64,000 bases of DNA. Origin: Actinocatenispora rupis. GTDB lineage: Bacteria > Actinomycetota > Actinomycetes > Mycobacteriales > Micromonosporaceae. Of this stretch, positions 1 to 64,000 are shown piece by piece. Positions within the stretch are counted from its first letter, which is position 1. Each line of letters starts with the position of its first letter. Position numbers and translations under genes: made by a program. The stretch is taken from assembly GCF_016861975.1 (NCBI RefSeq), contig NZ_BOMB01000050.1, forward strand, positions 1 to 64,000. Reading direction: 5' to 3'. The notes under the pieces are model-generated. The model worked only from the letters and a program-made list of their open reading frames with translations. It made no database searches and was not told the DNA's origin.

Positions 1-2
1 GT

Positions 3-320
3 CGGGACCCGAGCGACGATCCGAGTCAGGATCCGAGTAGCGATCCGAGCGCAGATCCGAGCAGTGACCCGAGCGGCGATCCGAGTCAGGATCCGAGCGA
101 CGATCCGACCGACGACCCGAGCCACGATCCGGGCGACGATCCGAGTGGCGATCCGAGCGCAGATCCGAGCGCAGATCCGAGCAGCGACCCGAGCCAGGAT
201 CCGGGCGACGATCCGAGTCAGGATCCTAGTAGCGATCCGGGTCAGGACCCGAGTGGCGATCCGAGCGAGGATCCGAACAACGACCCGAGTGACGATCCGA
301 CCAGCGATCCGAGCCAGGAT
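3..320 (+). repeat. 12-bp tandem repeat coding for DPSx
   Basis: A short tandem repeat of about 12 bp with core GAYCCGAGY runs from the window edge to about 320. It keeps the reading frame throughout and encodes D-P-S-x units. It is a coding minisatellite, not a CRISPR, because there are no spacers. Confidence 0.75.
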
Positions 321-860
321 CAGGAGTCTGGGGCCGGGCAGAGTTCCGAGCAGGAGTCCGCGCAGGAGGCCGGTGAGGAACCGGTCGCGGACCAGCAGTC
401 GGAGTCCGTGCATGAGGCGGGCGACGACGGGTACGAGGATCACGCCGCCGCGGACGACGATGACGTGTCGTCGTCGATGGAAGGCGGTTCCGGCTACGAG
501 CCCGACGATGACGACGCCGAGCAGGGCACCGAATCCGAGGGCGCCGGGTCCGAGGGTACGGAGACTCCGGGAGCTGAGCGCGCCGGATCGGAAGAGGCCG
601 AGACCGAGGGCGCCGGTACCGAGGGCGCGGAAGGCGTCGGGACCGAGGGCGCCGGTACCGAGGGGGCGGAAGGCGCCGGAACCGAGGGTGTCGAAGGCGC
701 TGGGACCGAGGGCGCCGGGACCGAGGAGGCCGGCGGCGACCGGTACGAGCAGCAGGCTGCCGCGGACGACGCCGAGGTGGACGACTCGATGTCCGGTGAG
801 AGCGGCGAGGCGGGTTCCGGCGGAGACCAGGGCGCCCAGCCGGACAGGGAAGCGGAGTGA
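3..860 (+). CDS. Acidic low-complexity repeat protein, 5' end outside window
   Basis: The frame is open from the left window edge to a TGA at 858-860, so the start is missing. The first ~105 residues are a DPS-type four-residue repeat (D-P-S-x), followed by acidic Asp/Glu/Gly-rich sequence and a second degenerate repeat around GTEGAEGAG. No domain, membrane segment or catalytic motif is visible. The stop overlaps the next ATG (TGATG), so it is translationally coupled to the next two genes. Function is unknown; such sequence is likely disordered. I chose this frame over the opposite-strand frames because the coupling and acidic codon pattern are coherent. Confidence 0.6.
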   Translation, partial: RDPSDDPSQDPSSDPSADPSSDPSGDPSQDPSDDPTDDPSHDPGDDPSGDPSADPSADPSSDPSQDPGDDPSQDPSSDPGQDPSGDPSEDPNNDPSDDPTSDPSQDQESGAGQSSEQESAQEAGEEPVADQQSESVHEAGDDGYEDHAAADDDDVSSSMEGGSGYEPDDDDAEQGTESEGAGSEGTETPGAERAGSEEAETEGAGTEGAEGVGTEGAGTEGAEGAGTEGVEGAGTEGAGTEEAGGDRYEQQAAADDAEVDDSMSGESGEAGSGGDQGAQPDREAE

Positions 861-1318
861 TGGCGGAGTCGGAGAAGCCGGCGCCGGGCCGGGAGCCGGG
901 GCAGCCGGTGCAGAAGCAGAAGCCGCGGCCGTGGGTCTGGGACCGGCACGGCGACGAGCTGTACCGGAAGAGCTGGGCGCGGTTCGCCGAGTGGGTGGCG
1001 TGGCTGGAGTCGGCGTACGCGCCGTGGGTGTTGCTGCCGCCGTGCTGGCCGGCGCACACCGGGCTGGCCGCCGAGCTGAAGCTCTTCTGGTACTGGCACC
1101 GCTGGACGCAGACGGGTCAGGCGAGCCCGGCGGACGCGGTCCGGTGGCACAGCGAGCTTCGGCATGCCGCGTCGGCGTGGCGTGAGCTGGCGACCTGTTC
1201 GCACGAGCCCCCGGTACGGCACCGGCAGGCGATCGCGCGTGACCGGCGCCGGCGTACCGAGGATTTCGTGGATCGGGCGATGCGGCGGGAGTTCGAGGCG
1301 GAGGCGGGAGAGGACTGA
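860..1318 (+). CDS. DUF4913-like small protein
   Basis: This 152-residue protein starts at the ATG inside TGATG at 858-862. The N-terminus is charged and Pro/Gln-rich. The core has WVAWLESAY and LPPCWPAHTGL followed by a Trp-rich helix (residues ~30-90), resembling DUF4913-type proteins found in actinobacterial accessory and conjugative regions. That family assignment is from memory and moderate. The C-terminal 35 residues are highly basic and acidic, probably a helix. It sits between a disordered acidic protein and a zinc-ribbon membrane protein in one coupled operon; the function is unknown. Confidence 0.6.
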   Translation: MAESEKPAPGREPGQPVQKQKPRPWVWDRHGDELYRKSWARFAEWVAWLESAYAPWVLLPPCWPAHTGLAAELKLFWYWHRWTQTGQASPADAVRWHSELRHAASAWRELATCSHEPPVRHRQAIARDRRRRTEDFVDRAMRREFEAEAGED

Positions 1319-2772
1319 TGGTCCACCAGGCGATGTGCGCGCACTGCCGGACCGTGTTGATGCCGGGGATGCCGGGTTGTCTGCGGTGCGGCCGGCCGGT
1401 GCCGGAGGAGACCGGTGGCGCGGCCTGCCCGTCCTGCGGCGAGCCGACCGCGGCGCACGCGCGGTTCTGCTCGGCGTGCGGCACACCCCTGGGTAGGCGC
1501 GCCGTGGTCGGCGCACCCGCGACTGCCGCGGCATCCCCGGCCGTACCTGATGCCGCCACGCCAGCAGGAACCCCGCCCGGCGCGAGGGTTCCCGACGCGA
1601 CAGCGTCCGGGGCAACAGCGTCCGGGGGAACCGCGTCCGCGACCACCACGCCTGGCGGAACCCTGCCCGGGGCCACGCCGGCTGGGGGAAACCTGCCGGG
1701 AGGAACCGCGCCCGGGGTGCCGGCGCCCGGATCCGTAGCGGTACAAGGAGGGCCGCCGGCGCCGGCCGCGGTCGAGGTGTCCGGGCGGGCGCCGAAGGGG
1801 CTGCTGCTCGGGATCGGCGCGGCGGCCGTGGCGCTGGTGGTACTCGTGGGCGGGTTGTACGTGGTGCAGTCGCTCGCGTTCAGCCCGAAGTCGGCCGTGT
1901 CGGCGTACTTCTCGGCGCTGGGTGCGCGGGACGCGGCGGGGGCGTGGCGGGCGTCGGGGAACGAGGGCACGCCGCCGCCGACGATGCGGAGTGGCGCGCT
2001 GCGTAAGGGATCCGGGTACGAGCCGCCGACGGACGTGTCGATCGGTGCGGTGACGGTGCGGGACCATTCGGCGTCGGCGCGGGTGAGTTTCCGGCTGGCC
2101 GGGCGTACGCGGCGGGTGTCGGTGGCGGTGCAGCGGGACGACCGGAAGAGTTGGCTGCTGTTCCACGGTTGGCACGTGTCGCAGGGGTCGGGGTCACTGA
2201 TGGTGGTGGCGCCGGGGTTGTCGACGGTGACGGTCGACGGCGTGTCGGTGTCCGGGTCTTCCGACGGGTACGGCTCGGGGGTCACGGTGCCGGTGTTCCC
2301 AGGCAGCCACCGGGTGGGTGTGGGGCCGAACCCGCTGCTCGCCGCGCCGGCGCGGACGGTGGCGGTCGACGCGGGGTCGTCGGAGGATGCCGGTGACGCG
2401 CCGACCGTGCAACTGGCGGTGTCGGTGAAGGAGTCCGCGCACGACGCGGTCGACCGCGCGGTGCGTACGCTGCTCGACCGGTGCGCGCAGGCGACGACGC
2501 TGGACCCGGACGGTTGCCCGTTCAGCTACTACAGCTACTACGACGCCGACCACGTGCAGTGGACGATCACGAAGTACCCGACGTTCGAGATCGCGCAGGA
2601 CGAGGGCGGGGTGTCCACGAGTACCACGGAGAGCGGCACCGCCGACGTCACGTACACGTACAAGGGGTACGACGGGAAGCCGGCGAAGGATCACCAGACG
2701 GTGGACATCCAGGTCGACGGCACGGTCACGGTGAAGCACGGCCAGATCGCCTGGCAGCCGTCCGGCTACTGA
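1318..2772 (+). CDS. Double zinc-ribbon, single-TM membrane protein
   Basis: This 484-residue protein starts at ATG 1318, overlapping the previous stop. Two zinc ribbons are visible: Cys7/10/21/24 and Cys37/40/51/54. A Pro/Ala/Gly/Thr linker of ~100 residues follows, then one transmembrane helix at about 161-183. The last ~300 residues would be outside the membrane and look like a beta-rich domain pair with no motif I recognise. Zinc-ribbon / linker / TM / extracytoplasmic layouts are common in Gram-positive bacteria as membrane sensors or scaffolds. Function is not known. Confidence 0.7.
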   Translation: MVHQAMCAHCRTVLMPGMPGCLRCGRPVPEETGGAACPSCGEPTAAHARFCSACGTPLGRRAVVGAPATAAASPAVPDAATPAGTPPGARVPDATASGATASGGTASATTTPGGTLPGATPAGGNLPGGTAPGVPAPGSVAVQGGPPAPAAVEVSGRAPKGLLLGIGAAAVALVVLVGGLYVVQSLAFSPKSAVSAYFSALGARDAAGAWRASGNEGTPPPTMRSGALRKGSGYEPPTDVSIGAVTVRDHSASARVSFRLAGRTRRVSVAVQRDDRKSWLLFHGWHVSQGSGSLMVVAPGLSTVTVDGVSVSGSSDGYGSGVTVPVFPGSHRVGVGPNPLLAAPARTVAVDAGSSEDAGDAPTVQLAVSVKESAHDAVDRAVRTLLDRCAQATTLDPDGCPFSYYSYYDADHVQWTITKYPTFEIAQDEGGVSTSTTESGTADVTYTYKGYDGKPAKDHQTVDIQVDGTVTVKHGQIAWQPSGY

Positions 2773-2948
2773 GCAACGCATCGTCCGCCATCGATGTACT
2801 GTCCGTGCGAAGTGTGCGGTACGTGGCGGGTCGGTGACATGGTGATCATCGGCATAGCCCGGGCTGGCAGGATATTCCGCGTGGTACGCCGAATGTCCGG
2901 CCGCCCGGGCTTTCCCGTCGCGAACGCGCATCGGTAGCCTCGGTGGAC

Positions 2949-3719
2949 ATGACCGCCAGTACCGCATCAGCCAGCCGGGGCCGCCGGACTCGCCGCGGTC
3001 GGCTACCGAGCGTGTTGTTCTGGTCGGGCGTGATGCTCACCCCGGTCGCCGGACTCGGCATCTGGTTCGCCCACGGTGGCGGGCCGCTGCGCGGCGCCGC
3101 ACTGCTCGCCCTGCTCGGCACGGTCCTGATCGGCCTGTCCGTCGTGCTGCGGCGCGACGACGAGGGCACCCGTCTCGAACTCCAGGAGAACGTGCTCGCC
3201 GAGGTCGAGGCGCTGCGTACCGAGCTGGGTACGGCGATGACGACCGCGCTGCAACGCGTCAACCACGGTACGCACGCGGAGCTGGCGGCGCTCCAGGAGC
3301 AGGTCGACCAGCTGGCCGGGCAGGTCTCCCGGGTGCCCGCCGAAGCCGTGGCCGCGCGTACGGCCGGGTCGCGTGCCGGCGAGGCCGCCCCGCCTGCCGT
3401 ACGGCCCGCGGACCCGATGCGGGACAGTATGGGTGGCGCGCGCCCGGGTGTACGCCCGAGGGATCCGATGCGGGACAGCATGGGCGGACCTCGCCCGGTG
3501 GACCCGATGCGGGACAGCATGGGCGGGGCGCGGCCGGTGGATCCGTTGCGGGACAGCGCATCCCGGCCCGACCCGTGGGCGGGCCTGCGCGGCGACGATC
3601 CCGCGCCGGCCCCGGAACCGGCACCCGCGCCCGCGCCGTCCCCGGCACCCGCACCGGCGCCGGCACCCGCGCCCGCGTCGAAGCCACGGCGGCGCGCCCG
3701 GCACCGCGCGGAGGACTGA
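2949..3719 (+). CDS. Two-TM coiled-coil protein with DPMRDSMGG repeats
   Basis: The ATG at 2949 is preferred over the in-frame GTG at 2943; either is possible. The 256-residue protein has two predicted membrane helices (about 20-41 and 47-67), a cytoplasmic coiled coil (about 70-130), then three near-perfect repeats of DPMRDSMGG separated by R-P linkers, a fourth degenerate copy (DPLRDSA), and a Pro-Ala run ending in a basic tail. No enzymatic motif is seen. It is convergent with the nuoD paralogue, 7 bp apart. Function unknown; the repeats may be a peptide-binding or multimerisation segment. Confidence 0.65.
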   Translation: MTASTASASRGRRTRRGRLPSVLFWSGVMLTPVAGLGIWFAHGGGPLRGAALLALLGTVLIGLSVVLRRDDEGTRLELQENVLAEVEALRTELGTAMTTALQRVNHGTHAELAALQEQVDQLAGQVSRVPAEAVAARTAGSRAGEAAPPAVRPADPMRDSMGGARPGVRPRDPMRDSMGGPRPVDPMRDSMGGARPVDPLRDSASRPDPWAGLRGDDPAPAPEPAPAPAPSPAPAPAPAPAPASKPRRRARHRAED

Positions 3720-3726
3720 CCCAGGG

Positions 3727-4902
3727 CTACTTGTCGATGTCGCCGACGACGAAGAACATCGAGCCGAGGATGGCGATCAGGTCGGGGACCAGGCAGCCGG
3801 GCAGCAGGGTGCACAGCGCCTGGATGTTGGCGTACGAGGCGGTGCGCAGCTTGAGTCGCCACGGTGTCTTCTCGCCGCGGGAGACGAGGTAGTAGCCGTT
3901 GACGCCGAGCGGGTTCTCGGTCCAGGCGTACGTGTGGCCCTCGGGGGCCTTGACCACCTTGGGCAGCCGTACGTTGACGGGGCCGGTGGTGCGGTCGACC
4001 TCGGTGAGGCAGCGGTCGGCGAGGTCGAGCGACACGTGCACCTGGTCGAGCAGGCACTCGAACCGGGCGTGGCAGTCGCCGGCGGTACGGGTGACGACGG
4101 GCACGTCGAGCTGGCCGTACGCGAGGTAGGGCTCGTCGCGGCGGAGGTCGAAGTCGAGGCCGGAGGCGCGCGCGACGGGCCCAGACACCCCGTACGCGGC
4201 GGCCTTCTCGGCGCTCAGCACGCCGACGCCGACGGTACGGGCGAGGAAGATCTCGTTGCGGTGGATGATGTTGTCGAGGTCGGGCAGCCGCCGGCGTACT
4301 TCCGCGATGGCCTGGCGGCAGCGTCCGGTCCAGCCGGCGGGCACCTCCTCCTTGAGGCCGCCGACGCGGTTGAACATGAAGTGCATGCGGCCGCCGGCGA
4401 CCTCCTCCATGACGGTCTGCAGGACCTCGCGTTCCCGGAACGCGTAGAACATCGGCGTGATGGCGCCGATCTCCAGCGGGTACGAGCCGAGGAACATCAG
4501 GTGGTTGAGTACCCGGTTGAGCTCGGCGAGCAGGGTGCGCAGCCACACCGCCCGGTCCGGTACGGCCATGCCCATGAGCCGTTCGACGGCGAGTACGACG
4601 CCGAGTTCGTTGCTGAACGCGGACAGCCAGTCGTGCCGGTTGGCGAGCACGATGATCTGCCGGTAGTCGCGCACCTCGAACAGCTTCTCGGCGCCGCGGT
4701 GCATGTACCCGATGATCGGTTCGGCGGCCTTGACGCGCTCGCCGTCGAGGGTGAGCCGCAGCCGGAGTACGCCGTGGGTGGACGGGTGTTGCGGGCCGAT
4801 GTTGAGCACCATGTCGGCGGTGGCCAGCTCGGGGTCGGTGAGCTGCTCGACCCCGGAGCCCATCCCGACGACCAGCTCGCGCGACGTGTCGCTGGACCTC
4901 AT
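3727..4902 (-). CDS. nuoD2: Orphan NuoD-like complex I subunit (NuoD2 type)
   Basis: This 391-residue protein is a NuoD / 49-kDa family member, the quinone-site subunit of NADH:quinone oxidoreductase at the membrane. [10 protein letters not shown] (His39, His43) and [10 protein letters not shown] (Arg69) align with the mitochondrial 49-kDa loop that has His59 and Arg85. The quinone-contacting Tyr108 position is Trp92 here (RHDW). There are no other nuo genes nearby, unlike the main nuo operon of actinomycetes, so this is probably a second, divergent copy. Whether it enters complex I or has another role is unknown. ATG 4902 was chosen because homologous sequence begins shortly after it. Confidence 0.85.
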
Positions 4903-4948
4903 GCCCGCATCCTCCCACCCCGCGGCTCCGCGTACCGCGGGCAACCCG

Positions 4949-5749
4949 TCAGCCGGCGCGGCGGCGGAGGAACTCGGCGGTGGCGCGGTCGGCGGGGTAG
5001 AACGACTCGATGGCGAGCTCGGCGACGGTGACGTCGAGCGGGGTGCCGAACACGGCGGTCGTGGAGAAGAACGACAGTTCGGTGCCCTGGTACCGGTAGC
5101 GCAGCGGGACGACGATGCTGCTGCCCTGGCCGGGCAGGTCGACGACGGGCTGCGGGTCGTCGCACGGGTAGTCGGCCAACTCGCGGTACAGCTCGGCGAG
5201 GCCGACGTCGGCGGTGGCCTCGGCCTGGTGCCGCAGCCGGTGCAGCAGGTGCGCCCGCCACTGCCCCAGGTTCGCGGTACGCGGGGCGAGACCGTCCGGG
5301 TGCAGTGCCAGCCGGAGCACGTTCGCCGGGGGTTCGAGCAGGTGCGGGGCGGCGCCTTCGGTGAGCACGCCGATCGCCGCGTTGGCGTCGACGAGCGTCC
5401 AGGACCGGTCCACCACGACCGCCGGGTACGGCTCGTGCCCGGCGAGTACCTGGCGGAGGGCTTCGCAGACGGCGGCCAGGTCGGGCGAGTCCAGCCCGTG
5501 CTCCGGGTACGCCGGGGCGTACCCGCCGGCGAGCAGCAGCGCGTTGCGCTCACGCAGCGGTACGTCGAGGCGGTCGGCCAGCTTGAGGATCATCTGGCTG
5601 GTGGGCCGGGACCGGCCGGTCTCCACGTAGCTGAGGTGGCGGGTGGACACGTCGGCCTCCAGGGAGAGTTCGAGCTGGCTCAGTCGGCGGCGCTGCCGCC
5701 ACTCGCGCAGCAGGGATCCCACGGGCAGCGGCCTGTCGATCACGGTCAT
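4949..5749 (-). CDS. XRE-family regulator with MmyB-like ligand domain
   Basis: This 266-residue regulator has an N-terminal helix-turn-helix (about residues 10-65, with [20 protein letters not shown]) and a C-terminal MmyB-type ligand-binding domain. This layout is common in actinobacteria, where the regulator usually controls an adjacent redox or small enzyme gene. It is transcribed away from the DUF1330 gene, and a perfect palindrome lies between the two starts. It probably represses or activates that gene and itself. The ligand is unknown. Confidence 0.85.
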
Positions 5750-5783
5750 GCGGCCAACGCTAGGCGAGGGGTGGCCGCCTATG

Positions 5784-5804
5784 CGATGACCTCCGAGGTC
5801 ATCG
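5784..5804. promoter_or_regulatory. Palindromic operator candidate
   Basis: The sequence CGATGACCTC-C-GAGGTCATCG is a perfect inverted repeat with 10-bp arms around one base. It lies 35 bp upstream of the XRE regulator start and 66 bp upstream of the DUF1330 start. It is the likely binding site of the XRE regulator; this is an inference from symmetry and position. Confidence 0.65.
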
Positions 5805-5870
5805 ACGTCACGCGGGCGGAGCGGCGACGATCGTCGGCGTACCGGACCGCTGTTGACACAGGAGTACGAG

Positions 5871-6212
5871 ATGACCGGGTTCGCGTTCGGCCGACTGAAC
5901 ACGCCGGGAAAGGTGCATCCGGAGGTGTTCGAGTACCTGGAGCGGATCCAGGGGACGCTCGACCCGTTCGGTGGGCGGTTCCTGATCCACGGCGCGCCGG
6001 TGGACGTACGGGAGGGCGGCTGGTCGGGCGACATGGTCCTGATCGGCTTCCCGACCATCCAGCACGCCCGCGACTGGTACGACTCGCCGGCGTACCAGGC
6101 GATCAAGCGGCTGCGGAGCGACCACATCGGCGGCGACATCCTGCTGGTGGAGGGCGTACCGGCGGACCACGACTCGGGCGGGATGGCCACTGGGATGCGC
6201 GCCGCGTCCTGA
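5871..6212 (+). CDS. DUF1330 family protein
   Basis: This 113-residue protein belongs to the DUF1330 dimeric alpha/beta-barrel family (FGRL, ...WYDSPAYQAIKRLR..., GDILLVEGV). The ATG at 5871 is preceded by AGGAG at 5860-5864; an upstream in-frame TTG would add six residues and has no good ribosome site. It is divergent from the XRE regulator with a palindrome between. Family members are small enzymes or binding proteins with poorly defined substrates. The likely context is response to the small molecule sensed by the regulator. Confidence 0.8.
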   Translation: MTGFAFGRLNTPGKVHPEVFEYLERIQGTLDPFGGRFLIHGAPVDVREGGWSGDMVLIGFPTIQHARDWYDSPAYQAIKRLRSDHIGGDILLVEGVPADHDSGGMATGMRAAS

Positions 6213-6289
6213 CCCGCGCGTCGCACGGACAGCAGGCTCCCGGCCGGGTCCTCGCCACCTCCGCCGCGTACGACCCGGGCACGTGGGCG

Positions 6290-7246
6290 TCACGGTGACA
6301 GCTCGACCCCGACCGGTTGGTACAGCCAGGTGTGGCCGCCGAGTCCGGTCGGGTCGGTGAGCTCGGCCGCGTGCGTGGCGGCGGCCAGGTCCCGCAGGTA
6401 CCCGAGCGGGTCGGTGTCCGCCGCGGACAGCGGCGGCCGGACTCCCGTGACGCCGAGCGCGCGCAGCGCGTCGCGCTGGGACCGCAGCACGGTGCCGGGG
6501 CGTACCAGGGGATCCCAGGCGACGTGCGCGGTCAGGTCCGTCGACCCGTCCGGTACGGGCGGGACCTGGCGACCCTGCCGGTATCCGGTGAGCGTGCCGA
6601 GCGGGGGCCGGCCGTCGCGGCGGTGGCCGTAGTCGACGGCGAGGGCGAGCCCGCGGGTGACGGCGCCGACCGCGGCGGCCCAGGCGTCGTCGCGCGGCCA
6701 GCCGATCTCGGCGCGGGTGCCGGGCCGGTCCAGCGGCCACCAGTCGGCGAGCCACGCCGCGTCCCGCCCGTCGACCGGCGGCCCCGGGGCCTCGGCGCCG
6801 GTCGCCGGATCCACCAGCACCAGCCGTACGGTGCCGTCGGCGTCGCGCTCCGCCACGTCCAGCGGCACGTTGTCGAGCCATTCGGTGGCGAGCAGCAACC
6901 CGGTCAGCCCCGCCGGTACGTCCGGGCGCCAGTCGACGGCGGACGGCAGCGTCGGCGGCCGCGGCGCCAGGTCGACGCCGACCAGCCGGAGCCGCCCGGC
7001 CAGCTCGTCCGGCGCGCCCGCGGCCAGCGCGGTCAACAGCTCACCGCCGCCGGCGCCGACGTCCACCACGTCGAGTTGCCCCGGCGTACCGAGGGCGGTG
7101 TCGAGGTGGGCGAGCAGCCGTAGCACCGCCCGCGCCATCGGTACGGTCTGCGCGCTGGTACGGAAATGTGCCGACGGCGGGGCGGTGACGAAGAAGCCGC
7201 CCGGACCGTACAGGGCCTCGTGCATCGCGTCGCGCCACCGGAGCAT
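6290..7246 (-). CDS. MidA/NDUFAF7-family (DUF185) SAM methyltransferase
   Basis: This 318-residue protein has the N-terminal DUF185 signature (YGPGGFF, SAHFRTS), a SAM-binding glycine loop VVDVGAGGGEL at about 63-73, and the later LLATEWLDN element of the MidA family. The human member NDUFAF7 dimethylates Arg85 of the complex I 49-kDa subunit, and the equivalent Arg is kept in the NuoD paralogue 1.4 kb away on the same strand. NuoD2 is therefore a plausible substrate, though this is inference. It is divergent from the sensor kinase, with 30 bp between starts. Confidence 0.8.
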   Translation of the reverse strand: MLRWRDAMHEALYGPGGFFVTAPPSAHFRTSAQTVPMARAVLRLLAHLDTALGTPGQLDVVDVGAGGGELLTALAAGAPDELAGRLRLVGVDLAPRPPTLPSAVDWRPDVPAGLTGLLLATEWLDNVPLDVAERDADGTVRLVLVDPATGAEAPGPPVDGRDAAWLADWWPLDRPGTRAEIGWPRDDAWAAAVGAVTRGLALAVDYGHRRDGRPPLGTLTGYRQGRQVPPVPDGSTDLTAHVAWDPLVRPGTVLRSQRDALRALGVTGVRPPLSAADTDPLGYLRDLAAATHAAELTDPTGLGGHTWLYQPVGVELSP

Positions 7247-7276
7247 CCATCCACCCTGCCACGTACGGTTACCGCT

Positions 7277-8521
7277 GTGTGGGCTGCGATCCGTCGGCTG
7301 TTCCGGCTGCCGCTGAAGTCGGTGGTCTTCGACGTGTGCGCGGCCGGCCTGCTCGGCGTGCTCGCCCTGGTGCCGGCGCTGTCCGGCGAGCGCCTGGCCG
7401 TCGCCCTCGGCGTACTCACGGCCGCCGCGGTCGTGGTCCGCCGGCGCTGGCCGGTACCGGTGTTCGCGGTGGTGTGCCTGCTCGGGCTGGTCCAGGTGCT
7501 CACCGAACACCGCGCCTTCCCGTACGACGTGGCCGTGCTGTTCGCGATGTACACGGTGGTGAAGTACGCGGACCGGATGCTGTGGGCGTGGGTGGCGGCC
7601 GGCACGGTCGTCGCCGGCTGCGTGCTGCACGGCGTGGTCGGCGACGAGACCGCCGCCCCCTGGTACCAGCGGGCCGCGACGCTCGTCGTCACCGCGGCAC
7701 CGTTCTGGCTGGTCGCGCTCGTGATGCGGACCCGCCGGCTGTACGTGCGGAGCCTGGAGGACCGGGCCGCCACCGCCGAACGGGAACGCGACCAGCGGGC
7801 CCGGCTCGCGGTCGCCGACGAGCGCGGCCGGATCGCCCGCGAGCTGCACGACGTGGTGGCGCACAGCCTGGCCGTGATGATCGTGCAGGCCGACGGCGCG
7901 TCGTACGCGATGGACGGCGACCCGGCGACGGCGAAGGACGCCGTCCGTACGGTGGCGGCGACGGGCCGGGAGGCGCTCGCCGACATGCGCCGCCTGGTCG
8001 CCGTACTCCGCGGCCCCGCCGCCGGTGAGCCACCGGACGCCACGGTGCCGGAGCCGGGCGGGGAGCCGGAGCGGCGGCGGGTCGGCGTCGGGCGGCTGAC
8101 GGAGCTGACCGACCGGTTCGACTCCGCCGGCGTGGCCGTGACGGTACGGCGGGTCGGCCCGGTGCGGGAGCTGCCCGGCAGCGTCGACCTCGCCGGGTAC
8201 CGGATCGTGCAGGAGGCGCTGACGAACGTGCTCAAGCACGCCGGCGTGGGGACCGCGGTGACCGTGACCGTGACGTACGCGGAGGAGGTCGTGGTGCTGG
8301 AGGTCGTGGACGACGGCGCGGGCCGCAACGGGTTCGCGGAGCGGCCGCTGCCCGGCGGGCACGGCCTGCTGGGCATGCGCGAGCGCGTCGCCGTGTACGG
8401 CGGGGAGTTCGTGGCGGGGCCGCGGACGGGCGGCGGCTGGCGGGTGGCGGCGACGATCCCGCTGGCCGGGCCGGACACGGCGGCGGATACGGTCGACCGG
8501 GCGAACGAGGAGGATGCGTGA
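7277..8521 (+). CDS. Two-component sensor histidine kinase, NarL type
   Basis: This 414-residue membrane kinase starts at GTG 7277. About five hydrophobic segments fill residues 14-150. A HisKA_3 dimerisation helix follows, with phospho-acceptor His191 in RELHDVVAHSLAV, and then a GHKL ATPase domain (DDGAGRNG, GGHGLLGMRERV). Upstream in-frame codons overlap the divergent methyltransferase and look spurious. The stop overlaps the response regulator start (GTGA), so the pair is co-translated. The signal is not apparent. Confidence 0.88.
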   Translation: MWAAIRRLFRLPLKSVVFDVCAAGLLGVLALVPALSGERLAVALGVLTAAAVVVRRRWPVPVFAVVCLLGLVQVLTEHRAFPYDVAVLFAMYTVVKYADRMLWAWVAAGTVVAGCVLHGVVGDETAAPWYQRAATLVVTAAPFWLVALVMRTRRLYVRSLEDRAATAERERDQRARLAVADERGRIARELHDVVAHSLAVMIVQADGASYAMDGDPATAKDAVRTVAATGREALADMRRLVAVLRGPAAGEPPDATVPEPGGEPERRRVGVGRLTELTDRFDSAGVAVTVRRVGPVRELPGSVDLAGYRIVQEALTNVLKHAGVGTAVTVTVTYAEEVVVLEVVDDGAGRNGFAERPLPGGHGLLGMRERVAVYGGEFVAGPRTGGGWRVAATIPLAGPDTAADTVDRANEEDA

Positions 8522-9180
8522 CGATCCGGGTGGTACTGGTGGACGACCAGTCGCTGGTCCGGGCCGGCTTCCGGATGGTGCTCGGCGCGCAGTCGGACAT
8601 CGAGGTCGTCGGGGAGGCCGGCGACGGCGCCGAGGCGCTGACCCTGCTGTCGCGTACCGCGGCGGACGTGGTGGTGATGGACATCCGGATGCCGCTGATG
8701 GACGGCGTGGAGGCGACCAGGCGGCTGGTCGCCACCGGCCCCGGCGCGCCCCGCGTACTGGTGCTGACGACGTTCGACACCGACGCGGACGCGTTCGCCG
8801 CGCTGAACGCCGGGGCCAGCGGGTTCCTGCTGAAGAACGTGCCGCCGGAGGAGCTGCTGACCGCGATCCGGGTCGTCGCGTCCGGCGACTCGGTGGTCGC
8901 GCCGAGCGTCACCCGGCGGCTGCTGGACCGGTTCGCCGGGCAGCTGTCCGCCCCGGTGACGCCCGACACCCGGCTGGACGCGCTGACCGACCGCGAGCGG
9001 GAGGTCCTGCTGCTGCTCGCCGAGGGCCTGTCGAACGCCGAGATCGCCGCCCGCCTGGTCGTGGCCGAGGCCACCGTGAAGACGCACGTCGGCCGGATCC
9101 TGACGAAGCTGGACCTGCGCGACCGGGTCCAGGCCGTCGTCCTCGCGTACGAGACGGGGCTGGTCCGGCCCGGCCGGTGA
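8518..9180 (+). CDS. NarL/FixJ-type response regulator
   Basis: This 220-residue regulator has a receiver domain (Asp9/Asp10, phospho-acceptor Asp55 in VVVMDIRMP, Lys near 106) and a C-terminal LuxR helix-turn-helix (LTDREREVLLLLAEGLSNAEIA region, about 155-215). It starts at GTG 8518, overlapping the kinase stop by four bases, and is surely its cognate partner. Targets cannot be read from the sequence. Confidence 0.93.
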   Translation: MTIRVVLVDDQSLVRAGFRMVLGAQSDIEVVGEAGDGAEALTLLSRTAADVVVMDIRMPLMDGVEATRRLVATGPGAPRVLVLTTFDTDADAFAALNAGASGFLLKNVPPEELLTAIRVVASGDSVVAPSVTRRLLDRFAGQLSAPVTPDTRLDALTDREREVLLLLAEGLSNAEIAARLVVAEATVKTHVGRILTKLDLRDRVQAVVLAYETGLVRPGR

Positions 9181-9300
9181 ACGTTGCCACAAGCTGTGTC
9201 CGTCCACCGCCCGGCGGGCGATACTTGGCCGTGACCGGTACCCGACGCAGTGGACTGGATCAACGAGCATGAACACAGTGTTTTCCGCCCGGAGCGGGCG

Positions 9301-10206
9301 GTGACCCGGCCGGAGGACCGGCCGGGGCGGCTGGCGGTCGGCGTGGTCGGCGCCGGCCGGGTGGGTTCCGTGCTGGGCGCCGCGTTGCGCCGCGCGGGCC
9401 ATTCGATCGTCGGTGCGACCGGGGTGTCGTCCGCGTCCCGCGAACGGGCCGGCCGGCTGCTGCCCGACGTCCCGCTGCTGCCGGCGGACGAGGTCGCGGC
9501 GCGCTGCGACCTGCTGCTGCTCGGCGTACCGGACGACGTGCTGGGCGGGCTGGTCGAGGGGCTGGCGTCGACCGGCGCGATCCGGCCGGGGCAGATCGTC
9601 GTGCACCCCAGCGGGGCGTACGGGATCGGTGTGCTGGAGCCGGCGCTGCGGCGCGGTGGGCTGCCGATGGCGCTGCACCCGGCGATGACGTTCACGGGCC
9701 GGCCGGAGGACGTGGACCGGCTGGCGGGCGTGTCGTTCGGGGTGACGTCGCCGCCGGAGCTGCGGCCCGCGGCCGAGGTGCTGGTGCTGGAGATGGGCGG
9801 CGAGCCGCAGTGGGTCGAGGAGGCCGACCGGCCGCTCTACCACGCGGCCCTCGCGCACGGCGCCAACCATCTCGTCACCCTCGTCAACGAGGCCGTGTAC
9901 CTGTTGCGCCAGGCCGGCGTGGTGCACCCGGAGCGGATGGTCGCGCCGTTGCTGTCCGCCGCGCTGGACAACACCCTGCGGCTCGGTGACGCGGCGCTGA
10001 CCGGGCCCGTCTCCCGCGGCGACGCCGGTACGGTGCAGCGCCACCTGGACGCGATCGCCGGCGCGGCACCGGAGTCCGTCGCGGCGTACCTGGCGCTGGC
10101 CCGGCGTACGGCGGACCGGGCGATCGCGGCGGGCCGGTTGTCGGCGACGGCGGCCGAACCGCTGCTCGGTGTCCTGGCCGAACGACCCGATCGGGCGAGC
10201 TCATGA
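9301..10206 (+). CDS. Rossmann-fold DUF2520 protein, candidate PanG-like ketopantoate reductase
   Basis: This 301-residue protein has an NAD(P)-binding motif [12 protein letters not shown] near the N-terminus and a C-terminal DUF2520 domain ([20 protein letters not shown]). GTG 9301 was chosen because GGAG lies 8 bases upstream; a GTG at 9250 is in frame but lacks a ribosome site. It overlaps panC (ATGA). From memory, ketopantoate reductases of the PanG class have this Rossmann plus DUF2520 build, which fits its place at the head of the pantothenate genes. Substrate is inferred. Confidence 0.75.
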
Positions 10207-11111
10207 TCCTGGCGCGCGACGAGGCCGAACTGCACACCGTCCGAAGTGGACTGTCCGGTGTGGTCGGTGTGGTGATGACGATGGGCGCACTGCACGACGG
10301 GCACCGCGCGCTGATCGCCGCGGCGCGCGGGTCCTGCGACGCCGTGCTCGTCACGATCTTCGTGAATCCGTTGCAGTTCGGGCCTTCCGAGGACCTCGAC
10401 CGCTATCCGCGTACGCTCGACGCCGACCTGGCGCTGTGCGAGGCGGCCGGCGTCGACGCGGTCTTCGCGCCGACCGTCGACACCGTGTACCCGGGCGGGC
10501 TGCCCGCGGTGCGGGTGAACCCGGGGCCGCTGGGCCGGGAGCTGGAGGGCGCGAGCCGCCCCGGTTTCTTCGACGGCGTGCTCACGGTCGTGCTGAAGCT
10601 GCTGCACCTGACCCGCCCGCACCGGGCGTACTTCGGGGAGAAGGACTACCAGCAGCTCGCGCTGGTGCGGCGGATGGTGCGGGACCTGACCGTGCGGACG
10701 GACGGCGCGGCGGTGGAGATCGTTGGCGTGCCGACGATCCGGGAGCCGGACGGGCTGGCCCGGTCCAGCCGCAACGGCTATCTGTCCACTATGGAGCGTA
10801 CGGCGGCGCTGGCGCTCTCGGCGGCGCTGTTCGCGGGCGCGCGGGCCGCCGCGCACGGGCCGGACGCCGCGCTCGCCGCCGCCCGTTCCGTACTCGACGG
10901 GGCGGTGGAGCTGGACTACCTGGTGCTCACCGACCCGGATCTCGGCCCGGCACCGGCGCGCGGGCCGGGGCGGTTGCTCGTCGCGGCCCGGGTCGGCACG
11001 ACCCGGCTGATCGACAACATGGCGGTGACGGTCGGACACGACCCGGCCGTACCGACGACTGGCGGTGACGCGGCGGCCGGCGTACCGGCCGGGCCGTCCG
11101 TCGCCTCGTGA
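10203..11111 (+). CDS. panC: Pantothenate synthetase
   Basis: PanC ligates pantoate to beta-alanine with ATP in the cytosol. The 302-residue protein has the nucleotidyltransferase signature MGALHDGH, the [18 protein letters not shown] region, FGEKDYQQL and SSRNGYLS. Length is normal with a short Ala/Pro-rich C-terminal tail. The start overlaps the upstream gene (ATGA), and panD follows 8 bp later, giving both substrate-supplying and condensing steps in one operon. Confidence 0.95.
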
Positions 11112-11119
11112 GGAGACCG

Positions 11120-11554
11120 ATGTTCCGTACGATGCTCAAGTCCAAGATCCACCGGGCCACGGTGACGCAGGCGGACCTGCACTACGTGGGCTCGGTGACG
11201 ATCGACGCCGACCTGCTCGCGGCGGCGGACCTGCTGGCGGGCGAGCAGGTGTCCATTGTGGACATCACGAACGGCGCGCGGCTGGAGACGTACGTGATCC
11301 CCGGCCCGGCCGGCTCCGGCGTCATCGGGATCAACGGCGCCGCAGCGCATCTCGTCCACCCCGACGACCTCGTCATCATCATGTCGTACGCGGCGATGAC
11401 CGACGCCGAGGCCCGCTCGTACGAGCCGCGCGTGGTGCACGTGGACGCCCGCAACCGGGTGATCGAGCTGGGCTCCGACCCGGCCGCCGCACCGCCCGGC
11501 GTGGTCGGCGACCCGGTGCCCGGAAACCTGGTGGCCGCGGCGGACGCCCGGTGA
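11120..11554 (+). CDS. panD: Aspartate 1-decarboxylase proenzyme
   Basis: PanD makes beta-alanine from aspartate and self-cleaves to form a pyruvoyl cofactor. The 144-residue protein has the cleavage site Gly24-Ser25 (HYVGSVTID) and conserved INGAAAH. ATG 11120 is preceded by AGGAG at 11111-11115. Its TGA overlaps the nadB GTG by four bases. The C-terminal ~25 residues are an actinobacterial-type tail. Confidence 0.95.
11251..11263. repeat. Iterated palindrome GTCCATTGTGGAC, copy 1
   Basis: A 13-bp near-palindrome inside panD. It is one of five copies of GTCCA[CT][TA]GTGGAC in the window. Confidence 0.6.
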
Positions 11555-13215
11555 GCGTCGACGACGTACTGGAGCGTCCGGCGCTGCGGCTGGCAGTACC
11601 GGGCCGGTTGGCGGCGGGCGCGCCGGGCTGGACCGACGAGACCGACGTGTGCGTGGTCGGTTCCGGGGTGGCCGGGTTGACCGCGGCGCTGCACGCGCGC
11701 GAGGCCGGTCTGCGGGTCACCGTGGTGACCAAGGTGAACATCGACGACGGGTCGACCCGGTGGGCGCAGGGCGGCATCGCCGCCGTCCTCGACCCGCACG
11801 ACACCCCGGCCGCGCACGCCGGCGACACCCGGGTGGCCGGCGTCGGGCTCTGCGACCCGGCCGCCGTCGACGTGCTCGTACGCGAGGGTCCGGCGCGGGT
11901 GCGCGAGCTGATCCGGTTCGGCGCGGACTTCGACCGCAACCCGGACGGCACGCTGGCACTGACCCGGGAGGGCGGTCACCACGCGAACCGCATCGTGCAC
12001 GCGGGCGGCGACGCCACCGGCGCGGAGGTGCAGCGCGCCCTGCACGCCGCCGTACGGCGGGATCCGTGGATCAAGTTGGTCGAGCACGCGCTGGTGCTGG
12101 ACCTGTTGACGGACGCGACCGGGCGCGCCTGCGGCGTGACCCTGCACGTACTCGACGAGGGCAGCCCGGACGGGGTGGGCGCGATCCTGGCCCGCGCGGT
12201 CGTGCTGGCCACCGGCGGGATGGGGCAGGTCTTCGCGACGACGACGAACCCGGTGGTCTCCACCGGCGACGGGGTGGGGCTCGCGCTGCGCGCCGGCGCG
12301 GCGGTCACGGACCTGGAGTTCATGCAGTTCCACCCGACCGCGCTGTACCTGCCGGGGGCGGGGCTGGAGCAGCAGCCGCTGGTGTCGGAGGCGCTGCGCG
12401 GCGAGGGCGGTCACCTGGTGGACGCGGCGGGCCGCCGGTTCATGGTGGGCCGGCACGAGCTGGCCGAGCTGGCCCCGCGCGACGTCGTCGCGAAGGGCAT
12501 CATGCGCACGATGCTCGCCGAGGGCACCGACCACGTACGCCTGGACGCCCGGCACCTGGGCCGGGAGATGCTGGAGCAGCGGTTCCCGACGATCACGGCG
12601 CGCTGCCGGGAGGCGGGTGTCGACCCGGTGACCGACCCGATCCCGGTCGCCCCCGCCGCGCACTACGCCAGCGGCGGCGTCCGTACGGACCTGACCGGGC
12701 GTACGTCGGTACCGGGGCTGTACGCGTGCGGTGAGGTGGCCTGCACGGGCGTACACGGTGCGAACCGGCTCGCGTCGAACTCGTTGCTGGAGGGCCTGGT
12801 GTTCTCCGCCCGGATCGCCGGCGAGCTGGCCCGGGACCTGCCGCCGCAGGCGGACCCGGTGCAGCTCGACCGTCCACAGTGGGCGGTCGACCCGGCGGTA
12901 CGGGAGCCGCTCCAGCGGGCGATGTCCCGCGGCGCCGGCGTACTGCGGAGTGCGGAGTCGTTGCGGGAGACGGGGGACCGGCTGGTCGAGCTGGCCGCGA
13001 CCCGGGCCCCCGCCGGTACGGCCGCGTGGGAGGCGACGAACCTGGTGACGCTGGCCGGCGCGCTGGTCGCCGCCGCGTCCGGGCGGCGCGAGACCCGGGG
13101 CTGCCACTGGCGCGAGGACTTCGCCGACGCGGACGACGCCTGGCTGGGCCACCTGGTCGCCACGATCGACCCGGCCGGCACGCTCACCGAGACCTTCGAA
13201 GGGATCCGCCCGTGA
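11551..13215 (+). CDS. nadB: L-aspartate oxidase
   Basis: NadB oxidises L-aspartate to iminoaspartate, the first step of de novo NAD synthesis. The 554-residue flavoprotein has the FAD dinucleotide-binding motif [13 protein letters not shown], the [10 protein letters not shown] segment, HEGG-like [20 protein letters not shown] and the [15 protein letters not shown] motif. GTG 11551 overlaps the panD stop (GTGA), and its own stop overlaps nadC. The quinolinate synthase partner nadA is not in the window. Confidence 0.95.
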
Positions 13216-14111
13216 CCACCGTCGTACTTGGACAGTCCATTGTGGACTTCGTGGCCGCGGCGGGGCTCGACCCCGACCAGGTCTCCGCCACCGTACGCGG
13301 GGCGCTGGCCGAGGACCTGGGGCCGGACGGGCTCGACGTGACGAGCGTGGCGACGATCCCGGCCGGGCAGACCGACGTCGCCGAGCTGGTGGCCCGCGCG
13401 GACGGCGTGGTCGCCGGGCTGCCGGTCGCCGCGGCCGTGTTCGACCTGACATCCGGTGGTACGACGAGCTTCCAGGCCCGCGTCACCGACGGCACCGCCG
13501 TACGCCGGGGCGACGTGCTGGCCGACATCGCCGGCCCGACAAGGGATCTGCTCACCGCCGAACGTACCGCGCTGAACCTGCTGTGCCGCGCCAGCGGCGT
13601 CGCCACGCACACCCGCCGCTGGGCCGACGCGCTCGCCGGTACCGGCGCGACCGTGCTGGACACCCGCAAGACCACCCCGGGCCTGCGCTTCCTGGAGAAG
13701 TACGCGGTGCGGGTCGGGGGTGGCACCAACAAGCGCATGGGCCTGTACGACGTGGCGATGATCAAGGACAACCACGTCGCCGCCGCCGGCTCCGTGACCG
13801 CCGCGTACGAGCGGGTGCGCGAGCGGTTCCCGGACGTACCGGTGCAGGTCGAGGTGACGACGGTGGACGAGGCGGTGGAGGCGGTGACCGCCGGCGCCAC
13901 GTTCCTGTTGTGCGACAACATGTCCCCGGGGCTGCTGCGCGAGGTGGTGGCCGCGGTCGGCGGCCGGGCCGAGCTGGAGGCGACCGGCAACCTGACGCTG
14001 GAGCGGGCCGCGGAGTACGGCGCGACCGGCGTGCAGTACCTGTCGGTGGGTGGGCTGACCCACTCGTCGCCGATCCTCGACATCGCGCTCGACCTGCGCC
14101 GACACCACTAG
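13212..14111 (+). CDS. nadC: Nicotinate-nucleotide pyrophosphorylase (carboxylating)
   Basis: NadC converts quinolinate and PRPP to nicotinate mononucleotide. The 299-residue protein has EDLGPDGLDVTS, LNLLCRASGVAT, LDTRKTTPGLR, the KYAVRVGGGTNKRMGLYD active-site stretch and IKDNH. The start GTG 13212 overlaps the nadB stop (GTGA). It is followed by coaX after 8 bp, with a ribosome site spanning the stop. Confidence 0.96.
   Translation: MTTVVLGQSIVDFVAAAGLDPDQVSATVRGALAEDLGPDGLDVTSVATIPAGQTDVAELVARADGVVAGLPVAAAVFDLTSGGTTSFQARVTDGTAVRRGDVLADIAGPTRDLLTAERTALNLLCRASGVATHTRRWADALAGTGATVLDTRKTTPGLRFLEKYAVRVGGGTNKRMGLYDVAMIKDNHVAAAGSVTAAYERVRERFPDVPVQVEVTTVDEAVEAVTAGATFLLCDNMSPGLLREVVAAVGGRAELEATGNLTLERAAEYGATGVQYLSVGGLTHSSPILDIALDLRRHH
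13235..13247. repeat. Iterated palindrome GTCCATTGTGGAC, copy 2
   Basis: The same 13-mer as in panD, here near the 5' end of nadC and flanked by A and T so that symmetry extends one base. Confidence 0.6.
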
Positions 14112-14119
14112 GAGCTGGC

Positions 14120-14872
14120 GTGCTGCTCTGCATCGACGTCGGGAACACCAACACCGTGCTCGCCACGTTCGACGGCGAGAAGCTGACGCGGTCGTGGCGG
14201 ATCAGGACCGACGGTCGCGCCACGGCCGACGAGCTGGCCCTGACGTTCCGCGGGCTGCTGGACGGGCGGCCGATCACCGGGATCGCCGCCTGCTCCACGG
14301 TTCCGGCGGTCCTGCACGAGCTGCGCCTCATGTTCGCCGGGTACTACCCGGACGTGCCGGTGGTCGTCGTGGAGCCGGGCGTCCGCACCGGCGTGCAGCT
14401 GACGTACCACAACCCGCGCGAGGTCGGTACGGACCGGGTGATGAACACGCTCGCCGCGCACAGCCTGTACGGCGGGCCCGCCGTCGTCGTCGACTTCGGT
14501 ACCTCGACCAGCTTCGACGTGGTCAGCGCGAGCGGCGGGTTCCTCGGCGGGGCGCTCGCGCCGGGCGTCGAGATCTCCGCGGACGCGCTCGCCGCCCGCG
14601 CCGCGCAGCTGGTGAAGGTCGAGCTGACGCGGCCGCCGCACCCGATCGGCAAGAGTACGGTCGAGGCGCTCCAGAGCGGCATCGTGTACGGCTTCGCCGG
14701 CCAGGTGGACGGGATCGTCGGCCGGATCTCCGCCGAGCTGGGCGGCCTGCGCGCGGTGGTCGCCACCGGCGGGCTCGCGCCGTTGATCATCGGCGAGTGC
14801 CGCACGGTCACGCACCACGAGCCGCACCTGACGCTCATCGGCCTGCGCCTGGTGTACGCCAGGAACGCCTGA
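14120..14872 (+). CDS. coaX: Type III pantothenate kinase
   Basis: CoaX phosphorylates pantothenate, the first step to CoA, and is not feedback-inhibited by CoA in this class. The 250-residue protein has the ASKHA-type CIDVGNTNTVLATF start, VGTDRVMNTLAAH and VVDFGTSTSFDVV. GTG 14120 follows AGGAG at 14110-14114. It closes a compact cofactor operon running from the DUF2520 gene through panC, panD, nadB and nadC. Confidence 0.95.
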   Translation: MLLCIDVGNTNTVLATFDGEKLTRSWRIRTDGRATADELALTFRGLLDGRPITGIAACSTVPAVLHELRLMFAGYYPDVPVVVVEPGVRTGVQLTYHNPREVGTDRVMNTLAAHSLYGGPAVVVDFGTSTSFDVVSASGGFLGGALAPGVEISADALAARAAQLVKVELTRPPHPIGKSTVEALQSGIVYGFAGQVDGIVGRISAELGGLRAVVATGGLAPLIIGECRTVTHHEPHLTLIGLRLVYARNA

Positions 14873-15033
14873 CACCGTACGGTTTCCACCGCATGCCTGG
14901 TACGGGAGCATGTATCCGGCCGCAACGCATTGATTTTGGGCGATTGCCGTCTTTACGATCATGGCGCACGTGTCGTACGCCACTTCCGGATCCGCCTACC
15001 CCTCCTGGTTGATCCGACTCGTAAGGAGACCGG

Positions 15034-16500
15034 ATGCAACGTACCCCTCCACCACGCCCGGTCCGGGTGCTGCTCGCCGTCGGTTCGGCGGTCGCCCTGA
15101 CCGGCCTCGCACTGGCGCCGGCCCAGGCGGCCAGCGCGTCGTCCCTGCTCGGCGGCTCCACCACCGCTCACCACTCGTACGGGTGCGCGCCGGTGAAGCC
15201 GGGCGAGATCCCGTGCGTCGGCAAGGTCCACGTACCGTCGGCGCCGGCGACCGGCGGCAGCAGCAAGCCCGCGGCGCCGAAGCCGCCGGCCGCGACCACG
15301 AAGTCCCGCCCGGCGACGCCGAAGCGGGTCACCGGCACCAAGACCGTCGGCGTACGGTCGTTCGGCTGCGCGACGGCGAGCGCCGGTGACGTGGCCTGCC
15401 TCGGCAAGTTCGCGCCGCGCACGTTCAAGACGGTGAACGGCAAGGCGGTCGCGCCGAAGACGACCGGCAGCCCGACCTCGTCCGGCCTGACGCCGGCCCA
15501 GCTGGTCAAGGCGTACGGCCTGGCCGGTACGAACGGCAACGGCCGTACGGTCGCCATCGTCGACTCGAACGACGCGCCCACCGCCGAGGCCGACCTCGGC
15601 GCGTACCGGAAGGCGTACGGCCTGCCGGCGTGCACCACGGCGAACGGCTGCTTCAAGAAGGTCAACCAGAAGGGCGCGGCGTCGCCGCTGCCGGCCGCCG
15701 ACTACGGCTGGGCCGAGGAGATCTCGCTGGACCTGGACATGGTCTCGGCGGTCTGCCCGACCTGCCACATCCTGCTCGTCGAGGCGGACGGCCCGACCAC
15801 CGAGGACCTGGGCGCGGCGGAGAACACCGCGGCCAACACCCCCGGCGTCGTCGCCATCTCCAACAGCTGGGGCGGTTCGGAGGACGACACGACCCTGCCG
15901 GCCGACAAGTACTTCGACCACCCGGGGATCGCGATCACCGCCAGCTCCGGCGACTCCGGGTACGGCGTGCTCTGGCCGGCCGCGTCCAACCACGTCACCG
16001 CCGTCGGCGGGACGAGCCTGAAGGCCGACAGCAGCGCCCGCGGGTACTCGGAGACCGCGTGGTCGGGTGCCGGCTCGGGGTGCTCGGTGCAGGAGTCGAA
16101 GCCGTCCTGGCAGAAGGACACCGGCTGCGGCAAGCGCAGCATCGCGGACGTGTCCGCGGTGGCCGACCCGACCACCGGCGTCGCCGTGTACGACACGTAC
16201 AACAGCTGTGGTGGCGGGCCGCTCTGCGACGTGCTGCTGGGCCTCGGCCTGGCGCAGGGCGCGGACGGTTGGGTGCAGGTGGGCGGCACCAGCGCCTCCT
16301 CCCCGATCATCGCCAGCGTGTACGCGCTGGCCGGGAACACCGCCTCGATCGACCCGTCCTACCCGTACTCGCACGCCTCGTCGCTGAACGACGTGACGAG
16401 CGGCAGCAACGGCAAGTGCGGAAACTACCTGTGCACCGCCGGCAAGGGCTACGACGGCCCGACCGGCCTGGGTACGCCGAAGGGCACCGGCGCCTTCTGA
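15034..16500 (+). CDS. Secreted S53 (sedolisin) family peptidase
   Basis: This 488-residue protein begins with a Sec signal peptide (basic start, hydrophobic core, AQA cleavage near residue 31). A Pro/Ala/Lys-rich propeptide-like segment follows, with duplicated Y/F-G-C-A...G...C motifs. The catalytic domain shows the sedolisin Glu/Asp region AEEISLDLDMV, oxyanion-area SSGDSG and the serine motif GGTSASSP. Sedolisins are acid-active Ser-carboxyl peptidases; here it would be extracellular. AAGGAGA precedes ATG 15034. It is a single gene, ended by a strong hairpin. Confidence 0.88.
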   Translation: MQRTPPPRPVRVLLAVGSAVALTGLALAPAQAASASSLLGGSTTAHHSYGCAPVKPGEIPCVGKVHVPSAPATGGSSKPAAPKPPAATTKSRPATPKRVTGTKTVGVRSFGCATASAGDVACLGKFAPRTFKTVNGKAVAPKTTGSPTSSGLTPAQLVKAYGLAGTNGNGRTVAIVDSNDAPTAEADLGAYRKAYGLPACTTANGCFKKVNQKGAASPLPAADYGWAEEISLDLDMVSAVCPTCHILLVEADGPTTEDLGAAENTAANTPGVVAISNSWGGSEDDTTLPADKYFDHPGIAITASSGDSGYGVLWPAASNHVTAVGGTSLKADSSARGYSETAWSGAGSGCSVQESKPSWQKDTGCGKRSIADVSAVADPTTGVAVYDTYNSCGGGPLCDVLLGLGLAQGADGWVQVGGTSASSPIIASVYALAGNTASIDPSYPYSHASSLNDVTSGSNGKCGNYLCTAGKGYDGPTGLGTPKGTGAF

Positions 16501-16512
16501 CCCGCGCACCGA

Positions 16513-16546
16513 ACGACGGGGGTACGCCTGGGCGTGCCCCCGTCGT
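16513..16546. terminator. Bidirectional hairpin terminator
   Basis: A 16-bp stem with one T-G wobble and a 2-base loop lies between the convergent sedolisin and ilvY-like genes. It can serve both. There is no long T-run, as is usual for actinomycetes. Confidence 0.8.
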
Positions 16547-16551
16547 CGTGT

Positions 16552-17409
16552 TCAGCGCCGGGTCAGGACGGACCAGACGGCCGCGACGAGCGGTGTGCGC
16601 AGCTGGTCCCGGCGTACGCAGAGCCCGATCCGGAACGGGGTGAGCGCCGGCCGCACCGGTACGGGCACGAGCCGGCCGGCGAGCGCGCTGGTGTCCAGGA
16701 CCAGCCGCGGTACGACGCCCACGCCGCAGCCGAGCGCCACCATCGCCAGCAGCGCCTCATGACCGTCCACTTCGGACACCGCGGCCGGGGTGACGCCGCG
16801 GCGGCGCAGCCACCGGTCCGCCGCGGTACGCGCGAGCCCGGCCCGCGGCAGGACGAGCGGGGTGTCGGCGCCGATCCGCGGCACGGCGGCGTCCTTCGCG
16901 GCGATGAACACCAGCGGCGTACTCGTCAGGTGCCGGCTCACCAGCGCGCCCGGTACGCGCTCCGGCAGGGCCGCCACGGCGAGGTCCACCGAGCCCTCGT
17001 CGACCCGGGCGATCGCCTCCGCCGCCAGTCCCGTCCGCACCTCCAGCTCGACCCCCGGGTACGCCGCGCGGAACGGTGCCAGCAGGTCCGGCAGCAGCGC
17101 CTGGCACGCGGTCACCGTCGCGAACACGGTGAGCCGCCCGGTCAGTTCCGCCGGCTCACCACCCTCCCGCCGGTACTCGTCCCACAACCGCAGCGCGTCC
17201 TCGGCGTACCGGCGGAAGCGGTGTCCGGCCTCGGTGAGCGCGACGCCCCGCGGTCCGCGGTCCAGCAGCCGCTCGCCCGCCTGCGCCTCCAGCCGTTGTA
17301 CGACCCGGGTCAGCGTCGCCGCGCTGACGTGCCGGTCCCCGGACGTACGGCCGAAGTTGAGGGTGCGGGCGAGGTGCAGGAACAGGTGCAGGTCCCGATG
17401 GCTGTCCAT
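16552..17409 (-). CDS. ilvY: LysR-type regulator, IlvY homologue
   Basis: This 285-residue LysR regulator has an N-terminal winged HTH (residues ~1-60, NFGRTSGDRHVSAATLTRVV) and a C-terminal inducer domain. The segments VTACQALLPDLL, RVDEGSVDLAVAALPE and DGHEALLAMVALGCGVGVVP match enteric IlvY closely as I remember it. IlvY senses acetolactate or acetohydroxybutyrate and activates ilvC. It is divergent from ilvC here with 74 bp between, the same layout as in E. coli. Two matching 15-bp repeats in the gap are likely its operators. Confidence 0.88.
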   Translation of the reverse strand: MDSHRDLHLFLHLARTLNFGRTSGDRHVSAATLTRVVQRLEAQAGERLLDRGPRGVALTEAGHRFRRYAEDALRLWDEYRREGGEPAELTGRLTVFATVTACQALLPDLLAPFRAAYPGVELEVRTGLAAEAIARVDEGSVDLAVAALPERVPGALVSRHLTSTPLVFIAAKDAAVPRIGADTPLVLPRAGLARTAADRWLRRRGVTPAAVSEVDGHEALLAMVALGCGVGVVPRLVLDTSALAGRLVPVPVRPALTPFRIGLCVRRDQLRTPLVAAVWSVLTRR

Positions 17410-17410
17410 G

Positions 17411-17425
17411 TTTCGCTTCCTGAAA
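17411..17425. promoter_or_regulatory. IlvY operator candidate O1
   Basis: TTTCGCTTCCTGAAA is an inverted repeat TTTC-N7-GAAA with a LysR-like T-N11-A core. It begins one base upstream of the ilvY start codon, a natural place for autorepression. It matches the second site at 12 of 15 positions. Confidence 0.6.
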
Positions 17426-17441
17426 CGGTCCGTTGCGTACC

Positions 17442-17456
17442 TTGCGCTTGCTGCAA
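17442..17456. promoter_or_regulatory. IlvY operator candidate O2
   Basis: TTGCGCTTGCTGCAA is an inverted repeat TTGC-N7-GCAA whose centre is 31 bp from that of the first site, about three helical turns. It ends 27 bp upstream of the ilvC start, so bound protein could contact RNA polymerase at the ilvC promoter. Confidence 0.6.
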
Positions 17457-17483
17457 TGTACGCCGGGGCCGTAGAACCGGTGC

Positions 17484-18920
17484 ATGACCTTCACCTCGGA
17501 CGTCTTCGACGTCGAGACCATCGAACTCGCCGGCACCACCGAACACATCGTCCGCGGCGGCCGGCACCTGTTCGGCGCGCTGCCGCGGGCGTTCGCCGGG
17601 GTACGCCGGATCGGGGTGCTCGGCTGGGGACCGCAGGGCCGGGCGCAGGCGCTGAACCTGCGGGATTCGTTGGCGGACACCGGAATCACGGTCACCGTCG
17701 GGCTGCGCCCCGGGTCGTCGTCGGCCGCCGACGCCGAGGCGCACGGCTTCCACCGCGCCGACGGTACGCTCGGCGACTGGCTCGACGTGGCCGCCACCAG
17801 CGACCTCGTCCTGCTGCTGGTGTCCGACGCGGCGCAGGTCGCGCACCGCGCCGAGATCTTCGCCGCGCTGCGGCCCGGCGCGACCCTCGGGCTGTCGCAC
17901 GGCTTCCTCGCCGGCCACCTGGCCAACGAGGGCCTCGACTGGCCGGCCGGAATCTCCGTGATCGCCGTGTGCCCCAAGGGAATGGGCGACTCGCTGCGCC
18001 GCCTCTACCGGCAGGGCGCGGACGTCGACGGCGCCGGCATCAACGCCAGCTTCGCCGTCGCCGCCGACCACGACGGGTACGCCGTGGACCGGGCGCTCGC
18101 GTGGTCGATCGCGATCGGCTCGCCGTACACGTTCCGGACGACGCTGGACGACGAGCGGCTGTCCGACATCGTCGGCGAGCGCGCGATCCTGCTCGGCGGC
18201 GTCCACGGCATCGTCGAGAGCCTCTACCAGCGGTACCGGACCGCGGGCGCCACCCCGCCCGAGGCGTACGACCGGGCGTGCGCGACGGTGACGGATCCGG
18301 TCGCCCGCACCATCTCCCGGGCCGGCCTGCGCGCCGTACGCGACGGGCTGAGCGGGCCGGAGCGCGCCGACTTCGACCGGGCGTACGCCGCGTCGTACCG
18401 GCCGTGCCGCGATCTGGTCGAGGAGATCTACGACGAGGTCGCCGACGGCAACGAGCTGCGCAGCGTGGTCCTCAACAGCCGCCGGCTCGCCCGCACGCCG
18501 CTCGCCCCGGTCAGCGGATCGGCGATGTGGACGGGGGAACGCGCCGCGACCGGCCTTACGGATCCGTTCACCGCGGGCGTGTTCGTGGCGGCGATGGTGG
18601 CGCAGGTGGACGTGCTCGCCGCGCACGGCCACCCGTGGTCCGAGATCGTGAACGAGTCGGTCATCGAGGCGGTCGACTCGCTGCTGCCGTACATGCGGGC
18701 GCGGGACGTGTCGTACATGGTGGACAACTGCTCGGTCACCGCCCGGCTCGGCGCCCGCAAGTGGGGGCCCCGGTTCGCCGCGGCGCTCGACCAGGTCGTC
18801 TACCCGGCCGCGGACGGTACGCCGGACCCGGCGCCGGTCGACGCGTTCCTCGACCACCCGGTGCACGACGTACTGGCCCGGCTCGCGCCGCTGCGCCCGC
18901 CCGTGGACATCTCCGTCTGA
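17484..18920 (+). CDS. ilvC: Ketol-acid reductoisomerase, class II plant-type
   Basis: This 478-residue enzyme converts acetolactate to dihydroxyisovalerate with NADPH in branched-chain amino acid synthesis. It is the long class II form: cofactor loop GVLGWGPQGRAQALNLRDS, catalytic Asp228 and Glu232 in LSDIVGERAIL, and the C-terminal NESVIEAVDSLLPYMRARD and SVTARLGARKW segments. These and the final VDISV resemble chloroplast enzymes more than the E. coli one. Actinomycetes normally carry a class I enzyme of ~340 residues beside ilvBN, so this is probably an extra, laterally acquired copy. It is divergent from ilvY. Confidence 0.92.
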   Translation: MTFTSDVFDVETIELAGTTEHIVRGGRHLFGALPRAFAGVRRIGVLGWGPQGRAQALNLRDSLADTGITVTVGLRPGSSSAADAEAHGFHRADGTLGDWLDVAATSDLVLLLVSDAAQVAHRAEIFAALRPGATLGLSHGFLAGHLANEGLDWPAGISVIAVCPKGMGDSLRRLYRQGADVDGAGINASFAVAADHDGYAVDRALAWSIAIGSPYTFRTTLDDERLSDIVGERAILLGGVHGIVESLYQRYRTAGATPPEAYDRACATVTDPVARTISRAGLRAVRDGLSGPERADFDRAYAASYRPCRDLVEEIYDEVADGNELRSVVLNSRRLARTPLAPVSGSAMWTGERAATGLTDPFTAGVFVAAMVAQVDVLAAHGHPWSEIVNESVIEAVDSLLPYMRARDVSYMVDNCSVTARLGARKWGPRFAAALDQVVYPAADGTPDPAPVDAFLDHPVHDVLARLAPLRPPVDISV

Positions 18921-18974
18921 CCCCGCGCCGGGGCACCGTGTCCCCGGACTGCCGCCGCCGGCCACGGCGTCGGT

Positions 18975-19715
18975 TCAGCGCCGTGCCGCCCGGTACACGA
19001 ACGTCCGGTACGGCAGCTCGAACTCGGCGCGCCCGCGCAGCTGCGGGTGCGTCGAGCACAGCTCGCGGACGCCGCCCTCCAGTTCGGCGCGGTGCTCGGG
19101 CGTCGCGGTCAGGTAGTACGACCGGGAGCGGACGAGGTCGACGAGCCCGTCCGCGGTCATCGGCGTGGTGTGCCCGAACTCGGCCGCCTCGACGGGCCCG
19201 AACAGCTCGGCCGGCAGCGTCGGCGCCGACGCCTCGGTACTCCCGTCGTGCTCGCCGAGGATCGCGGTGAGCGCGGCGACCCACGGCACGTCCTCGTCGC
19301 GACGGTTCCAGATCGGCACGAACACCCCGCCGGGCCGCAGCACCCGGGCGATCTCCGGATGCGCCCGCTCCCGGTCGAACCAGTGGTACGCCTGCCCGGC
19401 CACCACCGCGTCCACGCTGGCGTCCGGTACGGGCACGGACTCGGCGGACCCGACGTGCGCGCTCACCCCGGGCAGTACGGCGGAGAGCCGGGCCAGCATG
19501 CCCTCGTCGGGCTCGACCGCGACGACGTCGTGGCCGGCGGCGGCGAGCAACCGGGTCAGCTTGCCCGTACCGGCGCCCAGGTCCACCACCCGCAGCGGTG
19601 CCTCACCGAGCGCCCACGACACCGCGGCCGGCGGGTACGTCGGGCGGATCCGGTCGTACAGGTCGGCGGCGGGGCCGAACGACAGTCGGTTCGCGTTCCA
19701 CTCGTCGGTGTCCAT
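18975..19715 (-). CDS. Class I SAM-dependent methyltransferase
   Basis: This 246-residue cytosolic methyltransferase has a SAM-binding motif [16 protein letters not shown] at about residues 43-58, acidic [11 protein letters not shown], and the post-motif [27 protein letters not shown] typical of Methyltransf_11 small-molecule enzymes. ATG 19715 begins a standard N-terminus ([20 protein letters not shown]). Substrate cannot be predicted. It is convergent with ilvC, 54 bp apart. Confidence 0.85.
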
Positions 19716-19936
19716 GCCGGCGAAGCTACTCCCGGCGTGGTGCGGAACGCCGCGGCCCGCCACGGATCCGACCGTTCCCGCCACGCGATCTCCACACCGG
19801 TGCGCCGCGCCGACCGGCCCCCTCGTTACGCTGGCTGTCTGTACCAGGGTCGCGTGGCGGTGCGGCGAATCGGCCGGCACCCACGACCCTCTCCAGATGC
19901 CAGCAGGCCAGATTCCAGCAGAGACAGAGAGTAGCC

Positions 19937-21448
19937 GTGAGTACCGAGCAGCCGGTCAGTACAGACGATTCGGGCGACGACCTTCCGGAGCAGCTCCGGG
20001 TACGCCGGGAGAAGCGGGCGAAGATGCTGGCCGACGGGATCGAGCCGTACCCGCTCGGCTTCCCGCGTACGGCGACCCTCGCCGAGCTGCGCGCGAAGTA
20101 CGGCGACCTGCCGCCGGACACGAGTACGGGTGACCGGGTCGCGGTCGCCGGCCGCGTGATCTTCGTACGCAACACCGGAAAGCTGTGTTTCGCCACGCTG
20201 CGCGCCGGCGACGGCACCGAGTTGCAGGCGATGCTGTCCGCCGCGCAGGTCGGCAAGGAGTCGTTGGAGGACTGGAAGAAGCTCGTCGACCTCGGCGACC
20301 ACGTCGGCGTCGAGGGCGAGGTGATCACCAGCCGGCGCGGCGAACTGTCGGTGTTCGCGGACAGCTGGGCGGTCACGTCGAAGGCGCTGCGCCCGCTTCC
20401 GGTCGCGCACAAGCCGTTGTCCGAGGAGGCCCGCGTACGCCAGCGTTACGTGGACCTGATCGTCCGCCCGCAGGCCCGGGAAACGGTACGCACCCGCGCG
20501 AACGTGGTGCGCAGCCTGCGCGACACGTTGCACGACCGCGGATTCATCGAGGTGGAGACCCCGATGCTGCAACCGTTGCACGGCGGCGCCACCGCGCGAC
20601 CCTTTGTGACGCACTCGAATGCGCTCGACATCGATCTCTACCTGCGTATCGCGCCGGAGTTGTATCTCAAGCGCGCGGCCGTCGGTGGAATCGAGAAGGT
20701 GTTCGAGATCAACCGCAACTTCCGGAACGAGGGAGTCGACTCCTCGCACTCCCCGGAGTTCGCGATGTTGGAGTTCTATGAGGCTTATGGGAACTATGAC
20801 ACCGTCGCGGAACTGACCCGCGACCTCGTGATCCGCGCCGCTCTCGCGGTACACGGAACGACCGTTGTCACCCACGCCGACGGCGGAGAGTACGACCTCG
20901 GTGGCGAATGGCGCCAGATCACCCTCTACGGCGCGATCTCCGACGCACTCGGCGACGAGATCACCCCGGCCACGCCGTACGAGCGGCTCGCCGCGCACGC
21001 GGCCGCGCACGATATCGCCGTGGATCCGGCATGGGGTGCCGGAAAGCTGGCCGAGGAGCTGTTCGACGAGTTGGTCGCGGATCGTCTCGTCGCGCCGACG
21101 TTCGTGCGCGACTACCCGGTCGAGACCTCCCCACTCGTACGGCCGCACCGGTCCGAGCCGGGCGTCGTCGAGAAGTGGGACCTTTACGTACAGGGATTCG
21201 AGCTGGGCACCGGGTACTCGGAGCTCGTCGACCCCGTCATCCAGCGGGAACGCCTGACCCAGCAGTCCCTGCTCGCCGCCAAGGGCGACCCCGAGGCGAT
21301 GCAGCTCGACGAGGACTTCCTGCGCGCCCTCGAATACGGGATGCCGCCGTCGGGTGGGGTGGGAATGGGGATTGACCGGCTGCTGATGGCGCTCACCGGT
21401 CTCGGTATCCGCGAGACGATCCTGTTCCCGCTCGTCCGTCCCGAGTAG
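19937..21448 (+). CDS. lysS: Lysyl-tRNA synthetase, class II
   Basis: This 503-residue enzyme charges tRNA-Lys. An OB-fold anticodon domain ([16 protein letters not shown]) is followed by the class II catalytic core: motif 2 [11 protein letters not shown] and motif 3 [15 protein letters not shown], with the lysine-specific [12 protein letters not shown] segment. GTG 19937 is the likely start, giving MSTEQPVST; in-frame codons further upstream have no support. It stands alone ahead of lsr2, with a 183-bp gap. Confidence 0.95.
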
Positions 21449-21631
21449 TAGTCGGGCGGCTACCGATCCCGGTGCGCCGAACCGGTCATTGTGTGCGGCC
21501 CGGGCGTAAAGCATCCGTGGTACGAGAAGGCGCCGCGACACGACGCGCGTTTTCGGGCCGCACCGACTATTCGCCGAGCCGATGAGTTATTGTTTTTCAT
21601 CGGTAAGCCGGCCACCAGAAGGGATCGCGCT

Positions 21632-21988
21632 GTGGCGCAGAAGGTACAGGTGCTCCTCGTCGACGACCTGGACGGAGGGGACGCCGAGGAGACGGTGAAG
21701 TTCGGTCTGGACGGCACGAACTACGAGATCGACCTTTCCGGCGACAATGCCCGGGCGTTGCGCGACACGCTGGCCAAATACGTGGGTGTGGCCCGCAAGA
21801 CCGGGCGTGCCGCGGCCGCCCGCGGTGCCGCCGCCCCGCGTAATCGTGGTGGGTCGTCCGCCGCGAGCGACCGTGAGCAGAATCGCGCCATCCGAGAGTG
21901 GGCGAAGCGTCAGGGTCTGGAAATCTCGGACCGCGGACGTATTTCCGCGGATATCGTCGAGCGTTACCATGCGGAAGCCGGTCGCTGA
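21632..21988 (+). CDS. lsr2: Lsr2 nucleoid-associated silencer
   Basis: Lsr2 bridges AT-rich DNA and silences horizontally acquired genes, the actinobacterial counterpart of H-NS. The 118-residue protein has the N-terminal dimerisation domain ([21 protein letters not shown]), a Lys/Arg/Ala linker and the C-terminal DNA-binding domain ([18 protein letters not shown]) with its RGR minor-groove hook. GTG 21632 follows a GAAGGGA ribosome site. A perfect hairpin follows at 22072. Confidence 0.95.
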
Positions 21989-22071
21989 TTGCCGGAAGTC
22001 CCGCGGAAAGCGCGGGTGCGGTCGTCGACGCCGGTCGCGCCCCGGCGACGACCCGCAGGCAGCGCGAACGA

Positions 22072-22103
22072 AAGGCGCCGGAGGTGTCCACCTCCGGCGC
22101 CTT
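22072..22103. terminator. Hairpin terminator after lsr2
   Basis: A perfect 15-bp stem with a two-base loop lies 84 bp after the lsr2 stop. It is followed by a direct repeat of CGCCTTCGCCGTCTCCGTACG-like sequence. It may also end transcription of the convergent amidinotransferase operon. Confidence 0.75.
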
Positions 22104-22191
22104 CGCCGTCTCCGTACGCGCCTTCGCCGTCTCCGTACGCGGCAGCCACGCCGACCGGGGCGCGCCACCACCCGGGCCGGGCGTACCAGGG

Positions 22192-23163
22192 TCAGCGGGT
22201 GATGGGGTCGCGGCGCAGGAACGCGGTCTGGCAGTGGATGGAACCCCAGCCGGCCATCACGTGGTCCATCGGCAGTTCCCGTACCTCGACGCCGGCGGAC
22301 TCCAGCAGCTCGCGGGTGTTCGGGTTGCCGGCGGGCATGACGACCTTGCCGGGCGCGAGGGCGACGCCGTTGAGCGCCATGCCGCCCTTCACCTCGTCGA
22401 TGTCGGTCGCCTCCAGGATCCGGAAGCCGCGGTCGGTCATCGCCTTCGCGCAGTCGTACGCGAGGTGCCAGGGGAAGGCGATCACGGTGTCGCGGTCGAC
22501 GACGTTCAGGAACCCGTCGAGGTGGATCGAGCCGTACGGGATCTGGGTGTGGATGATCGTGGACACGCCGATGCCGCGCAGTTCGCGCTCGACCTGGGCG
22601 CAGCCGGCGTCGTTGGAGCGGCTGCCGTGGCCGAGGACCACGGTGTCCCGGTCGAGCCACATGGCGCAGGCGCCCTCGAAGTACCCGTCGGCGTTGACGG
22701 TCTTGAGGATCGGTACGCCGAGCTGGGCGAGGGTGGCCGCGACGGCGCGTTCCTCGCCGCGCCGGGCGGGGATGGCGGGGCGGCACACGATGGCGCCCTC
22801 GGGGGTCATCAGCACCAGGTCCCGCAGGTACATGGCGTTGGGGCGGTCGCAGCGCTGGCCCTGGACGTAGTGCACCTCGACGCCGTTCGCCCGGTACAGG
22901 TCGGCCAGCGCGTCCTGCTCGGCCCGCGCCGCCTCCGCGTCGAACGGCGCCCGGAACCGGTACTCGGCGAAGTTCTCCGGGCCGATGCCCTCGACCTCGT
23001 GGCCCGGCCGGTGCAGCAGTACGGAGCGCAGCGTGCCGCACTCCGAGTCGCAGTACCAGTCGCCCCAGAGGTCGGCCAGCTCGGCGGCGAACGGCGTCTC
23101 GTCCGGAAACCACCGTTCCCCCTGTACTCCCGGGGTCGCGCGGCCCGTGTCCTGCTGTGCCAT
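22192..23163 (-). CDS. Amidinotransferase / dimethylarginine hydrolase family enzyme
   Basis: This 323-residue protein belongs to the pentein superfamily that includes DDAH, arginine deiminase and amidinotransferases. Signature elements are the Asp/Glu region FEGACAMWLDRDTVVLG, the His motif SIHLDGFL and a C-terminal catalytic Cys in SIHCQTAFLRRD. It is the last gene of an operon with an amino-acid ABC transporter, with its start overlapping the ATPase stop (ATGA). The transporter may import its substrate, an arginine- or guanidino-type compound. The exact reaction is not determined. Confidence 0.83.
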   Translation of the reverse strand: MAQQDTGRATPGVQGERWFPDETPFAAELADLWGDWYCDSECGTLRSVLLHRPGHEVEGIGPENFAEYRFRAPFDAEAARAEQDALADLYRANGVEVHYVQGQRCDRPNAMYLRDLVLMTPEGAIVCRPAIPARRGEERAVAATLAQLGVPILKTVNADGYFEGACAMWLDRDTVVLGHGSRSNDAGCAQVERELRGIGVSTIIHTQIPYGSIHLDGFLNVVDRDTVIAFPWHLAYDCAKAMTDRGFRILEATDIDEVKGGMALNGVALAPGKVVMPAGNPNTRELLESAGVEVRELPMDHVMAGWGSIHCQTAFLRRDPITR

Positions 23164-23891
23164 CAGTGGTTCAGTACCTTTCCGAGGAAGTCGCGGGCCC
23201 GGTCCGAGCCCGGTGCGGTGAAGAACTGGTCGGGCGGCGCGACCTCGACGATCCGGCCGTCGGCCATGAACACGACGGCGTCGCACACCTCGCGGGCGAA
23301 GCCCATCTCGTGCGTGACGATCACCATCGTCATGCCGGTGTCGGCGAGGCGCCGGATCGCGTCCAGTACCTCCTTGATCATTTCGGGGTCGAGCGCGGAG
23401 GTCGGCTCGTCGAACAGCATCACGGTCGGGTCCATCGCGAGCGAGCGGGCGATGGCCACGCGCTGCTGCTGACCGCCGGACAGCTGCCCCGGGTACGCGT
23501 CGAGCTTGTCGCCGAGGCCCAGCGACGACAGCAGTTCGGCGCTGCGTTCGTCGGCCTCGGCCCTCGACCTCCCGCGTACCTTGCGGGGCGCGAGCGAGAC
23601 GTTCTGCCGCGCGGTGAGGTGCGGGTACAGGTTGAAGGACTGGAAGACGAAGCCGATCCGGCTGCGCAGGTCGTTCAGGTCGGTCCGCTTGCCGTGCACC
23701 GGTACGCCGTCGACGGTGATCTCGCCGTCGTCGATGCCCTCCAGCGCGTTGAGCGTACGGATCAGCGTGCTCTTGCCCGCCCCGGACGGCCCGATCAGCG
23801 CGTACGTCTGCGACTCCGGTACCTCCAGGTCGATGTCGCTCAGCACCGTGTGCTTGCCGAAGCTCTTGCTGACGCCCTTGACGGTGATCAC
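23163..23891 (-). CDS. Polar amino-acid ABC transporter ATPase (GlnQ-like)
   Basis: This 242-residue ATPase powers uptake of a polar amino acid. Walker A is GPSGAGKST, Q-loop FVFQSFNLYPHLT, signature LSGGQQQR, Walker B VMLFDEPTSALDPE and switch His in VIVTHEM. GTG 23891 overlaps the permease stop (GTGA). It is the third gene of a binding protein / permease / ATPase / amidinotransferase operon. Confidence 0.92.
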   Translation of the reverse strand: MITVKGVSKSFGKHTVLSDIDLEVPESQTYALIGPSGAGKSTLIRTLNALEGIDDGEITVDGVPVHGKRTDLNDLRSRIGFVFQSFNLYPHLTARQNVSLAPRKVRGRSRAEADERSAELLSSLGLGDKLDAYPGQLSGGQQQRVAIARSLAMDPTVMLFDEPTSALDPEMIKEVLDAIRRLADTGMTMVIVTHEMGFAREVCDAVVFMADGRIVEVAPPDQFFTAPGSDRARDFLGKVLNH

Positions 23892-24565
23892 GTGTGCCCT
23901 CCCTGCGCGAACCGCTTCTCCAGCACCCGGACCAGCCGCGCCAGCACGAACGTGAGCGCGAAGTACAGCACGGCCAGCGCGGTGTAGATCTCCATCGACT
24001 TGGCGGTACTCGCGACCAGGTTCTTCGCCACCAGGGTCAGGTCGTTCACGGAGATGATCGAGACCAGCGACGAGTCCTTGATCAGCAGGATGAACTGGCT
24101 GGCCAGCGGCGGCAGCGTGGTCCGCAGCGCCTGCGGCAGCACCACGTACCGCATCGACTGGAGGTACGTCATGCCGGACGAGCGGGCCGCCTCGGCCTGG
24201 CCGCGCGGTACGGCCTGGATGCCGGAACGCACGATCTCGGCGACGAACGCGGCGGAGAACAGCCCCAGCGTGTAGATCGCGGCCGGCTCCTCGCCGCCCA
24301 GCGGCACCAGGTTCCCGACGCCGAAGTAGATCCAGAGGATCAGCACGATCAGCGGGATGCCCCGCACGAACTCCACGTACGCCGTGCACACCGCGCGCAC
24401 GACCCGGTTGCGGGCGACCCGGCCGAGCCCGAGCAGCACACCCAGCGGTACGGCGATGAGCAGCGCGAAGAACGACACCCGCAGCGTGACCCACAACCCG
24501 GCGGCGAACAGCTTCCAGGTCTGCCGGATCAGTTCGGTGTCGATGACGATCTCGAAGTGCGGCAT
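23888..24565 (-). CDS. Polar amino-acid ABC transporter permease
   Basis: This 225-residue inner-membrane permease has about five transmembrane segments and the HEQM-family EAA loop (EAARSSGMTYLQSMRYVVLPQ region). YVEFVRGIPLIVLI is typical of His/Glu/Gln/Arg/opine permeases. Only one permease gene is present, so it likely works as a homodimer. It begins 6 bp after the binding protein stop. Confidence 0.92.
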   Translation of the reverse strand: MPHFEIVIDTELIRQTWKLFAAGLWVTLRVSFFALLIAVPLGVLLGLGRVARNRVVRAVCTAYVEFVRGIPLIVLILWIYFGVGNLVPLGGEEPAAIYTLGLFSAAFVAEIVRSGIQAVPRGQAEAARSSGMTYLQSMRYVVLPQALRTTLPPLASQFILLIKDSSLVSIISVNDLTLVAKNLVASTAKSMEIYTALAVLYFALTFVLARLVRVLEKRFAQGGHT

Positions 24566-24571
24566 CGGCGG

Positions 24572-25429
24572 CTACTTCTGCTTCTGTACCTGGTCGAACC
24601 AGGCCACCGAGTCGAACCACTTCTGCCGCGACGCCTTCTCGTCACCCGAGTCCAGGTACGAGTCGAGGAACGAGTTCACCCACTGCACGCTGGCGACGTC
24701 GTTGTGCTTGAGTACGATGCCGAGGTTCTCGGTGGAGATGCGGTCCCAGATTCCGCGGACCGCGGACGGGTTCTGCTTGGCGTAGATGCGCAGGCCGGGC
24801 TCGTCGTAGATGACCGCGTCGACCTTCTTCTGCGTCAACGCCAGCGTCGAACCGGGCAGGTTCTCGTAGTCGGCCACGGTGGCGTGCCTGAACAGCTTGT
24901 GCGCCAGCATCGCGCCGGTCGTACCCTGCGAGACGCCGATCCGCTTGCCCGCCTTGTCCAGGTCCCGCCACGACTTCGTACTGCCGTCCGACGACGGTAC
25001 GAGCATCGACTGGCCGGCCGCGTAGTACGGCTGGCTGAAGCTGATCTCCAGGGCCCGCTCGCCGGTGATCGTGAACCCGGCGATCGCCACGTCCACCGAC
25101 CCCTGCTTGAGCGCCGGGATCAACGCCGCGAAGTCGTACTGCTTGAACTGGATCTTGACGCCCATCGACTTCGCCATCGCCCGCGCGAGGTCCATGTCGT
25201 ACCCGATGAAGGTGCCCTTGGTGTCCTTCATGTCGAACGGGAGGTAGCCGGGCGCGGTGCCCACGATGAGCGTGCCGCGCGACTTGGCGGCGGCGATGCT
25301 GGACGCCGGCAACCGTCCGCCGCCGCCCGCGGAGTCGTCCGACCCGCTCGTCGTACGGATCGAGCAGGCCGAGGTGGCCAGGGACACGGCGAGCAGGCAG
25401 CCGAGTACGGCGGCGACTCTCTTCAGCAC
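24572..25429 (-). CDS. Amino-acid ABC transporter substrate-binding lipoprotein
   Basis: This 285-residue protein has a signal peptide with a lipobox-like LATSAC (Cys22) and a periplasmic-binding-protein type 3 fold (GTAPGYLPFDMKD, GYDMDLARAMAKSMG, DVAIAGFTITGERA). GTG 25429 gives a proper signal peptide; an upstream in-frame start would add 31 polar residues and is unlikely. It captures a polar, possibly basic, amino acid outside the cell. It is the first gene of the operon. Confidence 0.9.
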   Translation of the reverse strand: MLKRVAAVLGCLLAVSLATSACSIRTTSGSDDSAGGGGRLPASSIAAAKSRGTLIVGTAPGYLPFDMKDTKGTFIGYDMDLARAMAKSMGVKIQFKQYDFAALIPALKQGSVDVAIAGFTITGERALEISFSQPYYAAGQSMLVPSSDGSTKSWRDLDKAGKRIGVSQGTTGAMLAHKLFRHATVADYENLPGSTLALTQKKVDAVIYDEPGLRIYAKQNPSAVRGIWDRISTENLGIVLKHNDVASVQWVNSFLDSYLDSGDEKASRQKWFDSVAWFDQVQKQK

Positions 25430-25880
25430 GGGGGACCTCGGGGGGTGTCGGGGGGTGTGAATAAGAATGCAGTCAAGTTCATGTTGATCGAGTAGGCAAG
25501 TCGGGGCGGGTCGTCGTGACACCTGTCTCCGTCCCGGGCGCCCGGAAGCCGGAGGATCGACGCGCGACGGGGACGAAACCGACGCGTACCGGCGCCGGGC
25601 CGATTTCGCTCTCGGCGTACAGCGCTGGCGGGTGGAACACCGGGCGCGTCACGCTGGTTGAGCCATACGTCCTGCACATCGGCGTACCAAGGACCGGCCA
25701 GCGCTGGTCGATGGGGTCCTGCACCGGCTTCTCACCAGGCCGCCGGCCCCCGAGAAGGTCATCCCCCAGCGATAGAGTGATGGCACGGACACCACGCGCT
25801 GGTGTTCACGACGTGGCGGTCGTCTCCCGGGGTGGCCGAGGGTCGCAACAGGGACACGAGCACGTGAGGAGCACGAAGGA
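25430..25880. other. Intergenic region upstream of clpC
   Basis: No gene is supported in these 451 bp. It holds the promoters of the divergent transporter operon and of clpC. A CGC-N5-GCG motif in TTTCGCTCTCGGCGTA (25604-25619) resembles boxes of ClgR, the known activator of clp genes in actinobacteria. It is weak evidence in GC-rich DNA. Sequence just before clpC includes a GAAGGA ribosome site. Confidence 0.4.
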
Positions 25881-28397
<2,517 letters not shown>

Positions 28398-28411
28398 GTA
28401 CGACGCACCGG

Positions 28412-28441
28412 CGGGGCCCCGACCTGATGGTCGGGGCCCCG
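28412..28441. terminator. Strong bidirectional terminator after clpC
   Basis: A perfect 13-bp stem (CGGGGCCCCGACC) with a TGAT loop follows the clpC stop by 14 bp and precedes the convergent mutY stop. It can end transcription from both sides. Confidence 0.9.
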
Positions 28442-28485
28442 TTCGTGCGTCCGGGTGTCGTACCGCGCGGCCACGCCGGCCCGGC

Positions 28486-29367
28486 TCAGGTGGGCAGGGC
28501 GTACCGGTCGCGGGGGAGCTGGTGTACCAGGCCGTCGTCGACGAGGCCGGCGAGGGCGCGGCTGCGCTGGGTGGCGTCGGGCCAGACGGCGTCGAGGTCG
28601 GCCCGGGGTACGGGCTGGGTCGCGTCCCGGAGTACGGCCATCATCAGGCCGCGGACCTGCCGGTCGGTACCGGCGAACTTCTGTACCTTGCGGGCCGGGC
28701 CGGTGGCGGCGGGGCGGCCGGCGCGCTGCCAGCCGCACTCGGCGTACACGGGGCAGTCGGCGCAGCGCGGGCCGCGGGCGGTGCAGATCAGCGCGCCCAG
28801 TTCCATGAACGCGATCGACGCCACCGCCGCGGCGGTACGGTCCGCCGGCAGCAGCGCCTCGACGGCGGCCAGGTCGGCGGTGGCGCGCGGCGGGCCGGCG
28901 TCGGCGTCGCCGGCCACCGCCCGCGCCACGAACCGCCGTACGTTGGTGTCGACGACCGGATGCCGGTCACCGTACGAGAAGACCGCGACGGCGCGCGCCG
29001 TGTACGACCCGATGCCCGGCAGCGCGAGCAGCGCGTCCACGTCCCGCGGTACGACGCCGTCGTGCCGCTCGACCAGCGCGCGGGCGCACTCGTGCAGGCG
29101 CAGCGCCCGCCGCGGGTAGCCGAGCCGGCCCCACGCGCGGATCACCTCGGCGGCCGGCTCCGCCGCCAGGTCCTGCGGGTGCGGCCAGCGGGACAGCCAC
29201 TCGCGCCAGACCGGGAGTACCCGGTTGACGGGGGTCTGCTGGAGCATCACCTCGCTGACCAGCACCGCCCACGCGGACACGCCGGGCGCGCGCCACGGCA
29301 GGTCCCGGGCGTGTTCGGTGTACCACTCGCTGACGAGGGCGGCGAGTCGTTCCTCGGGTGACGTCAT
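28486..29367 (-). CDS. mutY: A/G-specific adenine glycosylase
   Basis: MutY removes adenine mispaired with 8-oxoguanine. The 293-residue protein has the catalytic helix SEVMLQQTPV (Glu), helix-hairpin-helix LPGIGSYTARAV, catalytic Asp in VVDTNVRR, and the 4Fe-4S loop C-x6-C-x2-C-x5-C in residues near 190-210. It lacks the long NUDIX-like C-terminal domain of E. coli MutY, having only a short ~80-residue tail, which is common in actinobacteria. It is convergent with clpC. Confidence 0.92.
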   Translation of the reverse strand: MTSPEERLAALVSEWYTEHARDLPWRAPGVSAWAVLVSEVMLQQTPVNRVLPVWREWLSRWPHPQDLAAEPAAEVIRAWGRLGYPRRALRLHECARALVERHDGVVPRDVDALLALPGIGSYTARAVAVFSYGDRHPVVDTNVRRFVARAVAGDADAGPPRATADLAAVEALLPADRTAAAVASIAFMELGALICTARGPRCADCPVYAECGWQRAGRPAATGPARKVQKFAGTDRQVRGLMMAVLRDATQPVPRADLDAVWPDATQRSRALAGLVDDGLVHQLPRDRYALPT

Positions 29368-29445
29368 CGTCGGATCATCCTGCCACGGGGCGGCCCCGGC
29401 CGAACGGGCGTGTCACGTTCGGCGGCTGCGTACGGTCTAGTGGGT

Positions 29446-30240
29446 ATGACGAGGATTCTGGTGACCGGCGGGACCGGGGTGTTGGGCGGCGCGTTGACGG
29501 CGCGGCTGCGCGAACGGGCCGACGTGGTGGTACTGAGCCGGAGCGCCCACGACGGCCCCGGGTACGCCCGGGGTGATCTGGAGACGGGCGAGGGGCTGGC
29601 GGACGCGCTGGCCGACGTGGACGCCGTCGCGCACTGCGCGACCGCCGCCGACTACCGCCACCCGGACCGGGACGTGGCCGCGACGCGGAACCTGCTGGCG
29701 GCGGCGGGCGACCGGCACCTCGTGTACATCTCGATCGTCGGCGTGGACCGCATCCCGTTCGGCTACTACCGGTCGAAGCTGGCCGCGGAGGGGCTGGTCG
29801 AGACGTCCGGCGCGCCGTGGACGATCCTGCGCACCACGCAGTTCCACGATCTGGTGGCGACGGGGCTGCGGCTGATGTCGCGGCTGCCCGCGCCGCTGGT
29901 GCCGACCCTGGCGGTACAGCCGGTCGACGTGGGCGAGGTCGCCGACCGCATGGCCACCCTCGTACTCGGTGAGCCGGCGGGGCGGGTGCCGGACATGGGC
30001 GGCCCGCGAGTGGAGCGCGTACCGGACCTGATGCGGGCGTACCTGGGGGCGGTGGGGAGTCGGCGGCCGACGTTCGCGGTGCCGTTCCTGGTGCCGGGCG
30101 CGGCGGCCGCGGCGTTCCGGCGCGGGCACCACCTGGCGCCGGCGCACGCGGACGGCACCCGGACGTTCGCCGACCATCTGCGTACGACGGTGGTTGCACG
30201 GGGAAGCGTTGCGGCATCGGACAATCGGTCCGACCATTGA
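29446..30240 (+). CDS. NmrA/atypical SDR NAD(P)-binding protein
   Basis: This 264-residue protein has an N-terminal dinucleotide-binding motif ILVTGGTGVLGGAL and YYRSKLAAEGLV, lacking the classical SDR YxxxK catalytic pair in its usual context. This suggests an atypical SDR (NmrA-like) sensor or a reductase with a small substrate. ATG 29446 was chosen because it begins the Rossmann strand; a GTG-led extension is possible. It is divergent from mutY with 78 bp between. Confidence 0.8.
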   Translation: MTRILVTGGTGVLGGALTARLRERADVVVLSRSAHDGPGYARGDLETGEGLADALADVDAVAHCATAADYRHPDRDVAATRNLLAAAGDRHLVYISIVGVDRIPFGYYRSKLAAEGLVETSGAPWTILRTTQFHDLVATGLRLMSRLPAPLVPTLAVQPVDVGEVADRMATLVLGEPAGRVPDMGGPRVERVPDLMRAYLGAVGSRRPTFAVPFLVPGAAAAAFRRGHHLAPAHADGTRTFADHLRTTVVARGSVAASDNRSDH

Positions 30241-30307
30241 TCGGTCATGATCGATCCGGCGCGTCGTACGGGTGATGCGCCGGGCGTCCCGCTAGCGTGT
30301 CAGCACT

Positions 30308-31021
30308 ATGCGGATGACGGTCGGCCCGCTCCCGGCAGGCGTGTACTGGCGGCGTCGGGTGATCGTGCTCGGTGCCCTGCTCGTGGTGGTTCTGCTGCTC
30401 GCGTGGGCATGTGGTGATTCGGGCGGCACGCCGAAGAGTTCGCCGACACCGGGGCACGGCGGCGCCGGGCACGGTCCGGCGAACGGTGGCGCGACCGGCA
30501 GCCCCGGCGGCTCCGCCGACCCCACGATGCCCACGCACTCCGAACCGCCGGACGGTCTGTCCACCGACGGGCCGCAGGCCGAGTCCACCCCGCCGCCCGA
30601 CGACCAGGCCCCCGTACCGCGGCCGACCGGCCCGGCGCCCGGCTGCTCCGACGACGACATGTCGGTGACCGTGCGTACCGCGTCGGAACGGATCCCGGCC
30701 GGGTCGTACCCGACGCTGTTCCTGACCATCGGCAACGGGTCCTCGCACGCCTGCACCCGCGACATCGGCGCCGACGCGCAGGAACTGTGGATCACCCACG
30801 ACGGGCACCGCGTCTGGTCCTCCGACTACTGCAAACCCAACCACGGCAAGGACGTCCGGCGCTTCGACCCCGGCGTACGGGTCACGTTCCACCTGATCTG
30901 GGACGGCCGCGGCGCGAACCGTACCTGCTCCACGCGTACGACCCTGTCGCGTGGCGACTACGAGCTGCACGGCCGGGCCGGCGGCGCCGCCAGCGACCCG
31001 TCCCGCTTCGCCCTCACCTGA
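30308..31021 (+). CDS. Membrane-anchored secreted protein of unknown function
   Basis: This 237-residue protein has one N-terminal hydrophobic helix (about 17-35) ending in AWAC, so it is either a signal anchor or an unusual lipoprotein. A Pro/Gly/Ser-rich linker follows (~36-115). The C-terminal ~120-residue domain is beta-rich with Cys residues near 113, 149, 174 and 203 that could form disulfides. I do not recognise the fold. It is convergent with the small gene at 31035. Confidence 0.6.
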   Translation: MRMTVGPLPAGVYWRRRVIVLGALLVVVLLLAWACGDSGGTPKSSPTPGHGGAGHGPANGGATGSPGGSADPTMPTHSEPPDGLSTDGPQAESTPPPDDQAPVPRPTGPAPGCSDDDMSVTVRTASERIPAGSYPTLFLTIGNGSSHACTRDIGADAQELWITHDGHRVWSSDYCKPNHGKDVRRFDPGVRVTFHLIWDGRGANRTCSTRTTLSRGDYELHGRAGGAASDPSRFALT

Positions 31022-31034
31022 CGCCCGGTCCGGG

Positions 31035-31403
31035 TCAGTCGGCCCAGTCGAGCTGCGGACCCGGCACCCCCACCGACCTCGCGTACTCCCGCGCCCGGTC
31101 ACCCGCCGCCCGGTCGCCCCGCGCGTACCGGAAGACGCGGTCGGCGAAGACCACGAACTTCTCCGTACCGGTGCCGAAGTCGCAGTACCAGCCGCCTTCC
31201 GGGGCGAGGCAGCCGGCGAGGGCGGCGGCGAGCGCCTCGGCGCAGTCGTCCGGCGCCGCCACGTACAGCAGGGTCCAGTGGGTCGGCTGCGCCGCCGTCG
31301 CGCTCCCGGTACGGGACCGGGTGACGCGGGTCAGCCGCAACGGCAACCCGTCCAGTACGCCGCCGTCGCGCAGGCTCTCCGCGACCAGTACGCCCTCGAT
31401 CAT
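31035..31403 (-). CDS. Small conserved hypothetical protein
   Basis: This 122-residue soluble protein has strands around MIEGVLVAESLR and WTLLYVAAPDD, then WYCDFGTGTEKFVVFADRVFRY. No catalytic motif is seen. ATG 31403 is chosen over an in-frame start 36 bp upstream because the fold seems to begin with MIEGVLV. It may be translated with the next upstream region or alone; the role is unknown. Confidence 0.55.
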   Translation of the reverse strand: MIEGVLVAESLRDGGVLDGLPLRLTRVTRSRTGSATAAQPTHWTLLYVAAPDDCAEALAAALAGCLAPEGGWYCDFGTGTEKFVVFADRVFRYARGDRAAGDRAREYARSVGVPGPQLDWAD

Positions 31404-31455
31404 CGGTGCCCCTTCCGCCGGGACCGACGCTAGGGGCACGCCCTGACAACCGACG

Positions 31456-32532
31456 TCAGACGTACCGCTCCAGGATGGACGCCTCGGCCAGCCGGGACAG
31501 ACCCTCCCGCACCGTACGCGCGCGGCTGTCGCCGACGCCGTCCACGGCCTGCAGATCCTCGACCGTCGCGCCCAGCAACCGTTGCAGCCCGCCGAAGTGG
31601 TCCACCAGCCGGTCCACGACGGCGGCCGGTAGCCGCGGCACCTTCGCCAGCAACCGGAAGCCGAGCGGGCTGATCGCCGCGTCCAGCGCGTCGGTCGTCG
31701 GCGGGTAGCTCAACGCCTTCGCCACCGCCGTCAGGTCCAGCAGCTCCGTCGCGGACAGCTCGTCCAGCAACGCCAGCACCTCGTGCACCTCCGGCGGCGT
31801 ACGCCCCGGCGGGAAATAGTCGCGGATGACCAGCGTGCGGTCCTCGTCCACCCCGGCCATCAGCTCGTCCAGCTGCAACGCCAGCAGGCGGCCGTCGGTG
31901 CCGAGCTCGATCACGTACCCCTCGATCTCGTCGGCGATCCGGCGCACCATCTCCAGCCGCTGCACCACCGCCATCGCGTCGCGCACGGTGACGAGATCCT
32001 CGATCTCCAGCGCGGACAGCGTGCCCGACACCTCGTCCAGCCGCGCCTTGTACCGCTCCAGCGTCGCGAGTGCCTGGTTCGCGCGCGACAGTATGGCCGC
32101 CGAGTCGTCGAGTACGTGCCGCTGCCCCGTCACGTACAGGCTGATGATGTGCATCGACTGGCTCACCGAGATCACCGGGTACCCGGTCTGCCGGGCGACC
32201 CGCTCCGCGGTGCGGTGCCGCGTGCCGGACTCCTCCGTCGGGATCGACGGGTCCGGCATCAGGTGCACCGCCGCCTGCACGATCCGGGAACAGTCGTTGG
32301 TCAGGATGACCGCGCCGTCCATCTTGCACAGCTCGCGCAGCCGCGTCGCCGAGAACTCCACGTCGAGCGGGAAACCACCGGTGCACAGCGTGTCGACGGC
32401 GCGGTCGTACCCCAGCACGATGAGGGCGCCGGTGTTGCCGCGGAGGATCCGCTCCAGCCCCTCCCGGAGTGCGGTGCCCGGCGCCATCAGCGCGAGCGTC
32501 GCCCGCAGCGGATCATCCCGGTCGATTGGCAC
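31456..32532 (-). CDS. disA: DNA integrity scanning diadenylate cyclase
   Basis: DisA makes cyclic di-AMP from two ATP and scans DNA for branched structures. The 358-residue protein has the DAC domain with DGA (CKMDGAVIL) and RHR ([10 protein letters not shown]) catalytic motifs, a helical spine, and a C-terminal helix-hairpin-helix domain ([16 protein letters not shown]). GTG 32532 has an AAGGAG ribosome site 8 bases upstream and gives the normal length; the frame extends 50 codons further but without homology. radA lies upstream, as in other actinobacteria. Confidence 0.95.
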
Positions 32533-32811
32533 CTCGCTGCTCCTTCGCCTCTCCCGCGCTGGCGTCCGGCCCCCGCGCCAAAACAGTCTATGGAGTCTAG
32601 GACCCGCCCCAACCGTCCCCGGGCCCAACGGATCACCCTTCGTGAACAAACCGCGGCCATCCGCGCCGCCGGTGGTGGACACACCGCCCAGAACGGCCCA
32701 GCAGACCCGGGTCCGGTCCGAAACCCGACACCCACTTGGTGCGGTACTCCAGCCAGCCGGTCACCGACCGTCGACGCCGGCCGCGTCGCCGCGGACCCTG
32801 CGCCGCGTCGG

Positions 32812-34245
32812 TCAGCCGATCGCGCGCAGCGCGCCGCCCAGGTCGGACACCTCCACCACGGTCAGGCCCTTCGGTGGCGCCGAACCCGTCGCCGCCGGCC
32901 CACAACCGGCCGGGATGAGCGCGCGGGTGAAACCCATCCGGGCCGCCTCCGCGAGCCGGCGCGGCACCGCCGACACCGGCCGTACCTCACCGGCCAGGCC
33001 CACCTCGCCGATCGCCACCAGGCTCGCCGGGATCGGGAAGTCGCGCGCCGCGGACGCCACCGCCAACCCCACCGCCAGGTCCGCCGCCGGCTCCGCCACC
33101 TTCACCCCGCCGACAGTCGCGGCGAACACCTCACGGTCGTGCAGCCGTACCTTGCACCGCCGCTCCAGTACGGCGAGGGCCATGGCCAGGCGCGCCGAGT
33201 CGAGCCCGGACACCGCGCGCCGCGGCGACGGGATCACCGACGGCGCCACCAGCGCCTGTACCTCGGCCAGCAGCGGCCGGCGCCCCTCCACCGTGACCGT
33301 CACGCAGGTGCCCGGCACCGGATCGGCGTGCCGGGACAGGAACAGCCCGGACGGGTCGGCCAGGCCGCGGATGCCGCCGTCGTGCATCTCGAAGCAGCCG
33401 ACCTCGTCGGCCGCACCGAACCGGTTCTTCACCGCCCGCACCAGCCGCAGCGTCGAGTGCCGGTCGCCCTCGAAGTGCAGCACCACGTCCACCAGATGCT
33501 CCAGTACGCGCGGGCCGGCGATCGCGCCGTCCTTCGTCACGTGGCCGACGAGGACGGTGGCGATGCCGCGCTCCTTCGCCACCGCGACGAGCGCCGCGGT
33601 GACCGCGCGGACCTGGGTGACGCCGCCCGGCGCGCCGTCCACCTCCGGCGACGCGATCGTCTGTACCGAGTCGAGGATGAGCAGGCCCGGCTTGACCGCG
33701 TCGATGTGGCCGAGCACGGCGGACAGGTCGGTCTCGGTGGCGAGGTAGAGCCGGTCGTGCAGCGCACCCGTACGCTCCGCGCGCAGGCGCACCTGCGCCG
33801 CCGACTCCTCGCCGCTGACCACCAGCGACGGTGCGGTGGCGCCGGTCGCGCACCAGCGGTGCGCCACCTCCAGCAGCAGCGTCGACTTGCCCACGCCCGG
33901 CTCGCCGGCGAGCAGCACCACCGCGCCCGGCACCAGGCCACCGCCGAGCACCCGGTCCAGCTCGTCGACGCCCGTCGGGCGGCGCGCCGCCTGCTCCAGG
34001 TCGACCGTACCGATGGGGCTGGCCGGCTCGGACGGTGCGCGCGCGGCCAGCGCCGGGACGGCCGCGGCGACGGCGCCACCGGCACTCGGCGCGGTCTCGA
34101 CCACCGAGTTCCAGGTACCGCAGTCCGGGCAGCGGCCGACCCACTTGGGCGTGGCGTAACCACAGGAGTCGCAGTGGTACGCGGGGCGGACGGTCCGGAC
34201 CGCCTTGGCCGTCGAGCCGCGGCCGGTCGAGCTACGCGAGGTCAC
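32812..34245 (-). CDS. radA: DNA repair protein RadA
   Basis: RadA (Sms) is a RecA-like, DnaB-type helicase that aids recombination branch migration. The 477-residue protein has a C4 zinc finger (CDSCGY...CPDCG), Walker A GEPGVGKST, KNRFG motif (VKNRFGAADEVGCF) and the Lon-like C-terminal domain (GGVKVAEPAADLAV). It starts at GTG 34245. The 279-bp gap to disA holds no supported gene. RadA is known to restrain DisA activity in Bacillus, so the pairing is functional. Confidence 0.95.
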   Translation of the reverse strand: MTSRSSTGRGSTAKAVRTVRPAYHCDSCGYATPKWVGRCPDCGTWNSVVETAPSAGGAVAAAVPALAARAPSEPASPIGTVDLEQAARRPTGVDELDRVLGGGLVPGAVVLLAGEPGVGKSTLLLEVAHRWCATGATAPSLVVSGEESAAQVRLRAERTGALHDRLYLATETDLSAVLGHIDAVKPGLLILDSVQTIASPEVDGAPGGVTQVRAVTAALVAVAKERGIATVLVGHVTKDGAIAGPRVLEHLVDVVLHFEGDRHSTLRLVRAVKNRFGAADEVGCFEMHDGGIRGLADPSGLFLSRHADPVPGTCVTVTVEGRRPLLAEVQALVAPSVIPSPRRAVSGLDSARLAMALAVLERRCKVRLHDREVFAATVGGVKVAEPAADLAVGLAVASAARDFPIPASLVAIGEVGLAGEVRPVSAVPRRLAEAARMGFTRALIPAGCGPAATGSAPPKGLTVVEVSDLGGALRAIG

Positions 34246-34289
34246 GTCCGCACGCTATGCCCCGGGTACGACATCCGTGCCGGGACGCG

Positions 34290-34955
34290 CTACTCGCCGC
34301 TCCCGACGTGCGGCTGGGCGCTGCGCTCGGTGACCTGGTCCGGCAGCGCGACCGGGACGTCGATCGGCACCGCGCCGGCCTTCTGGAAGTGGAACACCAG
34401 CGTCACCGACTCGCCCGGGTTGAGCGGGTGGTTCACGTTGAACAGCTCCAGGAATTGGCCCTGGTCCGGGATCAGGTCGACGAGGCCCTGCGTCGGAACG
34501 CCGATCTGGAACCGGTCCGGTCCGGGCGGCTGGTTCGCCGGCGACGGCGAGGGGGAACCCTTCGGGCTGCCCGACGGGCTCGGCGAACTGGCGTTGTTGA
34601 CGTACACCACGGACTGGGCGTCGGTCGTGTCGACGGACGTCAGCGTGTCGTTGTTCTCGCCCGCGTTGGCGATGCGCACGACGAGCGGCGCGTTCTCACC
34701 CTTCGCGTACGTCCGGTTGGCGTCGCCGCGGAACGCGACGGTCAGGTCGCGCAGGGCGATCGTGCCGTCGGCGGACGTCGCGTTGGCGCCCTGTACGGCC
34801 GGCTTGATCTTCGCGGTCTCGGAGATCTGGCCGGCACCACAGCCGGCCAGCAGCGCGACGGCGCCCGCACCGGCGAGCAGCGCCAGCGATCCGCGCCGGG
34901 TGATCCGACGCAGTCGCGCCGGAGACGACGATGGCCGAACTTCACTGCGGCTCAC
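34290..34955 (-). CDS. Conserved actinobacterial lipoprotein
   Basis: This 221-residue protein has a twin-Arg-rich signal with lipobox LAGC (Cys39). The mature part has a beta-sandwich-like domain (ALRDLTVAFRG, LVVRIANAGENNDTLTSVDT) interrupted by a Ser/Pro-rich insertion, and a second half with VTLVFHFQKAG. The layout resembles actinobacterial copper-chaperone-like (DUF461/PCu(A)C) lipoproteins, but no Met/His copper motif is evident. It lies just upstream of radA on the same strand, 44 bp away. Confidence 0.65.
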   Translation of the reverse strand: MSRSEVRPSSSPARLRRITRRGSLALLAGAGAVALLAGCGAGQISETAKIKPAVQGANATSADGTIALRDLTVAFRGDANRTYAKGENAPLVVRIANAGENNDTLTSVDTTDAQSVVYVNNASSPSPSGSPKGSPSPSPANQPPGPDRFQIGVPTQGLVDLIPDQGQFLELFNVNHPLNPGESVTLVFHFQKAGAVPIDVPVALPDQVTERSAQPHVGSGE

Positions 34956-35217
34956 GGTGCGGATCCTCCTCGACGGGCGCCCAACTGCAGGCCACCGAAC
35001 AGCGTAATGCCGCCCCGGTCACCCCGTGCGCCGGGTCGGGCGATCCGCCCCACCGGGTACCCCGGGCCCCGCCCGGCCGGTCCGCGCGACCCGTTCCGCC
35101 CTCGTCACGACGGCGCGCGTACCGCTCTGTTGAGCCGATCCCGGGCGTTCCGGGCGGGAGGTCCGTTCCGTCCGGGCCGGCGTCGTTCGCCCCGCGTACG
35201 GCCGCGTCGGTCGGCGG

Positions 35218-36039
35218 TCAGGTGAGCCGGGCGCCGGCGAGTACGAGGAGGGCGACGTCGACGAGGGCGACGACCAGGACGGTGCGGAACGTGGCGCGCG
35301 AGCCGGGCCGTCGGCCGTACGCGGCGCCCACGGCGAGCGCCACCGCGGCGACCGCGAACCCGGCGAGCCCCCACGCGTCGCGCGTGCCGTACGCGAGCAG
35401 GCCCGACGCGGTGAGCAGCAGCAACGCGCCGACCAGCCAGCTCGGGCCGGCGCCGAGCCGGTGCGGCAGCCCGCGTACTCCGGTGGCGCGGTCGGCGGCC
35501 AGGTCCGGCAGCGTGTTGAAGAAGTGCGCACCGCCGCCGAGGGCCGCGCCCGCCGCGCACAGCCACCACGGCGGCACCGCCGGCACCCCCAGCACCACGA
35601 ACGCCGGCAGCAGCGCGAACGACACCAGGTACGGCATTACCGACAGCGGCGTGCCCTTCAGCGGCCGGTTGTACAGCCAGCCGCTGGCCACCGCGACCAG
35701 GTGCACGGTGCCCGCCAGCCACCCCGACAGCAACGACAGCGGTACGCAGCAGGCCGCGGCCACCACCGCCGCCCGCCCGAGTACGGCCGGGGCCACGTCG
35801 CCGGTCGCCGTGGGTTTGTCCGTACGCCCCGCGGCGGTGTCGCGCGCGGCGTCCAGCCAGTCGTTGCTCCAGCCGATCGAGAGCTGCCCGGCGAGTACGG
35901 CCGCGGCGACGGCGGCCGTGCCGGCACCGCCCCGGCCGACCGCACCGGCCAGTACCGTCGCGACGGCGGTGACCGCGACCGTCGGTTCCGGATGGCAGCC
36001 CCGGGCCAGTGCGTACCCGGTGCGCGTCAGGCGCCCCAC
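35218..36039 (-). CDS. UbiA-family prenyltransferase
   Basis: This 273-residue integral membrane enzyme of about eight helices has the two Asp-rich motifs: N59-D60-x2-D63-x3-D67 (NDWLDAARD) and DLAADRATG. UbiA members transfer a polyprenyl or prenyl chain to an aromatic acceptor. It is divergent from the methyltransferase / type III PKS pair, so it may prenylate the PKS product. A quinone or chlorophyll-type role is also possible. Confidence 0.85.
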   Translation of the reverse strand: MGRLTRTGYALARGCHPEPTVAVTAVATVLAGAVGRGGAGTAAVAAAVLAGQLSIGWSNDWLDAARDTAAGRTDKPTATGDVAPAVLGRAAVVAAACCVPLSLLSGWLAGTVHLVAVASGWLYNRPLKGTPLSVMPYLVSFALLPAFVVLGVPAVPPWWLCAAGAALGGGAHFFNTLPDLAADRATGVRGLPHRLGAGPSWLVGALLLLTASGLLAYGTRDAWGLAGFAVAAVALAVGAAYGRRPGSRATFRTVLVVALVDVALLVLAGARLT

Positions 36040-36148
36040 CCCGCCCAGTCTGCCCGTCCGCCCGGCGGTGCCCGGCCCGGCGCGCGCGGATCGGGGCGCG
36101 GTGAACCGTACGCGGCGGCGTTCCGTGTGTCAGTCTCGGAGGGTGCCG

Positions 36149-36976
36149 ATGGTCCGACATGGTGTGATCGGTGGTCCGGAGACCGGACCGCGGCACCCGG
36201 CGCGCCCGGTCCGCCGCAACGACCTCGGCCAGTACGTGCAGCTCGCGGCGGAGTGGTGGCGGCCCGACGGCGCGTTCGCGGCGCTGACCTGGCTCGCCGA
36301 GGCGCGCGCGAGGCTCGTACCGCCGGCGACCCGGCCCGGCGCCGTCCTCGTCGACCTGGGCTGCGGCGGCGGCCTGCTCGCCCCGTGGCTCGCCGGCAAG
36401 GGCTACCGGCACGTCGGCGTCGACCCGGTCGGTACGTCACTGGTCATCGCCGCCGCGCACGGCGTCACCCCGGTCCGCGGCGACGCCACCCGGGTACCGC
36501 TGCCGGACGGGTGCTGCGACGTCGTCGTCGCCGGCGAACTGCTGGAGCACGTCACCGACCCGGCCCGGGTGGTGGCCGAGGCGGCCCGGCTGCTGCGCCC
36601 CGGTGGCCTGCTCGTCGGCGACACCGTCAACGCGACCGCCCTCGCCCGCCTCGCCCTCGTACGGATCGGCGAACGCATCCCCGGCCTCGTCCCGCCCGGC
36701 ATCCACGACCCCGACCTGTTCGTACCGCCGCGGTTGGTGGTCGACGCCGGCGTACGGCACGGGCTGCGCATGGCCGTCCGCGGGCTCCGTCCGGCGGTAC
36801 CGAGCTTCCTGCGGTTCCTGCTGACGGGGCGCGGCCCGGTGCCGATGCTGCCCTCCGCGGGCACCGCGCTGACCTACCAGTTCCGAGGGAGGCGAGTGCC
36901 CGTGCCCGGCACCGACGACCGTCCCGATCCGCCGCCCGGAGTGTCCACTGTGGACCATTCGGTGGTACGGCGGTGA
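36149..36976 (+). CDS. UbiG-like SAM methyltransferase
   Basis: This 275-residue O-methyltransferase resembles UbiG/COQ3: LGQYVQLAAEWWRPDG near the N-terminus, SAM loop VLVDLGCGGGLLAPWLA and GELLEHVTDPARVV. ATG 36149 has GGAGG six bases upstream; GTG 36143 is an alternative. Its TGA overlaps the type III PKS GTG by four bases, so the two are co-translated. It would methylate a phenolic hydroxyl, probably of the PKS product. Confidence 0.85.
   Translation: MVRHGVIGGPETGPRHPARPVRRNDLGQYVQLAAEWWRPDGAFAALTWLAEARARLVPPATRPGAVLVDLGCGGGLLAPWLAGKGYRHVGVDPVGTSLVIAAAHGVTPVRGDATRVPLPDGCCDVVVAGELLEHVTDPARVVAEAARLLRPGGLLVGDTVNATALARLALVRIGERIPGLVPPGIHDPDLFVPPRLVVDAGVRHGLRMAVRGLRPAVPSFLRFLLTGRGPVPMLPSAGTALTYQFRGRRVPVPGTDDRPDPPPGVSTVDHSVVRR
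36943..36955. repeat. Iterated palindrome GTCCACTGTGGAC, copy 3
   Basis: A 13-bp near-palindrome (all six flanking pairs match around a central T) inside the 3' end of the UbiG-like gene. Confidence 0.6.
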
Positions 36977-37995
36977 GGCCGGTGATCGCCGGCCTCGGCG
37001 TCGCGTACCCGCCGGCGGTGTCGCAGGAGGCGCTGTGGGACGGCTTCTTCGCCGGCCACTACCGCGAGGTGCACGCCGCGCGCCGGATCTTCGCGCACTC
37101 CGGCGTCGCCCGCCGCCACCCCGCCGTCGACCCGGTACGCGAGGACATCTCCGCGCTCGGCACCGGCGCCCGCATGAGCCGGTACGTCGAGACCGCGTTG
37201 CCGCTCGGCCGTACCGCGGTGGCCGCCGCGCTCGCCGACGCCGGACTGGCCGCCGCGGACATCGGCCTGCTCGCCGTCGCCACCTGCACCGGGTACGCCA
37301 CGCCCGGCGTCGACGTCCGCCTCGCCGCCGACCTCGGCTTCGCCCCGGACGTGTCCCGGCTGCTCATCGGCCACATGGGCTGCTACGCCGCGCTGCCCGC
37401 CCTCGGCGCCGTCACCGACTACGTCACCGCGCGCCGCCGCCCCGCCGTACTCCTCTGCGTCGAGGTGACGTCGCTGCACATCCAGCCGCCCACCCGGGAC
37501 CTGTCCCAGGTCGTGTCGCACGCGCTGTTCTCCGACGCCGCGGCCGCCGTCGTGGTCCGCCCCGAAGCCCCCGGGTACGCGGTGCTCGACGTGATCGCGG
37601 CCACCGACCCGGCCACCGCCGACCAGATGACCTGGGACGTCACCGACCTCGGCTTCCGCATGGGCCTCTCCGCCCGGGTACCGGACTCGCTGGCGACCCA
37701 GCTCCCCGGCCTGGTCGCCACCCTGCTCGACCGGCACGGCCTCGACCGCACCGACGTCGCGCACTGGGCGGTGCACCCGGGCGGCCCGCGCATCCTCGAC
37801 GTCGTACAGAAGGAGCTGGACCTGCCGCCGTCCGCGCTCGCGCCGTCCCGCGACACCCTCCGCGACCACGGCAACTGCTCCTCACCCACGGTCCTCCTGG
37901 TACTCCAGCGCATCGCGGCCGCGCCCGGCGAGTACGTGGTGGCGTTGGCGTTCGGTCCCGGCCTGACGCTCTACGGCGCCCTGCTCCGTGCCTGA
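36973..37995 (+). CDS. Type III polyketide synthase
   Basis: This 340-residue chalcone-synthase-like enzyme makes resorcinol, pyrone or phloroglucinol rings from CoA starters and malonyl-CoA. The catalytic triad is Cys137 (GHMGCYAAL), His268 (WAVHPGGPRI) and Asn301 (DHGNCSSPT). The start GTG 36973 overlaps the methyltransferase stop. With the UbiA gene it forms a minimal cluster for a methylated, possibly prenylated, phenolic lipid. The starter is unknown. Confidence 0.9.
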   Translation: MRPVIAGLGVAYPPAVSQEALWDGFFAGHYREVHAARRIFAHSGVARRHPAVDPVREDISALGTGARMSRYVETALPLGRTAVAAALADAGLAAADIGLLAVATCTGYATPGVDVRLAADLGFAPDVSRLLIGHMGCYAALPALGAVTDYVTARRRPAVLLCVEVTSLHIQPPTRDLSQVVSHALFSDAAAAVVVRPEAPGYAVLDVIAATDPATADQMTWDVTDLGFRMGLSARVPDSLATQLPGLVATLLDRHGLDRTDVAHWAVHPGGPRILDVVQKELDLPPSALAPSRDTLRDHGNCSSPTVLLVLQRIAAAPGEYVVALAFGPGLTLYGALLRA

Positions 37996-38008
37996 CCTGG
38001 TACGCGGG

Positions 38009-38758
38009 TCAGGCGACCAGCGCGGGCAGCCGGTCGGTGAAGTCCGCCGCGCTGCGCGTGGACGGCACCATGCTCCGTACGGTGCCGTGACGGTCGACGA
38101 GCAACGCGCCGCCGGTGTCGGTGGCGGGCGTGGCGCGGGCGCCGGCGGCGACGGCGCTGGCGAGGATGCCGTCCGGGTCGACCGCGGTCACCACGTGCGC
38201 GCCGGTGGGAATGGTCGGCAGTGCCGGCTGTTCGGTGCCCGCGCCGACCACGAGTACCGTGATCCGCCGGTGCGCCGCGGCCTGCACCGTGCCGGCCACC
38301 AGCCCGGTACAGGCGCAGTGCCGGACCAGCAGTACGACGACCGGATGGGTGTCACGCAGAGCGACGGCGTGGCCGGTCGCGCCGGTGAGCCGGAGGTCGG
38401 GCAACGGCGCGCCGGTCTGCACGGCGGTGGGCGAACCGCTCGGCCGCCGGTCGCCGGTCGCCGTACGGCTGCCCTGCGGCCACATCGCGGCGAACAGGCT
38501 CGTCGTGGTCACCAGGATCGCCATCGTGACGAGGATCAGCGGCAGCGCCAGGTGGTGCAGCCGCTGGCTGGACCGCAGCCCGTACCGCCGGAAGAGGACC
38601 TCGCGGCGCAGCTCACGGCGTACTCGCGCGGCTTCGTGGTCCAGCTCGGCGGCGTCGTCGGGGATGACGATCCGGCCCCACTCGGCCGGGAAGCCGGGCA
38701 GGCCGTCGGGATCCGGCGACCTGCGGCCGCCGTCGTCGTCACCGCGTGGACCGCTCAC
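38009..38758 (-). CDS. Membrane-anchored thioredoxin-fold-like protein
   Basis: This 249-residue protein has a basic and acidic N-terminal segment, one TM helix (about residues 74-95), and an extracytoplasmic domain resembling redoxins (PLPDLRLTG, VVVLLVRHCACTG, ALLVDRHGTVRSMVPS). The Cys pair is C-x-C, not C-x2-C, so classical disulfide exchange is uncertain. GTG 38758 has GAGGAGG six bases upstream, and longer in-frame starts are unlikely. It is convergent with the PKS. Confidence 0.65.
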   Translation of the reverse strand: MSGPRGDDDGGRRSPDPDGLPGFPAEWGRIVIPDDAAELDHEAARVRRELRREVLFRRYGLRSSQRLHHLALPLILVTMAILVTTTSLFAAMWPQGSRTATGDRRPSGSPTAVQTGAPLPDLRLTGATGHAVALRDTHPVVVLLVRHCACTGLVAGTVQAAAHRRITVLVVGAGTEQPALPTIPTGAHVVTAVDPDGILASAVAAGARATPATDTGGALLVDRHGTVRSMVPSTRSAADFTDRLPALVA

Positions 38759-39065
38759 CGCTGCCTCCTCGGCCGCTGTGGTTCCACTCTCCCTCACCTT
38801 GCGCGCCAGCACCAGATCTCCGGCGCGAGAGATCGGATCCCGACCGCGCCCGCCGTACGTATCGGGACGAAGCTGACACATCACAGAGAGTACCTGCTGA
38901 GCGACCGATGGTCCGTATCGACTGTCCACAGCAGACGGAGAAGCCGTTTGTCAAGTTGAGTCGGACTCCTCACACGGCCCTGACCTGCGGTTATGGCGGC
39001 GTGCGGACTCCCGGTCGGCCGGTACGCCGTGTTACCCTTGACACAGCGAAAGGGGTTTCGAACCT
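38759..39065. other. Intergenic region between redoxin-like gene and carD
   Basis: These 307 bp hold the two divergent promoters and no supported gene. AT content rises near the carD end. A promoter candidate for carD is listed separately. Confidence 0.5.
39030..39038 (+). promoter_or_regulatory. Extended -10 candidate for carD
   Basis: TGTTACCCT fits an extended -10 (TG-N-TACCCT) about 30 bases upstream of the carD ATG, leaving a short leader that contains AAAGGGG. A TTGACA also occurs at 39038 but would place a -10 over the start codon. Both readings are tentative. Confidence 0.3.
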
Positions 39066-39551
39066 ATGTCTTTCAGTGTCGGCGAGACCGTTGTTTACCC
39101 CCACCACGGGGCCGCACTCATCGAGGCAATCGAGACCCGGACCATCCGGGGCGAGGAGAAGCAGTACCTCGTGCTCAAGGTCGCACAGGGCGATCTGACG
39201 GTGCGAGTTCCTGCGGAAAATGCCGAGATCGTCGGAGTCCGGGAAGTGGTTGGCGAGGAGGGCCTGAACAAGGTCTTCGACGTGCTCCGGGCACCGCACA
39301 CAGAGGAGCCGACCAACTGGTCGCGGCGGTACAAGGCGAATCTGGAGAAGCTGGCGTCGGGTAATCCGCTCAAGGTCGCGGAGGTCGTGCGGGACCTGTG
39401 GCGCCGTGAGCGGGAGCGTGGGCTGTCCGCGGGCGAGAAGCGGATGCTGGCCAAGGCCCGCGACATTCTGGTCGGCGAGGTGGCCCTCGCCGAGAAGAGT
39501 ACGAAGGACGAGGCGGAGTCCCTGCTCGACAGGGTGCTGTCCGAGGCCTGA
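39066..39551 (+). CDS. carD: CarD-family transcription regulator
   Basis: CarD binds the RNA polymerase beta subunit and stabilises open complexes at rRNA and many other promoters. The 161-residue protein has the N-terminal RID/Tudor domain ([19 protein letters not shown]) and a helical C-terminal DNA-interacting domain with the conserved Trp in [13 protein letters not shown]. The next genes are ispD and ispF, the usual actinobacterial order. Confidence 0.95.
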
Positions 39552-39571
39552 CCACCACAGTACGAACGCAC

Positions 39572-40303
39572 ATGAACGAGGGCCGCGACGTGACCGCGTC
39601 GAATCCGACACGCGGTGACGTCGCGGTCCTCGTGCCTGCTGCGGGTCGCGGCGAGCGACTGGGCCCCGGCGTACCCAAGGCGTTGCGTGAGCTGGCCGGC
39701 GTACCGCTGCTGGTGCACGCGGTCCGTCGGGTCGCGGCGGCGAAGAGCGTCGGGCACGTCGTCGTCGCCGTACCGCCGGGTGGCGAGGAGTCGGTGTCCG
39801 CGCTGCTCGCCCCGGTGCTCGCGGAGACCGGGGTGGACCTGAGCGTCGTCGTCGGCGGTGCCGAGCGGCAACAGTCCGTGGCGCTCGCGCTCGCGCACGT
39901 CCCCCCGGAGTACTCGATCGTGCTGGTGCACGACGCGGCGCGGGCGTTCGCGCCGCCGGAGCTGGTGGACCGGGTCGCCGGCGCGGTACGGGACGGCAAC
40001 GACGCGGTGATCCCGGTACTGCCGGTCGTCGACACCGTCAAGCGGGTCGACGCCGACGGGCGGGTGACGGCGACGGTCGACCGGTCGCCGCTGCGTTCGG
40101 TGCAGACCCCGCAGGGCTTCCGCCGGGACGTACTGGCCGCCGCGCACGACGCCGCGGTCGCCGACGGGATCACCCCCGCCACCGACGACGCCGGCCTGGT
40201 CGAGCGGATCGGCGGCACCGTGCTGACGGTGCCCGGCGCGGAGGCCGCGCTGAAGATCACCCGACCGTTCGACCTGCGGGTCGCGGCGCTCCTGATTGAC
40301 TGA
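39572..40303 (+). CDS. ispD: 2-C-methyl-D-erythritol 4-phosphate cytidylyltransferase
   Basis: IspD makes CDP-methylerythritol in the MEP isoprenoid pathway. The 243-residue protein has the nucleotide-binding signature [28 protein letters not shown] and VHDAARAF, with TVKRVD and QTPQGFRRD later. ATG 39572 is used, and a GTG at 39590 is possible. ispF begins 4 bp after its stop. Confidence 0.95.
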
Positions 40304-40307
40304 GCCG

Positions 40308-40778
40308 GTGATCGTTCCACGGGTCGGTCTGGGCACCGACGTTCATGCGTACGACCCGGCGCGGGAGTGCTGGGTGGCCGGGCTGCTGTGGCCGGGCGAG
40401 CCGGGACTGGCCGGGCACTCCGACGGTGACGTGGCCGCGCACGCCGCGTGCGACGCCGTACTGTCCGCGGCCGGGCTCGGCGACCTCGGCTCCAACTACG
40501 GCGTGGCCGAGCCGGAATGGGCCGGTGCGGCCGGCGCGCTGCTGCTGGCCGAGACCGCCCGCCGGGTCCGGGCCGCCGGGCTGACCGTCGGCAACGTCGC
40601 CGTACAGCTCGTCGGGAAGTCGCCGCGGATCGGCGCCCGGCGCGCCGAGGGCCAGGAAGCGCTGTCCGCCGCGCTCGGCGCACCCGTATCACTGTCCGCC
40701 ACGACCACCGACGGACTCGGGTTCACCGGACGCGGGGAAGGACTCGCCGCGATCGCGACCGCACTCGTACACGGGTGA
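40308..40778 (+). CDS. ispF: 2-C-methyl-D-erythritol 2,4-cyclodiphosphate synthase
   Basis: IspF cyclises CDP-methylerythritol phosphate, releasing CMP. The 156-residue protein has the metal-binding GLGTDVHAY (Asp, His), [14 protein letters not shown] and the C-terminal [14 protein letters not shown] 40308 follows the ispD stop; a TTG at 40296 would overlap ispD and is less likely. It acts as a trimer. Confidence 0.95.
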
Positions 40779-40818
40779 TCACCCGGTCGGGGTGCCGTCA
40801 CGTGGTTACGCTCGTGGG

Positions 40819-41871
40819 GTGACTGGGGAGCCGGAAGAGGTCGGCCGGGAGACCGACGCCGAGGTGCGGACGTACATCCAGCGTGCCGACCTGCTCGACG
40901 ACCTGGGGCACTTCGCCGAGGCCGCCGAGGAGTTGCGCGACGCGCTGCGCCTGGCGCCCGACAACCCGGAGGCGCTGGCCACGCTCGGCATGGTCGAGCT
41001 GCGCGCCGGCCGGGCCGAGCAGGCGCTCGTACCGGCCCGTGCCGCGTTGGCCGTACGGGCGGACCACCTGCTCGGGCAGGCCGTGTGCGGGTACGCGCTG
41101 GTCGAGCTGGAACGCAAGGCGGAGGCCGTCGACGTCGCGCGGGCCATGCTCGACGCGGACCCCGGCTCGTGGCTGCGCCAGCTGCACTTCGCCGCGATCG
41201 TACGGCGGGTGCGGAACGGGCAGGCCACGCTCGACGCCGCGTGGCAGGCCGTACGGCTGGCGCCCGACGAGGCGGAGACCCATCTCGTGCTCGCCGCGGT
41301 GGCCGGCGACCTCGGCCTCACCGACATCGCCCGCCGCGCCCACGCCGAGGCCGTACGGCTCGACCCGCGGGCGGCGGACGACACGCCGCCGGCAGTACTG
41401 CGGCTGCGGGCGTCGCGGTCCGGTGGCCGGCCCGCGCCCGACGAGGCCGACCCCGCCCCCGCACAGCCCGGCGTACGGCGCGGGCTGCGGTCCGGGGTGG
41501 CCCGCTTCCTCGCCGTCGGCGCCCTGTACGCGTGGGGTGCCCCGCTGCTCGTCGCGCTCACCATGCTGGCCGGCCCGACCGCCGCACGGTTCGTGGCCGG
41601 CGCGGTCGGCCTCGGCGGCATCGTCCTGTTCGGCGCGTTCCGCGCGCACCCGCCGACCGGGCCCGTACCGGTGCTGCGGGTGCTCGGCCGGCTCGACCGC
41701 CCGCTCGCCGCGGCCTGCGTCGGCGTCCTCGCCGCACCGCCGATGATGCTGGTCTTCGCCGCGCTCGGCAGCCCCTGGCCCCTCGGCGTACTCATCCTGT
41801 TGGGCGCGTTCGCGTTCGCCGCGCTCGTGCTGCGCACCGACGACCTCGGCCGGCCCGGCTCCGGTACGTGA
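40819..41871 (+). CDS. TPR domain membrane protein
   Basis: This 350-residue protein has an N-terminal TPR region (residues ~15-180; LGHFAEAAEELRDALRLAPDNPEAL and three further degenerate repeats), a Pro/Ala linker, and a C-terminal domain with about four membrane helices (~225-335). GTG 40819 is the likely start. TPR domains mediate protein contacts; the partner is unknown. It sits 40 bp after ispF and may be in the same transcript. Confidence 0.75.
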   Translation: MTGEPEEVGRETDAEVRTYIQRADLLDDLGHFAEAAEELRDALRLAPDNPEALATLGMVELRAGRAEQALVPARAALAVRADHLLGQAVCGYALVELERKAEAVDVARAMLDADPGSWLRQLHFAAIVRRVRNGQATLDAAWQAVRLAPDEAETHLVLAAVAGDLGLTDIARRAHAEAVRLDPRAADDTPPAVLRLRASRSGGRPAPDEADPAPAQPGVRRGLRSGVARFLAVGALYAWGAPLLVALTMLAGPTAARFVAGAVGLGGIVLFGAFRAHPPTGPVPVLRVLGRLDRPLAAACVGVLAAPPMMLVFAALGSPWPLGVLILLGAFAFAALVLRTDDLGRPGSGT

Positions 41872-41878
41872 CCGTCGC

Positions 41879-41905
41879 GCCGGCCACGGTGCGACCGTGG
41901 CCGGC
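41879..41905. terminator. Bidirectional hairpin terminator
   Basis: A perfect 12-bp stem (GCCGGCCACGGT) with loop GCG lies between the convergent TPR and hmgA genes. Confidence 0.85.
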
Positions 41906-41912
41906 ACGTACG

Positions 41913-43079
41913 TCACGCCTTGCGGTTCCAGGTCCAGGCGTAGTTGGTGTCCTCACAGGACAGACCCGGCTCGCACAGGTCCAACGGGCGGAACGTGTCG
42001 ACCATGACCGCCAGTTCGTCGAAGAACTCGACGCCGATCGCGCGCTCCGCGGCACCCGGCTGCGGCCCGTGCGTGAAGCCGGACGGGTGCAACGAGATCG
42101 AACCCTGCTCGATGCCCGACCCGCGCCGCGCCTCGTAGTTGCCGCCCGTGTAGAACATCATCTCGTCCGAGTCGACGTTGTGATGGTTGTACGGCACCGG
42201 AATCGCCAGCTCGTGGTAGTCCACCTTGCGCGGTACGAACGAGCACAGTACGAAGTTCGGGCCCTCGAACGTCTGGTGCACCGGCGGCGGCTGGTGCACC
42301 CGCCCCGTGATCGGCTCGAAGTCGTGGATCGAGAACGCCCACGGGTACAGGCAACCGTCCCAGCCGACCGCGTCGAACGGATGGTGCGCGTACACGAAAC
42401 GGGTCCAGCCGCCGCGCTGCTGCACGATCACCTCGACCTCGGTCTCGTCCGACACCAGCGGCTCCGCCGGACCGCGCACATCCCTTTCGCAGTACGGCGA
42501 GTGCTCCAGGAACTGGCCCCGCACCGACAGGTACTTCTTCGGCGGCCCGATGTGGCCCGTCGACTCCACCGACAGTGTCCTCAGTGGACGGTCGCCGGTC
42601 GGGACCACCCGGTAGATCACCGACATCGGCACGATCACGTAGTCACCCGGACCCACGTCCAGACTGCCGAACTGCGTCTCGACCGTCGCCGTACCGTCCT
42701 CGACGTACAGGCACTCGTCGCCGATCGCGTTGCGGTACAAGGGACTCGGCCGGTCCGCCACCACGTACGAGATGCGCACGTCGTCGTTCGCCAACAGGTG
42801 CTGCCGGCCCAGGATCGCGTCCGCGCCGGTCGTGTCCAGCTTGTGCGTCTGCAGGTGCCGCGGCTTCAACGGGTGATTCGGCGTGCGTTTCCACGACGGC
42901 GCGTCGTACGCGTCGGCGGCGAGGATGGCCGTCGGCGGGTAGCGGTGGTAGAGGAGGGACGAGTCGCTGGAGAAGCCCTCCTGACCCATCAGCTCCTCCT
43001 TGTAGAGGGAGCCGTCGGGCTGGCGGAACTGCGTGTGGCGTTTCGGTGGGATCTCGCCCACGCGCCGGTAGTACGGCAT
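41913..43079 (-). CDS. hmgA: Homogentisate 1,2-dioxygenase
   Basis: HmgA opens the homogentisate ring to maleylacetoacetate using Fe(II) and O2. The 388-residue cupin-type enzyme has GPGDYVIVP, the iron-ligand region YNHHNVDSDEMMFYTGG and LHPSGFTHGPQPG. Length is slightly shorter than the eukaryotic enzyme, as in other bacteria. It is divergent from the orf-fahA operon, with a 167-bp gap that holds an AT-rich palindromic element. Confidence 0.95.
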   Translation of the reverse strand: MPYYRRVGEIPPKRHTQFRQPDGSLYKEELMGQEGFSSDSSLLYHRYPPTAILAADAYDAPSWKRTPNHPLKPRHLQTHKLDTTGADAILGRQHLLANDDVRISYVVADRPSPLYRNAIGDECLYVEDGTATVETQFGSLDVGPGDYVIVPMSVIYRVVPTGDRPLRTLSVESTGHIGPPKKYLSVRGQFLEHSPYCERDVRGPAEPLVSDETEVEVIVQQRGGWTRFVYAHHPFDAVGWDGCLYPWAFSIHDFEPITGRVHQPPPVHQTFEGPNFVLCSFVPRKVDYHELAIPVPYNHHNVDSDEMMFYTGGNYEARRGSGIEQGSISLHPSGFTHGPQPGAAERAIGVEFFDELAVMVDTFRPLDLCEPGLSCEDTNYAWTWNRKA

Positions 43080-43110
43080 CGGGTCTCCCGGATGTTTGGT
43101 TCAACTTCAC

Positions 43111-43205
43111 ATTGTTCAATTGTCTCATTGTCCAATTGTTCAACAGTTCAACTGTTGAACAATGAGACAGTTGGACAATCGATAGTGCTGGTCCGATAAT
43201 CGGAC
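43111..43205. promoter_or_regulatory. AT-rich palindromic element A (tyrosine genes)
   Basis: This region is strikingly AT-rich for this genome. Its core is a perfect hairpin of 12-bp arms ATTGTTCAACAG / CTGTTGAACAAT around TTCAA (43135-43163). Nested outward are the matching pairs TGTCTCATTG / CAATGAGACA and TTGTCCAA / TTGGACAA. A separate palindrome GTCCGAT-A-ATCGGAC lies at 43191-43205. It sits between divergent hmgA and the orf-fahA operon. The repeated units suggest a multi-dimer operator; a mobile palindrome is an alternative. Confidence 0.65.
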
Positions 43206-43246
43206 GCAGTTGTCCTATACACGTAGCGTCGACTAAGGTCGGCGCC

Positions 43247-44140
43247 ATGTCAACCGAGCCGGCGATTCCCGTACTCTTCCGCGGGCTGGTCGATGACGCG
43301 GCGCTGTTCCCGCCGGGTGACGCGCCGATGCCGGTGGCCGTCGCGGAGCACCGCCACCACCGCACCACGCCGTACTCCGCGTTCGTCGGTCCTCTGCTGC
43401 TGCCTGCCTCCCGTTGGCCGGAGTTGGCCGCCGAGTTGGGCGACGTGGACGACCCGCTGGACGTCGGCCTGATCGGTCCGGTGGACGCGGTCCTGGCGAC
43501 GGCGCCGGTCGTACATGCCGATCCCCGCGTGGAACTGCGCCAGGTCGAGTGCCCCCTCCCCACTCCGGCGGACGTGGCCGACACCGCGCACCGACTGGAC
43601 ACCCTGGACGTCGACGACCTCGACGTGTACCTGGAGGTCCCGCGCGTACCGGGATGGCTGGATGCGGTGGGCGCGTTGGGAAAGCTGCCGACGCGGCATC
43701 CGGTGGGTGCGAAGCTGCGTACGGGTGGGCTGGCGGCGGACGCGTTCCCGAGTGTTGCGGAGCTGGCGGACTTCGTGGCGGCGTGTCTGGTCGCGGAGGT
43801 GCGGTTCAAGCTGACGGCGGGGCTGCACAACGCGGTCCGGCACACCGATCCGTCCACCGGCTTCGCGTACCACGGGTATCTGAACGCGCTCGCTGCGGTG
43901 TGTCGCGGCTGGTCGGACGACGCGAGGGGGATCGTCGCGGCGGTGGGTGCCGGGGATGCCGCTCCGCTGGTCGCCGCGGTGCGCCCGTTGCTCGCCGACG
44001 AGACGGCGGCGGGTGAGGTCCGCGCCCGGTTCGCGTCGTACGGCTCGTGCAGTGTGGCGGAGCCGTTGACGGATCTGGTCGGGCTGGGCCTGCTCGACCG
44101 CTCGTACCTGTCCCATCTGCCGGCGTCCCGGGAGTCCTGA
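43247..44140 (+). CDS. Conserved protein of tyrosine catabolic operon, function unknown
   Basis: This 297-residue soluble protein has an N-terminal FRGLVDDAALFPPGDAPMP, a mid region of alternating strands and helices, and FKLTAGLHNAVRHTDPSTG with paired His residues. It may be a TIM-barrel-like fold but I cannot name the family. It is 1 bp upstream of fahA, so surely co-transcribed. The isomerase step between HmgA and FahA has no other candidate in the window, so this is a candidate for that step or an accessory enzyme. That is inference only. Confidence 0.7.
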   Translation: MSTEPAIPVLFRGLVDDAALFPPGDAPMPVAVAEHRHHRTTPYSAFVGPLLLPASRWPELAAELGDVDDPLDVGLIGPVDAVLATAPVVHADPRVELRQVECPLPTPADVADTAHRLDTLDVDDLDVYLEVPRVPGWLDAVGALGKLPTRHPVGAKLRTGGLAADAFPSVAELADFVAACLVAEVRFKLTAGLHNAVRHTDPSTGFAYHGYLNALAAVCRGWSDDARGIVAAVGAGDAAPLVAAVRPLLADETAAGEVRARFASYGSCSVAEPLTDLVGLGLLDRSYLSHLPASRES

Positions 44141-44141
44141 C

Positions 44142-45371
44142 GTGCAGACCTGGATCGAGGTGCCGGACGGTTCACCGTTCCCGGTCACCAATGTGCCGTA
44201 CGGCATCGTGAGTCGTGGCGGTGGTCGGCCGCACGTGGCGGTGGCGATCGGCGACCACGTGTTGTCGTTGGCGGCGGCGGCCGGTACCGGCCTGTTGGAC
44301 GACGCGCTGCGCGATCCGGAACTGGGTGTGGTGCACCGGGACGTGTTCGATGCGCCCAGCCTCAACGGTTTCCTGGCCCTCGGCCGTCCACTGTGGACAG
44401 CTGTCCGGTCGCGGTTGACCGAGCTGCTCACCGATCCCTCGTACGAGGGGGCGTTGCGGCCGGCGCTCGTGCCGCGTGCCGAGGTGCGTACGCATCTGCC
44501 GGTGGAGGTGGCGGACTACGTCGACTTCTACTGTTTCGAGGAGCATGCCAGCAACGTGGGCCGGATCTTCCGGCCGGAGCAGGCGCCCCTGCTGCCGAAC
44601 TGGAAGCGGCTGCCCGTCGGGTACCACGGGCGGGCGGGGACGATCGTGGTGTCCGGCACCGACGTGGTGCGGCCGTGCGGGCAGCGGCTCGTCGGCGGCG
44701 ATCCGGTGTACGGGTCGAGCCTGCGGCTGGACATCGAGGCCGAGGTCGGGTTCGTCGTCGGCACGCCGACCCGGCTCGGCCAGCGTGTGCCCACAGTGGA
44801 CTTCGCGGACCACGTCTTCGGCGCCGTACTGGTGAACGACTGGTCGGCGCGCGACATCCAGGCGTTCGAGTACGTGCCGCTGGGGCCGTTCCTCGGCAAG
44901 TCGTTCGCCACCAGCGTGTCCGCCTGGGTGGTACCGCTGGAGGCGCTGGCGGCGGCGCGGACCCCGGTGCCCGCGCAGGATCCCGTACCGGCGGGCTACC
45001 TGCGCCCCGCCGGCGACGCGTACGCGCTTTCCCTTGCGGTGCAATGGAACGGGACGACGGTGAGCCGGCCCCCGTTCGCCGACATGTACTGGACGGCGGC
45101 GCAGCAGCTCGCCCACCTCACCGTCAACGGCGCGACCCTGCGCACCGGCGACCTGTACGCGTCGGGCACGGTGTCCGGCCCGCGCCCGAACAGCGGCTGC
45201 TTCCTGGAGCTGACCTGGGGCGGGCGTGACCCGGTGACGCTGGACGACGGGTCGACCCGCACGTTCCTGGTGGACGGGGACACGGTGACGATCACCGCGA
45301 CCGCACCGGGCGCCGACGGTACGACGATCGGTTTCGGCGAGGTCACCGGCCGGATCCTGCCCGCCACCTGA
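44142..45371 (+). CDS. fahA: Fumarylacetoacetase
   Basis: FahA hydrolyses fumarylacetoacetate to fumarate and acetoacetate, the last step of tyrosine breakdown. The 409-residue protein has the N-terminal FAH domain and the C-terminal hydrolase core: YVDFYCFEEHASNVG, PVGYHGRAGTIV, the metal-binding EAEVGFVVG, and VNDWSARDIQAFEYVPLGPF. GTG 44142 is one base after the previous stop. Confidence 0.95.
   Translation: MQTWIEVPDGSPFPVTNVPYGIVSRGGGRPHVAVAIGDHVLSLAAAAGTGLLDDALRDPELGVVHRDVFDAPSLNGFLALGRPLWTAVRSRLTELLTDPSYEGALRPALVPRAEVRTHLPVEVADYVDFYCFEEHASNVGRIFRPEQAPLLPNWKRLPVGYHGRAGTIVVSGTDVVRPCGQRLVGGDPVYGSSLRLDIEAEVGFVVGTPTRLGQRVPTVDFADHVFGAVLVNDWSARDIQAFEYVPLGPFLGKSFATSVSAWVVPLEALAAARTPVPAQDPVPAGYLRPAGDAYALSLAVQWNGTTVSRPPFADMYWTAAQQLAHLTVNGATLRTGDLYASGTVSGPRPNSGCFLELTWGGRDPVTLDDGSTRTFLVDGDTVTITATAPGADGTTIGFGEVTGRILPAT
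44386..44398. repeat. Iterated palindrome GTCCACTGTGGAC, copy 4
   Basis: Same 13-mer as in the UbiG-like gene, here within fahA. Confidence 0.6.
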
Positions 45372-45474
45372 CGCCGAATGTCGACGGTCCGGGCCCGGGT
45401 CGTCACTCTGCGGTCACATAGCATTTGCCCATAGATGGGTATGAATCTGTCCGGGTTATTCGTACGATCCGGAC

Positions 45475-46212
45475 ATGACTACACATGCCCTGACGCTCCG
45501 CCGGGTGCTCGCGACGAGTGTCGCCGCCCTCGCCGGGGTCTTCGCCGTCGGCGCCGGCGTGGCGCAGGCGCACCCCGCCCCCGTGCACGCCGCACCGGTC
45601 GTGGCCCGCGCGGCCGCACCGGCCGACATCTCGGACTGCACGCTGTCCAGCCTGCCCGCGCAGGCGACCGACACGGTCAACCTGATCCACTCCAACGGAC
45701 CGTTCCCGTACCCGGACAACGACGGGGTCGTGTTCGACAACCGTGAGGGCGTACTGCCCGCGGAGTCGGCCGGCTACTACCACGAGTACACGGTGATCAC
45801 GCCGGGGTCGCCGAACCGCGGCACCCGACGCATCGTGACCGGCGGGACGCCCATCACCTCGCCGCCGCACTACTACTACACCGGCGACCACTACTCGACG
45901 TTCTGCGAGATCACCGACGCCTCGGGTGGCGGCGGTGGCGGCGGCGTCCAGCAGTGCACCGACGCGCCGTCGCAGGTGCAGGACACGATCGACCTGGTCG
46001 AGGCCGGCGGCCCGTTCCCGTACTCGCAGGACGGGACCGTCTACCAGAACCGCGAGGGCGTGCTCCCCGCCCAGTCCGCCGACTACTACCACCTGTACGT
46101 GGTGCCCACCCCGGGCGACAGTACGGCCGGGAACCGGCGGCTCGTCCACGGCTCGGGCAGCGAGTACTACTACACGCCGGACAACTACGGCTCGTTCTGC
46201 CAGGTCTCCTGA
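45475..46212 (+). CDS. Secreted tandem guanyl-RNase (RNase Sa-like), second domain inactive
   Basis: This 245-residue protein has a Sec signal peptide (to about residue 32) and two RNase Sa-type domains joined by a Gly-run (151-157). Domain 1 (~53-148) keeps the catalytic set Glu104 (YYHEYTVITPG), Arg115 and Arg119 (RGTRR) and His139 (GDHYSTF). Domain 2 (~160-245) has Leu207, Ala218 and Asn237 at the Glu, first Arg and His positions, so it should be inactive. It likely acts as an extracellular RNase or toxin. No barstar-like inhibitor gene is adjacent. Confidence 0.88.
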   Translation: MTTHALTLRRVLATSVAALAGVFAVGAGVAQAHPAPVHAAPVVARAAAPADISDCTLSSLPAQATDTVNLIHSNGPFPYPDNDGVVFDNREGVLPAESAGYYHEYTVITPGSPNRGTRRIVTGGTPITSPPHYYYTGDHYSTFCEITDASGGGGGGGVQQCTDAPSQVQDTIDLVEAGGPFPYSQDGTVYQNREGVLPAQSADYYHLYVVPTPGDSTAGNRRLVHGSGSEYYYTPDNYGSFCQVS

Positions 46213-46234
46213 CGCCGGGCGTCCACACTGGACT

Positions 46235-46247
46235 GTCCACAGTGGAC
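46235..46247. repeat. Iterated palindrome GTCCACAGTGGAC, copy 5
   Basis: A 13-bp near-palindrome just after the RNase gene. A variant GTCCACACTGGAC lies immediately before it at 46221-46233. Confidence 0.6.
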
Positions 46248-46255
46248 TGTACGCG

Positions 46256-46289
46256 GGAGGGCGGTCACCGCACCGGGTGACCGCCCTCC
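46256..46289. terminator. Bidirectional hairpin terminator
   Basis: A perfect 14-bp stem (GGAGGGCGGTCACC) with a 6-base loop lies between the convergent RNase and aminotransferase genes. Confidence 0.88.
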
Positions 46290-46302
46290 GTCGCGTCGTC
46301 GG

Positions 46303-47376
46303 TCAGCCGAGCGCGGCCTCCGCGGCGGCGAGGAACGCCGCGTTCTCCGCCGGAGTACCGATGGTGACGCGGACGCCCTCCGGGAACGGCCGTACGATCA
46401 CGCCGCGGCTCTCGCACGCCTTGCCGAACCCGACCGGGTCGGCGATCGGCAGCCAGTAGAAGTTCGACTGCGTCTCCGGTACTCCCGGCACCAGCTCACG
46501 TACCCGCGGCACCAGGGTCTCGCGGTCGGCGACGATCAGATCCACCCGGCGGCGCATCTCCGGCTCCGCCCGCAGCGCCGCGATCGCCGCCGCCTGCGCC
46601 AGCATGTTCGTCGAGAACGGGGTCAGCACCTTGCGCACCGCGTCCGCGACCGCCGGCGCGGCCACCAGCCACCCGCAGCGCAGCCCGGCCAGGCCCCACG
46701 CCTTCGACATCGTCCGGAGCACCACCACGTTCGGCCGGTCCGCGTACTCGACCAGCCCGTCCGGTACCTCGGCGTCCGTGACGAACTCCCGGTACGCCTC
46801 GTCCAGCACCACCAGCACGTCGTCCGGTACCGCGTCGAGGAAGCGCGTCAGCTCCGCCCGGCGCACCGACGTACCGGTGGGATTGTTGGGGTTGCAGACG
46901 ATCACGATGCGCGTCGCGTCGGTGATCGCCGCGGCCATCGCGGCCAGGTCGTGCCCGTGCCCCGGCGTGTTCGGCACCTGCACCGAACGGACCCCCGCGC
47001 CCGCCGCCACGATCGGGTACGCCTCGAACGAACGCCACGAGTAGACGATCTCGTCGCCCGGCCGGGTCGCCGCCTTCGCCAGCAACTCCAACAGCGCGAC
47101 CGAACCGCAGCCCGTCACGATCCGGTCCATGGCCACCTCGTACCGCGCGGAGAGGGCCTCCCGCAGCGCGAGCACACCCATGTCCGGGTACCGGTGCGAC
47201 TCGGCGGCCGCGGCAGCGACGGCGTCCAGGACACCGGGCAGCGGACCGTACGGCACCTCGTTGGACGCGAGCTTCACCGCCTCCGAGATGCCCAGCTCGC
47301 GGGCCAGGTCCGCCGGTGAGCGCCCCGGCACGTACGACGGGAGGGAGTCGAGATCGGGGCGGGTCAGCTTAGCCAT
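46303..47376 (-). CDS. hisC2: HisC-family aminotransferase (aromatic / histidinol-phosphate)
   Basis: This 357-residue PLP enzyme is of the HisC/Pat type: KLASNEVPYGP, CNPNNPTGT, VVLDEAYREF, and the PLP lysine in TMSKAWGLAGLRCG. Away from his genes and beside tyrosine-degradation genes, an aromatic (Phe/Tyr) aminotransferase role is most likely, feeding 4-hydroxyphenylpyruvate to hppD. ATG 47376 has AAGGAG seven bases upstream; GTG 47382 is too close to it. Its start overlaps the RDD gene stop by 8 bp. Confidence 0.85.
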   Translation of the reverse strand: MAKLTRPDLDSLPSYVPGRSPADLARELGISEAVKLASNEVPYGPLPGVLDAVAAAAAESHRYPDMGVLALREALSARYEVAMDRIVTGCGSVALLELLAKAATRPGDEIVYSWRSFEAYPIVAAGAGVRSVQVPNTPGHGHDLAAMAAAITDATRIVIVCNPNNPTGTSVRRAELTRFLDAVPDDVLVVLDEAYREFVTDAEVPDGLVEYADRPNVVVLRTMSKAWGLAGLRCGWLVAAPAVADAVRKVLTPFSTNMLAQAAAIAALRAEPEMRRRVDLIVADRETLVPRVRELVPGVPETQSNFYWLPIADPVGFGKACESRGVIVRPFPEGVRVTIGTPAENAAFLAAAEAALG

Positions 47377-48196
47377 CGGCACGCTCCTTCGCGTCGGAGA
47401 CCTGCGGCAGGTCGGCCGGCTTCGCCGACACCACCACGGTGCGCGCCGACTTGTCGTGGATGCACTGCGCCAGCGGCTTGTCCCACGTGCACCACAACGC
47501 GTCCACGGCCTGGATCGGCGCGCAGCAAGGAAAGAACAGGTTCGGCACGGCCATGATCGCCCAGCGCCGGAACGACGAACCGAAGTCGACCGCCGCGCCG
47601 TCCATCCGGACCACCTTGATGCGCAGCAACCGCTTACCGAACGTCTGCCCCGTCCGCCCGATCGGCACCACCTCGTACGCGAACCAGAGGACCAGCGAGA
47701 TCAGGACCATCACGTAGAACATCGAACTCAGCCGCGAATCGACCGGCGGCTGCTGCTCCGGATTGGCCATCGCCTCCCGCAGGTACGGCAGGAAGATCTC
47801 CAGGTACCTGTAGCCCAACCAGCTGTTCGCCACCACCGACAGCGCCGCGACGACCAGGAAGTCGATCACGCGGGCACCCAGCCGGCGTTCCAACGACGCG
47901 CCCGTGAAACCGTCCGGCATGGTGAGCACCGGGCGCGGCAACACCGTGCCCGGCCGGAGCAACTCCGGCTGACTGTCCGCCACCGTCGTGCCCCACATTC
48001 CCGCCGGCGCCCCGTCCGGACCGGCCGCGGGACTCGGGGTGGGCGGCGGAGGAGGCGGCGCCGGGCGCGGCGGAGTCTCCGGAGGGGTGGCATCTGCCGG
48101 CAGGGGAGCGCCGAGCCACTGCTCGCCGTCCCAGTACCGCTGGGTCTCGGGCGCGGCCGGGTCCTTGTACCAGCCCGGCGCTATCGACTTGCTCAT
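47369..48196 (-). CDS. RDD family membrane protein with DUF2510 head
   Basis: This 275-residue protein has an N-terminal DUF2510 motif (PGWYKDPAAPETQRYWDG), a Pro-rich linker (~38-65) and a C-terminal RDD domain with about four membrane helices (LGARVIDFLVVAAL, GQTFGKRLLRIKVV). RDD proteins may be transporters or membrane scaffolds; the specific role is unknown. It overlaps the aminotransferase start and is the first gene of that operon, downstream of element B. Confidence 0.8.
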   Translation of the reverse strand: MSKSIAPGWYKDPAAPETQRYWDGEQWLGAPLPADATPPETPPRPAPPPPPPTPSPAAGPDGAPAGMWGTTVADSQPELLRPGTVLPRPVLTMPDGFTGASLERRLGARVIDFLVVAALSVVANSWLGYRYLEIFLPYLREAMANPEQQPPVDSRLSSMFYVMVLISLVLWFAYEVVPIGRTGQTFGKRLLRIKVVRMDGAAVDFGSSFRRWAIMAVPNLFFPCCAPIQAVDALWCTWDKPLAQCIHDKSARTVVVSAKPADLPQVSDAKERADG

Positions 48197-48295
48197 GCAC
48201 CTTCCTCGACGACCACGGTGCCGGCGAAAGCTGTCAGAGCAAGGTTACGGGTACCGGTCACGGGGTCGCGCGGGCCGCCCTGTTGATCTTGCTGC

Positions 48296-48362
48296 CTATC
48301 GATTGTCCCATTGTTCAACTGTTCAACTGTTGGACAAGTGAACAATAATCGGTCATACCGAT
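48296..48362. promoter_or_regulatory. AT-rich palindromic element B, related to element A
   Basis: This AT-rich stretch contains ATTGTTCAACTG at 48310-48321 and, inverted, TTGTCC / GGACAA and TTGTTCA / TGAACAA around a centre near 48325. It shares the 13-mer CTATCGATTGTCC (48296-48308) with element A, where it occurs inverted at 43173-43185. It also has ATCGGT-CAT-ACCGAT at 48348-48362. It lies 100 bp upstream of the RDD-aminotransferase operon. A shared regulator is the simplest reading. Confidence 0.6.
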
Positions 48363-48401
48363 AAGCGGCCCGGTCACGACCCCACCACACCCGGTGCGTA
48401 C

Positions 48402-48442
48402 GCCGGCGCGGGCACGGACCGCAGTCCACGTCCCGCACCGGC
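48402..48442 (-). terminator. Imperfect hairpin after hppD
   Basis: An 18-19-base imperfect stem with loop CGCA lies 20 bp downstream of the hppD stop. It probably ends hppD transcription before element B. Confidence 0.5.
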
Positions 48443-48463
48443 GCGCGCCCCCGTACACCCCGG

Positions 48464-50301
<1,838 letters not shown>

Positions 50302-50322
50302 CGCCGGCTCGCCCCGCACCGT

Positions 50323-50358
50323 CGCCGCCGTTGTCAACCGGGGTTGACAACGGCGGCG
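50323..50358. promoter_or_regulatory. 17-bp-arm palindrome, operator site 1 / possible terminator
   Basis: A perfect inverted repeat of 17-bp arms around GG, containing GTCAAC-N4-GTTGAC at 50333-50348. It follows the Lrp-gene stop by 21 bp and precedes the HTH gene by 21 bp. It may act both as terminator for the Lrp gene and as operator for the HTH gene. Confidence 0.7.
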
Positions 50359-50360
50359 GT

Positions 50361-50376
50361 GTCAACGTAGGTTGAC
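50361..50376. promoter_or_regulatory. Operator site 2, GTCAAC-N4-GTTGAC
   Basis: A second copy of the same GTCAAC-N4-GTTGAC site, centred 28 bp from the first and ending three bases before the HTH gene start. Binding here would block translation initiation region transcription. Two equal sites suggest negative autoregulation. Confidence 0.7.
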
Positions 50377-50379
50377 GGC

Positions 50380-50601
50380 ATGGATACCGGAGTGCAGCTG
50401 GCACAGGCGGCGGGGAGCAAGGACCCGGCGGTCGGGTTGAGGGCCGTGCGGGCACTGCGGGAGCTGGCCGAGCGGCTGGAGTCACTGCAGGTGGCGAGCG
50501 CGCGCGAGGCCGGCTGGTCGTGGGAGGCCATCGCGGTGCTGCTCGGCGTGAGTCGCCAGGCGGTGCACAAGAAACACGCCAGGAGTCGGAGGGATCGGTG
50601 A
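50380..50601 (+). CDS. Small HTH protein, likely autoregulator
   Basis: This 73-residue protein has an N-terminal helix rich in Ala/Leu/Arg (RAVRALRELAERLESLQV) and a C-terminal helix-turn-helix (WSWEAIAVLLGVSRQAVHKKH). It has the size of a DNA-binding module without ligand domain. Its stop overlaps the Clp N-domain gene (GTGA). It very probably binds the two GTCAAC sites upstream. In M. tuberculosis ClpC2, as I recall, a DNA-binding part and Clp N-domains form one protein; here they are separate genes. Confidence 0.8.
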   Translation: MDTGVQLAQAAGSKDPAVGLRAVRALRELAERLESLQVASAREAGWSWEAIAVLLGVSRQAVHKKHARSRRDR

Positions 50602-50603
50602 CG

Positions 50604-51158
50604 ATGTTCGAGCGGTTCACCAAGGAGGCCCGCCGGGCGATCGTGATCGCCCAGGAGGAGGCCAGGACGATGCGGCACGACCACATCGGTACGGGTCACG
50701 TCCTCGTCGGGATCCTGGCCGCGGAGGAGCCCGGGCCGGGGATGCGGGCGCTGCTCGGTCTCGGCGTCGACCCGGCGGCCGTCCAGCGGTACGTGGCACG
50801 GCTCGGCGCGGAGCCGTACGACGATCTCGACGCGGACGCCCTCGCCACGGTCGGCATCGACCTCGACGAGGTACGCCGGGCGGCGGAGGACGCGTTCGGT
50901 CCGGGCGCGCTGGACCGGCCGCGCAGGTGGCAGGCCGGGCACATCCCGTTCGACGCGATGGCGAAGAAGTCTCTCGAACTGACCCTGCGCGAGACGATCC
51001 GCCGGGGTGACCGGGAGATCTGCGACGCCCACGTGCTGCTCGGCATCGTCCGGGCGCAGCCGAACGACGCGACGTCCGCCCTGCGCGCGCTCGGCGTCGA
51101 CCTGACCGAGGTGCGGGCGGCGGTCGAGCGGGAGCTGGACGCCGGTCAGGCGGCCTGA
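50604..51158 (+). CDS. Stand-alone Clp N-terminal domain protein (ClpC2-like)
   Basis: This 184-residue protein begins MFERFTKEARRAIVIAQEEA, closely like the N-domain of ClpC at 25881, and has two Clp_N repeats (residues ~1-70 and ~105-180; KKSLELTLRETIRRGDREIC). It has no AAA+ ATPase modules. ATG 50604 matches the ClpC start; GTG 50598 overlaps the HTH stop and is an alternative. Such proteins may act as adaptors or as decoys that bind ClpC-targeting antibiotics or phospho-arginine clients. Confidence 0.85.
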   Translation: MFERFTKEARRAIVIAQEEARTMRHDHIGTGHVLVGILAAEEPGPGMRALLGLGVDPAAVQRYVARLGAEPYDDLDADALATVGIDLDEVRRAAEDAFGPGALDRPRRWQAGHIPFDAMAKKSLELTLRETIRRGDREICDAHVLLGIVRAQPNDATSALRALGVDLTEVRAAVERELDAGQAA

Positions 51159-51311
51159 CGGTGGCGGCGTCGACCGGGCCGACGGTCGCGCCGCTCCTGC
51201 GGTACGGCCGGTGGTGGGTGCCGGCCCCCCGCGCCCACCCGGTACGGTCCGCGCCGGGCCGGCGGCGGCACTCCGGGGCAGCCTCCGGCGCCGGCGCGGT
51301 ACGGTGCGCGC

Positions 51312-52409
51312 GTGGAACAACTGGACCGCGGCGACGACGCCGACCGGGCCTGGGTGGCCGAGGCCGTACGCAAGGTGGCGGCGGACGCGAACCGCAGCGC
51401 CGACACGCACCTGCTGGCTTTCCCGCTCCCGTTCGACTGGGGCATCGACCTGTACCTGAAGGACGAGTCGGTGCACCCGACGGGGTCGCTGAAGCACCGC
51501 TTGGCGCGTTCGCTGTTCCTGTACGGGCTGTGCAACGGCTGGATCCACGAGGGTACGACGATCGTCGAGGCGTCGTCCGGCTCCACCGCCGTCAGCGAGG
51601 CGTACTTCGCGCGCATGCTGGGGTTGCCGTTCGTGGCGGTGATCCCGGCGGGCACCAGCCCGCAGAAGATCGAGCTGATCGAGTTCGCGGGTGGCCGGTG
51701 CCACCTCGTCGAGGACGCCGCCACCGTGTACGACGAGGCCCGCGCGCTGGCGACGAAGCTCGGCGGCCACTTCATGGACCAGTTCACGTACGCGGAGCGG
51801 GCGACGGACTGGCGCGGCAACAACAACATCGCCGAGTCGATCTTCGAGCAGCTCGCGCTGGAACGGCATCCGGTGCCGGCGTGGATCGTCGTCGGCGCCG
51901 GCACCGGCGGCACGTCGGCCACGATCGGCCGTTTCCTGCGCTACCGGCAGTACGCGACGAGGCTCGCGGTGGTGGACGTGGAGAACTCGGCGTTCTACGA
52001 CGGCTGGGCGCAGGACGACCCGGACCACGCCGTACGGTGCGGATCGCGGATCGAGGGCATCGGCCGGCCGCGCGTCGAACCGTCGTTCCTGCCCGGCGTG
52101 GTCGACCGGATGATGCGGGTACCGGACGCGGCGTCGATCGCCGCCATGCGCGCCGGCGCGACCCTGCTCGGCCGCCGCATCGGCGGATCCACCGGTACCA
52201 ACCTGTGGGGTGCGTTCGCGCTGATCGCGGAGCTGCGCGCGGCGGGACGTACCGGCAGCGTGGTCACGTTGCTGTGCGACTCCGGCGACCGCTACGGCCA
52301 CACGTACTACGACGACGGCTGGCTGGCGGGGCAGGGCCTCGACCCGGCGCCGTACCTGGCGACCGTGGAGCGGTTCCTCGCCACCGGCGACTGGCGCGAA
52401 CCCCGCTGA
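51312..52409 (+). CDS. cds1: PLP-dependent L-cysteine desulfhydrase (Cds1-like)
   Basis: This 365-residue cysteine-synthase-fold enzyme has the PLP lysine Lys61 in [40 protein letters not shown] and the glycine loop [13 protein letters not shown]. It resembles mycobacterial Cds1, which turns cysteine into pyruvate, ammonia and H2S. GTG 51312 is the likely start. It is convergent with the next gene, 3 bp apart. Confidence 0.85.
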
Positions 52410-52412
52410 CGC

Positions 52413-53039
52413 TCACCCCACCCGGTCGGCCAGCCCCGGATAGTGCCGGACGAAGCCGTCCCGGTCGACCGTCAGGTCCGCCTGGAACCGGCCCGACGAG
52501 TACCGCACCGACTCCGGCCCGAGCACCGTGTACGCCTGCTCGCTGGGGATCACCGTCAACTCGGGCAGGAGTACCCAGGCGGCGGTGATCCGGTGCTCGG
52601 CGCCGTCCGGCTCGCTGCCCAGCAGACCCAACCGGCGCAACGGCAACGTGTTGGTCAGCGGCGAGTTGAACAGGTCGACGTCGACCGCGTCGGTCAGTTC
52701 CTCCGGCAGGTCGGTACCGGGCAGGGCGGCGCCCGGCCGCCCCGCGCGGGCGAGGACCCGGTCGAGCCGGCCCCGCTCGTTCGTGGTGACGCGCCAGCGG
52801 CCCGCCGCCCGCTCCAGCCGTACCTGCCGGCGCCAGCCGCCGCCCTCCGCCTCCACCTCGAACATCCGCGTCGCCCAGTGCTCGTCCGTCAGCACCTGGT
52901 ACCGGCAGGTGTACGGCACCGGGTCGGCGCAGATCGCGGTACCCCGGGCGCGCAGCCCGGCACCGTCGTCGAAGAGGACCTGCTCGGTCCCGTCCACGTC
53001 CAGCCGCCGCCACACGACGGACCGCTCCAGCAGACTCAT
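52413..53039 (-). CDS. Putative glycolipid-binding family protein (DUF1089)
   Basis: This 208-residue soluble protein has alternating beta strands with VWRRLDVDGTEQVLF, YTCRYQVLTDEHWATRMFEVE and DVDLFNSPLTNTLPLRR. The last motif and overall layout match the DUF1089 putative glycolipid-binding family. ATG 53039 has a GAGGAGG site upstream. Function beyond family naming is unknown. Confidence 0.75.
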   Translation of the reverse strand: MSLLERSVVWRRLDVDGTEQVLFDDGAGLRARGTAICADPVPYTCRYQVLTDEHWATRMFEVEAEGGGWRRQVRLERAAGRWRVTTNERGRLDRVLARAGRPGAALPGTDLPEELTDAVDVDLFNSPLTNTLPLRRLGLLGSEPDGAEHRITAAWVLLPELTVIPSEQAYTVLGPESVRYSSGRFQADLTVDRDGFVRHYPGLADRVG

Positions 53040-53106
53040 GCCGCCTCCTCGCGTCTGTAGCAGACAGCCTGTCACGGAGTGGGCGGCAGATGGGCCGAAC
53101 CGGACG

Positions 53107-56100
53107 TCAGGCCAGGAACACCCAGAGCCCGACCCCGATCAGGATCAGCACGAACGCGCCCACACCCAGGATCATCAGCGTCAGCCGGTTCTTCGACTCC
53201 TGGCGCTCGTCGCCGGCGACGTCCGGCGGCGCGTTCCGCGGGCCGAGGATGTGCCCGGTCAGCGAGCCCGTCGTCTCCAGCGGATTCAACTCCGCGTACG
53301 CCGGGGTCTGGCCCGGCGGCGTCTGCGGTTGTGCCGCGGGCTGGTGCACCGGCGGTGGCTGCTGCCCAGGCGGCGCCTGCGGTACCACCGGCTGCACTGA
53401 CGTCGCCGACCCGTCCGGTCGCAGGGTGTTGGCGCGGTCCTTGTCCGTCCACGGGCGCGGCGGCGGATCGGTCGCGAACCGCTGCTCCTGCCGCTGCTCC
53501 TGGTACTGCTGCGGCTGCTGGTACCGGGCGTCCTGGTGCTGGGTGTCCTGGCGCTGGGTGTCGTGGTGCTGGGCGTTGTGGTGCCCGGGGTCCTGGTACC
53601 CGGCGTTGTGGTGCCCGGGGTCCTGGTACCCGGTGTCGTTGCGTCCGGGGTCCTGCTGCTGTGGCTGCTGGTGCCGGGGATCCGTGTGCCGGTGGTCGTA
53701 CCCGCCGGACGCGCCGCCGCCGAGCGCCCCGTACGCGTCGGGGCCGCGGTCGTCGGCCGCCTCGTGCGCCGCCGGAACGCCGCCGTGCGCGGCCGGGCTG
53801 CCGTAGACGCCCTGCGGCGCGCTCGTGCCGTATGCCGGGCCGCGGTCGTCGGAAAGTTGCTCGGTGAACCGCCGCTCCGGCGTCAGCACGGCGTGCTGGT
53901 CCGCCGGACCGGAGCTGGCGGACGGGGCCCCCGCGGAGCCCTCGTGCCGCCCGTACTGCTCGGGCCGTTGGCCCGCGATGTCGTCGGGCCGCTGGCCCGT
54001 GTCATGGTGCCGTTCCGGGTGGTACGCCCCGTCGCGGTCGGGCCGGTTCTCTGCCGGCTGCCGCGCGTCCGCCCGGTCGGAATCCCGTGGGTACTCCTGG
54101 TACCCGGCGGGCGGCTCGGCCGCCCGGTTGTCCTGTGGCCAGTCCGGGCGTGCCCCCGGACCGCCACCCCCGGTGCCGCCCCCCTCACCGCCGTCCGGGC
54201 GGCCGGACTCGACCCGCCCGGAACCACCGGCCGTGCCGCCCTGCCACCACGAACCGGGCTCCGGCTCCTGCGTCCGCGGCTGCTCCACCGGGTACGCCGG
54301 GGGTGCCACCGGCGGGGCCGACCGCGGCCGGTCCTGCGGGTACCCCGGGTCGGGCGCACCGTACGTGTTACGCCGCGGCAGCTCCGTACCCGGATCCTGG
54401 TAGCCGGGCTGCTGCTCCTGCGGCGCCCAACCCTGGTCGGCCGGCGGCTGGCCCGGCGCCGCCCAGTCGGGCTGCCGCGACGGAACCTGCTCCTGGTACT
54501 GCCGCCCCGGCTCCTGATGACCCGGGTACTGCTGGTCGCCCGGCTGCCGAGGCTGCTGGAACCCCGGCTGCTGCTGGAACCCCGGCTGCTCCTGGTACGC
54601 CGGCGGCCGGTCACCCGGCACCTCGCCCCCGGGCTGCTGCTGCCCCGCGGACCACCAGTCGGACGGCCGGCCCTGCTCAGCCGACCACGCGCCGTCCTGC
54701 TGCCCGCCCCGCTGCTCCGGCTGCCCGTACTCCTGCGCCGGCGGCGCCGACTGAGGCGAGCCGTACTCCTGCGGCGTCCCGTACTGCTGCGCCGGCGGTG
54801 CCGACTGCGGCGTCCCGTACTGCTGCGCCGGCGGAGCGGACTGCGGTGCCCCGTACTGCTGCGCCGGCGGCGCCGAGTGAGGCGAGCCGTACTCCTGCGG
54901 CGTCCCGTACTGCTGCGCCGGCGGTGCCGACTGCGGTGCCCCGTACTGCTGTGCCGGCGGCGCGGACTGTGGCTGCCCGTACTCCTGTGCCGGCGGCGCG
55001 GACTGTGGCTGGCCGTACTGCTGGGCCGGGGGAGCGGACTGCGGCGACGGCGCGGACTGCGGCGCCGGGCCGCCCGCTGCCATGAACGCGGCCATCTCGT
55101 CCTGGCTGAGCTGGTTCGCGGCCGGCACGGTGGCGACACCGCGGGCGGCCATCGCCGGTACCTCGTCGCCCGGCCAGGCCGCGGCGGGCGGGGGCCACGC
55201 CGCGGGCGGCGCATCCTCGCTGGGCCGGTCGGCGGCGGGCTGCTCGACGGGCCGCCCGTACACGTGCTCGGCGGCCGGCTGCGGCGCGGACTGCTGCGGG
55301 TCGGGCTGTCGCGGGTCGGCCTGCCGCTCGCCGCCCGGCTCGTCCCACGCGTTGGCGAACGCTGCCCACGGCGAGTCGCCACGCTGCCCGGCGTCGCCCT
55401 GCTCGGGCTGTGCCGCGGGCTGCTCCGCCTGCGGCGGCGCGTAGCGGTCGACGGGCTGCTGGTCCGGCACGCCGAACGCAGCCGGCTGCTCGTTCTGCTG
55501 TGGCGCGTAGCGGTCGACGGGCTGTTGGTCCGGCACGCCGAACGCAGCCGGCTGCTCGTTCTGCTGTGGCGCGTGTCGGTCCACAGGCTGTTGGTCGGGG
55601 ACGCCGAACGCGGCCGGCTGCTCCGCCTGCGGTGGCGCGTACCGGTCCACGGGCTGCTGGTCGGGTACGCCGAATGCGGCGGGTTGTTCGGCCTGCGGCG
55701 GTGCGTACCGGTCGACGGGCTGTTGGTCGGGGACGCCGAACGCGGCCGGCTGCTCGTTCTGCTGTGGCGCGTAGCGGTCGACGGGCTGTTGGTCGGGTAC
55801 GCCGAACGCGGCAGGCTGCTCCGCCTGCGGGGGCGCGTACCGGTCCACGGGCTGTTGGTCGGGGACGCCGAACGCGGCGGGCTGTTCGGCCTGCGGCGGT
55901 GCGTACCGGTCGACCGGCTGTTGGTCGGGTACGCCGAAGCCGCCGGCGGCGGGCTCGTCACGGAACCAGTCGCCGCGCTGCTCCGCCGGTACGTCGGCGG
56001 GCGCCGGCTCGGCGGGCTGGTCGGACTGCGCCGCCCAGGCCGCGGGTGCGGGCTCGTCGTCGGTCGGCGACGCGGGCCACTGGCCGGCGGGCTGGTCGGC

Positions 56101-57186
56101 CTGTGGCTGCTGGCCGGCGGGAGTCGCCCACGGGTCGGGCGGCAGGTCGTCGGAGTCGTACCCGCCGATGTCGTTGGCGGGTTCCGGCGCGGCGGGCGCG
56201 GGCTCCGGCGGGGCGGCCGGCGGTGCCGAGGCGGGTGCGCCGGCGCCGTCCCAGATCGGCCCGTCGACGGGCGGCGGTGGCGGCTGGTACGGCTCGGGCA
56301 GCGCCGCGGCCTCCTCGGCCGCGCTGCGCGGTTCGCCGCCCCAACCCGGCGGGGGCTCCGGCGGCTGGTCGGTCGGCGCCTGGTCGGCGGCACCGTCGAC
56401 GGGCGCCTGACCCCACGTGTCGGTACGCGCCGGCGCGGGCTCGGCGGGCGGCTGACCCCACGGGTCGCCACCGGCGTCGGGCTGCTGCGGAGCGGGGTTG
56501 GCCGGCTGGCCGCCCCAGTCACCGGCGGGCTGCTGGTCCGGCGCGGCCTGTCGGCCCCACTGGTCGGGCTGCTGCTGGCCCCACTGGTCCTGCTGGCCGC
56601 CGGGCTGCGGCGCGCGCTGCTCCGGCTGACCCCACTGGTCCTGCTGCTGGTGGCCGCGCGGATCGGGCTGGCCGGCCGGCTGCTGCCCCCACTGGTCGGG
56701 CTGCTGGCCCCACTGCTCGGGCTGAGCGGGCTGCTGCTGACCGCGCGGGTCCGGCTGGCCCCACTGGTCCGGCTGCTGACCGCGATGGTCGGGTTGGCCG
56801 GCGGGCTGCTGGCCCCACTGGTCGGGCTGGCCCTGCGGCGCCCAGCGGTCGCCCTGCGGCGCGCCCTGGTCACCGCCGCCCCACTGACCGGGCTGCTGCT
56901 GTGCGGGCGCACCCCACTGACCGGGCTGCTGCTGCGGGCTGTCGGCCCACTGGCCCTGGCCGGACGCGGGCTGACCCCAGACGCCGGACTGCTGCTCACC
57001 GCCCCAGGCGTTCCCCTGGTCGGGCTGCTGGCCCATCGGCCAGGACGGCGCGCGGCCGCCGTGGTCCCCCGGGGCCTGGTACGAGCCGGCAGCCGGCGGG
57101 TCGGCGACGGGGGTGCCGCACCGGGGGCAGATGCCCACGGTCGGCGGCACGCGCTCGCCACACGTCGAACACGTCCGGTCCTCCAT
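53107..57186 (-). CDS. Giant zinc-ribbon, Pro/Gln-rich repeat protein with C-terminal TM
   Basis: This 1359-residue protein starts with a zinc ribbon (CSTCGERVPPTVGICPRCG, four Cys), followed by over 1200 residues of Pro/Gln/Gly/Ala low-complexity sequence and a final TM helix (ILGVGAFVLILIGVGLWVFLA), so it is tail-anchored. Inside are QPDQWGQQ-type repeats, eight 22-residue units starting FGVPDQQPVDR, and eight SAPPAQ[QE]YG units. ATG 57186 has an AGGAGGG site. The cytoplasmic tail may form a condensate or scaffold. Function unknown. Confidence 0.75.
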   Translation of the reverse strand: MEDRTCSTCGERVPPTVGICPRCGTPVADPPAAGSYQAPGDHGGRAPSWPMGQQPDQGNAWGGEQQSGVWGQPASGQGQWADSPQQQPGQWGAPAQQQPGQWGGGDQGAPQGDRWAPQGQPDQWGQQPAGQPDHRGQQPDQWGQPDPRGQQQPAQPEQWGQQPDQWGQQPAGQPDPRGHQQQDQWGQPEQRAPQPGGQQDQWGQQQPDQWGRQAAPDQQPAGDWGGQPANPAPQQPDAGGDPWGQPPAEPAPARTDTWGQAPVDGAADQAPTDQPPEPPPGWGGEPRSAAEEAAALPEPYQPPPPPVDGPIWDGAGAPASAPPAAPPEPAPAAPEPANDIGGYDSDDLPPDPWATPAGQQPQADQPAGQWPASPTDDEPAPAAWAAQSDQPAEPAPADVPAEQRGDWFRDEPAAGGFGVPDQQPVDRYAPPQAEQPAAFGVPDQQPVDRYAPPQAEQPAAFGVPDQQPVDRYAPQQNEQPAAFGVPDQQPVDRYAPPQAEQPAAFGVPDQQPVDRYAPPQAEQPAAFGVPDQQPVDRHAPQQNEQPAAFGVPDQQPVDRYAPQQNEQPAAFGVPDQQPVDRYAPPQAEQPAAQPEQGDAGQRGDSPWAAFANAWDEPGGERQADPRQPDPQQSAPQPAAEHVYGRPVEQPAADRPSEDAPPAAWPPPAAAWPGDEVPAMAARGVATVPAANQLSQDEMAAFMAAGGPAPQSAPSPQSAPPAQQYGQPQSAPPAQEYGQPQSAPPAQQYGAPQSAPPAQQYGTPQEYGSPHSAPPAQQYGAPQSAPPAQQYGTPQSAPPAQQYGTPQEYGSPQSAPPAQEYGQPEQRGGQQDGAWSAEQGRPSDWWSAGQQQPGGEVPGDRPPAYQEQPGFQQQPGFQQPRQPGDQQYPGHQEPGRQYQEQVPSRQPDWAAPGQPPADQGWAPQEQQPGYQDPGTELPRRNTYGAPDPGYPQDRPRSAPPVAPPAYPVEQPRTQEPEPGSWWQGGTAGGSGRVESGRPDGGEGGGTGGGGPGARPDWPQDNRAAEPPAGYQEYPRDSDRADARQPAENRPDRDGAYHPERHHDTGQRPDDIAGQRPEQYGRHEGSAGAPSASSGPADQHAVLTPERRFTEQLSDDRGPAYGTSAPQGVYGSPAAHGGVPAAHEAADDRGPDAYGALGGGASGGYDHRHTDPRHQQPQQQDPGRNDTGYQDPGHHNAGYQDPGHHNAQHHDTQRQDTQHQDARYQQPQQYQEQRQEQRFATDPPPRPWTDKDRANTLRPDGSATSVQPVVPQAPPGQQPPPVHQPAAQPQTPPGQTPAYAELNPLETTGSLTGHILGPRNAPPDVAGDERQESKNRLTLMILGVGAFVLILIGVGLWVFLA
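54726..55066 (-). repeat. SAPPAQxYG coding repeats
   Basis: Eight copies of a roughly 10-residue unit SAPPAQ[QE]YG are encoded here, some joined by TPQEYGSP spacers. Boundaries are approximate. Confidence 0.7.
55411..55938 (-). repeat. Eight 66-bp tandem coding repeats
   Basis: Eight exact-length 66-bp units encode 22 residues each, starting FGVPDQQPVDR and ending in a P-Q-A-E-Q or Q-Q-N-E-Q variant. Synonymous differences between units show they have been under protein-level constraint or have diverged since duplication. Confidence 0.85.
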
Positions 57187-57511
57187 CAAGCCCTCCTGTG
57201 GCATGTCCACCGACCGCTCAACCCACACCGTGCCATACCGCTGCGATCACCGGCAGCGGGCCGAACGCCGCCCCGGCCGCGCCATCGACCAGGCCCCGTG
57301 AGCCTACGAGGCGAACGCCCGGCCAGGTGGAGAGGGACCACCCAGTTTGCCCACGTGCTGGGATGCTCCCCGCAATTCACCCCCGGGTACTCCCGGCTGG
57401 TACGGCTCCGCCACGAGCCGTGGCGGCGATCCGCGCACACCGGTACCCGACGCGGTCGGCTCATCCGATCCGTCGCCGGTGTCCGTTTTCCGTGGAGTGG
57501 GACGCGTGACC
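57187..57511. other. Intergenic region upstream of repeat protein
   Basis: These 325 bp contain the promoter region of the zinc-ribbon repeat protein and the 3' flank of the NlpC gene. I see no gene or clear hairpin. Confidence 0.4.
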
Positions 57512-59224
57512 TCAGTGACAGCTCGGCGTCGGCGACGGGCTCGGCGACGCGGACGGGGTCGGCGTGGGCAGCGGCGACGGTGTCACCGAGGCCGACGGTG
57601 AGGGCGACGCGCAGGTACCGCCGGGGGCGGGTGCCGGTGCGCGGGTGGAGCCGGCCGGCGAGGTCGAGTCGGTGGCCGGCGCGGACGCCGAGGTCGTACT
57701 CGACGGGCTCGCCGTGGTGCTGGTGGATGACGAGGCCGGCGCCGAGGCCGAGGTGGTCGACGTCGACGGCGACGCGCTAGCCGACGCCGACGCGGACGTC
57801 TGCGAGGCCGGTGCGGACGCGCTGGCCGACGGGGCCGGCGTGCCGCCGTTGTTGCCCGAGCCTGAGCCCGACGGTTTCGGCGTCGGCGATGTCGAGTGGG
57901 ACGGGCTTGGCTTCGGCGCGGTGGAGCCGGACGGGCCGGGCTTGGCGGTCTTCGAGCCGGACGGGCTCGGCGACGGGCTGGGGTGCGGCTTGGGCTTGCT
58001 CGTACGCACGGCGGGGAGGACGCGGGTGGCGCCGTAGAAGCCGCCGAGCGACAGCGACACCACCTGCACCGGTACGCCGAAGGTCGGGGCCTGCACGATC
58101 TTGCCCTGCCCGATGTACATGGCGACGTGGTAGATGGAGGTGCTCTGGCCGGGGGTGTCGCCGTAGAAGATCAGGTCGCCGGGGAGGAGCTGGGACAGCG
58201 CGACCGGCCGCCCCGCCGTCGCCCGGTACTGCTGGTCGGCGATCCGCGGCAGCCCCACCCCGACCGACTGGTACGAGGCGAGCACGAGGCCGGAGCAGTC
58301 GTACGAGTCCGGTCCCTCGGCGGCCCACACGTACGGCTTGCCGAGCTGACTGAGCGCGAACCTGACCGCGGCGACGGCCTTCGGGTTGGCGCGCCAGCCC
58401 GCGACGTCGGAGCCGATCTGCCCGTCGTACTGCTGGAGCCACTGGCGCTGCTGCCGCTCGTCCTGCTGGAGGGCGGTGGCGTTCCTGGCGCGCAGCGTGT
58501 CGAGGTCGGAGATGGCCCGGTCGAGCTGCCGGCCGAGCGTCGAGTAGCGCTTCCGGTCGTCGGACTGCTGCTGCAACGCCCGCTTGTACGCCGACTCGGC
58601 GGCGGCCGCCAGCTCCTTGGCGTCCTGGTACGACGCGCCGTTCTGCCGGCCGTCGACGGTGCCCGGCTCGGCGAGCCACGGCGCGAGCTTCGCCAGCGCC
58701 CGGTACTCCTTGGCGGCCGGGTCGAGGTGGTCCGGGATCTTCGCCGCGCTCTTGTACGCCTTGCTGGCGTCCTTGCCGGTCCGGTCGCCGAACTCGCCGA
58801 GCAGCCGGTTGGCCAGGTCGAGGTTGCGCTTCGCGGCCGCGACGTTCTGCCTGTCGCTGTCGAGCTGCTGCTTGGCCTGCTTCTTGTCCTCGGCGAGGCG
58901 CTGCACCTGCGCGGTCTGCGCGCCGATCTGGTCGCCGATCGGGCCGCCGACCGAGGCGCCGGTGGCGGGCGCGCCGGTGGTCGGTGTGCCGCCGGTGGAC
59001 GGTGGGGTCACGCTGCCGCCCGGCCGCGGCACGGAGCCGGTGTCCGGCGGCGCCGCCGGTACGCCCGCGCCCGGGGTGGTGCCGGCGGCCGGTGTCACGG
59101 GGTCCGCGTACGCGGCGGTGGTGCTGCCGAGACCGGCGAACAGGATGGTGGCGGCCAGCCCGACCGAGGCCAACCATGGCCGGCGCCGCATTCTCCGACT
59201 GGTACGCAGAGCCTGTCCGTGCAT
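57512..59224 (-). CDS. NlpC/P60 peptidoglycan endopeptidase
   Basis: This 570-residue secreted protein has a signal peptide (Arg-rich start, cleaved near AAYA at about residue 40), a Pro-rich segment, a long coiled coil (~95-280), and an NlpC/P60 domain with catalytic Cys in SYDCSGLVLASYQ and His in IYHVAMYIGQG. The last ~150 residues are Ser/Thr/Pro/Ala low complexity. It cleaves stem peptides of peptidoglycan and is probably held inactive by the coiled coil. ATG 59224 has a weak ribosome site. Confidence 0.85.
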   Translation of the reverse strand: MHGQALRTSRRMRRRPWLASVGLAATILFAGLGSTTAAYADPVTPAAGTTPGAGVPAAPPDTGSVPRPGGSVTPPSTGGTPTTGAPATGASVGGPIGDQIGAQTAQVQRLAEDKKQAKQQLDSDRQNVAAAKRNLDLANRLLGEFGDRTGKDASKAYKSAAKIPDHLDPAAKEYRALAKLAPWLAEPGTVDGRQNGASYQDAKELAAAAESAYKRALQQQSDDRKRYSTLGRQLDRAISDLDTLRARNATALQQDERQQRQWLQQYDGQIGSDVAGWRANPKAVAAVRFALSQLGKPYVWAAEGPDSYDCSGLVLASYQSVGVGLPRIADQQYRATAGRPVALSQLLPGDLIFYGDTPGQSTSIYHVAMYIGQGKIVQAPTFGVPVQVVSLSLGGFYGATRVLPAVRTSKPKPHPSPSPSPSGSKTAKPGPSGSTAPKPSPSHSTSPTPKPSGSGSGNNGGTPAPSASASAPASQTSASASASASPSTSTTSASAPASSSTSTTASPSSTTSASAPATDSTSPAGSTRAPAPAPGGTCASPSPSASVTPSPLPTPTPSASPSPSPTPSCH

Positions 59225-59470
59225 GTCACCGTCCCGCTCACGTTGGCCGCCGGGGCGTGGTTGCTCTCCTGTTGAGACGATCACCACCGTACGACGACGT
59301 CCGCCCACCGTTCTACCGGTGGTCAGGTCACAAAACCCTGGGAATGGTGCCTTCCGCAGGGTTTGCCTGGCAAGGGCGGCGTGCCAGCCGATCGCCCGCG
59401 GCCGTAGTCTTGGCCGGTCGGACCCGGTCAGTATGGACGGTCCGGCGTACGGCCGAGAGGAGTCTCAGCG

Positions 59471-60094
59471 ATGGCAGACCCGAACGGGTTCCGGGACCGG
59501 ATCGAGGCGGCGGTCGCCACCGGCGCACCGCTGACCGCCGACGACGGTGTCGCCCTGCTCGGCCACGACGACCTGTCCTGGCTGGGCGGTCTCGCGCACC
59601 GGGTGCGCGGCGCGCGCTCCGGTGTCGTGACCACGTTCGTGCCGACCGCCGATCCTGCCACCCTCCCCGGCGTCACCACCTGGGCGTACGCGGCGGGGCA
59701 GGCGCCCGCCGACCGGGTCGCCGCGCTGCTCGCGCTGCGCGGGCAGGTCGTGGTGCCGGTGCGGACCGACCCCGACGACCTCGACCACACCGCGTCGCCG
59801 GCCGAGATGCTGAAGCTGTTCGCGGTGGCCCGGCTGCTGCTGCCGGCCGACACCGTGCTCGGCGTCGACCTCGCCACCCACCCCGAGTCGACCGCGCAGC
59901 TGCTGCTCGACTTCGGCGCCGCCGACCTGCTCGTACCGGCGGACGGGTTCGACGCCGACCACTGGGCCGAGCTGATCTGGGACGCGGGCGGCACCCCGGT
60001 GCAGCGCGACGAGGCGTACGGCACGGTCCGCGACTTCGGTCCGGCGCACACCCAGGCGGAGCGTCGCGCCGAACCGCAGTCCGTCTTCAGCTGA
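59471..60094 (+). CDS. Truncated MqnE-like protein lacking the radical SAM cluster
   Basis: This 207-residue protein resembles the N- and C-terminal parts of aminofutalosine synthase MqnE. LTADDGVALLGHDDLSWLG and GLAHRVR match its start, and AEMLKLFAVARLLLPADTVLG plus ELIWDAGGTPVQRDEAY match its end. The central barrel with the C-x3-C-x2-C cluster is missing, and the protein has no Cys at all, so it cannot be a radical SAM enzyme. It may be a scaffold or regulatory relative. Comparison is from memory. Confidence 0.7.
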   Translation: MADPNGFRDRIEAAVATGAPLTADDGVALLGHDDLSWLGGLAHRVRGARSGVVTTFVPTADPATLPGVTTWAYAAGQAPADRVAALLALRGQVVVPVRTDPDDLDHTASPAEMLKLFAVARLLLPADTVLGVDLATHPESTAQLLLDFGAADLLVPADGFDADHWAELIWDAGGTPVQRDEAYGTVRDFGPAHTQAERRAEPQSVFS

Positions 60095-60139
60095 CGCGGC
60101 GCGCCCCGAACACTTCGACGCATCGCGCCGCGGGCGGGT

Positions 60140-60451
60140 TCACCGCCGGTCGGTGTCGTCCCCGTACGCCCGGCCGAACGGGGACGCCTCGTCGCCGTAC
60201 GGCGCGCCGTACCCACCGGGCGGTCCCGACGCGGCCGGCCCGGACTGGGGCGGCCCGTACTGCGGGGCGGGCGGCTGACCGTACCCGGCCGGCGGGCCCC
60301 GGTACGGCGCGGGCGGGCCGGCCTGGCCCTGCGGTGGTGCGGTCTTCTTCTTGCCGTTGCGCGAGACGAGCACGACGGTCAGGACGATGCCACCGACCAC
60401 GACGAGTACCACGAACAGGCAGCACAGGGTGCTGAGTACGGAGACGCGCAC
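60140..60451 (-). CDS. Small single-TM protein with Gly/Pro/Tyr tail
   Basis: This 103-residue protein has one TM helix (about 8-30; LCCLFVVLVVVGGIVLTVVLV) and a basic stop-transfer NGKKK. The tail is rich in P-P, G-P and Y-G. GTG 60451 is chosen because it directly begins the TM. No function is known; the tail resembles that of many actinobacterial membrane proteins. Confidence 0.55.
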   Translation of the reverse strand: MRVSVLSTLCCLFVVLVVVGGIVLTVVLVSRNGKKKTAPPQGQAGPPAPYRGPPAGYGQPPAPQYGPPQSGPAASGPPGGYGAPYGDEASPFGRAYGDDTDRR

Positions 60452-60504
60452 GGCGGCATCATAGCGACGGCGCGTACCGGCTGGGTCGTTCGTCCCGGAC
60501 ACGA

Positions 60505-60536
60505 CCGTGGCGTCCACATCGTTGTGGACGCCACGG
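60505..60536. terminator. Hairpin terminator for amidase gene
   Basis: A perfect 14-bp stem (CCGTGGCGTCCACA) with a TCGT loop lies 23 bp beyond the amidase stop. Confidence 0.88.
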
Positions 60537-60559
60537 CCGTTGGGGGGAGGAGGAAGGAC

Positions 60560-61723
60560 TCAGGCGGGGAGTTCGAGGAACTCCGCGCGCACGATGCCGC
60601 CGAGGATCGCGCACCAGGTGGTGGTGTCGGCGACGCCGGTGGCGGGCAGGTGGTGCAGGCGCTGCATGGCGCGGACGGCCTGCACGGTGGCCGCGTCGTA
60701 CTCCCCGGTCACGGTGAGGTCGTAGCCCTTGTGCGCGAGGATGCTCTGCGCGGCCTTGACCGGGTCGCCGGTGGAACCCGGGGTCAGCCGCGGCGCGAGC
60801 GCCTCCCACGTGGGCTGGGTGACGGTGCCGTCGCTGGCGACCTCGAAGCCGTGCTTCGCCTGGAAGTCCTGGACGGCGGCCTTCGTGGCGGCGCCGAACG
60901 TCGCGTTCGGCGTCACCGCGTACCCCTGCGCGGCCAGCAGGTACTGGAGGGTGGTGACGGTGGAGCCGGCGCTGGAGGTGAAGATGTCCGGCCAGGTGCG
61001 GGCCGGCACGTCGCGCAGCCGTTCGCCGCAGGCGCGCGCGACGGCGAGCCGCAGCTTCGGGAACTCGCGGTAGAAGGCGATGCCGGGGCAGTCGGTGTTG
61101 TTCCAGTCCCAGTGGCCGAACATGTTCCAGGCGTGGATCCCGTACTGGCGGCAGATGGTGGTGCAGAGCCGTACCAGGGAGGCGAGCAGCGCGGGCGGGG
61201 GCGTCTCGGTGACGTACGTGCCCTCGTTCTCGATGCCGATGGACTGGGTGTTCTCGCCGACGCAGTGCGCGCCCTGCACCTGCTGGGTGCCGAGTTCGAG
61301 GGACGGCAGCGACTCGTGCCGGCCCTCCAGCACGTACCCGCCGCGGCTGACGGTGAAGTGCTGTCCGGTGTCGGCCCAGCCGTTGCCGTCCATGTGCAGC
61401 GCCTGGCAGTCGCGGGCGAGCTGCTTGGCGTGCTCCTCCGAGTAGTCCGTGACGTTCGGGAACGCCATGTGGTGCACGACGATCTTGCGGGTGGTGCCCT
61501 TGAGGATCGTCAGGTCGCTGTCCGGTACCGGCCGGGCGCCCCAGCTCGCGGTGTCGATGATCCACGGGATCTTCGTCGTCTCGGGCGCGGCACCGGCACC
61601 GTCGGCGTACGCGGGGCTGCCGAGGGCGGTGAGCCCGAGCCCGGCGGCGCCCGCGGCTGCCGCGGTACCGATGCCGGCGCGCAGGACGCCGCGGCGGCTG
61701 AGCGGACCCTGGAATCCGGTCAT
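60560..61723 (-). CDS. Tat-exported N-acetylmuramoyl-L-alanine amidase
   Basis: This 387-residue enzyme has a Tat signal (SRRGVLRAG), then an amidase_2/PGRP domain (KIVVHHMAF, HFTVSRGGYVLEGRHES, GHWDWNNTDCPG with zinc His/Cys) and two C-terminal peptidoglycan-binding modules (TVTTLQYLLAAQGY, PVKAAQSILAHKGYD). ATG 61723 follows a GAAGGGA site. It cuts the amide bond between glycan and stem peptide outside the cell. Confidence 0.92.
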   Translation of the reverse strand: MTGFQGPLSRRGVLRAGIGTAAAAGAAGLGLTALGSPAYADGAGAAPETTKIPWIIDTASWGARPVPDSDLTILKGTTRKIVVHHMAFPNVTDYSEEHAKQLARDCQALHMDGNGWADTGQHFTVSRGGYVLEGRHESLPSLELGTQQVQGAHCVGENTQSIGIENEGTYVTETPPPALLASLVRLCTTICRQYGIHAWNMFGHWDWNNTDCPGIAFYREFPKLRLAVARACGERLRDVPARTWPDIFTSSAGSTVTTLQYLLAAQGYAVTPNATFGAATKAAVQDFQAKHGFEVASDGTVTQPTWEALAPRLTPGSTGDPVKAAQSILAHKGYDLTVTGEYDAATVQAVRAMQRLHHLPATGVADTTTWCAILGGIVRAEFLELPA

Positions 61724-61845
61724 GTGAATCCCTTCCGGCACTGGCATAGATGTGCGGGATGCGATGTCGACAACGGAGAATATTGCCAACACCGGCGCCG
61801 CAACAGCCCCCAACCGGTCGAGTTACGCAGCCGAATCGTGACCTG

Positions 61846-62682
61846 TCAGATCCGCCCGCGGGCGCTCAGCCAGGCACGATGCTGCTCGTCGGCCCGCCGC
61901 CACAGTGCGTCGACCGCATCCCCACCGAGCGCGTCCACCGGTACGCCGAAGTCGGCGAGCGCCGCGGCCAGCTCGTCCCGGTCGGCCAGCGTTCGGGTCT
62001 CGATGGCGTCCGGGGAGCGGCGCACCAGCGACCGCGCGCGCAGGCTCATCGAGTGGTCGTGGTGCGGCTGCTGCACCACCAGCGTCTGCACGTACGACGA
62101 GGACGGCGCGGTGGCCAGCTCGGCGCAGCGGTCCGCGAAGTCGTTGAGCGCCAACGGATCCGTCCGGAACTCGTACCCCGGGGCGGTGCCGGTCGGGTGG
62201 TGCACCATCCGCCACGTGCCGGACAGGTCCCGCCGCACCTGGTACGTCAGCGGACCCTGCGGGTACGTGCCGATGGCGAGCGGCAGCGGGGCCAGGAACC
62301 CGTCGCCGAAGCCGACGTCGGCGAGCATCCAGTCGTCCGGGCCGGTCGCGACGAGCAGCGCGAGGTGGTTGCCCCAGGCCGCGGGGCCGTCCCGCTCGAC
62401 GTTCACCGCGGACCGGACGTACCGGACGGTGAAGCCGAGTTGGCTCAACAGCAACCCGAACGCGCCGTTCAGTTCGAAACAGAAGCCGCCGCGCCGTCGC
62501 CGGACGATCTTGTCGGCCAGCGCCGCCGGATCCAGCGAGACCGGCCGACCCAGCTGGATGTCGATGTTCTCGTACGGCACGGTCGCCAGGTGCGCGCGGT
62601 GCAGCGCCACGAGCGTGTCGGTATCGGGCCGGACCGGGCCGCGGTACCCGATCCGCTCCAGGTACCCGGTCACGTCGATCAT
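61846..62682 (-). CDS. nat: Arylamine N-acetyltransferase
   Basis: This 278-residue enzyme transfers acetyl from acetyl-CoA to arylamines or hydrazines. The catalytic triad is Cys68 (RGGFCFELNG), His106 (WGNHLALL) and Asp122 (LADVGFGDG), at the family's usual spacing. ATG 62682 starts a standard N-terminus. Native substrate may be a secondary-metabolite amine or a detoxification target. Confidence 0.93.
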   Translation of the reverse strand: MIDVTGYLERIGYRGPVRPDTDTLVALHRAHLATVPYENIDIQLGRPVSLDPAALADKIVRRRRGGFCFELNGAFGLLLSQLGFTVRYVRSAVNVERDGPAAWGNHLALLVATGPDDWMLADVGFGDGFLAPLPLAIGTYPQGPLTYQVRRDLSGTWRMVHHPTGTAPGYEFRTDPLALNDFADRCAELATAPSSSYVQTLVVQQPHHDHSMSLRARSLVRRSPDAIETRTLADRDELAAALADFGVPVDALGGDAVDALWRRADEQHRAWLSARGRI

Positions 62683-62740
62683 GCCGCCGATGATGCCCGC
62701 CCCGCGCGACCACGTACGCTCGGCGGGGGTGGAGGTGGTG

Positions 62741-63157
62741 ATGGCGCGGGCGACGTTTCCGCGGCGCGATCCGGACGGGCGGGTGGCCCGGTTCGGCGAG
62801 TTCGTCGTGGCCGCGGTCGTGTGGCTGGTCGTCGCGTTCGTCGCGCTGACCGTCATCGACGTGCTGAGTTCGCTGGTCGGCATCGGTGCCGTCGGGTCGT
62901 CGCGCGGCTGGCTCGTCGCCGTCCTCGCGGTCTGGCTGTTCGTCGAGGACTTCCGCGCCTGGCGCGGCACCCGCTCCCGCGCCAAGATCGGGCTGCTCGC
63001 CGCCCTCGTGGCGCTGCTCGTCGGCCTCGCCGCCGGGTACGGGATGGCCTGGCTCGCGCCGGGTCTGCCCTCGCTGGTGACCGGCTCGGTCGCCGCCACC
63101 GTCGCCGTCCTGGCGTACGCACCTGTCTGGTTCTACGGCATCCGCTGGGCCGAGTGA
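62741..63157 (+). CDS. Small integral membrane protein
   Basis: This 138-residue protein has about four hydrophobic helices (FVVAAVVWLVVAFVALTVIDVL, GWLVAVLAVWLFVEDFRAW, LLAALVALLVGLAAGYG, VAATVAVLAYAPVWFYGI). ATG 62741 has GGAGG five bases upstream. It is divergent from nat and 12 bp upstream of the DUF4229 gene, so in one operon. Function unknown. Confidence 0.75.
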   Translation: MARATFPRRDPDGRVARFGEFVVAAVVWLVVAFVALTVIDVLSSLVGIGAVGSSRGWLVAVLAVWLFVEDFRAWRGTRSRAKIGLLAALVALLVGLAAGYGMAWLAPGLPSLVTGSVAATVAVLAYAPVWFYGIRWAE

Positions 63158-63169
63158 GGAGAACGTGTC

Positions 63170-63424
63170 GTGAGCCCTGCGATCAAGTACACCCTGGGTC
63201 GGGTCGGCCTGTTCGTGGTCATCGCGGCGGCGCTGCTTCCGTTCCGCCTCAACCTGTTCCTCGACCTGATGATCGCCCTGCTCGTCTCCATGCCGCTGTC
63301 GTACTTCCTGCTCAAGCGGTGGCGCGAGCAGATGGCGGAGAAGATCGACGACTCGATGCGGAAGCGCAAGGACGAGAAGAAGAAGCTGCGCGCCGCGTTG
63401 TCCGGCGACGACGACCGCGCCTGA
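63170..63424 (+). CDS. DUF4229 family small membrane protein
   Basis: This 84-residue protein has two helices (YTLGRVGLFVVIAAALLPF and LFLDLMIALLVSMPLSYFLL) and a charged Lys/Arg/Asp/Glu tail, matching DUF4229. GTG 63170 has a GAGGAGA site. It is a conserved actinobacterial gene of unknown role and, from memory, is often found near menaquinone genes. Confidence 0.85.
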   Translation: MSPAIKYTLGRVGLFVVIAAALLPFRLNLFLDLMIALLVSMPLSYFLLKRWREQMAEKIDDSMRKRKDEKKKLRAALSGDDDRA

Positions 63425-63429
63425 GCGCG

Positions 63430-63459
63430 CGGGGTGTCCGGACTGCTCCGGACACCCCG
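63430..63459. terminator. Bidirectional hairpin terminator
   Basis: A perfect 13-bp stem (CGGGGTGTCCGGA) with a CTGC loop lies between the convergent DUF4229 and C39-like genes. Confidence 0.9.
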
Positions 63460-63466
63460 GCGGTGG

Positions 63467-64000
63467 TCAGGCCCAGTTCGGGTTGCGGTGGTCGGTGACG
63501 GTCGGCCAGGGCAGGTCGACCGGCTTGTACAGGTAGGCGACGCCGCCGGAGCCGGAGCCGATCTTCCCGTTCGACAGGTGCCGCTTGGTACGCAGCCAGA
63601 TCGTCTCGAACTGGTGCCGCTTGTACACGTGCCGTACCGCGTCGTCGTCGGCGGACGCCGGGTCGTTGACGATCACGTCGCCGTCGGCGGTGAAGCCCAC
63701 GATGACGAGCAGGTGGCCTGACGTGTTGTAGCCGGCGCCGTCGAGTTCGCTGGCGTAGAAGGACACCGAGCAGACCACCGGGATGCCGCGGGCGACGAGC
63801 CGCTCCGCCTCGTTCAGCGAACGGATCTGCGTGACGATCGTGTCCAGCCCGCCGTACGTCGCGGCGTACGCGGCGTTGAACGGCCAGTTCCCGCAGCCCT
63901 CGTACTGGTAGTCGTAGGTGTAGCGGGCGCCCTGGTCGACCTGCGGGTCGGCGTAGCTCGGGTCGACCCAGGCGAGCTGGCGCGCGGTGGGCTTCTTGCC
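63467..64000 (-). CDS. C39-like (papain-fold) peptidase family protein, partial
   Basis: The frame is open to the right window edge, so the N-terminus is missing; 177 residues are visible. The segment QYEGCGNWPFNAAYAATYG, the His motif SGHLLVIVGF and Asp in VIVNDPASADD fit actinobacterial C39-like peptidases, whose catalytic Cys would be upstream of the edge. It is probably secreted. An internal GTG at 63778 is not the true start, because homologous sequence continues upstream of it. Confidence 0.8.
   Translation of the reverse strand, partial: GKKPTARQLAWVDPSYADPQVDQGARYTYDYQYEGCGNWPFNAAYAATYGGLDTIVTQIRSLNEAERLVARGIPVVCSVSFYASELDGAGYNTSGHLLVIVGFTADGDVIVNDPASADDDAVRHVYKRHQFETIWLRTKRHLSNGKIGSGSGGVAYLYKPVDLPWPTVTDHRNPNWA

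What the first reader, a model, noticed from the sequence alone, without database searches (positions are those of the whole stretch)
50302..51158. HTH plus stand-alone Clp N-domain module under twin GTCAAC-N4-GTTGAC operators
A 73-residue HTH and an N-domain decoy of ClpC are coupled by GTGA and preceded by two identical-core sites 28 bp apart, one with 17-bp arms and one abutting the start codon. This looks like a split ClpC2 system. In mycobacteria ClpC2 is reported to bind ClpC-targeting cyclic peptides and regulate its own promoter. Here sensing and DNA binding are on separate chains, which is a distinct design.
Basis: partly seen in the sequence, partly recalled or inferred. Interest (0 to 1): 0.8.

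Follow-up and report, generated by a model that had tools for sequence, protein, structure and literature searches.

The report
Split ClpC2-like autorepressed decoy operon
A soil bacterium carries a tiny DNA-binding repressor paired with a free-standing copy of the docking domain of the ClpC protease, the two-gene form of a known one-gene drug-protection switch, and wide comparison suggests that the small repressor, not the docking domain, reads the switch's DNA sites.

Summary
A 73-aa HTH gene and a stand-alone ClpC N-domain gene follow twin GTCAAC-N4-GTTGAC palindromes, the only two exact copies in the 7.83-Mb genome. By sequence, -35 and -10 lie inside the two sites and the transcript looks leaderless. 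'Split ClpC2' is partly right: the same genome also has a one-chain ClpC2 under its own operator, so this operon is a paralogue. The layout is widespread: an operator-first scan of named genomes (capped list) gave 120 twin sites; 101 precede this HTH, 74 of those with a separate Clp_N gene, none fused. Fused ClpC2 sits under N5 spacers (30/30 fetched loci), the split HTH under N4 (30/30); 55 of 298 genomes hold both. In Microbacteriaceae the same HTH and operators precede an ABC exporter. This argues that the HTH reads the operator, against the published assignment to ClpC2's C-domain; the published N-terminal crystal fragment ends just before the recognition helix. Most likely: an HTH autorepressor controlling a ClpC1-ligand decoy. 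Whether Clp_N transmits the signal is unshown. New variant of a known kind.

The parts
50333..50348 (.). Left operator GTCAACCGGGGTTGAC (core of a longer inverted repeat with 17-bp arms); overlaps the -35
   Evidence: left site of the twin layout in 101 named loci
50344..50349 (+). Putative -35 TTGACA, inside and one base beyond the left operator
   Evidence: sequence; inferred from layout, not measured; the simple sigma-70 scan reports no promoter
50361..50376 (.). Right operator GTCAACGTAGGTTGAC, ending 3 bp before the start codon
   Evidence: operator end to start codon 2-4 bp in 94 of 101 loci
50368..50373 (+). Putative -10 TAGGTT inside the right operator, 18-nt spacer; leaderless start at 50380 inferred
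   Evidence: sequence; TANNNT in right operator 94 of 101, in left 17 of 101
50380..50601 (+). 73-aa HTH repressor of the ClpC2 N-domain / RelI type; recognition helix about residues 59-67 (SRQAVHKK)
50598..51158 (+). Stand-alone ClpC N-domain protein (186 aa from GTG 50598; more likely 184 aa from ATG 50604)
   Evidence: Pfam Clp_N 5.1e-19; best PDB match ClpC1 N-domain 3wdb 8.5e-27; residues at ClpC1 F2, F80, E89 are F, F, E

Best explanation
A leaderless, autorepressed two-gene operon. The 73-aa HTH protein binds, presumably as a dimer, to each GTCAAC-N4-GTTGAC site and blocks its own promoter, whose -35 and -10 lie inside the two sites. The second protein is a free copy of the ClpC1 docking domain that, when derepressed, competes with ClpC1 for cyclic-peptide antibiotics, unfolded proteins or adaptors (decoy or holdase). 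It is a paralogue of one-chain ClpC2, which the same genome also has; the two are kept apart by one base pair of operator spacer (N4 against N5). Shown by sequence: anatomy, operators, conservation, paralogy, spacer rule. Inferred: HTH binding and repression, promoter, decoy function, insulation, and that ligand-loaded Clp_N signals to the HTH (the least certain step).
For: Exact sites are unique in the genome. TANNNT in the right operator lies 17-18 nt from the left-operator -35 in 92 of the 94 loci that have it, of 101. Operator-first scan: 101 of 120 twin sites precede this HTH and 74 of these have Clp_N as the next, separate gene. N5 doublets lead to fused ClpC2 in 30 of 30 fetched loci, N4 doublets to the split HTH in 30 of 30, the window's own included (27 with Clp_N); 55 of 298 genomes have both. 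Same HTH and operators occur without Clp_N, before an ABC exporter or alone. The model of split HTHs matches the N-part of all 30 fused proteins at 8.6e-9 to 2.1e-11, RelI at 1.6e-9, the Rv2667 N-domain 8ADA at 9e-4 (A1) or 3.8e-3 (A3), and the DNA-bound phage repressor 7R6R at about 2e-3. CymA-contact residues are kept. Precedent: ClpC2 binds cyclomarin and represses itself (PMC10030653, sections 7, 10, 11, 13 read).
Confidence: 0.6

Rival explanations
1. Clp_N is the ligand-responsive co-repressor: HTH and Clp_N form a complex that holds the operators, and drug or unfolded protein on Clp_N releases it. It overlaps the best explanation and differs only in making Clp_N necessary.
For: The same two domains are one chain in ClpC2; the pair is kept as neighbours in 74 of 101 loci, including Alphaproteobacteria and a gammaproteobacterial MAG, often with overlapping or abutting ends.
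Against: In 11 exporter-type or solo-HTH genomes searched, 8 show only ClpC/ClpB-length frames, 2 have a stand-alone Clp_N elsewhere, 1 is unclear, so the HTH and operators are kept without Clp_N. In alignments of 26 HTHs and 25 partners the HTH is better conserved (mean column identity 58% against 40%).
Confidence: 0.4
2. The small HTH is itself a ClpC1P substrate, so repression reports protease activity and hyperactivation by cyclomarin-like drugs destroys the repressor; Clp_N or an exporter is only payload.
For: Explains how an HTH without Clp_N could sense; ClpC1 ligands change proteolysis (PMC10030653).
Against: No degradation data; in ClpC2 the reported mechanism is direct ligand interference with DNA binding (PMC10030653, section 11).
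Confidence: 0.12
3. Toxin-antitoxin pair of the RelS-RelI kind, the HTH being the antitoxin.
For: The HTH profile matches RelI, and the RelI paper suggests that RelI emerged from ClpC2 (PMC13284704, section 22 read).
Against: The partner is a ClpC N-domain, not a RelE-like toxin; the same domain in ClpC2 is protective.
Confidence: 0.03
4. The sites belong to another regulator and the HTH neighbour is incidental.
For: 16 of 120 named twin sites precede DUF998-like, hydrolase, monooxygenase or other genes; eight of nine doublets of the related GTCAAG pattern precede other genes.
Against: 101 of 120 twin sites are followed at once by this HTH. 12 of 12 searched genomes with exceptional doublets also encode the HTH, although that is common in the group anyway.
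Confidence: 0.04

Closest known systems
Mycobacterial ClpC2 (Rv2667), PMC10030653
   Same: HTH-type N-domain plus ClpC N-domain, GTCAAC/GTTGAC half-sites, twin operators over -35 and -10, leaderless, next to the start codon; Phe, Phe, Glu ligand contacts
   Different: One chain and N5 operator spacer; here two chains and N4. The window genome has both forms.
Mycobacterial ClpC3 (Hoi et al. 2023, not held; seen only as passages of PMC10864484, PMC10746685, PMC10892018, PMC10914731)
   Same: Small ClpC1 N-domain homologue reported to be upregulated with ClpC2 by cyclomarin-type or ClpC1-degrading compounds. In 9 genomes of unnamed genus g51, taken to be Mycobacterium, the small Clp_N proteins seen are fused ClpC2 and, in 5 of 9, a split one with the HTH in front, so ClpC3 is probably that one
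   Different: Identity of ClpC3 with the split partner is inferred; no HTH partner or operator is mentioned in the passages seen
RelI antitoxin of RelS-RelI (PMC13284704, PDB 9SDC)
   Same: Same small HTH family by profile (1.6e-9)
   Different: Partner is an RNase toxin; section 22 of the paper names DUF3887 and DUF2812 fusions and no Clp_N or exporter partner
Cluster A mycobacteriophage immunity repressor (7R6R, PMC9283540, passages)
   Same: Weak HTH similarity with aligned RQAV at the recognition helix
   Different: Monomer with a second (Stoperator) DNA-binding domain and an asymmetric site

Membership tests
ClpC2 (Rv2667 type) | HTH-type N-domain and ClpC N-domain on one chain | tested here: not met
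   Two ORFs; the one-chain form is elsewhere in the genome
ClpC2 (Rv2667 type) | Operator CGTCAAC-n5-GTTGACG | tested here: not met
   Same half-sites but N4; N5 goes with fused in 30 of 30 fetched loci
ClpC2 (Rv2667 type) | Twin operators over -35 and -10, abutting a leaderless start | tested here: met
   (by sequence; transcript start not measured)
ClpC2 (Rv2667 type) | N-domain homologous to that of ClpC2 | tested here: met
   Split-HTH model matches 30 of 30 fused proteins at 8.6e-9 to 2.1e-11 and 8ADA at 9e-4 and 3.8e-3; single-sequence search misses 8ADA
ClpC2 (Rv2667 type) | Cyclomarin-contact residues F, F, E in Clp_N | tested here: met
   F, F, E at the ClpC1 F2, F80, E89 columns
ClpC2 (Rv2667 type) | Cyclomarin binding and drug-induced derepression | not testable with these tools
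   Needs experiment
ClpC3 | Stand-alone ClpC N-domain protein | tested here: met
ClpC3 | Sequence orthology with MSMEG_3761 | tested here: inconclusive
   No named sequence at hand; split Clp_N in 5 of 9 g51 genomes
RelS-RelI toxin-antitoxin | HTH of the RelI family | tested here: met
   9SDC 1.6e-9
RelS-RelI toxin-antitoxin | Adjacent RelE-like toxin | tested here: not met
   Neighbours are Clp_N, an Lrp/AsnC-type regulator and L-cysteine desulfhydrase
Cluster A phage immunity repressor | Second (Stoperator) DNA-binding domain | tested here: not met
   Protein ends at 73 aa

The most novel reading that the evidence does not exclude
A modular defence switch: one small HTH reading GTCAAC half-sites is wired to interchangeable payloads (ClpC1-decoy, ABC exporter, perhaps DUF998 membrane proteins and hydrolases in trans), and its paralogues run side by side in one cell, insulated by a single base pair of operator spacer (N4 for split, N5 for fused) and retuned by one recognition-helix residue (K with GTCAAC, Q with GTCAAG, H with GTCAAA). 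It would also move the DNA-binding site of ClpC2 from its C-domain to an HTH whose recognition helix is missing from the published crystal fragment.
Probability: 0.45. Interest if true: 0.75.

Novelty: new variant of a known kind. Interest (0 to 1): 0.6.

Why it matters
ClpC1 is a tuberculosis drug target, and ClpC2-type decoys blunt drugs aimed at it. The N4/N5 rule is a ready annotation key for telling fused from split forms, and the exporter-linked form suggests that the module is a broader stress or antibiotic switch in actinobacteria.

Tried and rejected
Rejected: chance palindromes; the window pair as the genome's only ClpC2. Not settled: which regulator reads the 16 exceptional twin sites. 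Eight ORFs near the doublets of 7 of these loci were sent to Pfam and gave no TetR match; two regulated genes in the same call gave DUF998 and alpha/beta hydrolase.

Specificity idea: 67 HTHs found by protein were set against base 6 of their half-sites. The repeat has 66 rows (two R-type rows without a site dropped, L354 added; L353 did not pass its cut-offs): K goes with C6 in 55 of 55, Q with G6 in 7 of 8, H with A6 in 2 of 2, R with C6 in 1 of 1. Only 2 independent pairs lie on well-supported branches, so it is not significant after phylogeny. Prediction written beforehand: GTCAAG doublets would be followed by Q-type HTHs. Result: 9 of 394 genomes have such doublets; 8 precede other regulators or genes (one, L352, has a weak family match 0.5 kb on), 1 (L353) this family with Q. 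GTCAAA: 1 of 394, this family with H and Clp_N. Family members right after the doublet fit 2 of 2, but the doublet does not predict the family, so the prediction as written failed.

Full report

Promoter logic, inferred from sequence. TTGACA (50344-50349) overlaps the left operator, TAGGTT (50368-50373) lies in the right one, 18 nt apart, and ATG follows 6 nt after the -10. Over 101 relatives TANNNT is in the right operator in 94 and in the left in 17, with a 17 or 18 nt spacer in 92 of the 94. The start codon lies 2-4 bp after the operator in 94 of 101 and the operators are 11-13 bp apart in 99 of 101. Binding at either site should block RNA polymerase. A generic promoter scan finds nothing.

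How common. I scanned a collection of 84,980 named species genomes for the exact twin site without using any protein. In 101 of 120 the next gene is this HTH. Three more (L073, L075, L101) are cut by the locus end and begin like it; 16 precede other genes. Of the 101, two (L059, L132) end before a second gene could be seen, and 74 have Clp_N next, always a separate ORF. Besides Actinomycetota the 74 include Devosia, Ensifer, Shinella, Aminobacter, an alphaproteobacterial and a Granulosicoccaceae MAG; Pfam confirms Clp_N in the four divergent partners tested (L047, L140, L143, and L112 from a Thermoleophilia MAG). The remaining 25 show no Clp_N: in 15, all Microbacteriaceae by record title (family from recall), an ABC exporter-like ORF follows (Pfam ABC_membrane plus ABC_tran in the 3 tested; the rest by eye; the frame is broken in L106). 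The other 10 are 9 Arthrobacter or Pseudarthrobacter and an Acidimicrobiales MAG; in two of them (L077, L145) an alike ORF follows, of which L145's has only a sub-threshold HD match. Eleven of these 25 genomes were held and searched for Clp_N: 8 show only frames of ClpC/ClpB length, 2 have a stand-alone Clp_N elsewhere, 1 is unclear because its frames are broken (12 were asked for, L141 is not held).

Fused against split. In genus g51, which I take to be Mycobacterium, ClpC2 has the same domains in one chain, with the recognition helix GVTKQAAQKRF before Clp_N, and N5 operators as published. In 298 genomes of the window's order, 139 have an exact N5 doublet, 82 an exact N4 doublet, 55 both; reversed controls are zero. 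Of the 30 loci fetched per search, all 30 N5 doublets precede fused ClpC2 and all 30 N4 doublets, the window's own among them, precede the split HTH, 27 with Clp_N. The window's genome belongs to a family I take to be Micromonosporaceae, because the N4 doublet of its family member G178 has the contig length and coordinates of Micromonospora avicenniae L109. It has both forms: the fused one is on contig C14 (L006:1246-1956, 236 aa) behind GTCAATCTGTACTTGAC and GTCAACTTACCGTTGAC. In a tree of the HTH domain the fused forms are one clade (SH-aLRT 99; few columns); a Clp_N tree needs 3 changes among ClpC1, fused and split, with 17 of 18 fused rows beside ClpC1. So the operon is a paralogue of ClpC2.

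Who reads the DNA. Taylor et al. (PMC10030653; sections 7, 10, 11, 13 read) put DNA binding in the C-domain, from R185A/R189A, and treat the N-domain as a dimerisation module. Four results point to the HTH instead. The same operators are kept where Clp_N is absent. The 8ADA chain is in register with my HTH profile and ends at ...GKSMGV, its last residue, while g51 relatives continue into the recognition helix: the crystal lacks it. Arginines matching R189 are present in only 26 of 67 split proteins, and the window genome's own fused ClpC2 has S and D at the two positions while keeping one perfect operator. And the weakly related, DNA-bound phage repressor 7R6R contacts bases with R45, Q46 and W50 (PMC9283540 passages), which at a constant offset of 20 are the R, Q and W of a stretch whose RQAV aligns with SRQAV here. 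Against: both arginines are present in the window protein, and the reported effects of R57A and of the C-domain-only variant fit either view. The RelI paper (PMC13284704, section 22) already speaks of an HTH region in ClpC2. A covariation between recognition-helix residue and base 6 is suggestive only (details under Tried and rejected).

What it does. ClpC1's cyclomarin contacts F2, F80 and E89 (numbers from recall and by alignment with F96, F172, E181 of ClpC2 in section 7) are F, F, E in the window protein; across 67 split partners F2 is kept in 65, F80 in 55, E89 in 51 (67 of 74 after dropping 7 truncated or odd-length ORFs). A decoy or holdase role like that of ClpC2 is therefore the best guess. 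Passages of secondary papers state that small ClpC3 is upregulated with ClpC2 by cyclomarin (PMC10892018), that targeting ClpC1 for degradation induces both (PMC10746685), and that cyclomarin and ecumicin bind both (PMC10864484); clpC3 (MSMEG_3761) rises 4 to 11-fold in cold shock (PMC10454040, passages). In 9 g51 genomes the small Clp_N proteins seen are fused ClpC2 and, in 5, a split one with the HTH in front in 5 of 5, so ClpC3 is probably this protein; the primary paper was not available. If so, drug induction of a split pair has already been seen, although not linked to its HTH in the passages I saw. Whether the signal passes through Clp_N stays open, and in M. tuberculosis only cyclomarin, not ilamycin or ecumicin, induces ClpC2 (PMC12913811, abstract and passages).

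Novelty. The ClpC2 switch, its operator and the stand-alone ClpC3 are known. Not found in my searches: the HTH gene as partner of stand-alone Clp_N, the N4/N5 rule, coexistence of both in one genome, and the exporter-linked form.

Noticed in passing
window 25881 onward: clpC1 (open frame 873 aa, N-domain matched) lies about 24 kb from the operon in the same window.
   Followed up: partly
L358 (IMG/VR 3300031902_000417): 290-332 and 2393-2516: A contig whose ORFs look phage-like by eye encodes this HTH under twin N4 sites and carries five tandem 27-bp copies of GTCAACCGATGTTGAC inside a long ORF; decoy array or coincidence of an acidic STDVD repeat.
   Followed up: partly
L050, L074, L108, L126, L133, L138, L152; L054, L085, L118: Twin N4 operators precede DUF998-like membrane proteins (Pfam for L138; others by likeness) and alpha/beta hydrolases (Pfam for L118). 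12 of 12 searched genomes with such exceptional doublets also encode the HTH (13 asked, L054 not held). Possible trans regulon.
   Followed up: partly
L317, L319 (unnamed g51 genomes): Split pair with GTCAAG-N4-CTTGAC sites and SRQAVHQK instead of SRQAVHKK.
   Followed up: partly
G376:C1:2724416-2724488: Three N5 operators in a row instead of two.
   Followed up: no
own genome C8:104088-104131: Twin GTCAAG-N4-CTTGAC sites 3 bp before a 65-aa regulator of another HTH type, likewise looking leaderless.
   Followed up: no
window 51312-52409: Gene downstream is L-cysteine desulfhydrase Cds1 (NCBIfam 640.5 bits, cut-off 600).
   Followed up: no
window 53107-57228 (- strand): Long Pro/Gln-rich ORF with tandem FGVPDQQPVDRYAPPQ repeats.
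   Followed up: no
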